From assembly GCA_014138725.1 (NCBI GenBank), contig JACJID010000005.1, positions 620,001-684,000 on the forward strand: a stretch of DNA of 64,000 bases, in the 5' to 3' direction. How positions within the stretch are numbered: the first letter of the stretch is position 1; every line of letters starts with the position of its first letter. A program made the position numbers and the translations under genes. Below are positions 1 to 64,000 of this stretch, piece by piece. This stretch comes from Kutzneria viridogrisea. Its GTDB lineage: Bacteria; Actinomycetota; Actinomycetes; Mycobacteriales; Pseudonocardiaceae. Below the pieces are notes generated by a model, which was not told where the DNA came from, made no database searches, and saw nothing but the letters and a program-made list of their open reading frames with translations.

Positions 1-66
1 CGGCCGGTGCAGGGCGTGCGGTCCCAGGACACCGCGTGGGGCCTGCAGAACTGTTGGGGGAAGTGA
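1..66 (+). CDS. C-terminal end of an upstream gene, probably the sugar-binding protein of the ABC transporter (partial)
   Basis: Frame 1 is open from the window edge to a TGA at 64-66 and gives 21 residues ending ...GLQNCWGK. The stop lies one base before the permease ATG, so the gene is in the same operon. In FrcB/RbsB-type operons the gene before the permease usually encodes the periplasmic-binding-like lipoprotein. That identity is inferred from position only, because 21 residues are too few to recognise the family. Confidence 0.55.
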   Translation, partial: RPVQGVRSQDTAWGLQNCWGK

Positions 67-67
67 G

Positions 68-1012
68 ATGACTCTGAACCTGCGTACCCCCGCCGTCGGG
101 CCGACCATCGCGCTGGTGGTCGCCGTGGTGGTCTTCTCGGTGACCACCAGCACCTTCCTCGAACTGGACAACCTGTCCCTGGTGGTCGAGCAGTCCCTCG
201 TGGTCGGCACGATGGCGCTGGGCCAGACGCTGATCATCCTCACCGCGGGCATCGACCTGGCCAACGCCGCGAACACCGTGCTGGCCACCCTGCTGATGGC
301 CAAGCTGGTGGTCGGCGGCGCCCCGTCCTGGCTCGCGCTGCTGGCCGGGCTCGCGGTCGCCGCGTTCATCGGCGGGGTCACCGGCGGGCTGGTGACCCGG
401 GTCAAGCTGCCCCCGTTCATCGTCACGCTCGGCCTGCTGACGATCCTCACCGCCGTCAGCCGGATCTACACCGGGCAGAGCGTGCCGGTGACAGACCCGC
501 TGCTGTCCTGGCTGGGCACCCGCCGCTACCTGTTCGGCGGCATCGAGGTCACCTACGGCATGACCGTGGCCGTGATCATGTACGTGGTGCTCTGGTACGC
601 GCTGACCCGCACCTCCTGGGGCAAGCACGTCTACGCCGTGGGCAACGAACCCGAGGCCGCCCGCCTGTCCGGCATCAACGTGCGGCGCACCGTGCTCAGC
701 GTGTACCTGATCGCCGGGCTGATCTACGGGATCGCCGCCTGGCAGGCGCTGGGCCGGGTGCCCAACGCGGACCCGAACGCCTACCAGACCGGCAACCTGG
801 ACTCGATCACCGCCGTGGTGCTGGGCGGCACCAGCCTGTTCGGCGGCCGGGGCAGCGTGCTCGGCACACTGGTCGGCGCGCTGATCGTCACCGTGCTCCG
901 CTCCGGGTTGACCCAGGCGGGCATCGACGACCTATACCAGAACGTGGCGACCGGCGTGCTGGTGATCGCCGCCGTGGCGCTGGACCGGTTCTCCCGGGGG
1001 AGGCAGCGGTGA
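68..1012 (+). CDS. Sugar ABC transporter permease (RbsC/FrcC type)
   Basis: This 314-residue protein is almost entirely hydrophobic, with about 8-10 membrane segments. It belongs to the BPD_transp_2 family of monosaccharide importers (ribose, xylose, fructose). It has the family's GIDLANAAN-like motif near residue 65 (usual form GxxDLSxG) and the late VLGGTSLFGGRGS motif near residue 255. It would form the membrane channel with the ATPase encoded next. The ATG at 68 follows the AG-rich stretch GGGGGAAGTGAG. The stop overlaps the GTG of the ATPase by 4 bases, which indicates translational coupling. The sugar cannot be read from the sequence. Confidence 0.9.
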   Translation: MTLNLRTPAVGPTIALVVAVVVFSVTTSTFLELDNLSLVVEQSLVVGTMALGQTLIILTAGIDLANAANTVLATLLMAKLVVGGAPSWLALLAGLAVAAFIGGVTGGLVTRVKLPPFIVTLGLLTILTAVSRIYTGQSVPVTDPLLSWLGTRRYLFGGIEVTYGMTVAVIMYVVLWYALTRTSWGKHVYAVGNEPEAARLSGINVRRTVLSVYLIAGLIYGIAAWQALGRVPNADPNAYQTGNLDSITAVVLGGTSLFGGRGSVLGTLVGALIVTVLRSGLTQAGIDDLYQNVATGVLVIAAVALDRFSRGRQR

Positions 1013-1839
1013 ACGAGCCGATTCTGCAGGCACGTGGCCTGGTCAAGCGGTACGGCAAGGTCACCGCGATCGACGGTGCCGACTTCGACCTGCTGCCCGG
1101 CGAGGTGCTCGCCGTGGTCGGTGACAACGGTGCGGGCAAGTCCAGCCTGATCAAGGCCTTGTCCGGCGCGGTGGTCCCGGACGAGGGCGAGATCCGGGTG
1201 GACGGCCAGCCCGTGCACTTCCGCGGGCCGCTGGACGCGCGGCGGGCCGGGATCGAGACCGTCTACCAGGACCTGGCGCTGGCTCCCGCGCAGGACATCG
1301 CCTCGAACCTGTTCCTGGGCAGGGAGAAGCGGCTGCCGGGGTGGCGCGGGTCCGTGCTGCGGGCGCTGGACGCGAAGGCGATGCGCGCGCAGGCCCAGCA
1401 GGTGCTGGACGAGCTGGGCATCAACATCAAGTCGATCCTGCAGCCGGTGGAGACCCTGTCCGGCGGTCAGCGCCAGGCCGTGGCCGTGGCCAGGGCCGCC
1501 GCGTTCGGCACCAAGGTCGTGATCATGGATGAGCCGACGGCCGCGCTCGGTGTCGCCGAGTCGGCCAAGGTGCTCGAACTGATCGCGAAGATCCGTGACC
1601 GCGGTCTGCCGGTGGTGCTGATCAGCCACAACATGCCGCACGTGTTCGAGATCGCCGACCGGGTGCACGTGCACCGGCTCGGCCGTCGCGCCGCCGTGGT
1701 GAAACCCGCTGACAGCACCATGAACGAGGTGGTCGGTCTGCTCACCGGCGCCCTGCGCATGGGCGAGGACGGGGTTGTCGAGGAGGTCCGGCACGCCGTG
1801 ACCACCGGGCTCGGCGAGCACCGGAAGTCCGCCGAGTGA
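1009..1839 (+). CDS. Sugar ABC transporter ATP-binding protein (FrcA-like)
   Basis: This 276-residue protein is a single-domain ABC ATPase. It has Walker A GDNGAGKSS (about residue 39), signature LSGGQRQAVAVARA (about 145), Walker B VVIMDEPTAAL and the switch histidine in VLISHNMPH. It is about half the length of RbsA/XylG ATPases, which carry two cassettes; the single-cassette form is typical of FrcA. It would energise the permease encoded at 68-1012. The GTG start overlaps the permease stop by 4 bases, and its own stop overlaps the next gene in the same way. Confidence 0.9.
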   Translation: MNEPILQARGLVKRYGKVTAIDGADFDLLPGEVLAVVGDNGAGKSSLIKALSGAVVPDEGEIRVDGQPVHFRGPLDARRAGIETVYQDLALAPAQDIASNLFLGREKRLPGWRGSVLRALDAKAMRAQAQQVLDELGINIKSILQPVETLSGGQRQAVAVARAAAFGTKVVIMDEPTAALGVAESAKVLELIAKIRDRGLPVVLISHNMPHVFEIADRVHVHRLGRRAAVVKPADSTMNEVVGLLTGALRMGEDGVVEEVRHAVTTGLGEHRKSAE

Positions 1840-2681
1840 GCAAGATCCTGCTCGCCGGACTGTCCACTGTGGACGTCGTGCAGCGCGTTGTCGAGCTGCC
1901 CGTGCCCGGTCGCAAGGTGCAGTCCAACTCCGTCGCGTTGGTCGCCGGTGGTCCGGCGGCCAACGCGGCGGTGGCCGTGGCCGCACTCGGCGGGCAGGCG
2001 GCGCTGGCCACCGTGCTGGGCGCGCACCCGTTGGCACTGCTCGCTTTGCGAGACCTGGAGCAGCACGGGGTCAGCGTGATCGACCTGATGCCGGACCGCG
2101 TCGAGCCGCCGACCGTCAGTGCGGTCGTGGTCCGCGAGGACGACGGCGAGCGGACTGTTGTGTCGCGCAACGCCGTCGGCACAACAATTACCGTGCCGAC
2201 CGACTTGCCTGCGGCCGACGCCGTACTCGTGGACGGCCACCACCCCGTGCTGGCCCTGCGTGCGGCCAACACGGCGGTACCGGTGGTATTGGACGCGGGC
2301 AGCTACAAGCCGGTGCACGACGAACTCCTGCCGCTGGTCGACGTGTGCGCGTGCTCGGCGACCTATCCCTTGTCCGCCAAGGACTTGCGCGGCCGGGGTG
2401 TGCCGGTGGTGATCCGCACGCACGGCGCGGGCCCGGTCACGTGGTCGTGCGACGGGGTCTCGGGCGAGGTGTGGCCCGAGCCGGTGGCGGCGAAGGACAC
2501 GTCGGGGGCCGGTGATGTGTGGCACGGCGCGCTGACCTGGGCGATCGGCCGACTGGGGCGGGTTCCCGGGGCAGCGGAACTGCCCGCGTTGATCGGACTT
2601 GCCAATCGGGTCGCGGCCGTCAAGGTGCGGCACGAGGGGCCCAGGGCCTGGGTGGACGAGGTACGAGGGGAACAGTGGTGA
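1836..2681 (+). CDS. PfkB-family carbohydrate kinase
   Basis: This 281-residue protein belongs to the ribokinase/PfkB fold. The N-terminal substrate region carries GGPAANAAVAVAALGG (about residues 32-47). The C-terminal PfkB signature DTSGAGDVWHGAL holds the catalytic Asp and the anion hole. It probably phosphorylates the sugar brought in by the transporter; the substrate is inferred only from operon position. It starts with GTG inside the ATPase stop (4-base overlap) and ends overlapping the next kinase. The 13-base palindrome GTCCACTGTGGAC lies in its first codons (1862-1874). Confidence 0.88.
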   Translation: MSKILLAGLSTVDVVQRVVELPVPGRKVQSNSVALVAGGPAANAAVAVAALGGQAALATVLGAHPLALLALRDLEQHGVSVIDLMPDRVEPPTVSAVVVREDDGERTVVSRNAVGTTITVPTDLPAADAVLVDGHHPVLALRAANTAVPVVLDAGSYKPVHDELLPLVDVCACSATYPLSAKDLRGRGVPVVIRTHGAGPVTWSCDGVSGEVWPEPVAAKDTSGAGDVWHGALTWAIGRLGRVPGAAELPALIGLANRVAAVKVRHEGPRAWVDEVRGEQW

Positions 2682-3289
2682 GCTTCGAGGAGTTGGTGGC
2701 CAGGGCGTCCGCGCTGGCGGTCGACGGGGAACGGCACCTGCTCGGGATCTGCGGTGCGCCGGGCGCTGGCAAGTCGACCCTGGCCGCGAAGTTGGTGGAA
2801 GCCTTGGCAGGCAAGGCGGTTCTGGTCGGCATGGATGGCTTTCACTTGGCGCAGAAGCAGTTGGAGCGCCTGGGACGCGCCGAGCGCAAGGGGGCACCTG
2901 ACACGTTCGACGTCGCCGGGTACGTGGACCTGTTGCGGCGCCTGCGGTCCCATGGGCCGGACACGGTGTACGCCCCGGAGTTCCGACGTGAGATCGAGGA
3001 ACCGATCGCCTGCGCCGTGCCGGTCGACCCCGCCGTGCCGCTGGTCGTGACGGAGGGCAACTACCTGCTGCTGGCCGACCACCCGTGGTGCGAGGTGCGC
3101 CGGGTGCTGGACGAGGTGTGGTTCCTCAGGCCGGAGGAGGCGCTGCGGGTGGACCGGCTCATCGCCCGGCACCGCTCGTTCGGGCGGACCCCCGAGCAGG
3201 CCCGTGCCCGCGCGCTCGGCTCCGACCAGGCCAACGCCGAGCTGATCGCCGCCACCGCCCACCGCGCCGACCTGGTGATCCCCGCCTAG
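2678..3289 (+). CDS. Uridine-kinase-like P-loop sugar/nucleoside kinase (FrcK-like)
   Basis: This 203-residue P-loop kinase has Walker A GAPGAGKST near residue 27 and the DGFH motif of the uridine kinase/phosphoribulokinase group, here in MDGFHLAQKQLERLG. FrcK-type kinases are encoded in fructose-type ABC operons, and this gene closes such an operon. The start is taken as the GTG at 2678 because it overlaps the preceding stop by 4 bases and gives the usual family length; an in-frame extension back to 2519 would run inside the PfkB gene. The true substrate, sugar or nucleoside, is not determined. Confidence 0.82.
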   Translation: MSFEELVARASALAVDGERHLLGICGAPGAGKSTLAAKLVEALAGKAVLVGMDGFHLAQKQLERLGRAERKGAPDTFDVAGYVDLLRRLRSHGPDTVYAPEFRREIEEPIACAVPVDPAVPLVVTEGNYLLLADHPWCEVRRVLDEVWFLRPEEALRVDRLIARHRSFGRTPEQARARALGSDQANAELIAATAHRADLVIPA

Positions 3290-3300
3290 TAGTACCGAAC

Positions 3301-3413
3301 AAATCCCCCGCCACTCCCTGGGGGGCGACCCCGAGTCCAGTCTACCGCCCACCCCCGACACCTGATCCTGTCGAAGATCTACATGTGGACAACTCGCCGC
3401 CTGTGTACAACTC
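3301..3413 (+). repeat. Dispersed intergenic element, copy 1 (hairpin plus paired DnaA-box-like sites)
   Basis: The element fills the gap between two convergent genes. It begins with CCCCC...GGGGGG (3305-3325), which can form a hairpin. A GATC-N8-GATC inverted pair follows near 3364-3379. It ends with TGTGGACAA (3384-3392) and TGTGTACAA (3402-3410), 18 bp apart and each followed by CTCG. The same parts occur in the same order at 12300-12415. The first site is the complement of TTGTCCACA, the actinobacterial DnaA-box consensus; a link to DnaA is inference. Confidence 0.7.
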
Positions 3414-3416
3414 GGA

Positions 3417-3779
3417 TCAGCGCTGGTCGTAGTGGGTGCGGGCGGAGTCGATGGCGGCCATGTTGGCCTCCGCCCACTCCCGCACGACATTCAGCGGTGC
3501 GACCAGGGAGCGGCCCAGTTCGGTGAGCGAGTAGTGCACCGCCGGCGGCACGCTGGGCTCGACGCGGCGGGCGACCAGCCCGTCCCGCTCCAGGCCGTGC
3601 AGGGTCTGCGCGAGCATCTTCTGCGAGATGCCGCGGGCGGCCCGGCGCAGCTCGGCGAAGCGCAGCTCGCCCGCGGACTCGGCGAGCAGCTTGACGATCA
3701 TCGACACCCACTTGGTGCCGATCCGGTCCAGCAGCCTGCGCGTCGGGCAGGCCGGGTCGAGCAGGTCACCCCTGGTCAC
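3417..3779 (-). CDS. HxlR-family transcriptional regulator
   Basis: This 120-residue winged-helix protein has the HxlR layout: an N-terminal Cys in DPACPTRRLLDRIGTKW, then LRFAELRRAARGISQKMLAQTLHGLERDGLV as the recognition helix and wing. The family often senses electrophiles or oxidants through that Cys. The start is the GTG at 3779, preceded by a GGAGGTGAG ribosome binding site; upstream in-frame codons would run into the divergent gene. It is divergent from an epoxide-hydrolase-like gene, and regulation of that gene is the simplest inference. Confidence 0.88.
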   Translation of the reverse strand: MTRGDLLDPACPTRRLLDRIGTKWVSMIVKLLAESAGELRFAELRRAARGISQKMLAQTLHGLERDGLVARRVEPSVPPAVHYSLTELGRSLVAPLNVVREWAEANMAAIDSARTHYDQR

Positions 3780-3847
3780 CTGGAACTCACCTCCGCACGG
3801 CGAAGTGCCTCCTTGGCAGGCCCTTCGCTGGTTTCTACCGTGGACCA

Positions 3848-3864
3848 GGTTACCAATGGTGACC
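3848..3864. promoter_or_regulatory. Candidate HxlR operator
   Basis: GGTTACC-AAT-GGTGACC is an imperfect inverted repeat with one mismatch per arm. It sits between the divergent HxlR and hydrolase starts, about 16 bp upstream of the hydrolase GTG. HxlR proteins bind such dyads in divergent promoters. The assignment rests on symmetry and position only. Confidence 0.4.
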
Positions 3865-3879
3865 AGCAAAGGAGTGGGC

Positions 3880-4698
3880 GTGGAACACCGCCAGGTCCAG
3901 GTGAACGGCACAGAACTGCACGTGGTCCTCGCCGGGGACGGCCCACCCGTGGTGCTGCTGCACGGTTGGCCGCACACGTGGTTCCTGTGGCGCGAGGTCA
4001 TCGCGGGGCTGGCCCCGGCGCACCGGGTGATCGCGCCGGACCTGCGCGGGGTCGGCGGCAGCGCGCGAGCGGCCGGTGGGTACGACCTGCACACCCTGTC
4101 CGGAGACGTGATCGGGCTGCTCGACGTGCTCGGCGAGGAGCAGGCCGCGGTCGTGGGCATCGACGCGGGCGCCCCGGTGGCGTGGATGTCCGCGATGCGG
4201 CACGGCGCGCGGGTGAGCAGACTGGTGGTCATGGAGGCGCTGATCGGCGAACTGCCAGGGGCGGAGGAGTTCGGGCGCCCGTGGTGGTTCGGGTTCCACG
4301 GCGTGCCGGGCTTGGCCGAGACCGTTCTGGAGGGCCGCGAACAGCCCTACCTGGACTGGTTCCTGCGCGGGATCGGGGATCGCGCGCGGCACGAGTTCGT
4401 GGCCGCGTACACCGGGCGGGAGGCGCTGCGCTGCGGGTTCGAGTACTACCGCGCGATGCCGCGCAACGCGGAGCAGGTGGCCGCCGCGGCTCGGCGGCGG
4501 TTGACCACGCCGACCCTGGCCATCGCGGGCGGAGCGGTGGGCACCGCCCTGCACGGCCAACTGCTGCCGATCGCCGACGACCTCCGCTGCGTGGTCGTGC
4601 CCGACTGCGGCCACCTCATCCCGGAGGAGCAGCCCGAGGCCCTGCTCGGGCACCTGCTGCCGTTCCTCAGCACAGACGAGGAAGGATGCCAGACGTGA
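3880..4698 (+). CDS. Alpha/beta hydrolase, epoxide-hydrolase-like
   Basis: This 272-residue alpha/beta hydrolase has the oxyanion motif HGWP (VVLLHGWPHTWF) and the nucleophile elbow VVGIDAGAPV. The nucleophile is Asp rather than Ser, as in epoxide hydrolases and haloalkane dehalogenases. The late His is in VVVPDCGHLIPEEQP. GTG 3880 is preferred because AAAGGAG lies 5 bases upstream; ATG 3856 is an alternative. The gene is divergent from HxlR, and its last 13 bases overlap the next gene. The substrate is unknown; detoxification of a reactive compound sensed by HxlR is inference. Confidence 0.83.
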   Translation: MEHRQVQVNGTELHVVLAGDGPPVVLLHGWPHTWFLWREVIAGLAPAHRVIAPDLRGVGGSARAAGGYDLHTLSGDVIGLLDVLGEEQAAVVGIDAGAPVAWMSAMRHGARVSRLVVMEALIGELPGAEEFGRPWWFGFHGVPGLAETVLEGREQPYLDWFLRGIGDRARHEFVAAYTGREALRCGFEYYRAMPRNAEQVAAAARRRLTTPTLAIAGGAVGTALHGQLLPIADDLRCVVVPDCGHLIPEEQPEALLGHLLPFLSTDEEGCQT

Positions 4699-5093
4699 TC
4701 ACCGAACTGCTCCGCTCCGCGCGGACCATCGCCGTCGTCGGACTGTCCACCCAGCCCTGGAAGGCCGCGCACTCGGTGCCCGCGGCGATGCAGGCTGCCG
4801 GGTTCCGGATCATCCCGGTGCACCCCAGCGCCGAGCAGATCCTGGGCGAGAAGGCGTACCGCAGCCTGCTGGACGTGCCGGACAAGATCGACATCGTGGA
4901 CGTGTTCCGGCCCGAACAGGAAGCGCCGGAGATCGCCGAGCAGGCGGTGCGGGTCGGGGCGGGCGCGGTGTGGCTGCAACTCGGGCTGCGCAGCGAGCGC
5001 GCGCGGGAGATCGCCGAGGCCGGTGGCCTGGCCTACGTGGAGGACCACTGCATCGCGGTGGAGCGCGCGAGCAGGCGCATCACTCTCACCTGA
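4686..5093 (+). CDS. CoA-binding domain protein (YccU-like)
   Basis: This 135-residue protein is a single Rossmann-like CoA_binding domain. It shows the start motif ARTIAVVGLSTQPWKAAHSV, the strand FRIIPVHPS and the YVEDHCIAVE end typical of YccU. Such proteins resemble the N-terminal domain of succinyl-CoA synthetase alpha subunits, but their role is not settled. The ATG at 4686 overlaps the hydrolase 3' end by 13 bases; GTG 4695 would also work. Confidence 0.85.
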   Translation: MPDVITELLRSARTIAVVGLSTQPWKAAHSVPAAMQAAGFRIIPVHPSAEQILGEKAYRSLLDVPDKIDIVDVFRPEQEAPEIAEQAVRVGAGAVWLQLGLRSERAREIAEAGGLAYVEDHCIAVERASRRITLT

Positions 5094-5114
5094 CTCTCAT
5101 CGCGGGCGGACACG

Positions 5115-6977
5115 GTGGTCCGCATGGTGTCGACAACGAAGTGCTGTGCGGTGGCGGCGGGCGTGCTGCTCGCGGGCACCCTGCTGCCGGGATCCGCGCT
5201 GGCAGAGACAGATCAGGTGGTGCTGCCCATCGCGGGCGGCACGGCGACGATCAAGCCGTCCTCGCTGGAGGTCACGGCCCGCACCGCTGACGGCGGGCAG
5301 CTCGTGCTGTCCGCGCCCGCGGTCGCTGAGCTGGGCCCTGTGCGGAAAACAGGGCGGGCCAGCTGGAGCTACCCTGAGCGCGGCTGGCAGGTCACGGCGT
5401 CCACAGTGGACGGACGCTTGCTGGTGAGCGTGCGGTCCGCGAAGGACGGGCGGATCACCTGGCCGGTGAGCGGGACCGACCCGGCGGCCACCTCGCTGCA
5501 GATCCCCAACGGCGAGGGCCTGTCCGTGCCCGTGGACGACCCGTGGTGGGCGAGGATGCTGGGCGGCGAGGACGCGCAGGTGCAGAACACGCGCATGCCG
5601 TTCTGGGGCTACACGGTCGGCGGGCGCGGGATCAGCTACATCGCGGCCAGCGGCAACGACACGGACCTGGTGGCCAAGTCCAGCAACGGCAGGCTGCACA
5701 CCGAGACCCGGCACCAGTTCGGGCAGGGCAGCGCCGAGCACACGATCAGCTTCGCGCTGACCGACGCCTCGCCGGTGGCCTCCGCCAAGGACTACCGGCG
5801 TTGGCTGATCACCCACGGCGGGCTGCCCACCCTGCACGACAAGGCAGCGGCCAACCCGGACGTGCGCAGGCTCTACGGCGCCTTCCACGCCTACACCTGG
5901 GACAAGGCGAACACCCCGCAGTACGTGCGGAAACTGCGCGAGCTGGGCATCGGGCGCATGTGGCTGGGTGAGGACTCGACCAGGTACAGCGAGCAAACCG
6001 TTGCCGCGGCGAAGAACGCCGGTTACCTGATCGGGCCGTACGTGTCCTTCGACAACGCGCAGGACCCGGCCACCGCGGACAACGAGGGCTCCAAGTGGCC
6101 GGACGAGCTGTACCCCAAGGGCTGTGTGATCGACGCGGACGGCAAGCCGCACACCGGGTTCGGCGGCCGGGGCTGCTACCTCAGCTCGGAGGCGCTGGCC
6201 AGGGCCGAGCCGAGCAGGCACTACCTCGCGAACAGGCTGCGCGAGGCCACCGCGAACGGCTCCAACAGCGTGTTCCTGGACGTGGACGCGACCAGCGAAC
6301 TGTTCACCGACCACAGCCCCGACCACCCGATGACCAAGGCGAAGGACCAGGCCAACCGTCTCGCGCGCATGAAGCAGGCGGCGAACCAGGCCGTGGTGGG
6401 CTCCGAGGACGGTGCCGCGTGGGCGAACTCGGCGATCACCTTCGCGCACGGCTCGGCGACACCGGTCCCGAGCACCTGGTGGGAGTTCGAGCGGGACAAG
6501 CGGAACTGGGGCGCCTGGGCCCCGCAGAACTCGCCCGCGTCCTTCTTCAAGCCGGTGGAACTGCCCGCGGACCTGGCCAAGTTCATGTTCGACCCGAAGT
6601 ACCGGGTGCCCCTGTACGACACGGTGCTGCACGGCTCGGTGATCAGCCTGGACCGCTGGGAGATCTCCTACCCGAAGCTGCCGGACCAGCAGAAGGTCCG
6701 CGCCGGGCTCGCGATGCTCTACAACACCCCGTTGAACTACGTGCTCAACGGCGCCGAGACCGAGCAACAGGACAAGGACATGGCCCGGTTGCAGGCCTTC
6801 TTCCAGCCGCTGCACGAGGCCGCCGCCGAACAGCCGATGACCGAGTTCCGCTGGCTCAGCGCCGACCACAGCGTGCAGCAGACCAGGTTCGGCGACGTGC
6901 TGACGGTGACGGTGGACTTCGCCCGCAACCACGTGCAGGCGAACCTGCGCGGCGAGGTCAGTGCCCTGGACCTGTGA
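5115..6977 (+). CDS. Secreted glycoside-hydrolase-like protein
   Basis: This 620-residue protein has a Sec signal peptide (about residues 8-30, cut after GSALA). A beta-rich N-terminal part is followed by a probable TIM-barrel domain from about residue 250 (LYGAFHAYTWDKANTPQYV). Candidate catalytic acids are the Asp residues in NSVFLDVDAT and the Glu in VVGSEDGAAW about 40 residues later. That layout is reminiscent of GH101-type endo-alpha-N-acetylgalactosaminidases, but the family call is tentative. GTG 5115 and ATG 5124 are both possible starts. The 3' end overlaps the convergent DedA gene by 20 bases. The palindrome GTCCACAGTGGAC is in the coding region at 5399. Confidence 0.6.
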   Translation: MVRMVSTTKCCAVAAGVLLAGTLLPGSALAETDQVVLPIAGGTATIKPSSLEVTARTADGGQLVLSAPAVAELGPVRKTGRASWSYPERGWQVTASTVDGRLLVSVRSAKDGRITWPVSGTDPAATSLQIPNGEGLSVPVDDPWWARMLGGEDAQVQNTRMPFWGYTVGGRGISYIAASGNDTDLVAKSSNGRLHTETRHQFGQGSAEHTISFALTDASPVASAKDYRRWLITHGGLPTLHDKAAANPDVRRLYGAFHAYTWDKANTPQYVRKLRELGIGRMWLGEDSTRYSEQTVAAAKNAGYLIGPYVSFDNAQDPATADNEGSKWPDELYPKGCVIDADGKPHTGFGGRGCYLSSEALARAEPSRHYLANRLREATANGSNSVFLDVDATSELFTDHSPDHPMTKAKDQANRLARMKQAANQAVVGSEDGAAWANSAITFAHGSATPVPSTWWEFERDKRNWGAWAPQNSPASFFKPVELPADLAKFMFDPKYRVPLYDTVLHGSVISLDRWEISYPKLPDQQKVRAGLAMLYNTPLNYVLNGAETEQQDKDMARLQAFFQPLHEAAAEQPMTEFRWLSADHSVQQTRFGDVLTVTVDFARNHVQANLRGEVSALDL

Positions 6978-7605
6978 CCAGCGAGGTCTCCTCCACCGGC
7001 TTCTTCTTGTCCTGCCGGTAGCGGACCACACCGACCGCGGTGGTCACCACCACGATCGTCACGGCCACCACCAGCAGCCCAGTCTTCAGCCACGGAACCT
7101 GGTCGAACAGGGCGGTGCCGAAGTAACCGGCGAGCACGAACACGGCCACCCAGGTCGCTGTGCTCAGCACGGAGGCGAACAGGAACTTGGTCGGGCTCAT
7201 CTTGGCGGCGCCGGCGATGGTCGGCACCACGGTCCGTACCCAGGGGATCATCCTGGCCACGGTCACCGCCCAGAAGCCCCAGCCGTCCAGCAGTTTCTGC
7301 GCCCGGTCGAGGTTGTGCTGGTTGAGCACCTTGCCGTCCCGGCGCGCGACGAACTTGCTGCCGGTCTTGCGCGCGAAGTAGTACCCGGCCTGCCCGCCCG
7401 CGATGCCGGAGAGCACGGCCAGCCCGCAGAACAGCCAGGCCTGGCCGACCTGGTGCTGCTGGGCGAACACCACGCCCGCGGTGAACAACAGGGAATCACC
7501 GGGGAACAGCAGGCCGATCAGGAACCCGCACTCCACGAAGATGCAGACGAGGACGAGCACCGTCAGCACCGCTGGGCCGACGGACTCCCATGACCCGATG
7601 GCCAT
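6958..7605 (-). CDS. DedA/SNARE-associated family membrane protein (number 1)
   Basis: This roughly 215-residue polytopic protein has the DedA hallmarks: GLLFPGDSLLFTAG near the N-terminus and the conserved arginines of VARMIPWVRTVVPTIAGAAKMS. DedA proteins are proton-dependent flippases of undecaprenyl-phosphate or other lipids. The start is taken at the ATG 7605 (MAIGSWESVGP); no strong ribosome binding site is visible and a GTG further upstream is possible. It is one of three DedA genes in this window. Confidence 0.85.
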   Translation of the reverse strand: MAIGSWESVGPAVLTVLVLVCIFVECGFLIGLLFPGDSLLFTAGVVFAQQHQVGQAWLFCGLAVLSGIAGGQAGYYFARKTGSKFVARRDGKVLNQHNLDRAQKLLDGWGFWAVTVARMIPWVRTVVPTIAGAAKMSPTKFLFASVLSTATWVAVFVLAGYFGTALFDQVPWLKTGLLVVAVTIVVVTTAVGVVRYRQDKKKPVEETSLVTGPGH

Positions 7606-7641
7606 CACCTGCGACTGCAACACCGCCACACCATAAACGCA

Positions 7642-7689
7642 CCGAGCGGCGGCTGTCCCGCCCTTGGGGGCAGGACAACCGCCGCTCGG
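7642..7689 (-). terminator. Terminator after the MFS exporter gene
   Basis: CCGAGCGGCGG and CCGCCGCTCGG pair perfectly over 11 bp, with an inner TGTCC/GGACA extension. The hairpin lies just beyond the MFS stop, with DedA number 1 next on the same strand. There is no long U tract, as is common in GC-rich actinobacteria. Confidence 0.75.
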
Positions 7690-7696
7690 CCCGAAC

Positions 7697-10261
7697 TCAG
7701 GACTCCGGGTGTGCCAACTCCACGTCGTGCACGGCCTCTTCACCCGCCCGCACGCGCAGTGCCCCGGCCACCGGCGGGTAGCCGCTGGCGATCACCGTGT
7801 AGTCGCCCTCGGCAAGGTCGCCGAAGCTGTACTCCCCGGACTCACCGGTGGTCGCCGCGGCCACCACCTGGCCCTCCGCGTCGAGCAGGGTCACCCGGGC
7901 ATCGGCCACCGGCCGGTCACCCGCGGTGCGCGCCACCCCGTGCAGAGTGGCCCCGCCGACCAGCTCCACGTCCCGCGTGGTCAGGCCGGTGTCGCCGACG
8001 GTGAGCGGGATCGCGGTCGGCCGGTGGTTGGCCGCGCTGACCACCAGCGTGTACTCGCCCGCAACCAGGTCGCCGAACCGGTAGCCGCCCGCCGGGTCGG
8101 TGCCCCGTGAGCCGACCACCTCGCCGCGCACGTCGGCCAGGGTGACCGTGGCCCCGGCCACCGGGCCGCCGCCCAGCACGGTGACGACACCGGCCAGGCC
8201 GCTGGTGCCGGTCAGCACCACGTCGAAGTCCACCGGGGCCCCGTTGACCACCACCGTGGAGGCCTGCGGCTGGTGCGAGCCCGCCGAGGCGATCAGCACG
8301 TACGTGCCGTTGGCCGGTGCGGTGACCCCGTAGCCGCCGTCGTGCCCGGTGACCGCCCTGCCGACCTGCTTGCCGCCCAGGTCGATCACGGTCAGCGCGG
8401 CGGAGGGCACCGGGCTGCCGTCGGGCCGCCGCACGAACCCGCGCAGTGGCGTGCCGTCCTGGGCCGTGCTGTCCAGCGCGCCCTCCGCGTGCCACCCGGG
8501 CTCGTTCAGCGCGTGCCGACCGACCTCGGCGGTGGGCTCGGCGTCCACGATGGCCAGCGGTTCCGGAGCGGTGGCCGCCATGGCCTCCTCGGCGGCCTTG
8601 GCCTGCAGACCGGACTGCATGCGCAGCGGGACCTCGCGGGTGACCAGCGTCAGCACGAAGGCCACCGCGGCCACGATCGCCGCACCGATGAACACGATGT
8701 GCATCGCGTTGGTGAAGCCCTCCTGGAAGGGCTGCGCCAGGGTCGGGTTGAGCTTCTGGATGAAGGAGGAGTCCTGCAGGGCTCCGCCCGCGTCCCCGCT
8801 GGCCCCGCCCTTGAGCATGGCGAACACCGGGGCGTTGTTCGGGTCCTTGACCACACTCGGGTCGTGGATCGCGGCCTGGAACGCCTGGGTGGGCACGACG
8901 CTGGTGAACGCGTCCTTGATCTTCTCGCCCACGTTGCTGAACAGCATGGACAGGAAGACCGCCGTGCCCAGGGTGCCGCCCATGGAACGGAAGAACGTGG
9001 CCGAGGCGGTGGCCACCCCCATGTCGCGCGGGGGCACGGCGTTCTGCGTGGCCAGGGTCAGCGTCTGCATGCACAGGCCGAGCCCGATGCCGAACACCGC
9101 CATGTAGATGTCGGCCTCCCACAGCGGGCTGTCGTACTCCAGCTGAAGGAACAGCAGGGAACCCGCGGCGATCAGCATCGTGCCGACGATCGGGAACAGC
9201 TTGTACCGGCCGGTCCGCGAGGTGATCAGGCCGGAACCCATCGAGGAGAGCATCATGGCCAGCACGAAGGGCAGCATCAGCAGGCCGGACTGGGTGGGCG
9301 TGTTGCCCTTCACGATCTGCAGGTACTGGGGGATCATCGCGATCCCGCCGAACATCGCCATGCCGACCACCAGGCCGGTCAGCGAGGTCAGGCTGAACAC
9401 CGAGCTGCGGAACAGCCGCAGCGGGATGAGCGCGTCGTCCTTGGCGAAGTGCTCGGCGACCACGAAGGCGATCAGGCCGATCGCGCCGACCACGTAGCAC
9501 AGCCAGGCCTTGTCGGAGGTCCAGCCCCACTCGCGGCCCTGCTCGGCCACGATCAGCAGCGGCACGATGCCGATGGTGATCGTCATGGCGCCCAGCCAGT
9601 CGATGCGGGCCTTGCGCGCGGTGTGCGGGATGTTCAGCACGGCCGCGACGACCAGGAAGGCGAGCACGCCGATCGGCACGTTCACCAGGAAGACCCAGCG
9701 CCAGCCGTCGATGCCCAGGATGCTGGACTGGCCGGCCAGCGCGCCGCCGATGACCGGGCCGAGCACGCTGGAGGTGCCGAACACGGCCAGGAACATGCCC
9801 TGGTACTTGGCGCGCTCACGCGGCGGCACGATGTCACCGATGATCGCCAGCGCCAGGGACATCAGGCCGCCGGCGCCCAGGCCCTGGAAGGCACGGAACG
9901 CGGCCAGCTCGTACATGGAGCTGGCGAAGGTGCAGGCCAGCGAGCCGACAACGAAGATCGAGATCGCGGCCAGGTAGAACGGCTTGCGACCGTAGATGTC
10001 CGACAACTTGCCGTACAGCGGGGTCGCGATGGTGGAGGTGATCAGGTAGGCGGTGGTCGCCCACGCCTGCTGGTCCAGGCCGTGCAGCTGGTCGGCGATG
10101 GTCCGGATCGCGGTGGAGACGATCGTCTGGTCCAGCGCGGCGAGGAACATGCCCAGCATCAGGCCGGAGAGAATGGTCAGGATCTGTCGGTGCGACAGGG
10201 TTCCGGGGACGTGCTCCGCCTTCGTGGTGGGCGCCGCCTCCCGGACGGCCGTGCGTGTCAT
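7697..10261 (-). CDS. 14-TM MFS drug exporter (EmrB/QacA type) with a C-terminal carboxypeptidase-regulatory-like extension
   Basis: This 854-residue protein has two parts. Residues 1 to about 530 form a 14-TM DHA2 exporter, with the motif LDQTIVSTA in TM1 and the motif-A region YGKLSDIYGRK. Residues about 590-850 contain three tandem beta-sandwich repeats of the CarboxypepD_reg type, each ending in a form of GxYxFGDLxxGxYTLVxSA. These repeats fill about 260 residues on the C-terminal side; DHA2 exporters normally end near residue 500. The start is ATG 10261, coupled by a 4-base overlap to the MarR gene. Proton-driven multidrug efflux is the likely role; the function of the tail is unknown. 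Confidence 0.88.
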   Translation of the reverse strand: MTRTAVREAAPTTKAEHVPGTLSHRQILTILSGLMLGMFLAALDQTIVSTAIRTIADQLHGLDQQAWATTAYLITSTIATPLYGKLSDIYGRKPFYLAAISIFVVGSLACTFASSMYELAAFRAFQGLGAGGLMSLALAIIGDIVPPRERAKYQGMFLAVFGTSSVLGPVIGGALAGQSSILGIDGWRWVFLVNVPIGVLAFLVVAAVLNIPHTARKARIDWLGAMTITIGIVPLLIVAEQGREWGWTSDKAWLCYVVGAIGLIAFVVAEHFAKDDALIPLRLFRSSVFSLTSLTGLVVGMAMFGGIAMIPQYLQIVKGNTPTQSGLLMLPFVLAMMLSSMGSGLITSRTGRYKLFPIVGTMLIAAGSLLFLQLEYDSPLWEADIYMAVFGIGLGLCMQTLTLATQNAVPPRDMGVATASATFFRSMGGTLGTAVFLSMLFSNVGEKIKDAFTSVVPTQAFQAAIHDPSVVKDPNNAPVFAMLKGGASGDAGGALQDSSFIQKLNPTLAQPFQEGFTNAMHIVFIGAAIVAAVAFVLTLVTREVPLRMQSGLQAKAAEEAMAATAPEPLAIVDAEPTAEVGRHALNEPGWHAEGALDSTAQDGTPLRGFVRRPDGSPVPSAALTVIDLGGKQVGRAVTGHDGGYGVTAPANGTYVLIASAGSHQPQASTVVVNGAPVDFDVVLTGTSGLAGVVTVLGGGPVAGATVTLADVRGEVVGSRGTDPAGGYRFGDLVAGEYTLVVSAANHRPTAIPLTVGDTGLTTRDVELVGGATLHGVARTAGDRPVADARVTLLDAEGQVVAAATTGESGEYSFGDLAEGDYTVIASGYPPVAGALRVRAGEEAVHDVELAHPES

Positions 10262-10758
10262 CGTGTTGCCTCTCGCTGCTCGGCGATCGCAGTTGCCAAC
10301 TGCGGTTGGTACTTCTCGATGTCGGAGTTGAACTCGTCGAGCAGTTCGACGAGCAGCTTCCGACGTGGGGTGGGCCAGTTCGCGAGCAGCACGTCGATGT
10401 GCCGGGTGCGTTCGGTCCGTGCGGCCTGGAAGGTCCGCACCCCCTCCTCGGTGGCGACCAGGAGCGTGGCCCGGCCGTCCAGGGGATCCGCCTGACGGGT
10501 GACCAGTCCTGCGCGGACCAGCCCGGCGATCTGCCTGCTGATGGTGGAGGGATCGGAGTGGACGGCCTCGGCGAGCGTGCCCGCCCGCTGCGGTCCGTCG
10601 ATCACCAGCCGTGCCAGGAGCACGTAGCTGGCCTTCTCCACACCGTTGGTGTTGTGGGAGAAGTGGGCGTGGGCTCGTTCGAGCAGCCGGAGGAACCTCA
10701 CGAGCTGTTGACCGAGCTGGTCGGCGTTGTCCAGCCGTTCGGCTTGCACGGTGTCCAC
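10258..10758 (-). CDS. MarR-family transcriptional regulator
   Basis: This 166-residue winged-helix protein carries the MarR pattern LAEAVHSDPSTISRQIAGLVRAGLVTRQADPLDGRA, with the DxR wing motif. The start is the GTG at 10758, behind a GAGGAGGTGG ribosome binding site. Its stop overlaps the exporter ATG by 4 bases. The gene order and the dyads upstream suggest that it represses itself and the exporter and is released by an exported compound; that is inference from family behaviour. Confidence 0.9.
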   Translation of the reverse strand: MDTVQAERLDNADQLGQQLVRFLRLLERAHAHFSHNTNGVEKASYVLLARLVIDGPQRAGTLAEAVHSDPSTISRQIAGLVRAGLVTRQADPLDGRATLLVATEEGVRTFQAARTERTRHIDVLLANWPTPRRKLLVELLDEFNSDIEKYQPQLATAIAEQREATR

Positions 10759-10783
10759 CCGCCACCTCCTCGCTCGAATCGAT

Positions 10784-10806
10784 GGTTGCGTCAACCAATC
10801 AGTTGG
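10784..10806. promoter_or_regulatory. Candidate MarR operator
   Basis: Two overlapping dyads lie here: GGTTG-CGT-CAACC (10784-10796, perfect) and CCAA-TCAG-TTGG (10795-10806, perfect). They sit about 26 bp upstream of the MarR GTG in the gap shared with the divergent GlcD-like gene. MarR dimers usually bind a 16-20 bp dyad of this kind. Confidence 0.55.
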
Positions 10807-10893
10807 ATAGTACAAGCATCTGCTTGGAGAGGGTAAGGGGCAAGTCGAACCGCTGTGAGTTGAACCACTCGACCGGGTGGTTACGGTGAGTCC

Positions 10894-12285
10894 ATGACCG
10901 GCAACGAGGCACTGGTTCAGGTTCTCCGGAACGCCCTGGGCAAGGACGGTGTGCGCACCGATCCGGATGTCACGGCCAGTTACAGCCGCGACATGATGCC
11001 GCTGGCCCCGGTCGGCCGGCCGCTGGCCGTGGTGTTCCCCGCCGACACCGAGCAGGTGCGGGCCGTGGTGCGCGCCTGCGCCGCCGCCGGGGTGCCGATC
11101 GTGCCGCGCGGTGCGGGCAGCGGGCTGTCCGGTGCCGCCAACGCCATCGACGGCTGCGTCGTGCTGGTCACCACGCGGATGAACGAGATCCTGGAGATCG
11201 ACCCGGACAACCGGCTCGCCGTGGTCGAGCCCGGGGTGGTCAACCTGGACCTGCGCGGGGCCGTGGAGAAGCACGGGCTGTTCTATCCGCCCGACCCGTC
11301 CAGCTACGACTGGTGCACCATCGGCGGCAACCTGTCCACCAACGCCGGTGGCCTGTGCTGCGTCAAGTACGGGGTCACCACCGACTCGGTGCTGGGGCTG
11401 GAGGTCGTGCTCGCCGACGGCTCACTGCTCAAGACCGGCCGCCGCACCGTGAAGGGCGTCGCGGGCTACGACCTGACCAAGCTGTTCGTCGGCAGCGAGG
11501 GCACCCTCGGCGTGATCACCAAGGCCGTGCTCGCGCTGCGCCCGCTGCCGCAGGCGCCCGCCACCCTGGTCGCCGCGTTCGGCAACACCGCCGACGCGGG
11601 CACGGCCGTCACCAGGATCGTGCGCGAGGGCGTCGTGCCCTCGCTGATGGAGATCATGGACTCGGTGTCGATCAAGGCCGTGGAGCAGCACCTGCGCACC
11701 GAGGTCGGCCCGCCCGGCTGCGAGGCCCTGCTGCTGTGCCAGTCCGACAGCGGTGGCGAGGCCGCGCGCCGCGAACTGGAGGCGATCGAGCAGGCGTGCA
11801 AGGCCTCCGGCGCCGACATGACCTACGTGACCGAGGACCTCGCCGAGGGGCAGATGCTGCTCACCGCGCGCCGCGCCGTGCTGACCGCGCTGGAGGTCTA
11901 CGGCGCCTGGCTGACCGACGACGTGTGCGTGCCGCGCACCGCGATCACCGACCTGATCGCGGGCTGCGCCGAGATCGGGGCGCGCCGCCAGGTGAAGATC
12001 GCCGTCTGCGGGCACGCCGGGGACGGCAACATGCACCCGACCCTGGTGTACGACCCCAACTCCGCCGAGGAGTTCGAGCGCGCCAGGATCGCCTTCGACG
12101 AGATCCTGGAACTGGGCCTGTCACTGGGCGGCACCGTCACGGGGGAACACGGGGTCGGCAAGATCAAGCGCGAGTGGCTGGCCAAGGAGATCGGCCCAGT
12201 CGGCCTGGCCGTGCACCGCTCGATCAAGGCGGCACTGGACCCCGGCAACCTGTTCAACCCGGGCTCGATGTTCGGCGTGGCGTGA
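10894..12285 (+). CDS. FAD-linked 2-hydroxyacid dehydrogenase (GlcD-like)
   Basis: This 463-residue protein has an N-terminal PCMH-type FAD-binding domain with PRGAGSGLSGAANA and NLSTNAGGLCCVKYGVT. Its C-terminal FAD-oxidase domain carries the active-site signatures KIAVCGHAGDGNMHP and GTVTGEHGVG. Members oxidise glycolate, D-lactate or D-2-hydroxyglutarate; the substrate cannot be chosen here. No GlcE, GlcF or iron-sulfur partner is adjacent, so it probably acts alone. The start is ATG 10894. Confidence 0.9.
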   Translation: MTGNEALVQVLRNALGKDGVRTDPDVTASYSRDMMPLAPVGRPLAVVFPADTEQVRAVVRACAAAGVPIVPRGAGSGLSGAANAIDGCVVLVTTRMNEILEIDPDNRLAVVEPGVVNLDLRGAVEKHGLFYPPDPSSYDWCTIGGNLSTNAGGLCCVKYGVTTDSVLGLEVVLADGSLLKTGRRTVKGVAGYDLTKLFVGSEGTLGVITKAVLALRPLPQAPATLVAAFGNTADAGTAVTRIVREGVVPSLMEIMDSVSIKAVEQHLRTEVGPPGCEALLLCQSDSGGEAARRELEAIEQACKASGADMTYVTEDLAEGQMLLTARRAVLTALEVYGAWLTDDVCVPRTAITDLIAGCAEIGARRQVKIAVCGHAGDGNMHPTLVYDPNSAEEFERARIAFDEILELGLSLGGTVTGEHGVGKIKREWLAKEIGPVGLAVHRSIKAALDPGNLFNPGSMFGVA

Positions 12286-12299
12286 ATCTCCTACTGACA

Positions 12300-12415
12300 T
12301 CCCCCACCGCTCCCTGGGGGGCGACCCCGTCTCAAGCCTACCCGCCCCAGCGCCCGGTTGATCTTGCTGGAGATCGGGATGTGCACAACTCGCCGCCTGT
12401 GCACAACTCGCCGCC
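12300..12415 (+). repeat. Dispersed intergenic element, copy 2
   Basis: This is the second copy of the element at 3301-3413, again between convergent genes. It has the CCCCC...GGGGGG hairpin (12301-12321) and the shared core CTCCCTGGGGGGCGACCCCG. GATCTTGCTGGAGATC follows as an inverted repeat (12359-12374). TGTGCACAACTCGCCGCC occurs twice in direct repeat (12380-12397 and 12398-12415). Here both 9-mers are TGTGCACAA, whereas copy 1 has TGTGGACAA and TGTGTACAA. Confidence 0.7.
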
Positions 12416-12455
12416 GCCGCGCGCGAGCGGGCGTGTTGTGCCAGGTCAGCGGGTG

Positions 12456-13430
12456 TCAAGCCCCAGGTAGGACGAGCACCCGGCCGCGGGTCCCGCGCTC
12501 CACGGCCTGGTGGGCGGCGACGATCTCGCCCAGGGGGTGCGCGGCGGCCACCCGGAAGCCCAGCGCACCCTCGCGCAGCGCCTGGGCCAGGTCCCGCACG
12601 GCCTGCCGCTCGGCATCGACGGGGAAGTCGTCGCTGCCGAGCAGGCGGATCGTGGCATTGACGAACAGCAGCGGCCAGAACGGCACGGTCGGTTCGGGAC
12701 TGGTCGAGGCGTACGCGGCGATGACCCCACCGTTGGCGAGCAACTCGGCGCTCAACGCGATGTTGGCGTCGAAGGCCACCTCGACGATCCGGTCCACCGG
12801 GCCGAGTGCGCGCAGCTCGCCCTCGTAACCGTCCACAGTGGTCACAACGACCTCGTCGATTCCCTTGGCGCGCAGCATGTCGGCGTCGGAAGCTGATCGC
12901 ACGGTGGCGATGACCCGCGCGCCGCCCCACAGCGCGAGCTGTGCGGCGGTGAGCCCGACGGTGCCCGCGGCGCCCGTCACGAGCACCGACCTGCCGCTCA
13001 CCGGTCCGTCCGCGAACACGGCGCGATGCGCCGTCATGCCGGGGATACCGAGGCACGCCCCCTGCTCGAACGAGACCTCATCAGGCAGGGGGATCGCCAA
13101 CTTCTCAGGCAGCACAACGTATTCCGCCGCCGTGCCGAACGCGCGGTAGCTCTGCGCGTGGTAGCACCACACCCGCTCGCCGACCCGCGAGGCGGCCACG
13201 CCCTCGCCAACGACGTCGATCACGCCCGCCCCGTCGCTGTGCGGGATCACCAGCGGGTGGGACATGCCGAAACCCAGCCAGTCGGCGCGCTTCTTGACGT
13301 CGCCCACGTTGATGCCCGACGCGGCCACCCGGATCCGCACCTCGCCGGGCCCCGGCTCGGGGGTGGGCAGTTCGCCGAGCACCAGCACCTCGTCCGCAGC
13401 ACCGGCCTTCTCGTACCACGCAGCTCGCAT
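12456..13430 (-). CDS. NADPH:quinone reductase-like medium-chain dehydrogenase
   Basis: This 324-residue protein is a zinc-free MDR enzyme. It has a GroES-like N-terminal domain (PGPGEVRIRVAASGIN) and a Rossmann domain with VLVTGAAGTVGLTAAQLA. The structural zinc cysteines are missing, as in quinone reductases. It probably reduces quinones or enones with NADPH. The start is ATG 13430. It faces the GlcD-like gene, with the dispersed element between them. Confidence 0.88.
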   Translation of the reverse strand: MRAAWYEKAGAADEVLVLGELPTPEPGPGEVRIRVAASGINVGDVKKRADWLGFGMSHPLVIPHSDGAGVIDVVGEGVAASRVGERVWCYHAQSYRAFGTAAEYVVLPEKLAIPLPDEVSFEQGACLGIPGMTAHRAVFADGPVSGRSVLVTGAAGTVGLTAAQLALWGGARVIATVRSASDADMLRAKGIDEVVVTTVDGYEGELRALGPVDRIVEVAFDANIALSAELLANGGVIAAYASTSPEPTVPFWPLLFVNATIRLLGSDDFPVDAERQAVRDLAQALREGALGFRVAAAHPLGEIVAAHQAVERGTRGRVLVLPGA

Positions 13431-13573
13431 GTGTCCACAGTAGGCAGTCGCGCCGCTCAGCCGGTGCGACGCGCTGCCGCCCTGATCGCACTATCTTCGG
13501 GTACGGCCAGTGCCGCCCTGCGCCGCTCGGTGATCCACACATTCACGGTGCGGCCGGTCAGCCCGTGCACCGG

Positions 13574-14200
13574 CTACACCGGCAGCCGGAAACCGGCTTG
13601 GCGCAACACCTTCAGCGCGTACTCAGCCATGTCGGGACGCTCCTCGCGCGGGGGGAACACCAGTTTGTAGACCACCGCGCCGACGATCATGTTCAGCACC
13701 ACCTCCGGATCGGAGTCGGCGGGCAGCAGTCCCTCGCGCACGGCTCGCGCCACCATGCGCAGGCCACCGCGCCGCCGGGGTTCGCCCGAACTCGCCCAGA
13801 ACGCCCGCATCAGCTCGGGGTGGGTGAACGAGGACCCGATCAGCTGGGCCAGCATCGGGGCCAACCCGTTGTCCGCGGCCTCGGCCATCGTGCCGCCCAA
13901 CCGCCCGACCAGCTCCGGCCATGGCAGCGTGTCGTACTCCTCCTCGCTCAGATCGGGAGCGTTGCGCGCGAACTCGATGGCGTGCGCGAGCAGTTCCTCC
14001 TTCGAGGACCAGCGCCGGTACACGGTCAGCCGCGCCACGCCTGCGCGCTTGGCGACCTGCTCGATGCTGGTCCCCTCGACACCGCGCTCGGCGAACAGTT
14101 CGAGCGCGGCGCGCAGGATCGCGGCGTCGGCATCGGGGTCCCTGGGCCGCCCCGCGCGGGGGGCCGAGGTCAACTCCGCATCAGCATGTTGTCCAGCCAC
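13574..14200 (-). CDS. TetR-family transcriptional regulator
   Basis: This 208-residue protein has an N-terminal TetR helix-turn-helix (ILRAALELFAERGVEGTSI, then VAKRAGVARLTVYRRW) and a helical ligand domain. The probable start is GTG 14200, which overlaps the upstream monooxygenase by 31 bases; TTG 14173 is a shorter alternative. Co-transcription with the monooxygenase and a near-perfect palindrome in that gene's promoter suggest that it represses the operon. Confidence 0.87.
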   Translation of the reverse strand: MAGQHADAELTSAPRAGRPRDPDADAAILRAALELFAERGVEGTSIEQVAKRAGVARLTVYRRWSSKEELLAHAIEFARNAPDLSEEEYDTLPWPELVGRLGGTMAEAADNGLAPMLAQLIGSSFTHPELMRAFWASSGEPRRRGGLRMVARAVREGLLPADSDPEVVLNMIVGAVVYKLVFPPREERPDMAEYALKVLRQAGFRLPV

Positions 14201-15618
14201 GCGTCCAGCCTCGCTGCTGACCGGTGCTCCCGCCAAGCCAGGTGGGCGTCCGGCCGCACCAGCAGCGTGTCGGGCTGGTCCCCGTGCAGCACGACCAGGT
14301 CCGCGCCGAGCCGGTCCACCCGCGGGGTCGGGCGGCCCTTGCCGACCACCAGCGCCCAACGCCCGGCCAGCTCGGCGTGCAGCGAGGTCAGCGAGCCGTC
14401 CGCCCTGGCGCAGCACATGCTGGGCACCCGGTCGCCGAGCCGGGGCCCCGCGCCGAACCGGGTCCTCGGCGCCAGCGGGCCGCCCCGGTAGGTCAGGTCC
14501 AGCTGGGACGCCTGCCGAACGATCCGGTTCTGCACGGTGGGCAGGTTCATCAGCGGCAGCACGGCGTGATCGCGCAGCAGCCTGCGCACCGGGTCGGTGG
14601 CGAGCAGCAGTTCGGTGGCCGCGGTCGTGGTGGACAGCACGCCCTCGGCCACCGGCCTGCGCTCCGCCTGGTAGGTGTCCAGCAGGGACTCGCCCGCCAG
14701 CCAGCGCTGCACCAGGGACAGCTTCCAGCCCAGGTTCTCCGCGTCGCCCATGCCCGTGTTCATGCCCTGGCCGCCGAACGGGCTGTGGATGTGCGCCGCG
14801 TCCCCGGCCAGCAGCACCCGGCCTCGCCGGTACGTGCTGGCGAGCCTGCGCTGGATGCGGAACGTGGAGGTCCACTCGGCCCGGTCCAGCCGCACCCCGG
14901 TCAGCCCGGTGCGCACCGGCAGCACCCGCTGCAACTCGGCGAGCACGTCGGTGACCTCCTCGCTGCCCGGCAGGTCGGCCATCAGCCGCCACAGGTGCTC
15001 GCCGGGCAGCGCGAAGGCCGCGAACACGCCGTCCCGGTGCAGCCAGGTGGTCGCGCCGTCGTGCGCATGGCCCAGGTCGACGCGCACATCGGCGAGCAGG
15101 AACCGCTCGATCACCGGTACACCGGGGAACTCGATCCCGGCCAGCTTGCGCACCCTGCTGTGCGCCCCGTCGCAGCCGACCAGCCAGTCGGCCTGAACGG
15201 CCTCCGCCCCGTTCACGGTCACCCGCACCTGTTCGGCGTCCTGTTCGGCGTCGGTCACGGCGAGGCCCCACTCCACCTTGCCGCCCAGCTCGGACAGCCT
15301 GCGCCGCAGCGCGGCCTCGATCTCCGCCTGCGAGATGATCACGCCGCGGCCGCCCGCCGCGCCGACCCGCATCTCGCTGATCTGGCGCCCGCCGAGGTGC
15401 ACCCGCACCCGGGCAACCGGCAGCCCGCGCTCCAGCAGGTCGCCCAGGGCGCCGAGCCGGGTGAGGATCTCCACCCCGCGTGCTTGCAGGCCCAGGGCCC
15501 GAGAGGTGCGTGCGGGCTCCGGGGCCGCGTCCAGCACGCGGACCTCGACCCCGCGCTGGAGCAGTGCGCAGGCCAGGACCAGGCCGGTGGGTCCTGCCCC
15601 CGCGACGAGTACCGCCAT
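14170..15618 (-). CDS. FAD-dependent aromatic monooxygenase (rifampicin-monooxygenase/PheA-TfdB type)
   Basis: This 482-residue class A flavoprotein hydroxylase has the FAD GxGxxG motif (VLVAGAGPTGLVLACAL), the DG motif (WLVGCDGAHSRVRK) and the GD motif (RVLLAGDAAHIHSPFGGQG). The C-terminal thioredoxin-like end is typical of PheA/TfdB and of rifampicin monooxygenases. It may hydroxylate an aromatic compound or antibiotic; the substrate is not resolved. ATG 15618 has the purine-rich stretch TAGGGGGACGTC in front. The TetR gene follows with overlap. Confidence 0.87.
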   Translation of the reverse strand: MAVLVAGAGPTGLVLACALLQRGVEVRVLDAAPEPARTSRALGLQARGVEILTRLGALGDLLERGLPVARVRVHLGGRQISEMRVGAAGGRGVIISQAEIEAALRRRLSELGGKVEWGLAVTDAEQDAEQVRVTVNGAEAVQADWLVGCDGAHSRVRKLAGIEFPGVPVIERFLLADVRVDLGHAHDGATTWLHRDGVFAAFALPGEHLWRLMADLPGSEEVTDVLAELQRVLPVRTGLTGVRLDRAEWTSTFRIQRRLASTYRRGRVLLAGDAAHIHSPFGGQGMNTGMGDAENLGWKLSLVQRWLAGESLLDTYQAERRPVAEGVLSTTTAATELLLATDPVRRLLRDHAVLPLMNLPTVQNRIVRQASQLDLTYRGGPLAPRTRFGAGPRLGDRVPSMCCARADGSLTSLHAELAGRWALVVGKGRPTPRVDRLGADLVVLHGDQPDTLLVRPDAHLAWREHRSAARLDAWLDNMLMRS

Positions 15619-15629
15619 GACGTCCCCCT

Positions 15630-15660
15630 ATTTGTAAACAGTAGTGTTCTGTATACAAAT
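15630..15660. promoter_or_regulatory. Candidate TetR operator upstream of the flavin monooxygenase
   Basis: A 31-bp palindrome with arms ATTTGTAAACAGTA and ATTTGTATACAGAA matches at 12 of 14 arm positions. It lies 12-42 bp upstream of the ATG, where the -10/-35 region should be. It is strikingly AT-rich for this genome. The TetR encoded in the operon is the likely binder. Confidence 0.65.
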
Positions 15661-15673
15661 TGGAGCACGAAAA

Positions 15674-15704
15674 ACCGCCCCTGTCGAGACAGTCCAGGGG
15701 CGGT
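15674..15704 (-). terminator. Terminator after DedA number 2
   Basis: ACCGCCCCTG and CAGGGGCGGT form a perfect 10-bp stem with an 11-base loop. On the minus strand a short U run follows (AAAA on the plus strand at 15671-15674). It separates the DedA gene from the monooxygenase promoter. Confidence 0.8.
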
Positions 15705-15719
15705 CCTCCGGCGCGCTGC

Positions 15720-16424
15720 TCAGCGCACGGGGTCGATCCTCTGCGTGGTCTCCAGCGCGGAGGCCTCGCGCTCCTTGCGCTCACGGCGGGCCTTCATCAC
15801 CTCGAACACGATCGGGATGACCGACAGCACCGGGATGGCGACCAGGAAGACTTCCAGGTTGTCGTGCACGAACTGGATCTGGCCCAGGAAGTAGCCCGCG
15901 GTGGGCACGATGACCGCCCACAGCACGCCGCCGATGAAGGAGTACGTGAAGAACTTCTTCTGGTCCATCTTGCCGACACCGGCGATGGCGGTGATGAAGG
16001 TGCGCACGATCGGCACGAACCGGGCCAGGATGATCGCCCGCGCCCCGTACTTGTCGAAGAACTCGTGCGTGCGCTCCACGTGCTGGCGCTTGAAGATCTT
16101 GGAGTCCGGCTTGTCGAACAGCTTGGGACCGATGGCCCTGCCGATCCAGTAGCCGGTGACGTTGCCGACCACGGCGCAGACCGAGAGGATCAGGCAGGCC
16201 AGCCACAGCGGCATGTCGATCACCCCGCGCGCGATCAGCAGACCGCCGGTGAACAGCAGCGTGTCACCGGGGATCAGGAAGCCGATCAGGATGCCGCAGT
16301 CGGCGAAGATCAGCAGCGCGAGCCCGAGGAACACGTACGGGCCCAGGCCGGACAGGATCGTGTCGGCGTTGAGCCAACCCGGCAGCGCGACAGTGGTCGT
16401 GGTGGCGGCAAGCGCGGTCGTCAC
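15720..16424 (-). CDS. DedA/SNARE-associated family membrane protein (number 2)
   Basis: This 234-residue protein has about five membrane segments and the DedA motifs LIGFLIPGDTLLFTGG and ILARFVPIVRTFITAIAGV, with the paired Arg residues needed for lipid transport in the family. The C-terminal tail is rich in Arg, Lys and Glu and probably cytoplasmic. It is more canonical than number 1. The start is ATG 16424. Confidence 0.9.
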   Translation of the reverse strand: MTTALAATTTTVALPGWLNADTILSGLGPYVFLGLALLIFADCGILIGFLIPGDTLLFTGGLLIARGVIDMPLWLACLILSVCAVVGNVTGYWIGRAIGPKLFDKPDSKIFKRQHVERTHEFFDKYGARAIILARFVPIVRTFITAIAGVGKMDQKKFFTYSFIGGVLWAVIVPTAGYFLGQIQFVHDNLEVFLVAIPVLSVIPIVFEVMKARRERKEREASALETTQRIDPVR

Positions 16425-16527
16425 GATTCATCACGGTACAGGGGTTTCCTGAGTGCCCCCGACGGGCGTCGAACCGTCCGATGTTGCCTGGTGACGGTGT
16501 GTGACGCAAGCCGAAAGCGCTGCGTGG

Positions 16528-17673
16528 TCAGAGCATCGTGATGACCGCGGCCACGGCCCCGGCGGCGAGCCCCAGCACCACCGCCAGCAACAGGATCAGC
16601 CAGGTGCTCAGCCGTGTGCGCGGGGCCTGCTTCGGCGGCTGCACCTGGGCGGGCTCGGGTTCGGCGACCGGCTCGGGCGCCGGTTCGTTCGCCTCGCTGC
16701 CGGACAGCAGGCCGTAGCCCTGACCGAGCAGGTTGTGCACCGGGGAGAACCGCTCCGTCTCGATGTGGTGGGTCTTCTCGATCCGGATGGTGGCCAGCTC
16801 GCCGGTCGTCGGCCCCTCGGAGATGGCCCGCAGCATCATCTCCTCGGTGAGTCCGGTGCTGCTGTCGCGCGCGGGCTGCTGCACGGCAGCGGCTTGACCC
16901 GCAGCCTTCTCGTCGGCGGCCGTCCCCGCCGCTGTTCCGGGAACGGACTTGCCAGCGGCTTGGTCGGTGACGGCCTCGGTCGGGGAGGCTGCCGGTTCAG
17001 CGGCGGCGCTCTCGGCGGCCGGCTGGCCCGTGGCTGCGGAGCTGGTGGTCACCCCCTGACCTGTGCCGACCCCGTTCGCGGCTTGCTTGCCAGCGGCCGG
17101 TCCGACTGCGGCCTGCTCCCCGGCAGCGGCCTTCGCGGCGCCTGCTTCCGCAGCTGCCTGGTCCGCGGCCTTTCCAGGGCTGGCCTCAGCGGTGGTCTGC
17201 CCGCCGGTGGCCTCGTGTGCGGCCTGCTCGTCGGTGGCCTGGTTCGCGGTCTTCTCGGTGGCGGCCTTGTCCGCGGCCTGCCCGTTTGCGCCCTCCTCGC
17301 CAGCGGCCTCAGCGATTGCCTGCCCGCTTGCGCTCCCCTCGTCAGCGACCTCGTTCGCAGCTTGCCCGCCAGCGGTCTTCTCAGTGGCGGCCTCGTCCGT
17401 GGTCTGCCCGCCAGCGGTCCGCCCGTCGACTGGCTTGTCGGCAGCCTGCGCGTCGGTCTTCTCGACGGCCGATGCTGAGCTGGCCTGCTCGGCTGCGGAG
17501 TCGGCGGGTGCCTGCCCTTGGGCGGCGGCCACCACCGGTGCGGGTGCGGGCTCGGCCTGAGGCGGCTGTGACTGCAGCACCTTCGGCAGCGGCGGCATGG
17601 TCACCGCGGCGCTGACCGCCTGTGCACGCAGGGCCTCGGCCAGCAGCCGCTCCGGATCCTCGGACTTGCTCAC
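16528..17673 (-). CDS. Ala-rich low-complexity protein with a C-terminal membrane anchor
   Basis: This 381-residue protein has no recognised enzyme domain. Residues 1-30 (SEDPERLLAEALRAQ) look folded. About residues 40-270 are a low-complexity Ala/Glu/Gly/Thr/Gln region made of degenerate units of the AADKAATEKTA kind. A compact acidic/basic segment follows (TGLTEEMMLRAISEG, then IRIEKTHHIETERFS). A single hydrophobic helix at the extreme C-terminus (WLILLLAVVLGLAAGAVAAVI) has no charged tail after it, so this looks tail-anchored, with the bulk in the cytoplasm. The function is unknown. Confidence 0.7.
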   Translation of the reverse strand: MSKSEDPERLLAEALRAQAVSAAVTMPPLPKVLQSQPPQAEPAPAPVVAAAQGQAPADSAAEQASSASAVEKTDAQAADKPVDGRTAGGQTTDEAATEKTAGGQAANEVADEGSASGQAIAEAAGEEGANGQAADKAATEKTANQATDEQAAHEATGGQTTAEASPGKAADQAAAEAGAAKAAAGEQAAVGPAAGKQAANGVGTGQGVTTSSAATGQPAAESAAAEPAASPTEAVTDQAAGKSVPGTAAGTAADEKAAGQAAAVQQPARDSSTGLTEEMMLRAISEGPTTGELATIRIEKTHHIETERFSPVHNLLGQGYGLLSGSEANEPAPEPVAEPEPAQVQPPKQAPRTRLSTWLILLLAVVLGLAAGAVAAVITML

Positions 17674-17716
17674 CCGGTCGACGCTAGCCGATCCCGGTCC
17701 GCCACGAGCAGCGGCT

Positions 17717-18310
17717 TCACCTCCCCCGTCCGAGTTCGCCCACGAACGCGAGCGCGCGCTGGAACAGCAGCTCGGCCGACTCCTCGTGGTACTCCTCCGG
17801 CAGCGTCGGATCGGTGAACAGGTGACCGTTCACCGGGTAGGAGAAGTACTCGTAGCCCGCGCCCGAGGCACGCACGTCGGCGGCCATCGCGTCCACCCAC
17901 TCCTGGCGGCGCCACGGGTCGCCCTCGCCGTAGTGCACCTGCACGGGCACCGAGGCGGGCCAACTGGGCAGTCGCATCATCGCCAGCGGCAGCGAGGAGT
18001 GCAGCATCAGCGCGCCCAGTGCACCAGGTCTGGTCGCGGCGAGGTGGGCTGCCGAGGCGCCGCCGTTGGAGAAGCCCGCGTACACCAGGTCCTCGGGTAA
18101 ATCCGCGACCGACTCCTCGGTGCGTCTGAGCAGGCCCTCCACACCCAGCTGCTCGAACTTGCGCTCGGCGAGCCGGTAGTCCTCGAAGACCGCGCCCTCG
18201 TAGAGGTCCGGGGTGTGCACGGTGTGCCCGGCCGTGCGGAAGCGGTCGGCCGCCGCCAGCACGCCGGGGCGCAGTCCGAGGATCGAGTGGAACAGCACGA
18301 TGTCAGCCAT
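17717..18310 (-). CDS. Dienelactone-hydrolase-family protein
   Basis: This 197-residue alpha/beta hydrolase has the DLH shape: N-terminal IVLFHSILGLRPGVLAAADRF, nucleophile elbow VYAGFSNGGASAAHLAA, Asp in VHYGEGDPWRRQEW and His in YPVNGHLFTD. The nucleophile is Ser in GFSNGG, where classical dienelactone hydrolases have Cys, so esterase activity is more likely than dienelactone hydrolysis. It is transcribed in the same direction as the Ala-rich gene. Confidence 0.82.
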   Translation of the reverse strand: MADIVLFHSILGLRPGVLAAADRFRTAGHTVHTPDLYEGAVFEDYRLAERKFEQLGVEGLLRRTEESVADLPEDLVYAGFSNGGASAAHLAATRPGALGALMLHSSLPLAMMRLPSWPASVPVQVHYGEGDPWRRQEWVDAMAADVRASGAGYEYFSYPVNGHLFTDPTLPEEYHEESAELLFQRALAFVGELGRGR

Positions 18311-18331
18311 GGACCCTGTCTAACAGGGACC
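18311..18331 (-). terminator. Weak hairpin after the aldolase gene
   Basis: GGACCCTGT and ACAGGGACC (one mismatch) form a stem with a 3-base loop, between the aldolase stop and the hydrolase ATG. It may end the amino-sugar operon or simply be the hydrolase 5' leader. Confidence 0.4.
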
Positions 18332-18349
18332 ACCGACAAGTCCGTGAGC

Positions 18350-19186
18350 TCAGCAGGCGCGCAGCACGCCGAGCAGCCGGGCGACCTCGGTGGCGACCGC
18401 GTCACGGCCCGGAGCCAGGTACTTGCGGGTGTCCACGACGGACGGGTTCTCGCTCAGGTAGGCGCGCACCGCCGCGGTGAACGCCTTGTTCAGGTGCGTG
18501 GCAATATTGATCTTCGTCATGCCCGCGTCCACGGCCTTGGTGAGGTCCTCGTCGGGCACCCCGGAGGAGCCGTGCAGCACCAGCGGCACGCTGACCCGCG
18601 CGCGCAGCCTGCCGATCAGCTCGAAGTCCAGGGCGGCGTCCCGGGTCAGCATCGCGTGCGAGCTGCCCACGGCCACGGCCAGCGCGTCCACCCCGGTCGC
18701 GGCGACGAACTCCTGCGCCTGGTCCGGATCCGTCCGCGCGCCGGGCGCGTGCACCCCGTCCTTGCCGCCGACCTCACCGAGCTCGGCCTCCACGTGCACC
18801 CCCGCGTCGTGGCAGCGGAGCACGACCTCCCTGGTGGCACGCACGTTCTCGGCGTAGTCCAGTTTGGACGCGTCGAACATGACGCTGGTGAAACCGAGCC
18901 GCACCGCCTCGCCCACCAGTTCGGGGCTCTCCGCGTGGTCCAGGTGCACGGCCACCTGCGCCGAGGATTCCCTTGCCACGGCAAGGGTTGCCAGCCCGAT
19001 CGGCGCCAGCCCGCCGTGGTAGCGCACGGCGTTCTCGCTGATTTGCAGCACCACGGGGGCGCCCGCGCGCTCGGCGCCCGCGACCAGCGCCTCGGCGTGC
19101 TCCAGCTGGATCACGTTGAACGCGCCGACCCCGCGGCCCGCCGCAGCCGCCGCGTCCACGATCTGCCCGGTCGGTGTCAGTGCCAC
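18350..19186 (-). CDS. Class II ketose-bisphosphate aldolase (GatY/KbaY-like)
   Basis: This 278-residue zinc aldolase has the family motifs GAFNVIQLEHAEA, HLDHAESPE (zinc and catalytic Asp), VEAELGEVGGKDG, VGSSHA and VLHGSSGVPDEDL. It is closer in length to tagatose-bisphosphate aldolases (about 285) than to the 343-residue FbaA encoded at 31907. It would cleave tagatose- or fructose-1,6-bisphosphate at the end of amino-sugar breakdown. GTG 19186 has AGGAGGA in front and overlaps the nagA 3' end by 10 bases. Confidence 0.85.
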   Translation of the reverse strand: MALTPTGQIVDAAAAAGRGVGAFNVIQLEHAEALVAGAERAGAPVVLQISENAVRYHGGLAPIGLATLAVARESSAQVAVHLDHAESPELVGEAVRLGFTSVMFDASKLDYAENVRATREVVLRCHDAGVHVEAELGEVGGKDGVHAPGARTDPDQAQEFVAATGVDALAVAVGSSHAMLTRDAALDFELIGRLRARVSVPLVLHGSSGVPDEDLTKAVDAGMTKINIATHLNKAFTAAVRAYLSENPSVVDTRKYLAPGRDAVATEVARLLGVLRAC

Positions 19187-20316
19187 CCGGTGTCCTCCTT
19201 CTCGCCCACGCGGTACACGTCCCGCACCTTGAATTCCTCGTCCAGCACGACAAAGTCGGCGCGCAGGCCGGGCCGGATCGCGCCGACCCGGTCGGCCAGC
19301 CCGATCAGCTCCGCGGGCCGGGTCGCGGTGGCCGCCACGGCCTCCGGCACCGACATCCCGCAGGACAGCACGAAGTTGGCGAACGCCCGGTCCATGGTCA
19401 GCGTGCTGCCCGCCAGCGAACCGCCCGCCAGGGTCGGCACCCCGTCCTGCACGGTGACCTCCAACCCGCCCAGGTCGTACACCCCGTCGCCCATGCCCGC
19501 GGCGGCCATCGCGTCGGTGATCAGCACCGTGCGCCCGGTGCCCGCGTGGTGCGCCGCCAGGCGAACGGCGGTCGGGTGCAGGTGGACCAGGTCGCAGATC
19601 AGCTCCACGGTGACCCGCTCGTCCTCGAGCAGCGCGCCGACCGGTCCCGGCTCGCGGTGGTGCAGCGGGCGCATGCCGTTGAACAGGTGGGTGGCCACGC
19701 TCGCCCCGGCCTCCACCGCGGGCACGACCTGGGCCACGGCCGCGTCGGTGTGCCCGATCGCCACGATGACCCCGTTGTCCACCAACAACCTCGTGGCCTC
19801 GACGGCGTGCTCCAGCTCGGGGGCGATGGTCACCATGCGGATCGTGCCGCGACCGGCGTCCAGCAGGGTGCGCACCGAGTCCAGGTCGGGGGCACGCAGC
19901 ACGCGGGGGTCGTGCGCCCCGCAGCGGGCCGCCGACAGGAACGGGCCCTCCAGGTGGATGCCCGCGATCGCCCCGTCCTGCACCAGCTCGGCCAGACCGG
20001 CGATCTGCCTGGCCAGTTCGGGGATCGGCCGGGACACCAGGCTGGCGATGGTGCTGGTGGTGCCGTGCCTGCGGTGCGCTGCGATGGCCTGTGCCGGGTC
20101 CTGCCCGGTGAAGGCCCGACCGCCAGCGCCGTGGCAGTGCACGTCCACGAACCCGGGCACCAGCCAGGCCCCGGCCAGGTCCACGGCGGGCCCGTCGGGA
20201 GCGGGGCCGCTGCCGACCGAGTTGATCAGGTCTCCCTCGACGGCGACCCAGCCGTCCTCGACGACCCCCTGCGGGGTCACCAGCCTCGCTCCGGTCAGCA
20301 CCAGCCTGGTCATCAC
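19177..20316 (-). CDS. nagA: N-acetylglucosamine/N-acetylgalactosamine-6-phosphate deacetylase
   Basis: This 379-residue amidohydrolase carries the NagA landmarks: VDVHCHGAGG, the metal-binding Glu in GIHLEGPFLS, VATHLFNGMRPL and the catalytic Asp in VLITDAMAAAGMGDG. It removes acetate from the N-acetyl-hexosamine-6-phosphate made by the ROK kinase, giving the substrate for the SIS-domain deaminase. The start is GTG 20316 or the ATG at 20313, overlapping the ROK stop. Whether it prefers GlcNAc or GalNAc cannot be told. Confidence 0.92.
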   Translation of the reverse strand: MMTRLVLTGARLVTPQGVVEDGWVAVEGDLINSVGSGPAPDGPAVDLAGAWLVPGFVDVHCHGAGGRAFTGQDPAQAIAAHRRHGTTSTIASLVSRPIPELARQIAGLAELVQDGAIAGIHLEGPFLSAARCGAHDPRVLRAPDLDSVRTLLDAGRGTIRMVTIAPELEHAVEATRLLVDNGVIVAIGHTDAAVAQVVPAVEAGASVATHLFNGMRPLHHREPGPVGALLEDERVTVELICDLVHLHPTAVRLAAHHAGTGRTVLITDAMAAAGMGDGVYDLGGLEVTVQDGVPTLAGGSLAGSTLTMDRAFANFVLSCGMSVPEAVAATATRPAELIGLADRVGAIRPGLRADFVVLDEEFKVRDVYRVGEKEDTGWH

Positions 20317-21242
20317 GCCCCCACTGCGTCGATCGCCATGAGCGCGGCCCCGAGGCAGCCCGCGCCGTCGCCCAGCGCGGCCAGCCGCAGTTCCGGCATC
20401 CTCTGGAACACGATGAGCTCTTCCAGGCGCTTGCGCAGCGGGACCAGCAGCAGGTCACCGGCCAGCGCGAGCCCGCCGCCGAGCACCACCGCCTGCGGGC
20501 CGAGCAGGGTCGCGGCCACCAGGATGCCCCTGGCCAGCGCGTCCACCGCCTCGTCCCAGACCACCACCGCGTCCGGGTCACCCGCGCGCACCGCCTCGGC
20601 CACCGCGGCGGCCCGGTCCACCTGTTTGCCCGTGCGCGCCGAGTAGCGCCGCGCGATGGCCGCCGAGGAGGCCCGGGTCTCCACGCAGCCCCGCTGGCCG
20701 CAGCCGCACGGGTCGCCGTGGCCCACGTCCACGTGGCCGAGCTCCCCGCTGTAACCGCCGCCGCTGTGCAGCCGCCCGCCCAGCACCAGTGCCGCGGCGA
20801 TGCCCGTGCCGATCGGCATGATCACCGCGTCGGTCAGCCCCCGCGCGGCACCCAGCCGGTGCTCGGCCAGGCCACCGGCCCGCACGTCGTGGCCGAAGCT
20901 GACCGGCACGCCGGTGCGCTCGCCGAGCAGCATGCGGAACGGGAAGTCCCGCCAGCCGAGGTTGGCCGAGAACACGCCGAGACCGCGGTCGTCGTCGACC
21001 ACGCCGGGCACCACGACACCCACCGCCTCGACCGGGTGGTCACTGGCCGCGCGCAGCTCCTCGACCAGTTCCACCACCGCGTCCACCACGGCGTGTGCGG
21101 TGGCCGGACCGTCCGAGGCGCGCGGGGTGCCACGCCTGCGCTGGGTCACGAAGGACGCCTCGGTGGGCGTGCCGGCCACCAGGGCCGCTTTCATGTCTGT
21201 GCCGCCGACGTCGACGGCCACCACGTACCTAGTGCGAGCCAC
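20313..21242 (-). CDS. ROK-family sugar kinase
   Basis: This 309-residue ROK kinase has the ATP site (AVDVGGTDMKAAL), a catalytic Asp in FGHDVRAG and the GELGHV plus CGCGQRGCVE zinc site that defines ROK sugar kinases. In this operon it probably phosphorylates an N-acetyl-hexosamine at position 6. GTG 21242 is the start, and its stop overlaps nagA. No transporter for the sugar is adjacent. Confidence 0.9.
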   Translation of the reverse strand: MARTRYVVAVDVGGTDMKAALVAGTPTEASFVTQRRRGTPRASDGPATAHAVVDAVVELVEELRAASDHPVEAVGVVVPGVVDDDRGLGVFSANLGWRDFPFRMLLGERTGVPVSFGHDVRAGGLAEHRLGAARGLTDAVIMPIGTGIAAALVLGGRLHSGGGYSGELGHVDVGHGDPCGCGQRGCVETRASSAAIARRYSARTGKQVDRAAAVAEAVRAGDPDAVVVWDEAVDALARGILVAATLLGPQAVVLGGGLALAGDLLLVPLRKRLEELIVFQRMPELRLAALGDGAGCLGAALMAIDAVGA

Positions 21243-21277
21243 GAGCTGTGATCCTGCGGCACGGCCTCGGCATTGGT

Positions 21278-22168
21278 CTACACCTGACCGTCGTCGAGGA
21301 TGACCGAACGGCTCAGGTGGCGGGGTTGGTCGGGGTCCAGGCCCCGGCGCACCGCGATGGCCACGGCCACCCGCTGCACGGTGATCAGGTCCGCCATCGG
21401 GTCCAGGTCGCTGGTGCGGAACAGCCCTCCGGTGGCGGCCACCTGCTCGGCAAGGCCCTGCGGTGCGGTGCCGAACATCCAGGCCACCCGCCCCGGCCCG
21501 GTGATGCTGATCGGGCCGTGCCGGTACTCCATCGCCGGGTACGACTCGGTCCAGGCGCCCGCGGCCTCGCGCATCTTCAGGCCCGCCTCCTGGGCGAGCC
21601 CGCAGGTCCAGCCGCGGCCCAGGAAGCTGTACTGCTCGGCGCCGACCAGCTCGGCGGGCAGCGGCTCGACCACGGCGCGCTCGGCGTCGCGCACGGCGGG
21701 GCCCAGGTCCTCGCCGAGGCTGGCGCGCAGCAGGGCGAGCGTGGTGGTGGCGAACCGGGTCTGCACCACGGAGCGCTCGTCGGCGAAGTCCAGCACGACC
21801 AGCTGGTCCGCGCGCCGCACCACGGGGGTGTCCGGGTCGCCGATGACCGCGACGGTGGGGATCCGCCCGCGCACCTGGTCGAGCAGGTCCAGCACCTCGG
21901 TGGTGGTGCCCGACCTGGTGATCGCCACGACACGGTCGTAGGCCCTGCCGAGCGGGAACTCGGAGGCCGCGAACGCGTCGGTCTCGCCCTGACCTGCTGA
22001 TTCGCGTAACGCCGCGTAGGACTGGGCGACGAACCAGGACGTGCCGCAGCCGACCACCGCAACGCGCTCGCCGCGCGCTGGCAGACTGTCCGGGTTGAGC
22101 GAGGCCGCTCGACGCCAGCAGTCCGGCTGGGTGGTGATCTCGGTTTCGACGAAGAACTGTTCTGGCAC
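21278..22168 (-). CDS. SIS-domain sugar-phosphate deaminase/isomerase (AgaS-like)
   Basis: This 296-residue protein has tandem SIS domains: VAVVGCGTSWFVAQSYAALRE (about residue 30), then AITRSGTTTEVLDLL, and in the second domain SFLGRGWTCGLAQEAGLKMREA with AMEYRHGP. It lacks the glutaminase domain of GlmS, as AgaS-type galactosamine-6-phosphate deaminases do. The start is GTG 22168 because GGAGG lies 7-8 bases upstream; in-frame codons reach 22234 but would overlap the operator. It is the first gene of the amino-sugar operon. Confidence 0.85.
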   Translation of the reverse strand: MPEQFFVETEITTQPDCWRRAASLNPDSLPARGERVAVVGCGTSWFVAQSYAALRESAGQGETDAFAASEFPLGRAYDRVVAITRSGTTTEVLDLLDQVRGRIPTVAVIGDPDTPVVRRADQLVVLDFADERSVVQTRFATTTLALLRASLGEDLGPAVRDAERAVVEPLPAELVGAEQYSFLGRGWTCGLAQEAGLKMREAAGAWTESYPAMEYRHGPISITGPGRVAWMFGTAPQGLAEQVAATGGLFRTSDLDPMADLITVQRVAVAIAVRRGLDPDQPRHLSRSVILDDGQV

Positions 22169-22224
22169 CAAGACCTCCGAGGGCGAGCGCTGCCGAATGC
22201 TCATTACTGCGTCCAACCGAGCAT

Positions 22225-22238
22225 AATAGTGCACTATT
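22225..22238. promoter_or_regulatory. Candidate DeoR operator between agaS-like and deoR genes
   Basis: AATAGTGCACTATT is a perfect 14-bp palindrome in the 89-bp gap between the divergent operon and regulator genes. It is AT-rich against its surroundings and is the only clear dyad in the gap. DeoR proteins acting on sugar operons bind such short dyads and are released by a phosphorylated sugar. Confidence 0.65.
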
Positions 22239-22257
22239 GAGCACTGGGAGGTCGAGT

Positions 22258-23043
22258 ATGAACCGGTACGAGCGGCTCAACATGCTGCTGGAGCTGCTTG
22301 CCGAACGCGGCAGGGTGGATGTCGACGACATCGCCGAGGAGCTCACGGTCTCGGCCGCCACGATCCGCCGCGACCTGGACCACCTGGCCGAACAGCAGCT
22401 GCTCACCAGGACCCGGGGCGGGGCCGTGGCGCACGCGGTGTCCTACGACCTGCCGCTGCGCTACAAGTCGGTGCGGCACGCCGACGACAAGCTGCGCATC
22501 GGGCGCGCGGCGGCCTCGCTGGTCACCAGGAACACCGTGGTCGGCTTCAACGGGGGCACGACCACCACCGAGGTGGCCCGCGCGCTGGCCACCCGGCCCG
22601 ACCTGCACACCAGCGACGGGGACACGGCCGTCACGGTGGTCACCAACGCGCTCAACATCGCCAACGAGCTGGCCGTCCGGCCGCAGATCAAGCTGGTGGT
22701 GACCGGCGGGGTGGCCCGCCCGCAGTCCTACGAGCTGGTCGGCCCGCTGGCCAGGCTGATCCCCGACGAGCTGACCCTGGACGTGACCTTCCTCGGCGTG
22801 AACGCGCTGGACCCGCAGACCGGGGCGAGCGCGCACAACGAGGGCGAGGCCAACATCAACCGGCTGCTCGCCGCGCGCGCCGCGAAGGTGGTCGTGGTGG
22901 CCGACTCCTCCAAGCTGGGCGCGAGCGCCTTCGCCAGGATCTGCCCGATCGAGGAGATCAACGTGCTGGTCACCGACGCCGAGGCGGACGAGACCGTGGT
23001 GCGCGCGTTCGAGGAGCGGGGCATCGAGGTGCTGCGCGTCTGA
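22258..23043 (+). CDS. DeoR-family regulator of the amino-sugar operon
   Basis: This 261-residue protein has an N-terminal DeoR helix-turn-helix (VDVDDIAEELTVSAATIRRDL). Its sugar-phosphate-sensing domain has FNGGTTTTEVARAL, VVTNALNIANEL, VVTGGVARPQSYELVGPLA and VVVVADSSKLG, all typical of DeoR sensors related to ribose-5-phosphate isomerase. ATG 22258 has GGGAGG in front. It is divergent from the operon at 21278-22168 and shares the palindrome, so it probably represses that operon until a hexosamine phosphate appears. Confidence 0.9.
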   Translation: MNRYERLNMLLELLAERGRVDVDDIAEELTVSAATIRRDLDHLAEQQLLTRTRGGAVAHAVSYDLPLRYKSVRHADDKLRIGRAAASLVTRNTVVGFNGGTTTTEVARALATRPDLHTSDGDTAVTVVTNALNIANELAVRPQIKLVVTGGVARPQSYELVGPLARLIPDELTLDVTFLGVNALDPQTGASAHNEGEANINRLLAARAAKVVVVADSSKLGASAFARICPIEEINVLVTDAEADETVVRAFEERGIEVLRV

Positions 23044-23056
23044 GCCGCGCCGGAGC

Positions 23057-23182
23057 GGGACTCGGGTGCGGCACAGCGGGACTCGCGGTCCAGGGAGCGG
23101 GACTCGGGCGCGCCTGGCCGGGACTCGCGGGCTGGTGGCCGGGACTCGCGTGTGCCAGGGCGGGACTCGCGGGGGTCAGGTG
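23057..23182 (+). repeat. Tandem array of six 21-bp units, GGGACTCG core (locus 1)
   Basis: GGGACTCG starts at 23057, 23078, 23099, 23120, 23141 and 23162, exactly 21 bp apart. The next two bases are GG or CG, and a C precedes each copy. The remaining 11 bases of each unit differ but are GC-rich. The array fills the gap between the convergent DeoR and sigma-factor genes and runs into the sigma-factor stop. A second array is at 56892-56998. Function unknown. Confidence 0.85.
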
Positions 23183-23736
23183 CCGGCCATGAGTTTCTGG
23201 AGGGCGTCGAGGGCGCGGCTGGCGGTGGATTTGACGGTGCCCTTGGAGATGCCGGTGGCCTCGGCGATCTCGGCTTCGGACAGGTCGCCGTAGTAGCGCA
23301 GGACCAGGACCTCGCGTTGGCGGGGTGGGAGCTTGGCCAGGGCGTTGACCACGGCCTGGTGTTCGGCGGTGAGCATGGCCAGGGACTCGGCCGACCGCGC
23401 GTTGGCGGTGTGCGGTGGGGTGTAGTCGCGGGCGGTCTTGCGGCGGCGCAGGACCGAGCGGCTGCCGTTGACCACGGCGGTGCGCAGGTAGCCGACCGCG
23501 GCGGCGGCGTCGCGCAGGGTGGACCAGTTGCGGTGCAGTCCGGTGAAGGCTTCCTGGACCACGTCCTCGGCGGTGGCGGGCTCGTCGACCAGCAGGATCG
23601 CCAACCGCACCAGTCGCATCCGGTGCGTGCGGTACAGGTCCTCCAGTGTCAGCGCCGGGGCCGGTGCTGGCTCGGGACCGTCCACCGCACGCAGGTGACT
23701 GAGGGTTCGCTCCACACTGCTCGCCTGCACGTCCAC
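23176..23736 (-). CDS. SigE-family ECF RNA polymerase sigma factor
   Basis: This 186-residue ECF sigma factor has region 2 (YRTHRMRLVRLAILLVDEP, then AEDVVQEAF) and region 4 (ALAKLPPRQREVLVLRYYGDLSEAEIA, then ISKGTVKSTASRAL). The pattern matches the actinobacterial SigE subfamily. The start is GTG 23736; a longer frame would run over the divergent promoter. No anti-sigma gene is next to it; the divergent neighbour is a YciI-like gene. Confidence 0.87.
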   Translation of the reverse strand: MDVQASSVERTLSHLRAVDGPEPAPAPALTLEDLYRTHRMRLVRLAILLVDEPATAEDVVQEAFTGLHRNWSTLRDAAAAVGYLRTAVVNGSRSVLRRRKTARDYTPPHTANARSAESLAMLTAEHQAVVNALAKLPPRQREVLVLRYYGDLSEAEIAEATGISKGTVKSTASRALDALQKLMAGT

Positions 23737-23803
23737 GGCGGTGAGAATACCTAACGGGTAAAGTAAGTTGCTTGTCGAACCCCAACTTCTTCTGGAGGTC
23801 GAC

Positions 23804-24085
23804 TTGCCCAGGTACGCGGTGGAGTACACCTACGTCGAGGACGTCCCGAAGCGGCACGCCGTGCGTCCGCGGCACCGTGACTACCTGGCCGGTCTGGCCG
23901 CCGAGGGCGTGCTGCTCCTCGCGGGTCCGTGGGCGGCCGACGACGGGGCGCTGCTGGCCTTCGAGGCCGCCGACGAGGCGGCCCTGCGCGGCTACCTGGA
24001 CGCGGACCCGTACAAGGCCGCCGAGGTGATCTCCGAAACCCGGATCACGGAGTGGAACCCGCTGTTGGGTGCCTGGGTGTCCTGA
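23804..24085 (+). CDS. YciI-like protein
   Basis: This 93-residue protein fits the YCII family: RYAVEYTYVEDV at the start, a His/Arg-rich stretch (RHAVRPRHRDYLAGL), then GVLLLAGPWAADDGALL and DPYKAAEV. The family is a small dimeric ferredoxin-like fold, often next to sigma factors and dehydrogenases, with unclear chemistry. TTG 23804 is preferred, with GGAGG 5-6 bases upstream; a GTG- or ATG-started longer form is not supported. Confidence 0.78.
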   Translation: MPRYAVEYTYVEDVPKRHAVRPRHRDYLAGLAAEGVLLLAGPWAADDGALLAFEAADEAALRGYLDADPYKAAEVISETRITEWNPLLGAWVS

Positions 24086-24094
24086 AGCCTGTGG

Positions 24095-24135
24095 CACCCC
24101 ATCCCCGGCGGCAGGGAGTGGCCGGGGATGGGGTG
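24095..24135. terminator. Bidirectional terminator
   Basis: CACCCCATCCCCGGC and GCCGGGGATGGGGTG form a perfect 15-bp stem with an 11-base loop. It lies between the convergent YciI-like and SDR genes and can serve both. Confidence 0.9.
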
Positions 24136-24190
24136 TACAAGAACAAGAGGGGCCGGTGTGCTCTGGGACACGCCGCTGCGGAAAAAACTT

Positions 24191-25087
24191 CTACTTCTTG
24201 CCCTCGAACCCCGCCTGGCCGCCGGGACCGACCGGTCGGGAGGCCTCGGCCCCGCGTGCCGCGATGTCGTCCAGTGCCGCTTGGTCGGCTGCCTTGGCGT
24301 TGGCCGAGGCCACCGGCAGTGACAGCTGGTTGAGCACCCCGCGCAACGCCTTGAGCCCGACGATCCAGCCGGGCACGTGGATCGCGTGCGCTCGCCTGCT
24401 GACGCCCAGCACCACGGCCCTGCCCACGTCGGAGACCGGGTACTTGCGGCCGAGCAGCCCGGGCAGCTTCGAGCGCAGCTTGCCGAACACCGGGTGCGCG
24501 TCGGCGCTGTTGACCATGTCCGTGGCGATCCACGAGAAGTAGGCGGTGCCCACGTCGACGCCCAGGTGCCGGACCTCGGCGCGCAGGCTGTCCGCGAACG
24601 CCTCGCAGCCCGCCTTGCTCGCCGAGTACGCGGCCATGCCCGGCATGTGCATGACGGCGGCCAGCGAGGACACCACCAGGCAGTAGCCCCGGCTGCGGAT
24701 CAGGTGCGGCAGGGCGGTGCGCACGGTGCGCCACACGCCGAGCAGGTTGACCTCGATGGTGCGCTCGAAGGCCGCCGGGTCCAGTGAGCGCACGAACCCG
24801 GTCGGCGCGACACCCGCGTTGGCGATCAGCACGTCGATGCCGCCGAACCGGTCGACCACCCCGTCAACGGCCAGTTGCAGCGCGTCCCAGTCGGTGATGT
24901 CGGCCTCCCACGCGGCGGCGTCGGGACCGCAGGCCTTGGCGGTCTGCTCCAGCTGCTCGCGCTCCAGCCCGACCAGTGCGACCTTGGCGCCCAGCGCGGC
25001 CATGCGCTGGGCGACCTCGGCCCCGATGCCCCGGGCCGCGCCGGTGATCAGCACGACCTTCCCGGCCAGCGTGTAGTTCCTGCCCAC
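24191..25087 (-). CDS. Short-chain dehydrogenase/reductase
   Basis: This 298-residue classical SDR has the cofactor motif TGAARGIG, the NAG motif (IANAGV) and the catalytic Ser (VVSSLAAVMHMPG) with YSASK. The long C-terminal part (WIVGLKALRGVLNQL) may associate with membrane or lipid substrates. The substrate is unknown. ATG 25087 is the start. A strong dyad in the promoter suggests repressor control. Confidence 0.88.
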   Translation of the reverse strand: MGRNYTLAGKVVLITGAARGIGAEVAQRMAALGAKVALVGLEREQLEQTAKACGPDAAAWEADITDWDALQLAVDGVVDRFGGIDVLIANAGVAPTGFVRSLDPAAFERTIEVNLLGVWRTVRTALPHLIRSRGYCLVVSSLAAVMHMPGMAAYSASKAGCEAFADSLRAEVRHLGVDVGTAYFSWIATDMVNSADAHPVFGKLRSKLPGLLGRKYPVSDVGRAVVLGVSRRAHAIHVPGWIVGLKALRGVLNQLSLPVASANAKAADQAALDDIAARGAEASRPVGPGGQAGFEGKK

Positions 25088-25136
25088 CAGCGCCTCCTCA
25101 GGTTGAAGCCTGTGTGAGCACCGTAGCGGAACTTAC

Positions 25137-25155
25137 CGCCAGTAAGCTACTGGCG
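25137..25155. promoter_or_regulatory. Candidate repressor operator upstream of the SDR gene
   Basis: CGCCAGTA-AGC-TACTGGCG is a perfect 8-bp inverted repeat. It overlaps TTACCGCCAGTAA, a second partial dyad (25134-25146). It lies about 50 bp upstream of the SDR ATG. TetR-type repressors of lipid genes often bind such sites; no TetR gene is adjacent, so the binder is unknown. Confidence 0.5.
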
Positions 25156-25171
25156 AGTTTAGTTTTGTTGG

Positions 25172-26107
25172 CTAGTTGCCCGCCTTCGTCAGCAGCGTGA
25201 GTTCGTCCTCGCTGAGCGACAGCTCGGCCACGGGCAGCAGGTCGGCCAGCTGCTCGATGGTCCGCGCGCTGGCGATCGGCGCCGCCACGGTGGGCTGGGC
25301 CGCCAGCCAGGCCAGCGCCACCGCCGCCTGCGTGGTGTCGTGCGCCGCCGCGATCTGGTCCAGCGCGTCCAGCACTGCCAGCCCGCTCTCGGTCAGGTAG
25401 GCCTTGGCGCCCTCCGCGCGCGGGCTGTCCACCTCGGCGGCACCCGGCCGGTACTTGCCGGTCAGGAAGCCCTTGGCCAGCGAGAAGTACGGCATCGCGG
25501 ACAGCCCCTCGCGGGCGACCAGCTGGGCCAGCTCGCCCTCGTAGTGCTCGCGCTCCACCAGGTTGTAGTGCGGCTGCACGGCCACGTAGCGGGCCAGCCC
25601 CTCCCGGTCGGAGATCGCCAGCGCCTCGGCCAGCCGGGGCGCGGTGTAGTTGGACGCCGCGATGTAGCGCACCTTGCCGGCCCGCACCAGGGTGTCGAAC
25701 GCGCGCAGCGTCTCCTCCAGCGGGGTGTTCGGGTCGTCGCGGTGCGCGTAGTACAGGTCGATGTGGTCCGTGCCCAGCCGCTTGAGCGAGGCCTCGGCCG
25801 CCGCCGCGATGGTGCTCGAGGACAGCCCGGTGAACTCGGGGTGCATGCCGACCTTGGTGGCCACCACGACCTGGTCCCGGTTGCCGCGGGCGGCGATCCA
25901 CTGGCCCAGCACCGTCTCCGACTCACCGCCGGAGTTGCCGGGTGCCCAGGCCGAGTAGAAGTCCGCGGTGTCGATGAAGTTGCCGCCCGCCGCCGCGTAG
26001 GCGTCCAGCACGCGGAAGGAGGTCTCCTGGTCTGCGGTCCAGCCGAACACGTTGCCGCCCAGGTTGAGCGGGAAGACGTCAAGGTCTGAGGTACCGATCT
26101 TCGCCAT
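25172..26107 (-). CDS. Aldo/keto reductase
   Basis: This 311-residue AKR has the TIM-barrel signatures NFIDTADFYSAWAPG (catalytic Asp and Tyr), VATKVG with the Lys and IDLYYAHRDDPNTPLEE with the His. The C-terminal nucleotide site is PIASARTIEQL. It is an NADPH-dependent carbonyl reductase of unknown substrate. The start is ATG 26107. It is divergent from the flavin monooxygenase at 26172. Confidence 0.9.
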   Translation of the reverse strand: MAKIGTSDLDVFPLNLGGNVFGWTADQETSFRVLDAYAAAGGNFIDTADFYSAWAPGNSGGESETVLGQWIAARGNRDQVVVATKVGMHPEFTGLSSSTIAAAAEASLKRLGTDHIDLYYAHRDDPNTPLEETLRAFDTLVRAGKVRYIAASNYTAPRLAEALAISDREGLARYVAVQPHYNLVEREHYEGELAQLVAREGLSAMPYFSLAKGFLTGKYRPGAAEVDSPRAEGAKAYLTESGLAVLDALDQIAAAHDTTQAAVALAWLAAQPTVAAPIASARTIEQLADLLPVAELSLSEDELTLLTKAGN

Positions 26108-26171
26108 AAGTCGAACATAGCTCGGTACCCGGCGGACTACTGTTGGTGCCTCCACTGGTCGAGGGGGGCAC

Positions 26172-27656
26172 GTGGTGGACACGGACGTCGTTGTGGTCGG
26201 GGCGGGACCGGTGGGCCTGCTGCTGGCCTGTGAGCTCCGTCTCGGCGGGGCCGAGGTGACGGTGCTGGAGCAGTTGCCGGAGCCGACCGGGCAGTCCAAG
26301 GCGCTGGCCGTCAACCTGCGGTCCATCCAGCTGCTCGACCGGCGCGGGCTGCTCGACCGCTACCTGGCCGCGCGCGACGAACTGGGCTTCGCGGGCTTCC
26401 TGGACGACAAGGGCCACTTCGCCGCGGTGTTCGGCCTGGACCTGGCCGGGCTGTCCGAGCAGTTGCCCGGCATGCTCGGGCTGCCGCAGGCGCACACCGA
26501 GCGGCTGCTCGCCGAGCGCGCGGGCGAGCTGGGCGTGCGGGTCGAGCGCGGGTGGCGGCTCACCGGCCTCGCGCAGGACGCCGACGGGGTCACCGCGCAG
26601 GCCGGGGACCGGTGCCTGCGCGCCCGCTACCTGGTCGGCTGCGACGGCGGGCGCAGCACGGTGCGCAAGACCGCGGGCTTCGCGTTCCCCGGCACGGACG
26701 CCGCGATGACGGCCCTGGTCGCCGAGGCCACGCTGGCCGATCCGGACGACGCGCCGCTGGGCTGGCACCGCACCCCGCGCGGCTGGGTCGTGATCTTCCC
26801 GCTGCCCGCCACGCCCAGGGTGCGGCTCTACACCTTCCGCTACGACCAGCCCGATCCGGGCCGGTCGCCGGTCACCCTGGACGAGGTGCACGCCACGGTC
26901 GCCGAGGTGCTGGGCCGTGCGGTGCCGTTGACCGCGCCGACCTGGCTGTCCCGGTTCACCGACACCGCGCGGCAGGCCGCCGACTACCGGATGGGCCGGG
27001 TGCTGCTGGCCGGGGACGCGGCGCACGTGCACTCCCCGTTCGGCGGGCAGGGCCTCAACCTGGGCATCGTGGACGCGGTCAACCTCGGCTGGAAGCTGGC
27101 GGCCGTGGTGCGGGGCAGCGCCCCGGAGTCCCTGCTGGACAGCTACCACGCGGAGCGGCACCCGGTGGCCGCCGCGGTGCTGGACAACACCAGGGCACAG
27201 GTCCAGTTGATGCACAGCAGCCCCCGCAACGACGCGGTCCGCTCGCTGCTGACCGAGCTCGTCGCGCTGCCCGCGGTGAACCGCCTGCTCGCCGAGCGGA
27301 TCAGCGCGGTGGACGTGCGCTACGACCTGGGCGGCTCGCACCCGCTGGTCGGCGAGTTCGCGTCCGACCTGGAGATCGTCACCGAACACGGCACCACGCG
27401 GCTCGCCGAGCTGATGCGCACGGGCCGCCCGCTGCTGCTCGACCTCGGCGGCGGGTGGACCGCCGAGGGCTGGCTCGACCGGGTCGACCTCGTGGTCGGC
27501 CGCTGCCGCGCGGACCTGTCCGGGCTGCTGGTGCGCCCGGACGGGCACGTCGCCTGGGCCGCCGACGGGCACTCCGGCGAAGCGGAGCTGCACTCCGCGT
27601 TGACCCGTTGGTTTGGTGAGCCAGTTTGGGCCGTACGGGCGGCGAATTCTGCCTGA
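26172..27656 (+). CDS. FAD-dependent aromatic monooxygenase (number 2)
   Basis: This 494-residue class A flavoprotein hydroxylase has VVVVGAGPVGLLLACEL (FAD), YLVGCDGGRSTVRK (DG motif) and RVLLAGDAAHVHSPFGGQGLNLG (GD motif), with a thioredoxin-like C-terminus. It resembles the enzyme encoded at 14170-15618 but clearly diverges from it. It follows the polyketide/rifampicin hydroxylase pattern. GTG 26172 has GAGGGGGG in front; GTG 26175 is an alternative. No regulator is adjacent. Confidence 0.87.
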   Translation: MVDTDVVVVGAGPVGLLLACELRLGGAEVTVLEQLPEPTGQSKALAVNLRSIQLLDRRGLLDRYLAARDELGFAGFLDDKGHFAAVFGLDLAGLSEQLPGMLGLPQAHTERLLAERAGELGVRVERGWRLTGLAQDADGVTAQAGDRCLRARYLVGCDGGRSTVRKTAGFAFPGTDAAMTALVAEATLADPDDAPLGWHRTPRGWVVIFPLPATPRVRLYTFRYDQPDPGRSPVTLDEVHATVAEVLGRAVPLTAPTWLSRFTDTARQAADYRMGRVLLAGDAAHVHSPFGGQGLNLGIVDAVNLGWKLAAVVRGSAPESLLDSYHAERHPVAAAVLDNTRAQVQLMHSSPRNDAVRSLLTELVALPAVNRLLAERISAVDVRYDLGGSHPLVGEFASDLEIVTEHGTTRLAELMRTGRPLLLDLGGGWTAEGWLDRVDLVVGRCRADLSGLLVRPDGHVAWAADGHSGEAELHSALTRWFGEPVWAVRAANSA

Positions 27657-27796
27657 ACGCACACCCGGATGGGGGAGGTGAATTCGGAGCGTAGGCGGCT
27701 CCACTTTCGATCACAGGCAGTCAACTGTGAATGACCCGATTGATACCTGAACGAGCCCTGACATTCGGAAATCGGTAGTTACCGTGTGAGAGGGAG

Positions 27797-27818
27797 AGCC
27801 TGCCAGGGGTGACAGGCT
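27797..27818 (+). promoter_or_regulatory. Inverted repeat in the leader of the MFS gene
   Basis: AGCCTG-N10-CAGGCT lies about 73 bp before the preferred MFS start. The surrounding 27657-27890 region is less GC-rich than the genes. It may be an operator or an RNA hairpin; nothing decides. Confidence 0.3.
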
Positions 27819-27890
27819 GAGGGTGCGGTGCCGGATCAATCGGTCTTTCTTCGCAGTGGGAGAGCGAGGAAACGGGGGGAGAGGGGTGTT

Positions 27891-29114
27891 GTGGAAGGTG
27901 CTGCACGTGCGGCCCGGTACCGGGACGTCTTCGGGAACGGCGAGTTCCGCTCGCTGTGGTTCGCCGAGCTGATTTCGACCGCTGGCGACCAGGTGGCGCG
28001 AGTCGCGCTGTCCTACCTGGTCTACCAGGGCACGGAGTCGGCGGCACTGGCCGCGCTCACCTTCGCCCTGACCATGTTGCCCGCGCTGTTCGGCCCGCTG
28101 CTCGCGGGCCTGGCCGATCGGTATCCGCGCCGTCAGGTCATGATTGTGGCCGATGTGCTGCGTGCCGTTCTGGTCGGCTTCATGGCCATCCCCAACCTTC
28201 CGCTCTACCTGATGTTTCCCCTTGTTTTCGTCGTCACTTTGGTCACTTCGCCGTCGAATGCGGCGCGCGGAGCACTTCTCGCCGACGTTCTTTCGGGCGA
28301 TGAGTTGACCGTCGGACAGGGCCTGCGGGGCATGGTCGACCAGGTCGGGCAGGTCGGCGGCTACGCACTCGGCGGTTTCCTGATCGCGGCCTTCTCGGCC
28401 AACGGGGCGCTGCTGGGAGACGCGGCGAGCTTTGTGCTCTCCGCATTGTTGATCATCTTCGGGGTGCGCAGGCGCCCGGCCGCGAACGCGGGCGGGGAGC
28501 ACATCTCGCTGTGGGAGTCGACCCGGCGCGGGGCCGTGCTGGTCTGGTCGGACCAGCAACTGCGCACGCTGGTCGCGCTGATCTGGATGATCGGCCTGCC
28601 GGTCGCGGCCGAGGGGCTCGCGGTGCCCTACGTGGCGCAGACCGCGCATCAGGACCCGGTGGCCTCGGGCTGGTTGCTCGCCGCGAACCCGCTGGGTGCC
28701 GTGCTGGGCGCGTTCCTGATCACCAAGCTGGCGCCCGCGCTGCGGCTGCGCCTGATGGGGCCGCTGGCCGCGGCCTCCGGACTGCCGCTGCTGGTCTGCG
28801 TGCTGCAACCACCGGTGGCGGTGTCCTGCCTGATGTTCGGGCTGTCCGGGGCGGCTGCCGCCTACATGGTGGTGGCACCGCCCGCGTTCATCCAGCGCAC
28901 CCCGGTCACGGGGCGTGGCCAGGCGATCGGCCTGATGTCCTCGGGGGCCATCGCGGCCCAGGGCATCGCGGTCGCACTGGCGGGGGTCGTCGCCGAGGCA
29001 ACGGGTTCGGCGGGTGCACTGGGCATTACCGGCGTCGCCACCCTCGTGGTGGGCGCCGCGCTGGCGCTGGCCTGGAAACGGGCCAGCGGTGGGGCGGTGC
29101 TCAGTGACGCCTAA
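27891..29114 (+). CDS. MFS transporter (EntS-like 12-TM exporter)
   Basis: This 407-residue MFS_3-type exporter begins with YRDVFGNGEFRSLWFAELIS and has DQVARVAL in TM1 and the motif-A variant GLADRYPRRQVMI after TM2. GTG 27891 is preferred because GAGAGGGG precedes it; GTG 27828 would add 21 residues that look unlike the family. The segment near 28140-28310 uses many A/T-ending codons, while the rest uses G/C, which suggests a mosaic history. The substrate is unknown. Confidence 0.83.
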   Translation: MEGAARAARYRDVFGNGEFRSLWFAELISTAGDQVARVALSYLVYQGTESAALAALTFALTMLPALFGPLLAGLADRYPRRQVMIVADVLRAVLVGFMAIPNLPLYLMFPLVFVVTLVTSPSNAARGALLADVLSGDELTVGQGLRGMVDQVGQVGGYALGGFLIAAFSANGALLGDAASFVLSALLIIFGVRRRPAANAGGEHISLWESTRRGAVLVWSDQQLRTLVALIWMIGLPVAAEGLAVPYVAQTAHQDPVASGWLLAANPLGAVLGAFLITKLAPALRLRLMGPLAAASGLPLLVCVLQPPVAVSCLMFGLSGAAAAYMVVAPPAFIQRTPVTGRGQAIGLMSSGAIAAQGIAVALAGVVAEATGSAGALGITGVATLVVGAALALAWKRASGGAVLSDA

Positions 29115-29138
29115 GCGGGCCGGTGCTCACCGGCCCGC
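29115..29138 (+). terminator. Terminator after the MFS gene
   Basis: GCGGGCCGGTG and CACCGGCCCGC form a perfect 11-bp inverted repeat directly after the TAA stop. The 185 bases that follow, up to the diguanylate cyclase start, show no gene. Confidence 0.8.
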
Positions 29139-29323
29139 CGCACGGCGCGAGCGGTCTTCCGCTACGCCGGGGTCCACGACCTCGTCACCATTGGGCGCAA
29201 CCCCCTCCCGGTCGCTCGCACGGGCTTGTTCGTGGCCAGTCTGCACGCACCACGGTCACAGCGCCAGGGGCCTGATCAGCCCTGATGCGCTTTCGTGGCC
29301 TAATCCTACAGAGGGGGTCTCTG

Positions 29324-30613
29324 ATGTTGCGTGAGTTTCTTGCCGTTCGACGCTGGGAAATGTGGACAGTTCCCCGACAGGCGCTGGTGCACATGCTGCT
29401 GGTGGAAGCAGTGGCACTCGCGGTGGTGGTCTGGTCCGCGGCGGGTGCCTCCGTCAGCTCATCGGACCTGCTGGTGTTCTCCCTGCTGATCGTGTGCGCC
29501 GTGGTGCACAACGAGATCGCCAGGGGCATCGAGCGGGCTCGTCGCGACATCGAGAACAACGCGCACGTCGACCTCTCCTCGGTGTGGCTGTTCGCCGGGG
29601 TGCTGCTGCTGCCGACCGTGCTGACCGCCGTGCTGATCACCATCACCTACGTGCACTACTGGTGGCGCAACCCGCGCATCCCCGTGCACCGCAGGATGTT
29701 CGGCATCGCGGTGCTCGTGCTGTCCGCCAGGGCCGCCGAGCTGGTGCTCACCCTGTGCGTCGGCGGGCCCGGCAGCCTCGCGGGCGGTCTGCCGCTGCCG
29801 ATGGTGGTGGCCGTCGTGGTGCTCGCGCTGCTGGTCTACACCGCCGTGGACGTCGCGCTCATCGCGATCCGCGTCGCCCTGTGCCGCAACCCCGGCGTGA
29901 CGGTGCGCAAGGTGTTCGGCGACCCCGCCAACCACATGCTGGAGATCGCCACCCTGTGCCACGGCGCGCTGCTGGCCTTCGCGCTGGGCTACCACCCCGC
30001 GCTGGTGGTGCTCGCCCTGCCGCAGGTGCTCGTCCTGCACCGGGCCGTGCTGCTCAAGCAGGTGGAGGAGAAGGCCCGCACCGACGCCAAGACCGGGGTC
30101 TTCAACAGCGAGGGCTGGCACCGCAAGGCCCACCACGAGCGGGACCGCGCGCTGCGCGCCAAGGACGGCTTCGGCCTGCTGATGATCGACCTGGACCACT
30201 TCAAGCGGGTCAACGACACCTACGGGCACGTCGCTGGGGACGCCGTGCTCAAGGCCGTGGCCACCGCGATCAGCAGCGAGGTCCGCGAGTACGACTCGGT
30301 CGGCCGCTTCGGCGGTGAGGAGTTCGTGGTGCTGCTGCCCGGCATGTCCGAGCACGACGGCATCGGCGTGGCCGAGCGCATCCGCGAGGCGGTGACCAGG
30401 CTGGCGGTGGACGCCCCGGTCAACGGGTCGACCACCACGATCACCAACCTGTCCGCCTCGATCGGCGTGTCGACGTACCCCAGCGCGGGCGAGGACCTGG
30501 AACCACTGCTGCTGGCCGCCGACGCCGCCCTGTACGAGGCCAAGAACACCGGCCGCAACCGCGTGGTCAGCTGGGCCAGCCTGGTCAAACCGAGGCTGGC
30601 CCTGGCGGCCTGA
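29324..30613 (+). CDS. Membrane-bound diguanylate cyclase (GGDEF)
   Basis: This 429-residue protein has about six N-terminal membrane segments (residues 20-250), a short linker (VLLKQVEEKARTDAKTGV) and a C-terminal GGDEF domain. The domain carries IDLDHFKRVNDTYGHVAGD and the active-site loop FGGEEFVVLLPG; GGEEF is a functional form. It should make cyclic di-GMP in response to a membrane signal. No RxxD inhibitory site is obvious before the loop. ATG 29324 has GAGGGGG upstream. It meets the NlpC/P60 gene tail to tail with 4 bases between. Confidence 0.92.
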   Translation: MLREFLAVRRWEMWTVPRQALVHMLLVEAVALAVVVWSAAGASVSSSDLLVFSLLIVCAVVHNEIARGIERARRDIENNAHVDLSSVWLFAGVLLLPTVLTAVLITITYVHYWWRNPRIPVHRRMFGIAVLVLSARAAELVLTLCVGGPGSLAGGLPLPMVVAVVVLALLVYTAVDVALIAIRVALCRNPGVTVRKVFGDPANHMLEIATLCHGALLAFALGYHPALVVLALPQVLVLHRAVLLKQVEEKARTDAKTGVFNSEGWHRKAHHERDRALRAKDGFGLLMIDLDHFKRVNDTYGHVAGDAVLKAVATAISSEVREYDSVGRFGGEEFVVLLPGMSEHDGIGVAERIREAVTRLAVDAPVNGSTTTITNLSASIGVSTYPSAGEDLEPLLLAADAALYEAKNTGRNRVVSWASLVKPRLALAA

Positions 30614-30617
30614 GGGC

Positions 30618-31646
30618 TCAGCCGCTGACGATCCGCTTGGCGCCGAAGTAGTCGTTGCCGGACCGCTCGATCGGCACGACCTTCACCACCTCGCCGACGT
30701 CGGGGGCGTGCACCACCTTGCCATCGCCGATGTACATCGAGACGTGGTGGATGTTGCTCGCGGTGCCGTAGAACACCAGGTCACCGGGGCGCAGGTCGGC
30801 GCGGGCCACAGGGGCGCCCTCGTTGTACTGCGTGGTGGTGATCCGGGTGATGCTGACCCCTGCCTGCCGGTACGCCCACTGCACCAGCCCGGAGCAGTCG
30901 AAGCCGGACGGGGTGGTGCCGCCGTACACGTAGGGCACACCGACCTCGCCCAGCGCGGCGCGCACGGCGTTGCCCGCGGTGCCCGCCGGTACCTGGAGCG
31001 AGCCGACCGAGTCGCCGCGGTCGGACCTGAGCACGGTCTTCTGCGTGGGGCTGAGCCTGCTGTAGGCGGCCTGGGCCTCCCGCTGCGCCTTCTCGGCATC
31101 GGCCTTGCGCTGGCCCAGCTCGTCGGACAGCTGCTGGGCCTTGGCCGCCGCCTCGTCGGCGCGCCTGCGGGCATCGGCCGCGCGGTGATCGGCCTCGCCC
31201 GCCTTGTCCAGCGCGGCGCCGAGCTTGTCCATGGCCTCGCGGTTGCGGGTGCTGAGCTGCTCCAACAGCCAGGACCGGTCCAGGAAGTCGCTGGGCGACT
31301 GGCCGGTGAGCAGGGCCGACATGCTGTTGAGCTGCGCACCCTGGGCGGTGGCCGAGATGAACCCGTCCACCTGCTCGCGGAACTTGCCCTGCTCGGCCTG
31401 CGCGGCGGACAGCGCCTGCTTGGCCCGGTCCAGCTCCGCACCGGCCTGGCCGACCTCGGCCCGTTTGGCCTTGAGGTCCTCCTGGGCCACGTTGAACTTC
31501 TCGCTGACCTCCTCCTGCGCACGGCTGGCCGCCTGTAACTGGGCAAGGGCGTCCGCGGGGGGATCGGCCACAGCGGAGGTGGGGGTCAGGCCGACAACGG
31601 CGGCCGCCACACCCACCCCGCACAACACGCGCTTGAACGAGTTCAC
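30618..31646 (-). CDS. Secreted NlpC/P60 peptidoglycan hydrolase (RipA-like)
   Basis: This 342-residue protein has a signal peptide cut near TSAVA, a long coiled coil rich in Ala, Glu and Lys (about residues 40-215) and a C-terminal NlpC/P60 domain. The catalytic Cys is in GFDCSGLVQWAYRQAG and the His in NIHHVSMYIGDG and VVHAP. Such enzymes cut D-Glu-mDAP bonds during cell separation, with the coiled coil acting in regulation. The start is GTG 31646, with no clear Shine-Dalgarno. The leader upstream can fold into a nested hairpin. Confidence 0.9.
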   Translation of the reverse strand: MNSFKRVLCGVGVAAAVVGLTPTSAVADPPADALAQLQAASRAQEEVSEKFNVAQEDLKAKRAEVGQAGAELDRAKQALSAAQAEQGKFREQVDGFISATAQGAQLNSMSALLTGQSPSDFLDRSWLLEQLSTRNREAMDKLGAALDKAGEADHRAADARRRADEAAAKAQQLSDELGQRKADAEKAQREAQAAYSRLSPTQKTVLRSDRGDSVGSLQVPAGTAGNAVRAALGEVGVPYVYGGTTPSGFDCSGLVQWAYRQAGVSITRITTTQYNEGAPVARADLRPGDLVFYGTASNIHHVSMYIGDGKVVHAPDVGEVVKVVPIERSGNDYFGAKRIVSG

Positions 31647-31657
31647 GATCGGTACTA

Positions 31658-31709
31658 CGCGGGGCGAGGCCGTTCGGTTGAGATCAGTCTGTGATCTCCG
31701 CCCCACGCG
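31658..31709 (-). promoter_or_regulatory. Structured 5' leader of the NlpC/P60 gene
   Basis: On the minus strand an outer stem (31699-31709 with 31658-31666, two-base bulge) encloses a perfect inner repeat GAGATCA-N5-TGATCTC (31680-31698). It lies 12-63 bases before the GTG, so it would be in the untranslated leader. The inner dyad could also be a protein operator. It does not match the c-di-AMP riboswitch consensus I know. Confidence 0.4.
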
Positions 31710-31906
31710 GGCGGCGGTGGTTGCCCTCGACGACCACGGTGTGCGCACCGCGCCGCTGCGACGTGCGGTTACCAAATGTCCAGTCTGCCCCTGACCCCCG
31801 GTTCACCGCTGCTCGTAGGATGCACTCGACACGCCGCCGTGCCTGCCTGTCGCCGCGCGTCCCGAGATCGTCGGCAGGGCCCACAACCCCCGAGGAGTGA
31901 CGAACG

Positions 31907-32938
<1,032 letters not shown>

Positions 32939-32952
32939 GCTGGTCCGCACCA

Positions 32953-32990
32953 CGTCGAGCGCGTCCGGCAACTGCTGGGCGCGCTCGACG
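32953..32990. terminator. Terminator after fbaA
   Basis: CGTCGAGCGCG and CGCGCTCGACG pair perfectly over 11 bp with a 16-base loop, 14 bases past the fbaA stop. The hairpin lies inside the 3' end of the opposing DedA reading frame. Confidence 0.8.
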
Positions 32991-33582
32991 CCTGTGGCGG
33001 GATCGCGTCAGCAGTGCGCGCACCAGCCCGGCGACCAGCACCGCGCCGACCACCACGCTGTACGAGGCGGCCATGCCCAGCAGCGGCTGGTCCTGGAACG
33101 CGCTGCCGCCGAGGAACCCGATCAGCGCGGCCTGGGTGCCCCACAGCGCGACCCCGAGCAGCTCCGGGGGCAGGTACCAGCGCGGCGCGAAGCCCAGCGC
33201 CCCGGCCGTGGCCATCGTGGCGAACCGCCCGGCCGGCACGTAGCGCGCGAACACGATGAGCAGCCGTCCACGCCTGCCGAGCTGCTGCTGCGCCCAGGAC
33301 TGCGCGCGGCGACCGCGCTCGGTGCGCTGGATGCGGGCCAGCACGCGCGGACCGGACCGGCGGCCCAGCACGTAGCTGATCGTGTCACCGGCGAAGGCGC
33401 CCGCGGCGGCCGTGATCACCAGCAGGGCCAGCCGAACCGGGTCCGGGGCGATCAGCACGCCGACGATCACCACCGTGGTCTCGCTCGGCATGAACGGCAG
33501 CAGGGCGTCCAGGGTGGCGACCGCGAACACCACCAGCCACAGCCACGGCGAGCTGACCAGCTCGTGCAGCAGTCCGACGAGG

Positions 33583-34317
33583 TCAAACACGGGCCAGCTC
33601 ACTGACCGAGGTCCACGCGGCGCGGGCGAGCTCGCGCCGGTTGTCCGCGCGCACCACGGGGTGCGCCGTCACGCGGACGGCCAGGTCGCGGGCGTGCGCC
33701 ACCCTGGCCAGCGAGCTCAGCAGCGAGTCCGAGCCCAGGTAGGCGGCGACCGTGCTCGGTTGCCCTGCCTGCGTGTAGCGGACGCTCACCGGGCGGACCA
33801 GCGCCCCGGCGTCCAGCGCGGCCTGGAACGCGGCGGTGTGGAACCGGCCGGTCCGCCGACCGCACCAGGTGGTCCCCTCCGGGAACACCAGCACCGAACG
33901 GCCCGAGCGCAGCACGGCCGCCAGCTCCGCGACCGTGCCGGGCAGGGCGCGCAGGTTGCCCCGGTCGATGAACACGGCGCCGCCGCGACGCGCCATGCCG
34001 CCGATCACCGGCCAGGCGGCGACCTCCCGCTTCGCCAGCGGCACGAGCGGTTCCACGGCATTGAGCGCGATCAGGTCCAGCCAGGACACGTGGTTGGCCA
34101 CCACCAGCGTGCCCGGTGCCGCGCTGAGCAGCTTCGTGTTGGCATGCAAGCGGATCCCGAGCGCGTTGAGCACTCGTGACGCCCTGTCCGGGCCGGGGGC
34201 CGCCAGCGCGCCGAGCATGCGCACCACCCGGCCCGCCGCGGCCGAGGAGGGCAGCGCGGGACGCTGGTCGGTGACACACCCCGTGTCGCACGGGGAAACG
34301 GGCAGCCACTGGTTCAT
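33583..34317 (-). CDS. PlsC-family 1-acyl-glycerol-3-phosphate acyltransferase-like protein (OlsA-like)
   Basis: This 244-residue acyltransferase has the PlsC motifs VVANHVSWLDLIAL (NHxxxxD), a Phe/Arg-Gly block in GGAVFIDRG and FPEGTTWCG (EGT). It is coupled by a 4-base overlap to the GNAT-like acyltransferase before it. That pair is the layout of ornithine-lipid synthesis: OlsB makes lyso-ornithine lipid and OlsA adds the second acyl chain. Phospholipid synthesis is the alternative. ATG 34317 is the start. Confidence 0.85.
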   Translation of the reverse strand: MNQWLPVSPCDTGCVTDQRPALPSSAAAGRVVRMLGALAAPGPDRASRVLNALGIRLHANTKLLSAAPGTLVVANHVSWLDLIALNAVEPLVPLAKREVAAWPVIGGMARRGGAVFIDRGNLRALPGTVAELAAVLRSGRSVLVFPEGTTWCGRRTGRFHTAAFQAALDAGALVRPVSVRYTQAGQPSTVAAYLGSDSLLSSLARVAHARDLAVRVTAHPVVRADNRRELARAAWTSVSELARV

Positions 34318-35069
34318 CGGTCCGCCCCCAGGAAGTGGTCGAGGTAGCGCGGGTTGATCCGTTCCAGGTCGAGCAGCACGAACAGGTCGGCGGTACCGAA
34401 CTCGGGATCGTGCGCGGGTGGGCCGCACACCCAGGCGCCCAGCCGCAGGTAGCCGCGCAGCAGCGGGGGCACGAGCGCGGCACTGGTAAGTCCTGTGTGG
34501 ACAGTGGGTGGGGTCCACGGGGTGTGCGGGCGGACCCGCATTCCCTGGGGGCTCAGGTGTTTGGCCTCGGCGAGGGCCCAGGTCGCGGTGGCCGCCTCGG
34601 GTCCGTGCCGCAGCGGGACCGATGCGCAGCCCGCGAGGTGGCGGTGTCCGGACAGCAGCACGTACCTGGCCAGTGCGGCCCACAACAGGTTGATCACGGC
34701 CCCGGTGCGGTGGTCCGGGTGCACGCAGGAGCGGCCAGCCTCGACCAGGTCAGGCCGAATCCCGTGCAGTGCGCTGAGGTCGAACTCCGAGTCCGAGTAC
34801 AGCCGCGCCGTCCGGCCGGGGCGCAGCAACCGGTACGTGCCCACCACCGTGCCGGTTGTGGTGGCCTGCACCACCAGGTGGTCGCAGAACTCGTCGAACG
34901 GGTCGAGGTCCAGTCCGGGCACGGGGGTGCCCAGCCGCACGCCGAGCTCGGCGGTGAACACCTCGTAGCGCAGGCGCTGTGCCTGCCGAACGGTCTCCGC
35001 GTCGTCAGCGACCCGGACCGTGTAGCGCTCGACCTCCTGGATCGGCGCGCTGCCAGCGAATTTTCCCAT
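34314..35069 (-). CDS. OlsB-like GNAT N-acyltransferase (probable ornithine-lipid synthesis)
   Basis: This 251-residue protein has the OlsB-type N-acyltransferase pattern (Acetyltransf_5): AQRLRYEVFTAELG, then DEFCDHLVVQ, VVGTYRLLRPG and EAGRSCVHPDHRTGAVINLLWAAL, and a late domain ending DPEFGTADLFVLLDLERIN. Such enzymes move a 3-hydroxyacyl chain from acyl-ACP to the ornithine amino group. It is the first gene of the acyltransferase/DedA operon. ATG 35069 is the start. The ornithine substrate is inferred from the pair and was not shown. Confidence 0.82.
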   Translation of the reverse strand: MGKFAGSAPIQEVERYTVRVADDAETVRQAQRLRYEVFTAELGVRLGTPVPGLDLDPFDEFCDHLVVQATTTGTVVGTYRLLRPGRTARLYSDSEFDLSALHGIRPDLVEAGRSCVHPDHRTGAVINLLWAALARYVLLSGHRHLAGCASVPLRHGPEAATATWALAEAKHLSPQGMRVRPHTPWTPPTVHTGLTSAALVPPLLRGYLRLGAWVCGPPAHDPEFGTADLFVLLDLERINPRYLDHFLGADR

Positions 35070-35190
35070 GTGTCCATCGTGGACAATCGGGAAATGCTTG
35101 GTAATGCGGAATCTTACCCAATCGTTCGGGGGGTTATCCCCCCACTGCGAACCCGCCGCGCGAACGGAGAGAGCGCAAAAGGCACATCGC

Positions 35191-35226
35191 AGAGCCTTCC
35201 CAGGTCTGGGGGCCTGGGAAGGCTCT
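35191..35226 (-). terminator. Terminator after the membrane-protein gene at 35230
   Basis: AGAGCCTTCCCAGG and CCTGGGAAGGCTCT form a perfect 14-bp stem with an 8-base loop, 4 bases past the stop. A short U run follows on the minus strand (AAAA at 35177-35180). A further GGGGGG-TTAT-CCCCCC hairpin lies near 35129-35144. Confidence 0.88.
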
Positions 35227-35229
35227 GCT

Positions 35230-36363
35230 TCAGGCGGCGACCGGCACCGGGCGAGCTGGGTGTGCCCGGTGTCTGCCGACCGCCCACTCCACCGCGAACC
35301 AGCCGAGGGCCGTGGCGACCAGTACGGCAGGCCAGGAGCCGAGGGCGGCCGGTGGAGCCTGTGCGACCGCGCCCTGCCCCCACAGCGCGGCGTACCCGAA
35401 CGCGGTGACCAGCATCGCACCCCCGACCGGGACGAGCACCGCGGGCAGCAGCAGCGCCAGGTCGACCGCCACCCCGACGGCGATCACCCAGAACGGCACC
35501 ACGCACGGCGGGAAGTCCAGCGCCGTCATCAGCCCCAGCACCAGCACCCGGTAGCCCACGTACGCCCCGGCGATCAGCGTGGCCACCCACCTGCCCAGCA
35601 GGAACCGCTTGGCCACCGCCAGGACCAGGGCCGCCGAGAGCAGGCACCACACCGGGTACAGCCACTCGGGCAGTCCCAGTGAGAAGTGCTCCACGGCGGC
35701 CCGGTCCACCGGGTGGCCGATCTGGCTCGCCGCGAACTCCAGCAGCTCCGGCTCGGCGTAGGGCCTCCCCTGATCCCACGCCGCCAACGACAGGACCCCG
35801 AACTCCTGTTGCTCGTTGGGGAACCACAGGTTCTCCATGAAGAAGAACGCCAGCGCGCCGAGCCCGACCGGCCGCACCCACGAGGGCCCCGTTCCCCGCG
35901 GGTAGTGCAGCACCCAGCCACGGATGACCCCGATCATCGTGACGGTCGTGCCGCAGTAGAGCAGCACGTGGGTGATGCTCCACGCCGTGAGGTCCAGCCC
36001 GTTCACGGTGTGGTTGACCAGGTCGAGCGGGATGGTCACCAGGAAGGAGCCCAGCCCGATCTGCATGAACCGCAACGAGGTCCGGTCGGCCCCGTACCCG
36101 GTGTAGGTGTGGAACAGCACCAGGGCGACCCCGATGACCGTGCCGACGGTGTTGATGTCGTGCGGCGGCGCCAGGGTGTCCCGGATCCACTTGAAGTGCC
36201 AGGCCACGTCCCACCCCGCGCCCAGCGCCTTGAAGGCCAGCGCGGTCAGCCAGCCCAGGTACAGCACCGTGAGCACCGGTGCGGGCGTGACCCGCCCCGG
36301 CTCCCCTCGCGTCCACAGTGGACGTACCTGGTGCTCCAGGAAGTTCCTCGCTGCCCCCGCCAT
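35230..36363 (-). CDS. Polytopic membrane protein of unknown function (tandem paralogue A)
   Basis: This 377-residue protein has about nine membrane segments. It shares a distinctive block set with its neighbour at 36448: WDVAWHFKWIRDTLAPPHD, NTVGT, LFHTYTGYGADR, VNHTVNGLD, WFPNEQQEFG and FPPCVVPFW. The conserved His, Asp and Asn residues in or near membranes suggest a metal or redox site, which is inference. I do not recognise the family. ATG 36363 is the start. It contains the palindrome GTCCACAGTGGAC near its 5' end (36311-36323). Confidence 0.8.
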   Translation of the reverse strand: MAGAARNFLEHQVRPLWTRGEPGRVTPAPVLTVLYLGWLTALAFKALGAGWDVAWHFKWIRDTLAPPHDINTVGTVIGVALVLFHTYTGYGADRTSLRFMQIGLGSFLVTIPLDLVNHTVNGLDLTAWSITHVLLYCGTTVTMIGVIRGWVLHYPRGTGPSWVRPVGLGALAFFFMENLWFPNEQQEFGVLSLAAWDQGRPYAEPELLEFAASQIGHPVDRAAVEHFSLGLPEWLYPVWCLLSAALVLAVAKRFLLGRWVATLIAGAYVGYRVLVLGLMTALDFPPCVVPFWVIAVGVAVDLALLLPAVLVPVGGAMLVTAFGYAALWGQGAVAQAPPAALGSWPAVLVATALGWFAVEWAVGRHRAHPARPVPVAA

Positions 36364-36447
36364 GCGCCTATCCTGGTGGCTGGGCAGGGCGGTCCGGTAT
36401 GGGGAATTTCCCCTATGTGGGGTGGGGACAACCCCCCAATTCCACGT

Positions 36448-37614
36448 TCACCCGCTGTGATCGGCCGTGCTCAGCCGCTCGGAGTCACCCTGAGGCGTCC
36501 GCAGCGGGTAACGGTGCAGGAACCAGGTCGCGGCCAGCCACAGCACCAGTAGCGAGCCCGCCGCGACCGGCGCCGACCAGTCCGCCCTTGGCGGCGCGCT
36601 GAGCAGCACCGACTGCACCGCCAGCAGGGCGTAGGAGGCGACCGTGACCAGTACGGCGCCGACCACCGGCCGCAGCCACTGGGAGATCGGCAGCAGGAAC
36701 ACGGCGTCCACGGCCAGCCCGGCGGCGATCAGGAAGAACGGCACGGCCGATGGCGGGAAGTGCGTGGCGGACAGCACGAGCCAGAGCAGGGCGCGGAAGC
36801 CCACGTAGAGCCCGGCCATCGCGGTGGCGGTCCACCGCCTGCCGATCAGCTGGCGGCCGATCGCGAGGATCACCACGCAGGCGCCGATGCCCCACACCGG
36901 GTAGACCCAGTCCGGCATCGGCAGCGAGAAGCCCGCCAGTGCTTCCCGGCCCACCGGGCGGCCGATCTGGTTCGCGGCGAACTCCAGCAGCTCCCGGTCG
37001 GCATACGGGTGGCCGGGGTCGCGGTCCCAGGAGGCCAGCTCCAGGATGCCGTACTCCTGCTGCTCGTTGGGGAACCAGAAGTCCTCGAACACCAGGGTGA
37101 GCAGCACCAGCCAGCCCGCGGTGAACCAGCGGCCCCGGCCCGCGCCCCGGTACCAGCCCATCGCCACCCCGATCAGCATCGCCGCGGTGCCGATGAACAG
37201 CAGCGAGTGCGAGGGGCTCCAGGTGGTGATGTCCAGACCGTTGACGTTGTGGTTGACCACGTCGATCGGGATCGCCACCAGGAAGATCCCGGTGCCCCAC
37301 TGCATCCAGCGCAGCGTGCGGCGGTCGGCCCCGTAGCCGGTGTAGGTGTGGAACAGCACCAGCGCCACCGCGATGCCGGTGCCCACGGTGTTCAGGTCGT
37401 GCGGCGGGGCCAGGTCGTCGCGCAGGGTCTCGAAGTGCCAGGAGATGTCCCAGGAGCCGCCGAGCAGTTTCAGCACCAGCGCCACGAACCACCAGGCGTA
37501 CATGATCGAGAACAGTTCGGCGGGCGTCTCGCGGCCCGCCGTGCCCCTGGTCCAGTACAGACCCCACAGCTCGCGCACGCGCGCCACCGACCAAGAACCG
37601 TTCTTCGTGCTCAC
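36448..37614 (-). CDS. Polytopic membrane protein of unknown function (tandem paralogue B)
   Basis: This 388-residue protein aligns along its length with the 35230-36363 product: WDISWHFETLRDDLAPPHD, NTVGT, LFHTYTGYGADR, VNHNVNGLD, FWFPNEQQEYG and FPPSAVPFF. About nine membrane segments are predicted. GTG 37614 is a likely start by alignment with the paralogue; upstream codons are unlike it. The two genes are 84 bases apart on the same strand and probably arose by tandem duplication. Confidence 0.8.
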   Translation of the reverse strand: MSTKNGSWSVARVRELWGLYWTRGTAGRETPAELFSIMYAWWFVALVLKLLGGSWDISWHFETLRDDLAPPHDLNTVGTGIAVALVLFHTYTGYGADRRTLRWMQWGTGIFLVAIPIDVVNHNVNGLDITTWSPSHSLLFIGTAAMLIGVAMGWYRGAGRGRWFTAGWLVLLTLVFEDFWFPNEQQEYGILELASWDRDPGHPYADRELLEFAANQIGRPVGREALAGFSLPMPDWVYPVWGIGACVVILAIGRQLIGRRWTATAMAGLYVGFRALLWLVLSATHFPPSAVPFFLIAAGLAVDAVFLLPISQWLRPVVGAVLVTVASYALLAVQSVLLSAPPRADWSAPVAAGSLLVLWLAATWFLHRYPLRTPQGDSERLSTADHSG

Positions 37615-37730
37615 CGCCCGAGGATGCCAGACGGGTTTCACCCGATCGAGGGGTGACGCTCGTTGCCCACGGGGTGGCGGGGTGGGCAAGGTCACCGGTC
37701 TGGTCCGCACGTCCCGAAGGGAGGTAGCAC

Positions 37731-37817
37731 GTGAACAAGCGAGTCGTCGCCGGTGTGGTCGTGACCGCACTGGTCCTGGTCGCCGGTGGTGTCCTGGTGC
37801 GGATGCTGCTCACCTGA
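37731..37817 (+). CDS. Small single-pass membrane protein
   Basis: GTG 37731 follows the strong ribosome binding site GGGAGG (37719-37724) by 6 bases and opens a 28-codon frame. The product is one hydrophobic helix flanked by positive residues: VNKRVVAG at the start, then a Val/Leu/Ala run, then VRMLLT. It is divergent from the membrane-protein gene at 37614 and lies just before the DUF3151 gene. The function is unknown; its size is consistent with a small regulatory membrane protein. Confidence 0.55.
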   Translation: MNKRVVAGVVVTALVLVAGGVLVRMLLT

Positions 37818-37839
37818 GCCGTCAGGCACGATTGCCGGT

Positions 37840-38256
37840 ATGAGCTTGAACGAGAACCTGCTCGGCCCCGGTCCCACCCTGCTGCCCGACCGGCCTCAGT
37901 TGCAGGAGGCCGCCGAGGGCGGCACCGATCCCGGTGACCTGGTGCGCATCGCCCCCGACTTCAGCGAGGCCTGGGCGCTGCTCGCCGAGCGGGCGCTGAA
38001 CTCCGGTGACCCGATCGCCGCGTACGCCTACGCGCGCACCGGCTACCACCGCGGGCTCGACCAGCTGCGCAGGTCGGGCTGGAAGGGCTTCGGGCCCGTG
38101 CCGTGGAAGCACCGCGCCAACCAGGGCTTCCTGCGGGCGCTGGCCGCGCTGGCCAAGGCGGCGGGCGAGATCGGGGAGACCGAGGAGTACGAGCGCTGCC
38201 GCGGGTTCCTCGCGGAGAGCGACCCCGAGGCGCCCGTGGCCACCGGCCTGGCCTGA
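37840..38256 (+). CDS. DUF3151 family protein
   Basis: This 138-residue soluble protein matches the actinobacterial DUF3151 family: an N-terminal NLLGPGPTLLP, a TPR-like central part (FSEAWALLAERAL, then AYAYARTGYHRGLDQLRRSGW) and GFGPVPWKHRANQGFLRALAAL. The family is conserved close to fba and purA in mycobacteria, as here, but its role is unknown. ATG 37840 is the start. Confidence 0.85.
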   Translation: MSLNENLLGPGPTLLPDRPQLQEAAEGGTDPGDLVRIAPDFSEAWALLAERALNSGDPIAAYAYARTGYHRGLDQLRRSGWKGFGPVPWKHRANQGFLRALAALAKAAGEIGETEEYERCRGFLAESDPEAPVATGLA

Positions 38257-38258
38257 CC

Positions 38259-39350
38259 TTGGCGAACCGGGTCCTCGCCGAGCTGCGGCGCAGGCTGAGG
38301 CGGTTGCAGCGCACGGCACTGCCCATCGGGCAGGCGGGGGTGGCCGCGGGCGGCGCGTGGCTGATCGCCACGGAGCTCGTCGGCCACCCCCACCCCTTCT
38401 TCGCGCCCTCCGCGGCGGTGACCTGCCTGGGCGTTGCCATGGGCCAGCGGCTGCGCCGGGTGGTCGAACTGGTCGTCGGGGTCAGCGTGGGCGTGGGCAT
38501 CGGCGACCTGCTGATCTCCCGGATCGGCTCGGGCACCTGGCAGATCGTGCTGGTCGTGGTGCTGGCGATGGCCGCCGCGGTGCTGCTCGACGGCGGGGCG
38601 GTGATCGCCCTGCAGTCCGGGACCTCGGCCGTGCTGGTGGCCACGCTGCTGCCGCCGAGCACGACGGGCGGTTACGACCGCATGGTGGACGCGCTCATCG
38701 GCGGGGCCACCGGCCTGGCGGCGATGGCCCTGCTCCCGGCGAACCCGTTGACCCTGGCCCACCGGCACGCCGACACCGTGCTGCGCGAGCTGGGGGCGGT
38801 GCTGCGCGCGATCGGCGATGCCGTCACGGCCCGGGACGCCGTGGCCGCCGCCGCGGCGCTGACCAGGGCGCGGGCCAGTCAGCGCGCGCTGGACGAGTTC
38901 AAGGCGGCACTGGTGACCGGCACGGAGGTCGCCACGATCGCACCGATCCGCTGGCGCCGCCGCGGCGAGCTGGACCGGTACAAGCTGGCGCTGGGCGCCG
39001 TGGACCTGGCGATCCGCAACACGCGGGTGCTCGCGCGCCGGGCGATGTCGGTGCTGCGCGACGAGGAGGACGTGCCGCAGGGCCTGCCGCTGGTGCTCAA
39101 CGGACTCGCGGACTGCGCGGATGCCCTGCGCAGGGAGTTGGCCAGGCAGGTGGACCCGGTGCTGACCCGCGCGCTGCTGCGCGACCTGGCCGCACGCACC
39201 GACGAGCTGCTGGCCGGGGCCGGGTTCTCGGTCCGCGTGGTGGTGGCCCAGCTGCGCTCGATCATCGTGGACCTGCTGGTGGCCAGCGGGGTGAGCCGGG
39301 CGGACGCGATCGGCGCCCTGCCCGCCCTGCCCGAGGCCGAGGGCGCGTAG
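38259..39350 (+). CDS. FUSC/aromatic-acid-exporter-like membrane protein
   Basis: This 363-residue protein has four to five N-terminal membrane segments (about residues 20-160) with GHPHPFFAPSAAVTCLGVAMGQRLRR, a FUSC-type motif. A long cytoplasmic helical domain follows (residues 170-355). The family includes YeeA and fusaric acid or aromatic acid exporters. TTG 38259, 3 bases after the DUF3151 stop, is the only start that fits. The substrate is unknown. Confidence 0.78.
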   Translation: MANRVLAELRRRLRRLQRTALPIGQAGVAAGGAWLIATELVGHPHPFFAPSAAVTCLGVAMGQRLRRVVELVVGVSVGVGIGDLLISRIGSGTWQIVLVVVLAMAAAVLLDGGAVIALQSGTSAVLVATLLPPSTTGGYDRMVDALIGGATGLAAMALLPANPLTLAHRHADTVLRELGAVLRAIGDAVTARDAVAAAAALTRARASQRALDEFKAALVTGTEVATIAPIRWRRRGELDRYKLALGAVDLAIRNTRVLARRAMSVLRDEEDVPQGLPLVLNGLADCADALRRELARQVDPVLTRALLRDLAARTDELLAGAGFSVRVVVAQLRSIIVDLLVASGVSRADAIGALPALPEAEGA

Positions 39351-39391
39351 TGCGGTGGCCGTGCCCGCTGGTCGGGCGCGGCCACCGCACT
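39349..39391. terminator. Bidirectional terminator
   Basis: AGTGCGGTGGCCG and CGGCCACCGCACT form a perfect 13-bp stem. It spans the FUSC stop and touches the stop of the opposing small gene. Confidence 0.88.
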
Positions 39392-39642
39392 CAGCCCGCT
39401 GGGCGGTTCAGCACACCGAGCAGCGCCATGTGCAGCGCCCGGTGGTCGCGCGGGTCGTGCACCACGCACGAGGCCCCGCGCAGCCGGTACCACTCGTCCG
39501 CCTCCTCGTAGCGCACGTACACCGAGACGAGTCCGTCCTCGCCGGCCTCGGTGCGCAGTTCGAGGTCGCCGGTGATCACCCCGACGTCGTCGGTCATCAC
39601 CCCGCCGGGGCCAGACGCGAACGGGGACGAGTATTCGGCCAT
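39391..39642 (-). CDS. Small conserved-looking hypothetical protein
   Basis: This 83-residue protein is acidic and probably soluble, with the beta-rich pattern VGVITGDLELRTEAGEDG, then VSVYVRYEEADEWYRL and RGASCVVHDPRD. The ATG at 39642 overlaps the nuclease stop (TGATG), and a weak AGG-rich site lies in front, so it is probably translated from the nuclease mRNA. I do not recognise the family; an inhibitor or chaperone for the secreted nuclease is only a guess. Confidence 0.6.
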   Translation of the reverse strand: MAEYSSPFASGPGGVMTDDVGVITGDLELRTEAGEDGLVSVYVRYEEADEWYRLRGASCVVHDPRDHRALHMALLGVLNRPAG

Positions 39643-40286
39643 CAGCACCTACCGAGCATGTCCTGCAGAGCGCTCTTCTCCGCGGAGTTGACAGTGAGCG
39701 AGTACTTGGACTTCACGTGCGTCCACATCTTCGCGTACGTGCACCAGTACGAGGTCAGCGGAGGCTTCCACAGATCGGGTGACTTGTCGCCCTTGGACTC
39801 GTTCACCGCGCCCTTGACGGCCACCAGCTGCGGGTAGCTCAGGTCGTTGGCGAAGTCCTGGCGCCGCTGCGCGGTCCAGCCGGAGGCGCCGGTGCGCCAG
39901 GCGTCGGCCAGCGGCACCATGTGGTCGATCTGGATGGCCGAGGCGCTGGTCTGCGTGGAGCCGTCGTACGGGCTGTACCAGGTGCCGGACTTGGCCGCGC
40001 AGGACGAGTCGGTCTGCACGTTCGTGCCGTCGCGCTTGAGCACCATCTCGCGGGTGTTGCAGCTGCCCTCGATGGTGATCCAGTGCTTGAACTTGTCCCG
40101 CGAGTAGCCAGCGGAGGAGCCGTCGGGCTGGACCCGCAGCCCGTTGAGCTCGTTCACCGCGGTGGTCTTGTCCGGGATGTTCGGCGGGGTCGCGGAGGCC
40201 GGGGTGCTCACCCCGAGGACCGCGACCACCGACAGCGCTCCGGCGGCTAACAGCCCGCGTACGGCACGAAAACTATTCATCGTCAC
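39642..40286 (-). CDS. Secreted HNH nuclease (GmrSD C-terminal/DUF1524-like)
   Basis: This 214-residue protein has a signal peptide cut after PASA (about residue 32) and a mature HNH-type domain. Key residues are in IQIDHMVPLADAWRTGA (the DH pair) and RRQDFANDLSYPQLVAV, with NESKGDKSPDLWKPP and a late Tyr/Trp block. Such DUF1524 proteins are secreted endonucleases common in actinobacteria. It may digest extracellular DNA. ATG 40286 or 40280 may start it. Confidence 0.87.
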   Translation of the reverse strand: MTMNSFRAVRGLLAAGALSVVAVLGVSTPASATPPNIPDKTTAVNELNGLRVQPDGSSAGYSRDKFKHWITIEGSCNTREMVLKRDGTNVQTDSSCAAKSGTWYSPYDGSTQTSASAIQIDHMVPLADAWRTGASGWTAQRRQDFANDLSYPQLVAVKGAVNESKGDKSPDLWKPPLTSYWCTYAKMWTHVKSKYSLTVNSAEKSALQDMLGRC

Positions 40287-40403
40287 TCCACCCGAGTTGG
40301 TGACTAATTGACCAATCGACGATGGCGCACGATGTGATCTATGGCAACACCTTCCGGTGACACCTAGCGGGACTAAATGCTAACTCCTGGTGACCGATTT
40401 GGC

Positions 40404-41087
40404 TCAGATCAGGCCGCGCACCAGCCGCAGGTCCTCGGTGTGCCGGTACCAGGTCCACTTGGTGACCTGCCTCGGGTGCACCACCCCGTCGCTGACCGGT
40501 GCGCTGGGCACGCACCCCACCTGGACCGCCCGCCCCTGGGTCACCGTGGTCCGCCGCACCAGCAGCTGTCGCCGCACCACGCGCACCACCAGACCCGGAC
40601 CGCGGTCCGGATCGGGTCCCACCGTGAGCTGGCCCGCCTGCCCGCGCAGCACCTGGGTCTCGTCGCAGTAGGCCACGCCACGCACCGGCCGGAACACGCC
40701 CTCGCCGACGATCACCCCGCCCGAGTCGTCGCGGATCAGCGGCACCGGGTCCGGGTCGGCCCGCAGCGCCAGGTCCAGCGCGCGCCCGGGGTCGGTCGGC
40801 AGGTCCCAGATCCGCGCGACCACCGAGTCCTCGCTGGTGGGCAGGTAGCCCACGGGCACCTCGGCGAGCCGCTCCGTGCGCAGCAGCCGCAGCACGACCG
40901 CGGCCAGGTCCGCGTCCGTTCCACGCACCAGGAGCCGGCGCCCGTCCAGGCCCTTGACCAGCGGATCCACCTCGGTGCGACCGGGTTTGGCGGCCACCTC
41001 GCGCACCTCAAGATCGTCACGGTCGGCGAACATCGGTGACGCCCCGTGGCCCGCGTCCTTTCCGCAGGCCAGCACTAGTGCGCCCAC
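40404..41087 (-). CDS. Conserved hypothetical protein next to purA
   Basis: This 227-residue protein has no recognised catalytic motif. It is a mixed alpha/beta sequence with LDGRRLLVRGTDADLAAVVLRLLR and a long beta-rich C-terminal part that contains CDETQVLRGQ. GTG 41087 is preferred, with CAGGAGG 6-7 bases upstream. It is divergent from purA. Mycobacteria also carry an uncharacterised gene divergent from purA, so positional orthology is possible but untested here. Confidence 0.65.
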   Translation of the reverse strand: MGALVLACGKDAGHGASPMFADRDDLEVREVAAKPGRTEVDPLVKGLDGRRLLVRGTDADLAAVVLRLLRTERLAEVPVGYLPTSEDSVVARIWDLPTDPGRALDLALRADPDPVPLIRDDSGGVIVGEGVFRPVRGVAYCDETQVLRGQAGQLTVGPDPDRGPGLVVRVVRRQLLVRRTTVTQGRAVQVGCVPSAPVSDGVVHPRQVTKWTWYRHTEDLRLVRGLI

Positions 41088-41140
41088 GACCACCTCCTGG
41101 TCTACAGTCAATCACCGGCATTCGGCCTGCAGTCGTCTAG

Positions 41141-42448
<1,308 letters not shown>

Positions 42449-42459
42449 CGCACTCCGTG

Positions 42460-42498
42460 CCGTGCGCCTCGGTCAGAGCAACTGGTCGAGGCGCACGG
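42460..42498. terminator. Terminator after purA
   Basis: CCGTGCGCCTCG and CGAGGCGCACGG form a perfect 12-bp stem with a 15-base loop, 11 bases past the purA stop. It overlaps the 3' end of the opposing Uma2 remnant. Confidence 0.85.
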
Positions 42499-42760
42499 TC
42501 ACCGGGAACGGGGTCGTGGCGGTGAACTCCCCGGTGATCTCCTGGCTGTCCTGGTAGCCGAACTCTTTGGTGAGCTGGCACGCGGTCAGCGACGCCGGCT
42601 CCTCGATGTCCACGATCCAGTAGTGCGGGATGCCCGCCTCGGCGTACTCCTCACGCTTGGTCCGGTAGTCGGTGGCCGTCTCACCCAGCCTCGTGTAGTC
42701 GGAGATGGTCAGCAACTCGCCGAGCGGATTCGGTGGCGGGATCACGCGCCAGTCTCCCAC
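42473..42760 (-). pseudogene. Uma2 (DUF820) family endonuclease remnant with an internal deletion
   Basis: A 95-codon frame begins with a typical Uma2 N-terminus (PPPNPLGELLTISDYTRLGET) and passes straight into the C-terminal block (TDYRTKREEYAEAGIPHYWI, then GEFTATTPFPVTVRLDQLL). Full Uma2 proteins are about 190 residues; roughly 90-100 central residues, including most of the PD-(D/E)xK core, are missing without a frameshift. The product is unlikely to be a nuclease. It is called a pseudogene, though the open frame could still be expressed. Confidence 0.65.
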
Positions 42761-42811
42761 AGCGCACCGACATTCCTCGGTCACCGAGCTTCTCCCAGAG
42801 TCCGGGCGCCG

Positions 42812-42847
42812 TTGACTTCGCGGGACCCCTCGCCAAGACTCGCTCGT
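42812..42847 (+). promoter_or_regulatory. Promoter of the sulfonate operon giving a probably leaderless mRNA
   Basis: TTGACT (42812-42817) and AAGACT (42835-42840) are spaced by 17 bp, like -35 and -10 boxes. Transcription would then start at about 42847-42848, on the leader-peptide ATG itself. No ribosome binding site precedes that ATG, which fits leaderless translation. Confidence 0.55.
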
Positions 42848-42922
42848 ATGGGTGAACTCCTGGTCGCACGTCTTCACGTGGACCTCCGCAGGCAGGCCAG
42901 TGCGGTCTGTCCGGTGCGCTGA
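42848..42922 (+). CDS. Cysteine-type leader peptide of the sulfonate operon
   Basis: This 24-codon frame encodes MGELLVARLHVDL, then RRQASAVCPVR. It matches the actinobacterial leader peptides with a RLHVDL.RQASAVC core that sit upstream of sulfur-assimilation genes and slow ribosomes at Cys when cysteine is short. Here a TGT Cys codon is at position 20, and many relatives have another Cys where this has the first Arg of DLRRQ. The stop is 70 bases before ssuC. Control of the transporter by cysteine supply is inferred from the family. Confidence 0.75.
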   Translation: MGELLVARLHVDLRRQASAVCPVR

Positions 42923-42992
42923 TCCTCCTTTCACCCCAAGCCTTTTCCCACCACGATCCGTGGTTCCCGCGCGCCCCCACCTCGGAGGAATC

Positions 42993-43826
42993 GTGTCGAT
43001 TCCCACCCTGGCCGTCGCCGACCCGCCGCACACCGCCGCGCCGCCGACCGCCCCCGCCCGAACACCCCGAAGACGCAGGCTGCCCAACCTCCTGCGCTGG
43101 ATCAGCCCGGTGGGCCTGCTGCTGTTGTGGCAGTTGGCCTCCAGCAGCGGAGTGCTCACCGAGGACAAGCTGGCCTCGCCGACGAAGGTCCTCTCCGCCG
43201 CGGTGGACCTCGCGGCCACCGGCGAACTCGGTGACGCGTTCGCCGTGTCCCTGCGCCGAGTCCTGCTCGGCGTGGCACTGGGCGCGGTGATCGCGCTGGT
43301 GCTGGGCATCACCGCGGGCCTGTCCCGCTGGGGTGCCGTGCTGGTCGACCCGCCGGTACAGATGCTGCGCACCCTGCCCTTCCTCGGGCTGGTGCCGCTG
43401 TTCATCATCTGGTTCGGCATCGGCGAGGAGCCCAAGGTCGCACTGGTCGCACTGGGCTTCTCCTTTCCCTTGTACCTCAACGTGTACGCGGGCATCCGCG
43501 ACACGGATCCGCAGCTGCTCGAAGCCGCGGGCGTGCTGGGCTACACGCGGTGGGAGCGGCTGGTGCACGTGGTGCTGCCCGCCGCACTGCCGCAGACCCT
43601 GGTGGGGCTACGGCAGGGCCTGGGCGTCGCGTGGCTCTCGCTGATCGTCGGCGAGCAGGTCAACGCGCAGGCCGGGCTCGGCTACCTGATCAACAACGCC
43701 AGGGACTTCCTGCGCACCGACCAGGTCGTGGTCGGGTTGGTGGTCTACGCCGCGCTGGGCCTGGCAACGGACGCGGTGGTGCGCGCGGTGGAGAGGAGGG
43801 CACTGCGGTGGCGCAACACGTTGTGA
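42993..43826 (+). CDS. ssuC: Aliphatic sulfonate ABC transporter permease
   Basis: This 277-residue protein has a Pro-rich cytoplasmic N-terminus (residues 1-30) and then about six membrane segments. The EAA loop motif EAAGVLGYTRWERLVHVVLPAALP is typical of SsuC/TauC/NrtB permeases. GTG 42993 follows GGAGGAA closely. The stop overlaps the ATPase gene. The sulfonate assignment comes from the adjoining SsuD-like monooxygenase and the Cys leader. Confidence 0.88.
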   Translation: MSIPTLAVADPPHTAAPPTAPARTPRRRRLPNLLRWISPVGLLLLWQLASSSGVLTEDKLASPTKVLSAAVDLAATGELGDAFAVSLRRVLLGVALGAVIALVLGITAGLSRWGAVLVDPPVQMLRTLPFLGLVPLFIIWFGIGEEPKVALVALGFSFPLYLNVYAGIRDTDPQLLEAAGVLGYTRWERLVHVVLPAALPQTLVGLRQGLGVAWLSLIVGEQVNAQAGLGYLINNARDFLRTDQVVVGLVVYAALGLATDAVVRAVERRALRWRNTL

Positions 43827-44509
43827 GGGTTCGGGAACTGGTCCGCCAGTTCGGCACGCGCAAGGTGCTCGACAACCTCGACCTGGACGTGCGGCGCGGG
43901 GAATTCGTCGCCCTGCTGGGACGAAGTGGTTCCGGCAAGTCCACGCTGCTGCGCGTGCTCGCCGGGCTGGACCGCGAGGTGAGCGGTGACGTGCGTGTCG
44001 ATGGCACGGTGTCGGTGGCCTTCCAGCAGCCGCGACTGCTGCCGTGGCGCAGGGTCTGGCGCAACGTGTCGCTGGGCCTGCACGGGGTGGACGGTCGGGC
44101 GGTGGCGGACCGGGCGCTGGCCGAGGTGCGGCTGAGCGAGCACGCCGAGGCGTGGCCGATCACCTTGTCCGGTGGTGAGGCCCAACGCGTTTCCCTTGCC
44201 AGGGCCCTGGTTCGCGAGCCGGACCTGTTGCTGCTGGACGAGCCGTTCGGGGCGCTGGACGCGTTGACCCGGTTGGCGATGCACCGGCTGGTCGAGGACC
44301 TGTGGCAGGCGCACCGGCCCGGCGTGCTGCTGGTGACGCACGACATCGACGAGGCGCTGCAGCTGGCCGACCGCGTGCTGGTCCTGGACGAGGGGCGCAT
44401 CCGCGCGGAGCACCTGCCGCCGCCACGCCCGCGCAGGCACGCCGACCTGGCCGAACTGCGAGACCGTGTGCTCGCCGACCTCGGAGTGGAGAACCATGAG
44501 GCTGCGTAA
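43808..44509 (+). CDS. ssuB: Aliphatic sulfonate ABC transporter ATP-binding protein
   Basis: This 233-residue ABC ATPase has Walker A GRSGSGKST, a Q-loop in AFQQPRLLPWRRV, signature LSGGEAQRVSLARAL, Walker B LLLLDEPFGALD and a switch His in VTHDIDEAL, the pattern of nitrate/sulfonate importers. GTG 43808 overlaps the permease by 19 bases, and its stop overlaps ssuA by 14 bases. Confidence 0.9.
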   Translation: MAQHVVRVRELVRQFGTRKVLDNLDLDVRRGEFVALLGRSGSGKSTLLRVLAGLDREVSGDVRVDGTVSVAFQQPRLLPWRRVWRNVSLGLHGVDGRAVADRALAEVRLSEHAEAWPITLSGGEAQRVSLARALVREPDLLLLDEPFGALDALTRLAMHRLVEDLWQAHRPGVLLVTHDIDEALQLADRVLVLDEGRIRAEHLPPPRPRRHADLAELRDRVLADLGVENHEAA

Positions 44510-45503
44510 CGCCTTGCTGCCCGTGCTGGCCCTCGGAGCGTTGGCGTTGGCCGGGTGCGGCGGCACCTCCTCGGCGGGCACCACACCCGCACCGCAGGCG
44601 GTCAGCGCCGCGGACCTGGCCAAGGTCACCCTGAAGGTCGGCGACCAGAAGGGCGGCTCCCAGGCCCTGCTGGAGGCCGCCGGGCTGCTGAATACTCCGT
44701 ACAAGATCGAGTGGTCCACCTTCACCTCCGGCCCGCCGCTGCTGGAAGCCGCCAGTGCGGGTGCGGTGGACCTCGGCGGGGTGGGTAACACGCCGCCGAT
44801 CTTCTCCGCCGCGGCCAACGCGAAGATCGCCGTGGTGCAGGCGGCCCAGCACACCGGTCCCGGTGACGCCCTGCTGGTTCCCGAGGACTCGCCGATCCGC
44901 GATGCCAAGGAGCTCAAGGGAAAGACGATCGCGGTGGCCAAGGGCAGCTCGGCGCACGGGCAGCTGCTCGACGTGCTGATCCGGGCCGGGCTCAAGGTCA
45001 ACGACGTGACGATCACCTTCCTGCAACCGGCCGACGCGTACACGGCCTTCACCCAGCACCGCGTCGACGCCTGGGCGATCTGGGACCCATACACCTCACA
45101 GGCCCTGCTGGAGGCCAAGGCGCGGTCCCTCGTGGACGGCAGCTCCGGCACCGCCAACGGCTACTCGTTCCAGGTGGCGGGGCGCAGCGCGCTGGGCGAC
45201 GCGGGCAAGAACACCGCTATCCAGGACTACCTGTCGCGGCTGGCCAAGGCGCAGAAGTGGTCGGACAGCCACAAGGACGAGTGGGCCCAGGCCTGGTCCA
45301 AGGTCACCGGGCTCAAGCCCGAGGTGGCCAGGACCTCCGTCGGGCACGGGGCCACACTGCCCATCCCGTTGGAAGACAAGGTGATCGCCTCCGAGCAACA
45401 GCTCGCCGACGCGTTCAGCGATGCGAAGGTGTTGCCGGGCAAGGTGAAGTTCGCGGACTTCGTGGACACCCGTTACGAGGACAAGACCGGAGGTTCACGA
45501 TGA
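44496..45503 (+). CDS. ssuA: Sulfonate-binding lipoprotein
   Basis: This 335-residue protein has a lipoprotein signal peptide with the lipobox LAGC (Cys at about residue 23). A type II periplasmic-binding fold of the SsuA/THI5 kind follows: LKVGDQKGGSQALLEAAGLL, IEWSTFTSGPPLLEAASAGAVDLGGVGN and VDAWAIWDPYTSQAL. It would capture sulfonates outside the membrane. ATG 44496 has GGAG in front. The stop overlaps the next micro-ORF by ATGA. Confidence 0.9.
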   Translation: MRLRNALLPVLALGALALAGCGGTSSAGTTPAPQAVSAADLAKVTLKVGDQKGGSQALLEAAGLLNTPYKIEWSTFTSGPPLLEAASAGAVDLGGVGNTPPIFSAAANAKIAVVQAAQHTGPGDALLVPEDSPIRDAKELKGKTIAVAKGSSAHGQLLDVLIRAGLKVNDVTITFLQPADAYTAFTQHRVDAWAIWDPYTSQALLEAKARSLVDGSSGTANGYSFQVAGRSALGDAGKNTAIQDYLSRLAKAQKWSDSHKDEWAQAWSKVTGLKPEVARTSVGHGATLPIPLEDKVIASEQQLADAFSDAKVLPGKVKFADFVDTRYEDKTGGSR

Positions 45504-45580
45504 GCGAGCTTGCGAGCGAATCATCGGCCACAGGGCCGGCGCGAAGCGCCGCACTGAGCGCCAATGAGGTGCGGCGATGA
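45500..45580 (+). CDS. Micro-ORF in a repeated junction element (copy A)
   Basis: A 26-codon frame, MSELASESSATGPARSAALS then ANEVRR, fills the gap between ssuA and ssuD. Its ATG overlaps the ssuA stop (ATGA at 45500-45503) and its stop overlaps the ssuD ATG (ATGA at 45577-45580). GGAGG lies 6 bases before it, and its own GAGGTG serves ssuD. Nearly the same peptide forms the N-terminus of the HAD protein at 57924. It may be a translational coupler rather than a functional peptide. Confidence 0.55.
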   Translation: MSELASESSATGPARSAALSANEVRR

Positions 45581-46695
45581 GCGTTGTGCTGCACTGGTTC
45601 CTGCCCACCTCCGGGGACGGGCGCCACATCGTGGACCGCTTCCACGGCTCGCAGGAGGCCGGGGCGCCCGCCCAGCGCGGCCCGGACATCGACTACCTGG
45701 GCCAGATCGCCCGTGCCGCCGAGCAGTTGGGCTTCGTCGGCGTGCTGACCCCGACCGGCACCTGGTGCGAGGACGCGTGGCTGACCACCGCCGCGCTGAT
45801 CGGCCAGACCGAGCGGCTGAAGTTCCTGGTGGCCTTCCGGCCCGGGGTCATCTCGCCCACGCTGGCGGCGCAGATGTCCGCGACCTACCAACGGATCTCG
45901 CGGGGCAGGCTGCTGCTCAACGTGGTCACCGGTGGGGACGCGATCGAGCAGCAGCGCTTCGGCGACTGGCTGGACCACGACCAGCGCTACGCCCGCACCG
46001 ACGAGTTCCTGAGCATCGTGCGCGGCCTGTGGAGCGGGGCGCAGGTGGACTTCACCGGCGAGCACCTCAAGATCGCGGGCGGCCTCGTGCCGGTGCCGCC
46101 GGACCCGCTGCCGCAGGTCTACTTCGGCGGTTCCTCCGACGCCGCGCTGCCGGTGGCGGCCCGCAACGCCGACGTCTACCTGACCTGGGGCGAGCCGCCC
46201 GAGCAGGTGGCGGAGAAGATCGCCAGGGTGCGGGCGCACGCCGAGGCGGCCGGGCGCACGCTGCGCTTCGGCATCCGGCTGCACACCATCAGCCGGGACA
46301 GCTCCGAGGCGGCCTGGGCCGAGGCGAACCGGCTCGTGGACGCCATCGACCCGGCCTCGCTCGCGCGGGCGCAGGAGCAGCTGCGCACCAGTCAATCCGT
46401 TGGCCAGCAACGGATGCTGGCCCTGCACGGCGGTCAGCGGGACAAGCTGGAGATCTACCCGAACCTGTGGGCGGGCATCGGCCTGGTGCGCGGCGGGGCG
46501 GGCACCGCGCTGGTGGGCAGCCACCGCGAGGTCGCCGACCGGATCGAGGAGTACCACGCGCTGGGCGTGGAGGAGTTCATCTTCTCCGGCTACCCGCACC
46601 TGGAGGAGGCGTACTGGTTCGGCGAGGGCGTGCGGCCCGAACTGGTCCGGCGCGGGCTGATCGCCGAGGGCGGACACTCGGTCCTGGCCGCGTGA
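45577..46695 (+). CDS. ssuD: FMNH2-dependent alkanesulfonate monooxygenase
   Basis: This 372-residue luciferase-like monooxygenase has the SsuD blocks VLHWFLPTSGDGRHI, ARAAEQLGFVGVLTPTGTWCEDAW, VAFRPGVISPTLAAQMSATYQ and LLNVVTGGD. It splits sulfite from alkanesulfonates with reduced flavin. No flavin reductase (SsuE) gene is adjacent, so FMNH2 must come from elsewhere. ATG 45577 overlaps the micro-ORF stop. Confidence 0.93.
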   Translation: MSVVLHWFLPTSGDGRHIVDRFHGSQEAGAPAQRGPDIDYLGQIARAAEQLGFVGVLTPTGTWCEDAWLTTAALIGQTERLKFLVAFRPGVISPTLAAQMSATYQRISRGRLLLNVVTGGDAIEQQRFGDWLDHDQRYARTDEFLSIVRGLWSGAQVDFTGEHLKIAGGLVPVPPDPLPQVYFGGSSDAALPVAARNADVYLTWGEPPEQVAEKIARVRAHAEAAGRTLRFGIRLHTISRDSSEAAWAEANRLVDAIDPASLARAQEQLRTSQSVGQQRMLALHGGQRDKLEIYPNLWAGIGLVRGGAGTALVGSHREVADRIEEYHALGVEEFIFSGYPHLEEAYWFGEGVRPELVRRGLIAEGGHSVLAA

Positions 46696-46754
46696 AATAA
46701 ACGGAGGCTGCCTCTGGTTAGAGCTGGTGAACTCATCTCCAGGGGAGGCACACG

Positions 46755-47660
46755 ATGCGTGGACTGCTGCTTGACGAGAAGGCGGACAACGGGATCCGGC
46801 TCGGCGAGACGACCGAGCCGGTCCCCGCCGCCAACGAGGTGCTCATCGAGGTCAGGGCGATCTCGCTGAACTGGGGCGAACTGCACAGCACGTACGGCAA
46901 GGAGGACGGCGACGTCAACGGCTGGGACGCCGCGGGCGTGGTCGTGAAGGCCGCAGCCGACGGCAGCGGCCCGGCCGTGGGCGCTCGCGTGGTCACGTTC
47001 AACAGCGGCGGGGCGTGGGCGCAACTGCGTGCCGTGCCGTCCGGCCAGCTCGCCGTCCTGCCCGACACCGTGGACTTCGGCGAGGCCAGTGCCCTGCCGG
47101 TGGCCGGGGTCACCGCCCTGCAGGCGCTGCGCAAGCTCGGGCCGGTCGTGGGCCGCCGCGTGCTGGTGACCAGCGCCTCCGGTGGCGTGGGCCGCTTCGC
47201 GGTGCAGCTCGCGGCGCGCGCCGGGGCGCACGTCATCGCCTCCGTGGGCAGCGCCGCGCGCGGTGCGGGCCTGGCCGAGCTGGGGGCGGCCCAGGTCGTG
47301 GTCGGCCTGGAAGGGGTCGAGGCCCCGCTGCACGGGGTGCTGGACAACGTCGGCGGCCCGACCCTCGTGCAGGCCTTCGAGCTGCTCGCCCCGGGCGGCG
47401 TGATCCAGTCCATCGGCTACACCTCGGGCCAGCCCGCGGTGTTCGAGCCCTACGCCACCGTGCGGCCAGGGCACCGGCTGGAGGGCTTCATGATGGACTA
47501 CGCCGGGGCCGAGGACCTCGCCTACCTGGTGAGCCTGCTCGCGGCCGGTGAGCTGGACGCGCAGGTGGGCTGGCGCGGTAACTGGGAGTCCCACCAGGAC
47601 GCCATCGCCGCGCTCAAGGGCCGCAAGGTCGCGGGCAAGGCCGTGCTGGACGTGTCCTGA
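46755..47660 (+). CDS. Zinc-free quinone oxidoreductase/alkene reductase-like MDR protein
   Basis: This 301-residue MDR-family protein has PAANEVLIEVRAISLNWGEL, GWDAAGVVV and the Rossmann motif VLVTSASGGVGRFAVQLAARAG. No zinc ligands are seen. It has its own ribosome binding site (GGGGAGG, 46741-46747) and promoter space, so it is probably not part of the ssu operon. It is an NADPH-dependent reductase of unknown substrate. Confidence 0.87.
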   Translation: MRGLLLDEKADNGIRLGETTEPVPAANEVLIEVRAISLNWGELHSTYGKEDGDVNGWDAAGVVVKAAADGSGPAVGARVVTFNSGGAWAQLRAVPSGQLAVLPDTVDFGEASALPVAGVTALQALRKLGPVVGRRVLVTSASGGVGRFAVQLAARAGAHVIASVGSAARGAGLAELGAAQVVVGLEGVEAPLHGVLDNVGGPTLVQAFELLAPGGVIQSIGYTSGQPAVFEPYATVRPGHRLEGFMMDYAGAEDLAYLVSLLAAGELDAQVGWRGNWESHQDAIAALKGRKVAGKAVLDVS

Positions 47661-47666
47661 CCCGGT

Positions 47667-47696
47667 GGCGGCCCTCACTCGCGGTTGAGGGCCGCC
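47667..47696. terminator. Bidirectional terminator
   Basis: GGCGGCCCTCA and TGAGGGCCGCC form a perfect 11-bp stem with an 8-base loop, between and partly inside the convergent oxidoreductase and antiporter ends. Confidence 0.8.
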
Positions 47697-49234
47697 TCCT
47701 CCAGGTCCAGCTCGCGCTGCACCCGGCGGAACACCTCGTCGTCGATCTCACGGGCGTTGCGCGCGGCCAGGAACACCTCGCGCTCGGCCGCCAGCATCGT
47801 GCGGCGCAGCCTGCGCCAGCGGCTCGCGGGGCTCTCCCCGATCTCCTCCTCGGACCGGCCCAGCCGCTCCCAGGCCGCGTTGCCCCGGTGCTCGGCGATG
47901 GTCCGCAACCGGGCGACCACCTGCTCCGGGGTGCCCGAGTCGGCGGCCTCCTGGTCCAGCCGGTCGATGGAGGCCCGCGCCGCGTGGTACTTCACCTGCG
48001 CCTCGGCCAGGGTGTCGGTGTGCTCCTCGTTGGACTCCACGCCGAGCTTGCGGATCACCCAGGGCAGGGAAAGCCCTTGCAGCAGGAGCGTGCCGACCGT
48101 CACCACGAAGGTGAACAGCACGATGACGTTGCGCTCGGGCATGGACTCCGGCAGGGCGGCCGCCGCCGCCAGGGACACCACCCCGCGCATGCCCGCCCAG
48201 GCCACCACCGAGACCGAGCGCCAGCCCGGGTCCTCCTCGTTCTCGCGGATGCGCTTGGACAGCAGCCTGGGCAGGTACGTGCCCGGGAACATCCACACCA
48301 CCCGGATCAGCACCGCCACCGCCAGTACCCCCAGCGCCGCGAGCAGCAGCGGCCAGGTCACGCCGCTCTCCCGGTAGACCAGCCGCACCTGTAGGCCGAT
48401 CAGCGCGAAGACCCAGGACTCCAGCAGCACGTCGAAGGCCCGCCACACGGCCGTCTCCTGCAGGCGGGTGGCGTACCCGGCGCGCGGCGCGTTGTGCCCC
48501 AGGTACAGGCCCGCCGCCACCACCGCGAGCACGCCCGAGGTGTGCGCCGACTCGGCGATCAGGTACGCGCCGAAGGGCACCAGCATGCCCAGCGCGCTCT
48601 CCAGTACCGAGTCCGACAGCCGCTGCCGGACCGCGTGCACCAGCACCCCCAGCAGGTAGCCGATCAGCCCGCCGCCCACCGAGGCCAGCAGGAAGGTGCC
48701 GATGCCCTCGCTCCAGGACAGGGCCAGCCCGGTCGCCGAGGCCACCGCCACCTTGTACGCGGTCAGCGCGGTGGCGTCGTTGACCAGGCTCTCCCCGATC
48801 AGCACCGTCATGATCCGGCGCGGCAGGCCCAGCTTGCGGCCGATCGCCACGGCGGCCACCGCGTCCGGCGGGGCCACGATCGCGCCGAGCACCAGCGCCG
48901 CGGCCAGCGGCATGCCGGGCACCAGCCAGTACGTGGCCAGGCCGACGACCAGCGTGGTCGCCAGCACCAGGCCCACCGCGAGCAGCCCGATCGGCCGCAC
49001 GCTGCGCCGGATGTTGACGTACGAGCTGTCCAGGGCAGCCGAGTACAGCAGCGGTGGCAGCACCAGGGGCAGCACCAGCTCCGGGTCCAGCCGGAAGTCC
49101 GGCATACCCGGCACGAAGGACAGGCCCAGCCCGACCGCGACGAGCAGCAGCGGCGCAGGCCAGTCGAACCGGCGGGCGATCGCGGTCACCGCGAGCGAAC
49201 CGGCGAGCAACAGCAACAGTTCCGACCCGTGCAC
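47675..49234 (-). CDS. CPA1-family Na+/H+ antiporter
   Basis: This 519-residue protein has about 12 membrane segments in residues 1-400 and a cytoplasmic helical tail (400-519). CPA1 hallmarks are VLGAIVAPPDAVAAVAIG, IGESLVNDATALTAYKVA with the ND pair that carries ions, and AWAGMRGVVSLAAAAALPE. It exchanges Na+ or K+ for H+. The start is GTG 49234; longer forms would overlap the divergent zinc-finger gene. Confidence 0.9.
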   Translation of the reverse strand: MHGSELLLLLAGSLAVTAIARRFDWPAPLLLVAVGLGLSFVPGMPDFRLDPELVLPLVLPPLLYSAALDSSYVNIRRSVRPIGLLAVGLVLATTLVVGLATYWLVPGMPLAAALVLGAIVAPPDAVAAVAIGRKLGLPRRIMTVLIGESLVNDATALTAYKVAVASATGLALSWSEGIGTFLLASVGGGLIGYLLGVLVHAVRQRLSDSVLESALGMLVPFGAYLIAESAHTSGVLAVVAAGLYLGHNAPRAGYATRLQETAVWRAFDVLLESWVFALIGLQVRLVYRESGVTWPLLLAALGVLAVAVLIRVVWMFPGTYLPRLLSKRIRENEEDPGWRSVSVVAWAGMRGVVSLAAAAALPESMPERNVIVLFTFVVTVGTLLLQGLSLPWVIRKLGVESNEEHTDTLAEAQVKYHAARASIDRLDQEAADSGTPEQVVARLRTIAEHRGNAAWERLGRSEEEIGESPASRWRRLRRTMLAAEREVFLAARNAREIDDEVFRRVQRELDLEEAALNRE

Positions 49235-49261
49235 GGGGAGAGGGTAGTGACAATGGTGGGT

Positions 49262-49525
49262 ATGAGCTGCGAACACGTGATCGGCGTGCAGGACATCGAG
49301 GTCGTCCCGGGCAGCACCGTCGGCTGCGAGGAGTGCCTGGAACTTGGCGAGTCCGCCTGGGTGCACCTGCGCATGTGCCTGTCCTGCGGGCACGTGGGCT
49401 GCTGCGACTCCAGCGCGCACCGGCACGCCACCGCCCACTTCCATGCCACCGGCCACCCGGTGATGCGCTCGTTCGAGCCCGGCGAGAGCTGGCGCTGGTG
49501 CTACGTGGACGAACGGCTCGTCTGA
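49262..49525 (+). CDS. UBP-type zinc-finger protein
   Basis: This 87-residue protein is a single ZnF-UBP domain with the Cys/His ligands C..H (SCEHV), CEECLELG, CLSCGHVGCCDSSAHRHATAHFHATGHPV and W.WCYVDE. In eukaryotes the domain binds ubiquitin tails; in actinobacteria stand-alone copies are common and of unknown role. They often lie next to Na+/H+ antiporters, as here. ATG 49262 is chosen; ATG 49253 in frame is possible. Confidence 0.87.
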   Translation: MSCEHVIGVQDIEVVPGSTVGCEECLELGESAWVHLRMCLSCGHVGCCDSSAHRHATAHFHATGHPVMRSFEPGESWRWCYVDERLV

Positions 49526-49633
49526 ACCGATCACTGTCCGCAGCAGTCGGGTTGCTCTGTTCGAGTGATGAGCATCACTGGATGAGAGGGGTGTGACCAT
49601 CCGACTGAGGACAGTTCTCTAGGCTCCTGGCTC

Positions 49634-50893
49634 GTGCGCGTCCTCGTGATCGGGTCCGGTGCCCGGGAACATGCCCTGCTGCTGGCCCTGTCGAAGGACC
49701 CTGCGGTCACCGCCCTGGCCTGTGCCCCCGGCAACGCCGGGACCGCAGGCCTCGCCGAGGTGTACGGCATCGACCTCGCCGACCCGGGCGCCGTCGCCGC
49801 ACTCGCCAAGGAGTGGGGCGCCGAGCTGGTTGTCGTCGGCCCGGAGACCCCGCTCGTGCTGGGCGCCGCCGACCCCGTGCGCAGCGCGGGCATCCCGTGC
49901 TTCGGCCCGGCCAAGGAGGCCGCCCGCATCGAGGGCTCCAAGGCCTTCGCCAAGGACGTCATGCGGGCCGCGGGCGTGGCCACCGCCCGCAGCGAGACCG
50001 TGGACACCCCGGCCCGGCTGGACGCCGCGCTGCGCCGGTTCGGGCCCACCTGGGTGGTCAAGGACGACGGGCTGGCCGCGGGCAAGGGCGTGGTCGTCAC
50101 CAAGGACTACGACGTGGCCCGCGCGCACGCCATGCACCTGCTCGACGGCGGCCACCCGGTGCTGCTCGAATCCTTCCTCGACGGCCCCGAGGCCTCCCTG
50201 TTCTGCGTGGTCGACGGCACCACCGTCGTACCGCTGCTGCCCGCGCAGGACTTCAAGCGGGTCGGGGACAACGACGCGGGCCCGAACACCGGCGGCATGG
50301 GTGCCTACAGCCCGCTGCCCTGGGCCCCCGAGGGCCTGGTCGACCAGGTCGTCGCCGAGATCGTGCAGCCCGTGGTCGACGAGCTCGCCCGCCGCGGCAC
50401 CCCGTTCTCCGGGCTGCTCTACGCCGGGCTCGCCCTGACCTCCGAGGGCCCCCAGGTCATCGAGTTCAACTGCCGGTTCGGCGACCCCGAGACCCAGGCC
50501 GTGCTCGCGCTGCTGCGCACCCCGCTGGCCGGGCTGTTCCTCGCCGCCGCCGAGGGCCGCCTCGCCGAGCACCCCCCGCTGGAGTGGGAGCCCGGCGCCG
50601 CCGTCACCGTCGTGCTCGCCGCCGAGGGCTACCCCGGCCGCCCGCGCACCGGCGACGTCATCGCCGGTTCCGAGGCCGAGGGCGTGCTGCACGCCGGTAC
50701 CCGCCGCCGCGAGGACGGTGCCGTCGTCTCCACCGGCGGGCGCGTGCTCTCCGTTGTCGGCACCGGCCCCGACCTCGAGGCCGCCCGCGCCGACGCCTAC
50801 CGGCGGATCGGCGCCGTGCACCTCACCGGCTCCCACCACCGCACCGACATCGCCCTGCGCGCCGCCCGCGGCGAGGTGCACGTCCCCAACTAG
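49634..50893 (+). CDS. purD: Phosphoribosylamine-glycine ligase
   Basis: This 419-residue ATP-grasp enzyme has [76 protein letters not shown] and [12 protein letters not shown]. It makes glycinamide ribonucleotide in purine synthesis. GTG 49634 gives the standard N-terminus. A type VII substrate operon follows it. Confidence 0.97.
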
Positions 50894-51000
50894 CGGGAAC
50901 CCCCAGCCGCTCGCGTTCGTCGAACTCAGGCACGGCACACACCATCGTTGGTAGCCTGCGAACCGGGTCCGAGCAGTCACGAAGCGTGCGGGGGCGAGCT

Positions 51001-51450
51001 ATGGCAGCGACGAACGAACCGGGCGGCGCGATGTCCTCCCAGGTGAGATCCGATCTGGCCAGCATCGACTCCGTGGTCGGCTCCGCCTTCGACCCCTTCG
51101 GCGGGGCCGCCAACGCCTTCGCCGGGGTCAGCGGCGGCAAGCTGACCGTCAACCACGACACGGTGCTGCAAGCCGGCAAGGTCATCCAGGACCAGGTCGA
51201 CCAGCTGAGGAATCTCGTCGTCCCGAAGGTCAGCCGACTGCAGCTGGGCCGGTTCGCCGAGGACTTCATCAGCCTGGACGTGGCCGACGAGTGGAACAAG
51301 CTGCTGGACAAGAACCCGGATTCCTACAAGAACCGGATCCTCCAATACGTGGACAGCTTGCAGAAGCTCGCCGATCAGCTGAAGACCGCGGCCCAGCAGT
51401 ACGGCTACACCGAGGACCAGATCAAAGCCGCCTTTGGAGCTACCGAGTGA
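51001..51450 (+). CDS. ESX/WXG-like helical protein, first gene of the type VII substrate operon
   Basis: This 149-residue helical protein has no signal peptide. Its pattern resembles the small helical proteins that open such operons in Pseudonocardiaceae: VNHDTVLQAGKVIQDQVDQL, then DVADEWNKLLDKNPDSY and LADQLKTAAQQYGYTEDQI. A W-x-x-L in the middle may stand for WXG. ATG 51001 is the start, and the stop overlaps the lipoprotein GTG by 4 bases. Secretion through a type VII system is inferred. Confidence 0.65.
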   Translation: MAATNEPGGAMSSQVRSDLASIDSVVGSAFDPFGGAANAFAGVSGGKLTVNHDTVLQAGKVIQDQVDQLRNLVVPKVSRLQLGRFAEDFISLDVADEWNKLLDKNPDSYKNRILQYVDSLQKLADQLKTAAQQYGYTEDQIKAAFGATE

Positions 51451-52037
51451 CCTTTCGCGTCCGAGCGAGCGCCATCGTCCTGTTGTCAGCACTCGCCCTT
51501 GCCGGTTGCACGCAGGTCGACCAGGGACATCCAGGCCCGACGTCCTCGCCCACGAAGACGACCACTTCGCTCCCGCCGCGGCCGAGGGACATCGACCTGG
51601 CCAGGGTCGACCCGTGCAAGCTGCTCACCGCTGACCAGCAACGTACGCTCAAGATCTACCAAGCAGGTCCAGGACCGGACCAGACGCAGACCCCGGCGCC
51701 GACCTGCTCCTTCCAGGTCAGGTCACCCGCTGACTTCGTGTTGTCGCTCTCGCCCGAGTCCAAACGCGGGGTCGAGGAGTGGCTCGACAGCACCGGGAAC
51801 GTCAAGAAGCGGGTGATCTCGGCTGACGGGTTCCCAGCCGTCCAGCTCATCAACATGGGCGATGACTGGAACAGCTCGAGCGGATCTTTCTGCCGGTCCC
51901 TCATCAGCACGGCGAAGGGCCAGGAGCTGTCGATGGACTTGGAACCGCTGAACAAGAACCTGACCCAGGCCCAGATGTGCGACATCACGCTCCAGGCCGT
52001 CAAGGCCGCGCTGGCGACACTGCAGACGATCAAGTGA
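51447..52037 (+). CDS. DUF3558 family lipoprotein
   Basis: This 196-residue protein has a lipobox signal peptide (SALALAGC, Cys about residue 19), a Pro/Ser/Thr-rich spacer and a DUF3558 domain: DLARVDPCKLLTADQQ, CSFQVRSPAD and a late paired Cys (SFCRSLI, QMCDITL). DUF3558 lipoproteins are common in type VII substrate operons of this group and may act at the cell surface. It is coupled to the gene before it by GTGA. Confidence 0.85.
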   Translation: MTFRVRASAIVLLSALALAGCTQVDQGHPGPTSSPTKTTTSLPPRPRDIDLARVDPCKLLTADQQRTLKIYQAGPGPDQTQTPAPTCSFQVRSPADFVLSLSPESKRGVEEWLDSTGNVKKRVISADGFPAVQLINMGDDWNSSSGSFCRSLISTAKGQELSMDLEPLNKNLTQAQMCDITLQAVKAALATLQTIK

Positions 52038-52053
52038 TTCGGGAGGGGTAGCG

Positions 52054-53307
52054 ATGGGGATGTTCGAGGAGAGCGTCGCGGGCACCGCCGAAGCCGCTCC
52101 GCAGCGGGACAAGCTGGGCAACTACCGGTTCGAGGGGTACAGCAACTACGACCTGGCCGACCAGGTGGACAAGCTCAGCAAGGGCAGCGGCTCGACGGTG
52201 CTGCACGGGGTGGTGGACGCGCTCAAGGACATCGCCAAGGACCTGACGAACACCAACACCGTGCTGCGCACCGAGCTGGCCAAGATCGGCATCGACTGGC
52301 AGAGCGTGGCGGGGCAGGGCGCGACCGAGCAGCTGAGCTCGCACGCCGCCTACAGCGACGGGGCCGAGTACAACATCACCGACTCCTCGGGCGCGCTGAT
52401 CACGCAGAGCGACTCGCACGCGGTGGCGGCGAGCGCGCCGAAGCCCTCCACGGACACGCAGAAGTCGTTCGTGGACAAGGCGGCTGGCGTCTTCGGCTAC
52501 GAGACGGACCACGCGCGGCAGGTGGAGCAGGCCCAGCACGACCGGGACGAGGCGATCCGCCAGCTCAACGACTACCAGGCGAACAGCAAGACGGCGCTGG
52601 AGGGCCACCAGCCGCTGGGGCAGCCGCCGGGGATCGACCTGCAGGCGCAGGCGGTGCAGAACACGGCGGGGGCCACCTCGCTGGCGGGTTACGTGAGCGG
52701 CTCGGGTGTGGCCTACGCCGGTCCCGGCGGCGGCGCTGGCGCGCCTTTCGCCGGTCCCGGCTCGGCCGGGCCGGGTGCACCGGGCTTCGCCGCCCCTGGC
52801 GGCTTGCCCGGTGGCGGTGGCGTGCCGGGGCCGATGGCGCCTGGTGCGGTGACCGGTGCTGGCGGTCTGCCTGGCAGCCTGCCGACCACGGGTATGCCTG
52901 CGGCTGCTTCGGCGGCGGGCAGTGCGCTGGCCGGTGAGATCGGGCTGGGTGCCGCGGTCGCCGGTGGCGCGGGTGCGGTCGCGGCTGGTGCGAACAGCGG
53001 GTCGCCGCGCGGCATGGTGCGCGGTGGGTCCGCTGGTGGCGGGGCCGGGGGCGAGCGTGCCGGGGTGAGCCGGGCCAACTCGGGTCTGGGTGCCCTGAAC
53101 GAGGAGCAGGCCGCGCAGGCCCGTGCCGCGGAGCGGATTTCCCCGCAGGCCAAGCAGGGTTCCTCGATGATGCAGCCCGCCACGGACAAGAAGAAGAAAG
53201 AGGAGGACGCCGAGCACGTGCGCAAGTACGGGGTGGAGGCGGACGACCTCTTCGGGGATCAGCGCATGGTCGCACCGCCGGTGCTCGGCGAGGAACCGAG
53301 CGCGTAG
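52054..53307 (+). CDS. PPE-like type VII secreted protein with a Gly/Ala/Pro-rich centre
   Basis: This 417-residue protein has a helical N-terminal domain (about residues 1-150; YDLADQVDKLSKG, IDWQSVAGQGATEQL), a Gly/Ala/Pro-rich centre (200-345) and a conserved tail (AEHVRKYGVEADDLFGDQ, VAPPVLGE). This is the Pseudonocardiaceae PPE-like pattern, where the tail is strongly kept. An EspG gene follows at once, and EspG proteins chaperone PE/PPE substrates. Confidence 0.82.
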   Translation: MGMFEESVAGTAEAAPQRDKLGNYRFEGYSNYDLADQVDKLSKGSGSTVLHGVVDALKDIAKDLTNTNTVLRTELAKIGIDWQSVAGQGATEQLSSHAAYSDGAEYNITDSSGALITQSDSHAVAASAPKPSTDTQKSFVDKAAGVFGYETDHARQVEQAQHDRDEAIRQLNDYQANSKTALEGHQPLGQPPGIDLQAQAVQNTAGATSLAGYVSGSGVAYAGPGGGAGAPFAGPGSAGPGAPGFAAPGGLPGGGGVPGPMAPGAVTGAGGLPGSLPTTGMPAAASAAGSALAGEIGLGAAVAGGAGAVAAGANSGSPRGMVRGGSAGGGAGGERAGVSRANSGLGALNEEQAAQARAAERISPQAKQGSSMMQPATDKKKKEEDAEHVRKYGVEADDLFGDQRMVAPPVLGEEPSA

Positions 53308-53312
53308 CACCG

Positions 53313-54086
53313 ATGGCGGCCAACGACACGATCGTCCTGTCCGTGTTGGAGTTCGACGTGCTGTGGGAGGCGGAGCGATTCCCGCGCAGGCACGTGGCGC
53401 TGGACGTGCCCAGTCCGGGCGTGACGCACAGCGAGCGGGCCGAACTTGTTGCTGGGGCGTGGAAGTCGCTGGAGCAGCGCGGGTTGGCCAGTGCGCGGCG
53501 GGCGGAGCCGGAGCTGTCCGACGACCTGGCGCTGCTGGCCTACCCGCGCAGCTCGGTGTACGGCTTCGTGTGGGCGGACGGCCGCAAGATCAGTCTGCTC
53601 GCCGCGTCCAACGGGGGCGCCGGGCTGATGGGCGTGGTGGACAACGGCGAGGTGTGGCTGATCCGCACCAGCGGCGGAGCGCTGGCCGAGGCGGCGGTGT
53701 CGGTGGCCGGGGACGTGCCGGCGGGGCCGGGCCGTTCGGTGAGCCTGCCCAACGAGGTGCTGCGGGCCGCGGACGCCAGCTCGCAGGGTGATCCGCAGCG
53801 GCTGGTGCTGGAGCTGGAGCGCAACGGGGTGCCGTTGAGCCAGGCTCACGAACTGGTCGGCATGAGCGCGGACATGGGCACTCGCGGGCAGTTCGGCGTG
53901 GAGGCGGCCCAGGGGGCGCAGCGCCCGCGCCGGGCGAACAGGGTCGTGGCCTTCCACGACACGGCGCACGGCCGCTACCTGCACCTGGTCAAGCCCAGCG
54001 CGGACGGCACGCTGTGGAGCACCGTCACGCCCGCGGACAACCCCAGGCTGGCCGCTGCGGTGTGGGAGCTGGCCGAGGAGCTCTGA
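53313..54086 (+). CDS. EspG-family type VII secretion chaperone
   Basis: This 257-residue cytoplasmic protein has the EspG pattern: LSVLEFDVLWEAERFPRRHVAL at the start, ALLAYPRSSVYGFVW, and a late FHDTAHGRYLHLVKPSADGTLWSTVTPAD. EspG holds PE/PPE heterodimers soluble before export. The start is ATG 53313, 3 bases after the PPE-like stop. It should chaperone the protein encoded at 52054-53307. Confidence 0.88.
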   Translation: MAANDTIVLSVLEFDVLWEAERFPRRHVALDVPSPGVTHSERAELVAGAWKSLEQRGLASARRAEPELSDDLALLAYPRSSVYGFVWADGRKISLLAASNGGAGLMGVVDNGEVWLIRTSGGALAEAAVSVAGDVPAGPGRSVSLPNEVLRAADASSQGDPQRLVLELERNGVPLSQAHELVGMSADMGTRGQFGVEAAQGAQRPRRANRVVAFHDTAHGRYLHLVKPSADGTLWSTVTPADNPRLAAAVWELAEEL

Positions 54087-54171
54087 TCACCCGTCCGGCT
54101 GACAATGGAACCGATGTCGGCCAGGTGCCGTCAGAGTGGGCGCCGGAGTCGGATTCGAGGGGGCGGCGGAC

Positions 54172-54480
54172 GTGACGGCGACGAAGTTCAACTTCGATGC
54201 GATCGAGAGCTGCCGGACGGCCATGAACGGCCAGGCCGGGCAGTTCGGCGGGCTCAGCGACGGCTTCCAGGCCGGGGGCTCCACCAGCGCCGACGTGTTC
54301 GGCAAGCTCGACGCTTCGGCGGGCATCGCAGGGGCGGTGGACGGGCTCAACGGCACGGTGCACGGTGAGCTCAACGCCGCCGAGGAGCTGCTGCGCAAGG
54401 TGGAACGCGCACTCGACTCGATCGAGACGAACATCCACCAGACCGAAGAGGCCAACGCGAAGGGGCTCACCCCAGCATGA
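54172..54480 (+). CDS. EspC-like/WXG-type small type VII substrate
   Basis: This 102-residue helical hairpin protein resembles the ESX secretion-target family (EspC-like). It begins VTATKFNFDAIESCRTAMNG and ends with a helix LNAAEELLRKVERALDSIET. GTG 54172 follows GAGGGGG; an in-frame GTG at 54136 is an alternative. Its stop overlaps the micro-ORF ATG. Confidence 0.75.
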   Translation: MTATKFNFDAIESCRTAMNGQAGQFGGLSDGFQAGGSTSADVFGKLDASAGIAGAVDGLNGTVHGELNAAEELLRKVERALDSIETNIHQTEEANAKGLTPA

Positions 54481-54515
54481 GCGAGCCTGCGAGCGTGGAA
54501 ATGGGCACAGTATGA
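54477..54515 (+). CDS. Micro-ORF in a repeated junction element (copy C, truncated)
   Basis: A 12-codon frame (MSEPASVEMGTV) joins two genes by ATGA overlaps at both ends (54477-54480 and 54512-54515). Its first 19 bases match copies A and B at 18 positions. It keeps the start and end of the element but lacks most of the middle. A functional peptide is unlikely; translational coupling is the simpler reading. Confidence 0.4.
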   Translation: MSEPASVEMGTV

Positions 54516-55690
54516 GCGCTGTCGACGAGGTGGCCGGGCTGCCCGGCGGCGGTGCGGTCGCCGAGATCGCGCGCAAGGTGGAGAACGCGCAACCGCAGGC
54601 TGTGCGCGACATCGCACAGCACTACCGGCAGGCCGCGGGCAAGTGCGAGGAGGGCGGCAAGGCCGTCACCAGCTCGGTGAACGCGCTGGACGGCGCTTGG
54701 GAGGGCGGCTCGGCTTCCGCGTTCACCACGTACATGGGCAACTTCACCAAGGCGGGCAGTTCCGTCTCGGAGGCGCTGAACAACGCCGCCGGTGGGCTGG
54801 AGGCCGCCGCGGGCACGCTGGAGACGGCGAAGTCCACTGTGGACCGTCGCTGCGAGGGCCTGCTCACCGAGGTCCGCAACTGGGACGCCGCCCACCCGCA
54901 GCCCAAGGACGGGGAGCGCGACGCGGCGATCAAGCCGTTGTGCGAGGCCGCCAAGGGCGACGTGCAGCGGGCGGTGGACACCGCCAACCACGAGCTGAGC
55001 TCCGCGCTGAACACGATCAAGGGCGCGATGAACATCGGGTCCAAGTTCTCCGCGCTGCCCGCCCCCGGCGACCAGCCGTTCAGCCCCGCACCGGGCCGCA
55101 CCATCGAGTGGAAGGCCAAGCCGGAGCCGGTGACCTCCACCGGCTCGCAGTCCGCGGACACGCACAGCGGCCAGGGCCAGGGCACTGGCGCGGGTTCGGG
55201 TTCCGGCGGCGGTGGGGGCGGTGGCGGAGGAGGCGGCGACTACTCCGGTGGCGGCGGGGACGGCGGTGGCGGTGGTGGCGGCCTCGGTCCCAGCGGCGGC
55301 CCGCCCGGTGGTGGCGGTGGCCCCGCCCCGCAGGGCCAGGTCAAGGAGTGGATCGAGGAGGCGATGAAGATCCTCCAGGAGAACGGCGTGGACACGTCCA
55401 AGATGAGCGAGAACGACATCTGGGCGATCATCCAGCACGAGTCGGGCGGCAACCCGCACGCGATCAACCTGTGGGACTCCAACGCCAAGGCCGGGCACCC
55501 GTCCAAGGGCCTGATGCAGTGCATCGACTCCACGTTCCAGTCGCACAAGCTGCCCGGCCACGACGACATCTACAACCCGGTGGACAACATCATCGCGGGC
55601 GTCCGGTACTCGATCTCGCGCTACGGCTCGGTGTCCAACGTGCCCGGCATCCGGGCCATGTCCCACGGCGGTGCCTACCAGGGTTACTAG
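54512..55690 (+). CDS. WXG100-type protein fused to a lytic transglycosylase domain
   Basis: This 392-residue protein has three parts. Residues 1-110 are a WXG100-like hairpin with DGAWEGGSASAFTTYMGNF. Residues about 215-275 are a Gly-rich linker. The C-terminal part (about 285-392) is an SLT/goose-lysozyme-like transglycosylase with the catalytic Glu in WAIIQHESGGNPHAIN and GLMQCIDSTF, then NIIAGVRYSISRYG. It has no Sec signal, so the WXG domain probably routes it through the type VII system. It would cut peptidoglycan outside the cell. Confidence 0.87.
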   Translation: MSAVDEVAGLPGGGAVAEIARKVENAQPQAVRDIAQHYRQAAGKCEEGGKAVTSSVNALDGAWEGGSASAFTTYMGNFTKAGSSVSEALNNAAGGLEAAAGTLETAKSTVDRRCEGLLTEVRNWDAAHPQPKDGERDAAIKPLCEAAKGDVQRAVDTANHELSSALNTIKGAMNIGSKFSALPAPGDQPFSPAPGRTIEWKAKPEPVTSTGSQSADTHSGQGQGTGAGSGSGGGGGGGGGGGDYSGGGGDGGGGGGGLGPSGGPPGGGGGPAPQGQVKEWIEEAMKILQENGVDTSKMSENDIWAIIQHESGGNPHAINLWDSNAKAGHPSKGLMQCIDSTFQSHKLPGHDDIYNPVDNIIAGVRYSISRYGSVSNVPGIRAMSHGGAYQGY

Positions 55691-55734
55691 CTCGGTGTGG
55701 GTCGGGCCGAGTGGGCCCGCACTAACCTGACGGC

Positions 55735-56889
55735 ATGCTCCCCGCTGCCACCCGTGCCGCCGTCCCGCCGTTCCACGTCATGGAGGTGGTGTCGGCCGCC
55801 GCCGAGCGCCAGCGCCTGCACGGGGACCTCGTGTCGTTGGCGGCCGGTCAGCCGTCCACGCCCGCGCCCGCCCCGGTGCGGGAGGCCGCGGCGCGGGCCA
55901 TCGCGGAGCACGCGCTGGGCTACACCGAGCAGCTGGGCATTCCCGAGCTGCGCGCGGCCATCGCCGGGCACTACGCGTCCCGGTACGGGCTGGCGGTCGG
56001 GCCGGAGCAGGTCGTCGCGACCACCGGCTCCTCGGGCGCGTTCCTGCTGGCGTTCCTGGCCGCGTTCGAGGCGGGCGACCGGGTCGCGCTGCCCAGGCCG
56101 GGCTATCCCGCGTACCGGAACATCCTGAGCGCGCTGGGCTGCCAGGTGGTGGACCTGCCGTGCGGGCCGGAGACCGGGTTCCAGCCCACGGTCGAGATGC
56201 TGGAGGCACTGGACGAGCCGATCCGCGGCCTGGTGGTGGCCAGCCCGGCGAACCCGACGGGCACGGTGCTGGGCGCCAAGGAACTGGCCCGCATCGCGAG
56301 CTGGTGTGAGGCCCACGAGGTGCAGCTGGTCAGCGACGAGATCTACCACGGGATCAGCTACGGGGAGCAGCTCGACTGCGCCTGGCAGACCTCGCGCGAG
56401 TCGATCGTGGTGAACAGCTTCTCCAAGTACTTCTCGATGACCGGCTGGCGGCTGGGCTGGATGCTGCTGCCGCACCGGCTGCTGCGCGCGGTGGACTGCC
56501 TCACCGGCAACTTCACCCTGTGCCCGCCCGCCATGGCGCAGCACGCGGCGGTGGCGGCCTTCTCGCCCGAGTCCTACGCCGAGGTCGAGTCGCACGTGGC
56601 CCGTTACCGAGCGAACCGGGACCTGCTCGTCGGCGGGCTGCGTGCCCTGGGCATCGACAGGCTCGCACCGGCCGACGGGGCGTTCTACCTGTACGCCGAC
56701 GTCTCGCACCTGACCCAGGACAGCATGGCGTTCTGCCGGGAGCTGCTGGCCGATACCGGGTTGGCGATCGTGCCGGGCATCGACTTCGACCCGGTCGACG
56801 GGCACCGCAGCGTGCGGATGAGCTTCGCGGGGTCCACCGCCGACATGGAGCAGGCCCTGGCCCGCCTCGGCAGCTGGCTGCACCGCTGA
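55735..56889 (+). CDS. PLP-dependent class I/II aminotransferase
   Basis: This 384-residue fold-type I aminotransferase has PANPTG, SDEIYHGISYG and the PLP Lys in NSFSKYFSMTGWRLGW, with the C-terminal Arg in HRSVRMSFAGS. It resembles aspartate/branched-chain type enzymes; the amino acid cannot be chosen. ATG 55735 is the start. The 21-bp array follows its stop. Confidence 0.9.
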   Translation: MLPAATRAAVPPFHVMEVVSAAAERQRLHGDLVSLAAGQPSTPAPAPVREAAARAIAEHALGYTEQLGIPELRAAIAGHYASRYGLAVGPEQVVATTGSSGAFLLAFLAAFEAGDRVALPRPGYPAYRNILSALGCQVVDLPCGPETGFQPTVEMLEALDEPIRGLVVASPANPTGTVLGAKELARIASWCEAHEVQLVSDEIYHGISYGEQLDCAWQTSRESIVVNSFSKYFSMTGWRLGWMLLPHRLLRAVDCLTGNFTLCPPAMAQHAAVAAFSPESYAEVESHVARYRANRDLLVGGLRALGIDRLAPADGAFYLYADVSHLTQDSMAFCRELLADTGLAIVPGIDFDPVDGHRSVRMSFAGSTADMEQALARLGSWLHR

Positions 56890-56891
56890 CC

Positions 56892-56998
56892 GGGATTCGC
56901 CCGCGGGTAGGCGGGACTCGCGCCCGGCAGAGCGGGACTCGCCGGGTGGGCGGTCCAGGTCGTGCGCGTGTCCCGGCCTGGGGCGCGCGAGTCCCGCT
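56892..56998. repeat. 21-bp-spaced GGGACTCG array with converging orientations (locus 2)
   Basis: Forward copies start at 56892 (GGGATTCG), 56913 and 56934, 21 bp apart. Reverse copies (CGTGTCCC at 56967, CGAGTCCC at 56988) are also 21 bp apart. The inner forward and outer reverse copies form a perfect 12-bp inverted repeat (56931-56942 with 56987-56998). The array lies between the aminotransferase gene and the small membrane gene on the same strand. Confidence 0.8.
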
Positions 56999-57099
56999 CA
57001 GGGTGACCCTGGTTGGACCCTGAACTCCCCGCAGAACGGGCTGGATCGTCGGTACCGCGTGGCAGGCTGGAGCCAGACAACGCCGCGTAGGAGGCCGCC

Positions 57100-57255
57100 A
57101 TGCTCGCCGTCATCGGAATTCTGCTGGTCATCTGGCTGGGGATCACGATCCTCGGGGCGGTGCTCAAGGGCCTGTTCTGGCTCGCGGTCGTCGGCGGCGT
57201 GCTGTTCATCGGCACGGCCGCCTACGGCGCGATCAAGAACAAGTCGCGCACCTGA
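57100..57255 (+). CDS. Small two-helix membrane protein
   Basis: ATG 57100 follows TAGGAGG and opens a 51-residue hydrophobic protein: MLAVIGILLVIWLGITILG, a short KGLFW turn and a second helix, ending in KNKSRT. It is probably a membrane hairpin with a positive cytoplasmic end. Its TGA and the opposing HAD stop abut as TGATCA. I know similar small proteins in actinobacteria but no function. Confidence 0.7.
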   Translation: MLAVIGILLVIWLGITILGAVLKGLFWLAVVGGVLFIGTAAYGAIKNKSRT

Positions 57256-57924
57256 TCACACGCCGAACTCCGCCAGCAGTGGCCGGACAGCCTCGGCACC
57301 CGGCCACAGCTGGGCCCGCAGCCCGGCCCGCCGCGCCCCGTCGATGTTGACCTGCCGGTCGTCCAGGAACAGGCACTCGCCCGGGGTGGTGCCCAACCGC
57401 CGCACCAGCGCGGCCCAGATCTCGGCGTCCGGCTTGGCCACCGCCAGGTCCCCGGAGAACACCAGGTGCTGGAAGTGCTCGGTCCACGGCTGGTGCTCGG
57501 CGACCCTGGCGAAGGACACCGGCGCGTTGGACAGCAGGGCCAGCTGCGCGCCCGCGGCCGACAGGTCGGCGAGCAGCCGCAGGGTGCCCTCGTCGGTGGG
57601 CAGCCAGCCCTCGATGTCGATCTTGGTGAGCTCGTCCGAGAGGGCCTGGTCCACCTGGATGCCCAGCGGGGCGCCCACCGCGTTCCAGTAGTCCAGGTCG
57701 GAGCCGCCGCGGTCGTACTGGTCGCGGGCGGGCCAGTACGCGGGCTCGAACTCCTCCACCGGGGCGCCCATGCGCTCGGCGAGCAGCGGCACGGCCTGCG
57801 TGCGCCTGCTGATGACCTCGCCGTAGTCGAACACCAACCAGCTCAATCGCCGCACCTCGCTGGCGCTCGGCGCAGCGCTTCGCGCTGGCCCTGTGCTTTC
57901 TGGCTCGCTCGCAAGCTCGCTCAC
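57256..57924 (-). CDS. HAD-family hydrolase with an N-terminus from the repeated junction element
   Basis: This 222-residue HAD-IA-type hydrolase has motif I VFDYGEVIS, motif II in ALLSNAPVSF, a Lys in DLAVAKPD and motif III ECLFLDDRQVNIDGA. In motif I the second Asp is Gly, as in YihX-type phosphatases. The first 26 residues (MSELASEPESTGPARSAAPS then ASEVRR) match the micro-ORF before ssuD. GTG 57924 has AGGAGGA 6 bases upstream; TTG 57846 would give a HAD-only protein. Confidence 0.8.
   Translation of the reverse strand: MSELASEPESTGPARSAAPSASEVRRLSWLVFDYGEVISRRTQAVPLLAERMGAPVEEFEPAYWPARDQYDRGGSDLDYWNAVGAPLGIQVDQALSDELTKIDIEGWLPTDEGTLRLLADLSAAGAQLALLSNAPVSFARVAEHQPWTEHFQHLVFSGDLAVAKPDAEIWAALVRRLGTTPGECLFLDDRQVNIDGARRAGLRAQLWPGAEAVRPLLAEFGV
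57844..57924 (-). repeat. Repeated junction element (copy B, fused to the HAD gene)
   Basis: On the minus strand these 81 bases match 45500-45580 along the length. They keep GAGCGAGCTTGCGAGCGA, the GCGCGAAGCGC hairpin and GAGGTGCGGCGA at the end. Copy A continues CGATGAGC and stops; copy B reads CGATTGAGC, so one extra T keeps the frame open into the HAD protein. Confidence 0.75.
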
Positions 57925-57937
57925 GCAGAATCCTCCT

Positions 57938-58957
57938 CTAGCTCGCGCTGGAGATGCGGTGCAGCGCCTCTTTCACGTCCCCGGCACCGGCGTCGCGGTG
58001 CGTCACGAACCGCACCTGCCCCGCTATCGGCGTGGTCAGGATGCCGAGCCTGGCCAGTCCCTTGATCGTATTGCGCACGTCCGGCACCGCCGCAAGGACG
58101 ATGTTGGTGTCCGGTTCGCGAACACTCCACCCCAGCTCGGTCAGCCCCGCAGCCAGGGTCCTGGCGTTGACGTGGTCCTCGCCGATCGTGTCGATCCGGT
58201 CCAGGGCCACCAGCCCGGCCGCGGCGAGCACCCCGCCCTGGCGGACCCCACCGCCGAGCATCTTGCGCACCCGCCTGGCCTCGGCCACGAACTCGGCGCT
58301 GCCCGCGACCACCGAGCCCACCGGGGCGCCCAGGCCCTTGCTCAGGCACACCTGCACGGTGTCCACGCCCACGGTCAGCTCCGTGGGGGCCACGCCGAGG
58401 GCCGCGGCGGCGTTCCACAGCCGCGCCCCGTCCAGGTGCACCTTGAGGCGGCACTCCCGCGCGGCGGCCACGAGCTGCACGTGCGCGTCCAGCGGCAGCA
58501 CGGCCCCACCCGCGGCGTTGTGCGTGTTCTCGATGCACAGCAGGGTGGTGCGCAGCCCGTCGTACGGGGCCTCGTTGGCGGCCACCTCGTGGATCGCGGC
58601 GGCCGACATCCGGCCGGGGCCCGCGTCCCAGTCCATCGGGTGCGGCATGCCGCCCGCGATCCAGGCCGCGGTGCCCAGCTCGGCCTCCAGCACGTGCGCG
58701 CCCAGCGGGGCCAGGAACCGGTCACCCTTGCGCAGGTGCAGGAACAGCGCGATCAGGTTGCCCATGCTGCCGCTGGGTACCCACAGCGCCGACTCGGTGC
58801 CCAGCAGCCCGGCGACCCGATCCTCCAGCGCGCGCATGGTGGGGTCGTGGTCGAGCACGTCGTCGCCGACCTCGGCGTTGGCCATCGCCGTGCGCATCTG
58901 CTCGTCGGGCTTGGTCACGGTGTCGGAGCGGAAGTCCAGCGGCGGCAGGTTGGTCAC
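57938..58957 (-). CDS. Low-specificity L-threonine aldolase
   Basis: This 339-residue PLP enzyme has DFRSDTVTKPDEQMRTAM at the start, ENTHNAAGGAVLPL, HLDGARLWNAAAAL and the PLP Lys in VCLSKGLGAPVGS. It cleaves threonine or allo-threonine to glycine and acetaldehyde. GTG 58957 gives the standard N-terminus. It is followed by the HAD gene on the same strand with 13 bases between. Confidence 0.9.
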   Translation of the reverse strand: MTNLPPLDFRSDTVTKPDEQMRTAMANAEVGDDVLDHDPTMRALEDRVAGLLGTESALWVPSGSMGNLIALFLHLRKGDRFLAPLGAHVLEAELGTAAWIAGGMPHPMDWDAGPGRMSAAAIHEVAANEAPYDGLRTTLLCIENTHNAAGGAVLPLDAHVQLVAAARECRLKVHLDGARLWNAAAALGVAPTELTVGVDTVQVCLSKGLGAPVGSVVAGSAEFVAEARRVRKMLGGGVRQGGVLAAAGLVALDRIDTIGEDHVNARTLAAGLTELGWSVREPDTNIVLAAVPDVRNTIKGLARLGILTTPIAGQVRFVTHRDAGAGDVKEALHRISSAS

Positions 58958-59110
58958 GTTCGGATCACACCACACCGGGTGGTGGCGCCGGTCACCCACC
59001 CGGTGGGTGCGCAGCCGGGGGTGGTGTGGAGCACATCGGCGGGACGTGCAACCGTAGACGCGGACGTTTCCGTCCTACAGGTGCCAGCACGACGAGCAAA
59101 GTGAGCCCGC

Positions 59111-59629
59111 GTGGACCAGCGCGACGAACAGGAGTTCGCGGAGTACTTCGTGGCGCGGCGCGATGCCGTGCGCCGAACCGCGTACCTGCTGTGCGGCGAC
59201 TGGCACCGCGCGGACGACCTCGCGCAGACCGCGTTCGTCGCCGTGCACCGGAGGTGGCACAAGATCCGGGACAGGGATGCCCTGGACGCCTACGTCCGCA
59301 GGACGGTGGTGCGCGCGTCGATCGACGAGTCACGCAGGCCGTGGCGCCGGGAGCGGTTCACCGACCAGCTCCCGGAGGGCACGACCGGTGAGGGCGACCT
59401 CGGTGAGCGGGTCGCGGTCCGCGAGGCACTGCTCGGCGCGCTGCGCAAGGTACCGCCGAGGCAGCGGGCGGTGCTGGTGCTGAGGTTCCTGGAGGGCCTG
59501 GACGTGGCCGCGACCGCCAAGGCCCTGCGGTGCACCGAGGGCACCGTGAAGAGCCAGACGGCGCGGGGCCTGGAGGCGCTGCGCGGGCAGCTGGGTGACG
59601 TGCTGGACGACCTGCGGTCGGCGTCGTGA
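59111..59629 (+). CDS. SigE-family ECF RNA polymerase sigma factor (number 2)
   Basis: This 172-residue ECF sigma factor has region 2 (RTAYLLCGDWHRADDLAQTAFVAV) and region 4 (KVPPRQRAVLVLRFLEGLDVA, then RCTEGTVKSQTARGLEAL). It resembles the factor at 23176 in type. GTG 59111 is the start. A single-pass membrane protein encoded 15 bases downstream is a likely regulator. Confidence 0.9.
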   Translation: MDQRDEQEFAEYFVARRDAVRRTAYLLCGDWHRADDLAQTAFVAVHRRWHKIRDRDALDAYVRRTVVRASIDESRRPWRRERFTDQLPEGTTGEGDLGERVAVREALLGALRKVPPRQRAVLVLRFLEGLDVAATAKALRCTEGTVKSQTARGLEALRGQLGDVLDDLRSAS

Positions 59630-59644
59630 CCGCTGAGGAGGTGG

Positions 59645-60382
59645 ATGCAGGTGGATGAGAAGGCACTCGCGGAGGCGTTCCGCGAAGCCGTGGGTGACAT
59701 GCCACCGGCGTCCTTCGACGAACGTGACGTGACGGCGGCCTCGCTGGTGGCCACCGCGCGGGCCCGGCGCCGGGCGATGGTCGGCGCGGGTGCGGCCTGC
59801 GGGGTGCTGCTGCTGGTCGGCGTGGGCGCGGTGGTCACGACCCTGCCGAAGGCCACGAGCGGGCAGACCGTGAGCGCACCTGCACCCGGTGCCGGGGAGC
59901 AGCGCGGACCGTCCACCACGATGTCCATGGACGGCGGCGTGCCGGCGGGCCCGAACAGCTCGGGCAACGCGGGCACGCTGGGGCCGAAGGTGGAGAGCGG
60001 GCACAGCGACTGCGGGCCGGTGGACCAGGGGGTGGCCGCCGCACTGGTGGCCGAGCTGCCCGCGGCCACGGGGGTCGAGGCCGCTGCCGCCGACGCCCAG
60101 TGCCCCGCGAACTCGCGCGGTGCGGGCTTCCACGTCACCGACGGCACCAACTCGGGCTTCGTGGAGGCGGTGGTGGTGCCCGCGACGGTGCCCGCCGACC
60201 CCGCGACCGGCAAGCCCCCGCAGGTCAAGCCGCTGCCCACGGAGGGCACCAGGCAGGTGCCGGCGGCCACCCGCTCCGGTGGGGTGCTGACGCTGATCAG
60301 CAGGCCCATGAACGGGTCCGCCGGTGCACCTTTCGGACCGCAGTTGAACGACATCGCGGCCCGCGTCGCGACGAAGTTCTGA
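59645..60382 (+). CDS. Single-pass membrane protein, probable sigma-factor partner
   Basis: This 245-residue protein has an N-terminal cytoplasmic helical part (residues 1-45, AFREAVGDMPPASFDERDV), one membrane helix (about 46-68) and a Ser/Gly/Pro-rich extracytoplasmic part with two Cys. It follows the sigma factor with a GAGGAGG site 4-5 bases before the ATG. The layout is that of an anti-sigma factor, but no ZAS motif is visible, so the role is inferred from context. Confidence 0.65.
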   Translation: MQVDEKALAEAFREAVGDMPPASFDERDVTAASLVATARARRRAMVGAGAACGVLLLVGVGAVVTTLPKATSGQTVSAPAPGAGEQRGPSTTMSMDGGVPAGPNSSGNAGTLGPKVESGHSDCGPVDQGVAAALVAELPAATGVEAAAADAQCPANSRGAGFHVTDGTNSGFVEAVVVPATVPADPATGKPPQVKPLPTEGTRQVPAATRSGGVLTLISRPMNGSAGAPFGPQLNDIAARVATKF

Positions 60383-60404
60383 GCACCTGGCACCATCGCT
60401 TGGC

Positions 60405-60986
60405 ATGACCGCCGCCAGTACGCCCAAGGGAGAGCGACGCCGTCAGGCGCTGGTCGAGGCGGCGGCCGAGCTGCTCGTCGAGGGCGGTTTCGAGGCCGTG
60501 CGGCACCGGGCCGTCGCCGAGCGGGCCGGGCTGCCGCTGGCCTCGACCACGTACTACTTCAGCTCGCTGGACGAGCTGGTCGAGGCGGCGATGGAGCTGC
60601 ACTCGCGCACCGAGCTGGCGCAGGGGCGGGCCCGGCTGGCGGCGGCGGGCGAGGACCTGGCCACCGCCGAGTTCCTGCTGGACATGCTGCTGGGGTCCAG
60701 CACCGAGTGCGACTTCGACGCCGTGCTGCTGCGCTACGAGCGGCTGGTGGCCACCGGGCGCCGGGCCTACCTGCGGCCGTTGATGCGCACGACGAGCGCC
60801 GAGCTGCGCCAACTACTCAAGGACGTGCTGGCCGCGGGCGGGGTGCACGCCGACGACGAGCGGGTCGACCTGGTGGTGGCGGTGGTGGACGGTGCCGTGG
60901 TGAACGCCCTGATCGAGGTGCACCCCGATCCGCGCGAGGCCGCCCGGCGCATGCTGCTGTCGGTGCTGCCCGAACTGGCCAAGTAA
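60405..60986 (+). CDS. TetR-family transcriptional regulator
   Basis: This 193-residue protein has a TetR helix-turn-helix (ALVEAAAELLVEGGFEAVRHRAVAERAG, then LASTTYYFSSLDELV) and a helical C-terminal domain of the TetR_C type. ATG 60405 is the start. It lies 11 bases before purB, so it may be read into purB. Its target is not evident. Confidence 0.87.
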   Translation: MTAASTPKGERRRQALVEAAAELLVEGGFEAVRHRAVAERAGLPLASTTYYFSSLDELVEAAMELHSRTELAQGRARLAAAGEDLATAEFLLDMLLGSSTECDFDAVLLRYERLVATGRRAYLRPLMRTTSAELRQLLKDVLAAGGVHADDERVDLVVAVVDGAVVNALIEVHPDPREAARRMLLSVLPELAK

Positions 60987-60997
60987 GCTGCGGAAAC

Positions 60998-62431
60998 GTG
61001 ACGTCGAAGCCGCTCATCCCCAACGTGCTCGCCGCCCGCTACGCCTCGGGCCACCTCGTGCGGCTGTGGTCGCCGGAGCACAAGGTCGTGCTGGAGCGCC
61101 AGCTCTGGGTCGCCGTGCTGCGGGCACAGGCCGAGCTGGGCATCGACGTCCCGGAGCAGGCCGTCGCCGACTACGAGCGGGTGCTGGAGCAGGTCGACCT
61201 GGGTTCGATCGCCGAGCGCGAGCGGGTCACCCGGCACGACGTGAAGGCCCGCATCGAGGAGTTCAACGCGCTGGCCGGGCACGAGCACGTGCACAAGGGC
61301 ATGACCTCGCGCGACCTCACCGAGAACGTCGAGCAGTTGCAGATCCGCCAGTCGCTGGAGCACGTGCGCGGGCGGGTCGCCGCCGTGCTGGCCCGGCTGG
61401 CGCGGCTCGCGCTGGAGCACAGCGAGCTGGTGATGGCCGGGCGCTCGCACAACGTGGCCGCGCAGGCGACGACCCTGGGCAAGCGGTTCGCCACCGCCGC
61501 CGACGAGCTCATGGTGGGCTTCTCGCGGCTGGAGGAGCTGATCGCGCGCTACCCGTTGCGCGGGGTGAAGGGGCCGGTCGGCACCGCCCAGGACATGCTC
61601 GACCTGCTCGGCGGGGACTCCGCCAAGCTGGCGGAGCTGGAGCGGAAGGTGGCCGGGTTCCTGGGCTTCGAGCGGGTGCTCACCAGCGTTGGCCAGGTCT
61701 ACCCGCGCTCGCTGGACTTCGACGTGCTCTCCGCGCTGGTGCAGCTGGCCGCGGCCCCGTCCAGCCTGGCCAAGACGATCCGGCTGATGGCCGGGCACGA
61801 ACTGGTGACCGAGGGCTTCAAGCCGGGCCAGGTCGGCTCCAGTGCCATGCCGCACAAGATGAACACGCGCTCCTGCGAGCGGGTCAACGGGCTGGCGGTG
61901 ATCCTGCGCGGCTACCTGTCGATGACCGGGGAGCTGGCCGGTGACCAGTGGAACGAGGGGGACGTGTCCTGCTCGGTGGTGCGCAGGGTCGCGCTGCCCG
62001 ACGCGTTCTTCGCGCTGGACGGCCTGCTGGAGACCCTGCTGACGGTGCTCGACGAGTTCGGCGCCTACCCGGCCGTCGTGGCCCGCGAACTGGACCGTTA
62101 CCTGCCGTTCCTGGCCACCACGAAGGTGCTGATGGGCGCGGTGCGCGCGGGCGTTGGCCGGGAGACCGCGCACGAGGCGATCAAGGAGAACGCGGTGGCC
62201 GTGGCGCTGGCCATGCGCGAGCAGGGCGCCGAGCGCAACGACCTGCTGGACCGGCTGGCCGCCGACGAGCGCCTGCCGCTGGACCGCGCGCGGCTGGACG
62301 AGCTGCTGGCCGACCGGCTGTCCTTCACCGGGGTGGCCGGGGCCCAGGTGGACGCCGTTGTGGCCGAGGTCACCAAGCTGCTGGACCGCTTTCCGCAGGC
62401 AGCGGGGTACGTTCCCGAGCCGATCCTCTGA
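60998..62431 (+). CDS. purB: Adenylosuccinate lyase
   Basis: This 477-residue fumarase-superfamily lyase has VTRHDVKARIEEFN, the catalytic His in HKGMTSRDLTENVEQ, AGRSHNVAAQATTLGKRF and the signature GSSAMPHKMNTRSCERVNGL. It makes AICAR and AMP by removing fumarate. The family commonly uses this longer form in actinobacteria. The start is GTG 60998. With purA and purD it completes three purine genes in one 22-kb stretch. Confidence 0.95.
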   Translation: MTSKPLIPNVLAARYASGHLVRLWSPEHKVVLERQLWVAVLRAQAELGIDVPEQAVADYERVLEQVDLGSIAERERVTRHDVKARIEEFNALAGHEHVHKGMTSRDLTENVEQLQIRQSLEHVRGRVAAVLARLARLALEHSELVMAGRSHNVAAQATTLGKRFATAADELMVGFSRLEELIARYPLRGVKGPVGTAQDMLDLLGGDSAKLAELERKVAGFLGFERVLTSVGQVYPRSLDFDVLSALVQLAAAPSSLAKTIRLMAGHELVTEGFKPGQVGSSAMPHKMNTRSCERVNGLAVILRGYLSMTGELAGDQWNEGDVSCSVVRRVALPDAFFALDGLLETLLTVLDEFGAYPAVVARELDRYLPFLATTKVLMGAVRAGVGRETAHEAIKENAVAVALAMREQGAERNDLLDRLAADERLPLDRARLDELLADRLSFTGVAGAQVDAVVAEVTKLLDRFPQAAGYVPEPIL

Positions 62432-62452
62432 TCCGAGGGGTAGCTTCGGGCC

Positions 62453-63286
62453 ATGGTGCACGTCTCGGCTTTGGTCAGCTACCCGGTGAAGGGCTGTGCG
62501 GGAACCCCGCTGGACACGGCGGCGGTCTGGGACATCGGTCTGCAACACGACCGGACGTTCATGGTGGTGGACGCGGAGGGCAGGTTCCGCAGCCAGCGCA
62601 ACGACCCGAACATGGCTCGCATCAGGCCGACCGTGCTGGACGGTGGGGCCCGGCTCGAGCTGTCCGCAGCTGGGGTCGAGGATCTGGTGGTGGAGGTCCG
62701 GCCGCTGGCGCCCCGTCGCCGGGTGCTGGTGCAGCGGACCGAGGTGACCGCCGCCGACCAGGGTGACGAGGCGGCCGAGTGGTTCAGCGCGGTGCTGGGC
62801 AACCCGAGCCGCCTGGTCACGGTCGCGCCCGAGCACGAGCGGGTCAGCGCCGGCGAGTACGAGGGCACGGCCGCCTTCGCCGACGCGCACGCCCTGCTGA
62901 TCGCCTCCGAGGCCTCGCTGGACGAGCTGAACTCGCGCATCCTGGCGCGCGGTGCCGCCCCGGTGCCGATGGACCGGTTCCGGCCCAACATCGTGCTCAC
63001 CGGCTGGCCGGAGCCGCACACCGAGGACCGGGCCCGTCGGCTGTCCATCGGTACCGCCGAGTTCGGCTACGCCAAGCTGTGCGTGCGCTGCACCGTGCCG
63101 ATGGTCGACCAGGACACCGGGCGCAGGGCGGGGCCCGAGCCCATCCGCACGCTCGCCGACTACCGGCGCGATCCCGGTGGCGGCGTCACCTTCGGCATGA
63201 AGGCCGCCGTGCTGCGCACCGGTTCGCTCTCCGTTGGCGACGAGGTCTGCGTGGACCGGTGGGCGGAACTCAGCCCGGCGAGCTGA
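62453..63286 (+). CDS. MOSC domain protein (YcbX/mARC-like)
   Basis: This 277-residue protein has an N-terminal beta-barrel MOSC_N domain (VSALVSYPVKGCAGTPLD) and a C-terminal MOSC domain. The conserved Cys is in YAKLCVRCTVPMVDQDTG. MOSC proteins bind a molybdenum cofactor and reduce N-hydroxylated compounds, or handle sulfur. ATG 62453 is the start. It overlaps the opposing gene by 17 bases. Confidence 0.87.
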   Translation: MVHVSALVSYPVKGCAGTPLDTAAVWDIGLQHDRTFMVVDAEGRFRSQRNDPNMARIRPTVLDGGARLELSAAGVEDLVVEVRPLAPRRRVLVQRTEVTAADQGDEAAEWFSAVLGNPSRLVTVAPEHERVSAGEYEGTAAFADAHALLIASEASLDELNSRILARGAAPVPMDRFRPNIVLTGWPEPHTEDRARRLSIGTAEFGYAKLCVRCTVPMVDQDTGRRAGPEPIRTLADYRRDPGGGVTFGMKAAVLRTGSLSVGDEVCVDRWAELSPAS

Positions 63287-63767
63287 TCCGCCGCGCCTCC
63301 TCGCGGATCCGGTCCACGTAGAACTGCCTCGGCACGCTCCACACCGGACACCACGAGTCGTACTCGCCGAGCCAGCTCGCCAACCCGGTGAGCTCGTCGG
63401 GACGCCCCAGCTTGTGCCAGCACTCGACCAGCCTGCGCGCCCCGGTCACCGCGTCCAGTTCGTCCTCGGCGACCAGCCGCGCGAGCCAGCGCACCAGGGT
63501 CCACCGGTCGCTGGTCGGGTCGTGGCCGAGGCCGGGCGCGAGCGCCAGTTCGGCGACCACCCCGTCGAACACCCCCGCCGCCTCGGACCGCTCCTGCTCG
63601 CCCAGCCCGGCGAGTACGCCCAGCGAGGGCGAGTCGACACCCGCGAGCACCGCGTCCAGCCCGGCCCTGATCAGCAGATCGGCGTCGACCTCGTCGCCTG
63701 CCATCCGCTCGATCGCCAGCATCCGCAGGCGTTCCAGCGCCGCGGCCTGCCCGTCGAGGGCCGTCAC
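63270..63767 (-). CDS. Hypothetical protein
   Basis: This 165-residue, mostly helical acidic protein begins VTALDGQAAALERLRMLAIE and ends with WCPVWSVPRQFYVDRIREEA. No domain is recognised. GTG 63767 is a likely start. The gene follows another on the same strand at 63809, so an operon is probable. Confidence 0.6.
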   Translation of the reverse strand: MTALDGQAAALERLRMLAIERMAGDEVDADLLIRAGLDAVLAGVDSPSLGVLAGLGEQERSEAAGVFDGVVAELALAPGLGHDPTSDRWTLVRWLARLVAEDELDAVTGARRLVECWHKLGRPDELTGLASWLGEYDSWCPVWSVPRQFYVDRIREEARRISSPG

Positions 63768-63808
63768 CGGCACAGGATGCGCCCGGCACCCCGGTTCGCG
63801 CCAGACCC

Positions 63809-64000
63809 TCAGCTGCGCAACTCCACCCGCCACACGGGTTGCTCCGCCGCGAGCACCTGCTCCAGACCGCCGACCAGCCACAGGTGCAGCTGTCCGTCCT
63901 CGGCGAAGTGCAGCGCCTCCACCTGCCCCACCGGCCCCGCGGAGCCGTACAGCCGGACCCACTCGCCGGGCCGCAGCTCGCCCGCCGGGTCGAGCCGGGT
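63809..64000 (-). CDS. C-terminal part of a hypothetical gene (partial)
   Basis: The minus-strand frame is open from the window edge to a TGA at 63809-63811 and gives 63 residues: DPAGELRPGEWVRLYGSAG, then VEALHFAEDGQLHLWLVGGL and AAEQPVWRVELRS. The short beta-strand pattern resembles an SH3-like or OB fold, but the family is not recognised. Confidence 0.55.
   Translation of the reverse strand, partial: TRLDPAGELRPGEWVRLYGSAGPVGQVEALHFAEDGQLHLWLVGGLEQVLAAEQPVWRVELRS

Follow-up and report, generated by a model that had tools for sequence, protein, structure and literature searches.

The gap between two convergent genes in the window, the 64,000-nucleotide stretch of DNA analysed here, is filled by six exact copies of the core GGGACTCG at a period of exactly 21 bp. 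The same core and period recur throughout the window's own genome (G000, 10.25 Mb), which has 353 + 346 = 699 exact 21-bp pairs of GGGACTCG compared with 0 + 0 in a reversed control. We tentatively read this family as BIME-like 3'-end elements, phased arrays of candidate protein-binding sites on DNA that would have been gained by insertion and without a RAYT, an account that we hold to be plausible though a little short of probable.

The focal array and its family in G000

The first-pass annotation had placed six GGGACTCG copies at a strict 21-bp period in a gap between convergent genes. The period is exact at all six positions, and the flanking DeoR-family and ECF sigma-70 genes end at 23043 on the plus strand and 23176 on the minus strand, respectively (Table 1). 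The annotation was mistaken about the spacer between cores, which has 13 bases instead of 11 and is not free but conforms to a degenerate consensus. There is no T-run within the focal gap, and neither a GTAG nor a CGTC tag, nor a complement of either, occurs in positions 23044-23176. No replication initiator gene adjoins the array, its neighbours being the DeoR and ECF sigma genes. An aminotransferase gene (55735-56889) is followed, 2 bp past its stop codon, by a second array. Counted on both strands, the window holds 11 copies of GGGACTCG versus a shuffle mean of 5.98 (100 shuffles, two of which reach 11). The raw count is mildly high at most, and the extraordinary feature is the spacing; same-strand core pairs that lie 10-60 bp apart, with at most one mismatch, are separated by 21 bp in 8 of 18 cases.

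Table 1. Features at the focal site and at the second array, in window positions
Feature	Position	Strand	Details
Focal array	23057..23169	+	six exact GGGACTCG cores in 21-bp steps, starting at 23057, 23078, 23099, 23120, 23141 and 23162
Convergent gap	23044..23175	.	132 bp, filled by the array throughout
DeoR-family regulator gene	22258..23043	+	HTH_DeoR and DeoRC domains; stop codon 13 bp before array start
ECF-type sigma-70 gene	23176..23736	-	stop codon 6 bp from last core
Second array	56892..56941	+	GGGATTCG, GGGACTCG, GGGACTCG at 21-bp spacing
Inverted pair of second array	56967..56995	-	GGGACTCG and GGGACACG, 21 bp apart

The annotation had also proposed looking for a genome-wide peak at 21 bp and for arrays inside coding DNA. 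The peak is present, as the 699 pairs against none in the control indicate. In an 800-kb sample of G000, which was not random (C1:1-400 kb and C5:300-700 kb), 45 pairs fall in mainly intergenic sequence (97.6 kb) and none in mainly coding sequence (702 kb). These 45 pairs form 17 arrays, which extrapolates to roughly 260 arrays in the genome. The commonest core spacings among those listed for the sample equal a multiple of 21 or fall one short of it. An autocorrelation of convergent gaps that makes no use of the core ranks lags 63, 21 and 42 as the top three of 66 in G000, and lag 21 is second in G006, G310 and G020. For G047, a genome from outside the family, lag 21 is not raised in convergent gaps (12 gaps only); it ranks third in co-directional gaps, where missed coding sequence raises lags such as 21 that are multiples of 3. 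Other over-represented words in the 800-kb sample, counted on both strands, include TCCACAGTGGAC, seen 32 times against 0.1 expected, and TTGCGATCCTCA, seen 30 times against 0.0.

The 21-bp unit has the core GnnACTCGCG and takes the form GGGACTCGCGnnCSSSWGRGC in G000. Unit statistics were drawn from 29 regions, namely the nine stand-alone arrays of the sample and 20 short stretches without gene context at consecutive places from C1:1300094 to C2:431191; because all were chosen for holding an exact-core 21-bp pair, the 139 of 158 successive core intervals (at most one mismatch) that equal 21 are to be read for regions picked in this way. Between the outermost exact cores of the arrays there are 82 registers, 63 of them with an exact core, and core positions are conserved at 91-98%. 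Spacer position 13 is C in 77 registers (94%), position 18 is G in 70 (85%), and position 21 is C in 80 (98%), while most other spacer positions prefer S, W or R. Structural pairing inside the unit was rejected, as mutual information is clearly raised only for neighbouring positions of the spacer (9-10 and 11-12). Power at 10.5 bp in the A/T profile is only 11% for G000 and 28% for 43 units from other genera, and gyrase-like wrapping was rejected on account of this weak periodicity. The last base of the core is G in 150 cases and A in 22, with no other base, in stand-alone regions of G000; at 11 loci of this genome near DUF222 genes the counts are 89 G, 50 A, 2 C and 1 T. This G-to-A drift is the pattern expected from deamination of methylated CpG, which it suggests.

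Eight of the 17 sampled arrays lie upstream of DUF222-HNH genes and nine stand alone. For every stand-alone array, a stop codon lies no more than 25 bp from one end. By gap class (approximate, as genes were called with a custom, crude codon-usage caller), five of the nine are in convergent gaps (58 in the sample), four in co-directional gaps (216) and none in divergent gaps (104; Fisher tests, P = 0.006 for convergent and P = 0.07 for divergent gaps, each versus the rest). The avoidance of divergent gaps could reflect selection against broken promoters. Sites in the congener G006 are convergent in 31 cases, co-directional in 13, divergent in two and coding in 22; its 12 convergent clusters include seven in which the core occurs both ways round and 11 with a core no more than 11 bp from a stop codon. 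Searches of 400 kb each found five arrays in G310 (three in convergent, one in a co-directional and one in a divergent gap) and one in G020, in a convergent gap. How the core is oriented with respect to the neighbouring stop codon is mixed in G000 and is not the same in G006 as in the few arrays of G310.

Thirty-three DUF222 matches were found in G000, from which we defined subfamilies A and B on score, leaving out six further matches. GGGACTCG copies lie upstream at all 15 subfamily-A loci; for subfamily B, where nine of ten loci were covered, eight have no copy upstream and one has a single copy. Among 30 DUF222 loci of relatives, none has at least two exact GGGACTC copies at 21 bp, and isolated copies occur at 10. 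Tandem repeats listed for these loci include, in other genera, four copies of a related unit at 21-bp spacing upstream in L177 (G025) and a 21-bp array of another sequence in L174 (G009). Array pairs number 15 in G082, yet this genome has no match to the subfamily-A protein, and G012 has 46 such matches, yet one array pair. DUF222-HNH proteins were rejected as a general driver, the link being clear only in G000, and the link is treated as local to that genome. By eye, L147, L151 and L166 share two further features: a recurring inverted repeat of ~115 bp (GGGTTGGTTT...AAACCAACCC) beside 21-bp arrays, and a GTGTCGG array with a period of ~22 bp that adjoins the 21-bp arrays upstream of DUF222-HNH genes.

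Congeners and other genera

Exact 21-bp pairs number 0-7 in six congeners compared with the 699 of G000, and the congeners carry the core mostly in palindromes. The 12-mer GCGGGACTCGCG occurs 239, 132, 131, 51 and 42 times in G006, G002, G005, G003 and G001, versus 10, 18, 5, 12 and 6 for its reversed control; in G004 the counts are 4 and 3. Inverted core pairs with a total length of 50-80 bp, absent from the control, number 82 in G006, 44 in G000, 43 in G005 and 25 in G002. For the three congeners among these, the pairs listed span 51-75 bp and show no phasing in 10-bp steps. In G005, the listed members of the 43 pairs resemble one another, being palindromes of 73-75 bp whose stem is of the GTCACACCGAA type.

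The DeoR and ECF sigma genes that flank the focal array are syntenic in the five congeners searched (G001, G002, G003, G005 and G006). An overlap of the two stop codons, as CTAG, is seen in G001, G003 and G006, and 18 bp separate them in G005; the array is absent from all four. An insertion of ~0.95 kb with IS-like ends separates the two stop codons in G002 (about 540-1500 of L390, with inverted ends GGGCCTGTTTCAGA...CTGAAACAGGCCC). Because the array is missing from the orthologous gap in four congeners, it has no essential role at the focal site, and such arrays come and go. By eye, the junctions of G001 and G002 agree with those of Kutzneria buriramensis and Kutzneria sp. 744, which puts the window's genome in or next to Kutzneria. 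The focal array was most simply gained in the window's lineage. Just past the DeoR stop codon, Saccharothrix coeruleofusca and Amycolatopsis arida (L271, L308) have, by eye, ~21-bp periodic repeats with other cores.

Some other genera of Pseudonocardiaceae have 21-bp arrays with drifted cores (CGAGTnnCG) at the same exact period. At least 10 matches to CGAGTNNCG at 21 bp were found in 22 of 297 family genomes (G000 included) versus 4 of 297 for the control. Counts are 191 in G310, 109 in G150, 88 in G083, 83 in G206, 78 in G228, 70 in G232, 60 in both G020 and G217 and 48 in G215, and most of the 297 genomes have 0-2. When any gap from 1 to 31 bp is allowed, the totals are 201 (G310), 114 (G150), 77 (G020), 68 (G215) and 84 (G232), and the pairs at gaps other than 21 are at the level of the reversed control (16, 11, 15, 17 and 14, in the same order). 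Inverted pairs in genus g16, with junctions counted by hand in G150 and G083, are 38-39 bp long in 36 of 60 rows and 48-49 bp in nine, one of which, a 48-bp row from G150, looks like chance; the other 15 rows match the control's 16. Since an inverted core directly next to a core, with one 21-bp period added, already yields the 39-bp class, helical phasing of inverted sites rests on the nine rows. Class-wide, at least 10 CGAGTNNCG matches occur in 3 of 296 genomes (G000 with 726, G563 with 76 and G571 with 10) and in 2 of 296 for the control (11 and 13), so that G563 is the one clear case outside the family. G563 and G571 belong to another actinomycete family, and their CGAGTnnCG pairs lie in units unlike those of Pseudonocardiaceae.

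Folding, mobility and competing explanations

The focal array shows no excess folding over shuffles on either strand (z = -0.18 on plus and -0.83 on minus) and so lacks the stem-loop unit of REPs, an imperfect palindrome of 20-40 bp. Four of five one-way arrays, the focal one included, have no excess on either strand (z from -0.86 to +2.2), and the fifth, B82884, folds somewhat better than its shuffles (z = -2.38/-1.66). Arrays of G000 with inverted parts fold strongly in three cases (A92205, A362629 and B305952, z from -4.4 to -10.4) and less so in B376912 (-2.5/-2.3), and three hand-picked palindromes of 59-73 bp from G002 have z-scores of -9.1, -13.8 and -9.0. With neither excess folding nor a T-run, the focal array was rejected as an intrinsic terminator, which consists of a G+C-rich hairpin and a T-run behind it. 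A known RNA family was ruled out by the lack of any Rfam match at gathering threshold in the window, L147, L151, L153 and L166. The RAYT domain PF01797 was matched in 2 of 16 genomes, neither from the window's genus; it has no match in G000 and is absent from 13 of the 15 other genomes searched, and a RAYT-driven REP family was rejected on its absence from G000. A blastn search of the 132-bp gap at E <= 1e-5 returned no match among 72,556 records of plasmids and 50,697 of phages, and a plasmid or phage origin was rejected on this result.

In the reading that we favour, units laid head to tail would bring every core to one face of the helix, two turns apart, in arrays set directly behind stop codons and preferably between convergent genes. 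That core, period and place are common across genera argues for a constraint at the DNA level, which would act on the double strand. DNA rather than RNA is also favoured by the unremarkable folding of the focal array and by the strand that the adjacent transcript would read, which is not the same in G006 as in the small number of arrays from G310. The reader would be a sequence-specific, probably architectural DNA-binding protein that meets its cores two turns apart. A likely consequence would be the handling of collisions at gene ends (read-through, antisense transcription and positive supercoils), a role modelled on a proposal for BIME-bound gyrase. It is rather unlikely, though worth stating, that the arrays form a gene-end insulator class in Pseudonocardiaceae, made of phased candidate sites for a putative protein whose preference would drift from genus to genus under constant 21-bp phasing; G563, with its 76 pairs, would be a sporadic outlier of such gene-end arrays in another actinomycete family.

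The main rival is a selfish repeat family without host function, spread by a mobiliser, which we consider a serious possibility even if on the improbable side. Since insertions into promoters or genes would not be tolerated, the unit would land or survive behind stop codons, and recognition by the mobiliser would keep the core conserved. The patchiness within the genus, from 699 pairs to 0-7, and the empty orthologous site in four congeners fit such a history, as do the arrays upstream of every subfamily-A DUF222-HNH locus in G000, these loci being themselves multicopy; REPs with the same preference for unidirectional and convergent gaps are described as mobile DNA in the available text of PMC3733652. 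It is harder to reconcile with the lack of a RAYT in G000 and 13 other genomes, with a focal gap that matches none of the plasmid or phage records at the above threshold, and with a 21-bp period that stays exact in several genera despite drifted cores, something of which a mobiliser is not obviously in need. If DUF222-HNH (13E12-type) proteins themselves used or spread the unit as their recognition array, the division between subfamilies A and B in G000 and the 21-bp arrays at L177 and L174 would be accounted for, but no relative's locus has an exact GGGACTC array and G082 and G012 are discordant; we regard this as very unlikely.

An element acting at the RNA level, as bidirectional hairpin terminators or as structures in the 3'-UTRs of convergent genes, is unlikely. 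It would draw on the strong folding of the three G002 palindromes and of G000 arrays with inverted parts, on the scores of B82884 and on the siting behind stop codons. Four of the five one-way arrays nevertheless fold no better than shuffles, the focal gap has no T-run, and the same two genes manage with overlapping stop codons in three congeners and an 18-bp gap in a fourth. Recent tandem duplication, as in an ordinary minisatellite, is scarcely credible, and for the stand-alone arrays it is largely disfavoured. Some higher-order repeats do occur, for example at C1:400798-401162 beside a DUF222 gene, with an 84-bp period, and spacers are slightly more alike within arrays (identity 0.585, 110 pairs) than between them (0.545, 3532 pairs), a level reached by 3 of 2000 permutations. 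The excess is just 0.04, however, and core and spacer positions are conserved very differently. Because identity within arrays barely exceeds that between them, recent duplication explains little: the copies would be old or independently drawn, with the core held and the spacer drifting inside its degenerate consensus. The first-pass annotation had argued against recent duplication on other grounds, and this part of it stands; the two results that it named as refuting, no genome-wide 21-bp peak and arrays equally common in coding DNA, did not appear. Its spacer length and its free spacer do not stand.

Known repeat systems and implications

Plasmid iterons are direct repeats of ~20 bp whose spacing of about two helical turns would suit a row of bound protein. 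The focal array likewise consists of direct repeats of ~20 bp at constant spacing. Iterons belong to one origin beside a rep gene, whereas the present family occupies hundreds of chromosomal loci behind genes. REP and BIME elements of Escherichia coli and Pseudomonas are closer in distribution, as described in the available text of PMC3733652: they are hundreds of short, interspersed, intergenic repeats with a bias toward convergent and co-directional gaps, are found singly or in arrays, and vary between related strains. The 21-bp family is similarly dispersed and intergenic, with a preference for unidirectional and convergent gaps. It differs in that its one-way arrays repeat a non-palindromic unit in direct orientation, strictly phased at two turns, and, unlike GTAG- or CGTC-tagged REPs, the focal array has neither tag and G000 has no RAYT. 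The same text states that CGTC REPs have no dedicated transposase either (PMC3733652), and gyrase sites are said to be over-represented in BIME-2 (PMC6379681, available text). We do not claim REP or BIME membership because the palindrome, tag and RAYT tests were negative for the focal array. Binding of gyrase, IHF or Pol I is a mark of BIME-2; in the present unit the 10.5-bp A/T signal is weak.

The TAACTGA repeats of Beggiatoaceae, in the available account of PMC4679880, are also genome-wide and intergenic, with two to six direct copies of a short core and a putative binder, but they lie mostly just upstream of start codons, whereas the present arrays follow stop codons closely, with a period of 21 bp. 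Satellites of prokaryotes are likewise tandem repeats in bacterial genomes; the available sections of PMC6749651 report 23 in Amycolatopsis mediterranei, call the dispersal of non-coding satellites rare, and describe no 21-bp 3'-end family. A literature search on GGGACTCG and on intergenic tandem repeats of Pseudonocardiaceae, largely among papers outside subscription, found no such family in the titles and abstract openings listed, and the available sections of the Kutzneria albida genome paper (PMC4210621) contain no such repeat.

If the arrays are selfish, they would constitute a large REP-like family without a known REP transposase, which raises the question of what moves them. If they are bound by a protein, gene ends, above all convergent ones, would be marked by hundreds of identically phased docking sites, and the family would offer a direct way to study how actinobacteria of high GC content keep convergent transcription apart or deal with supercoils.
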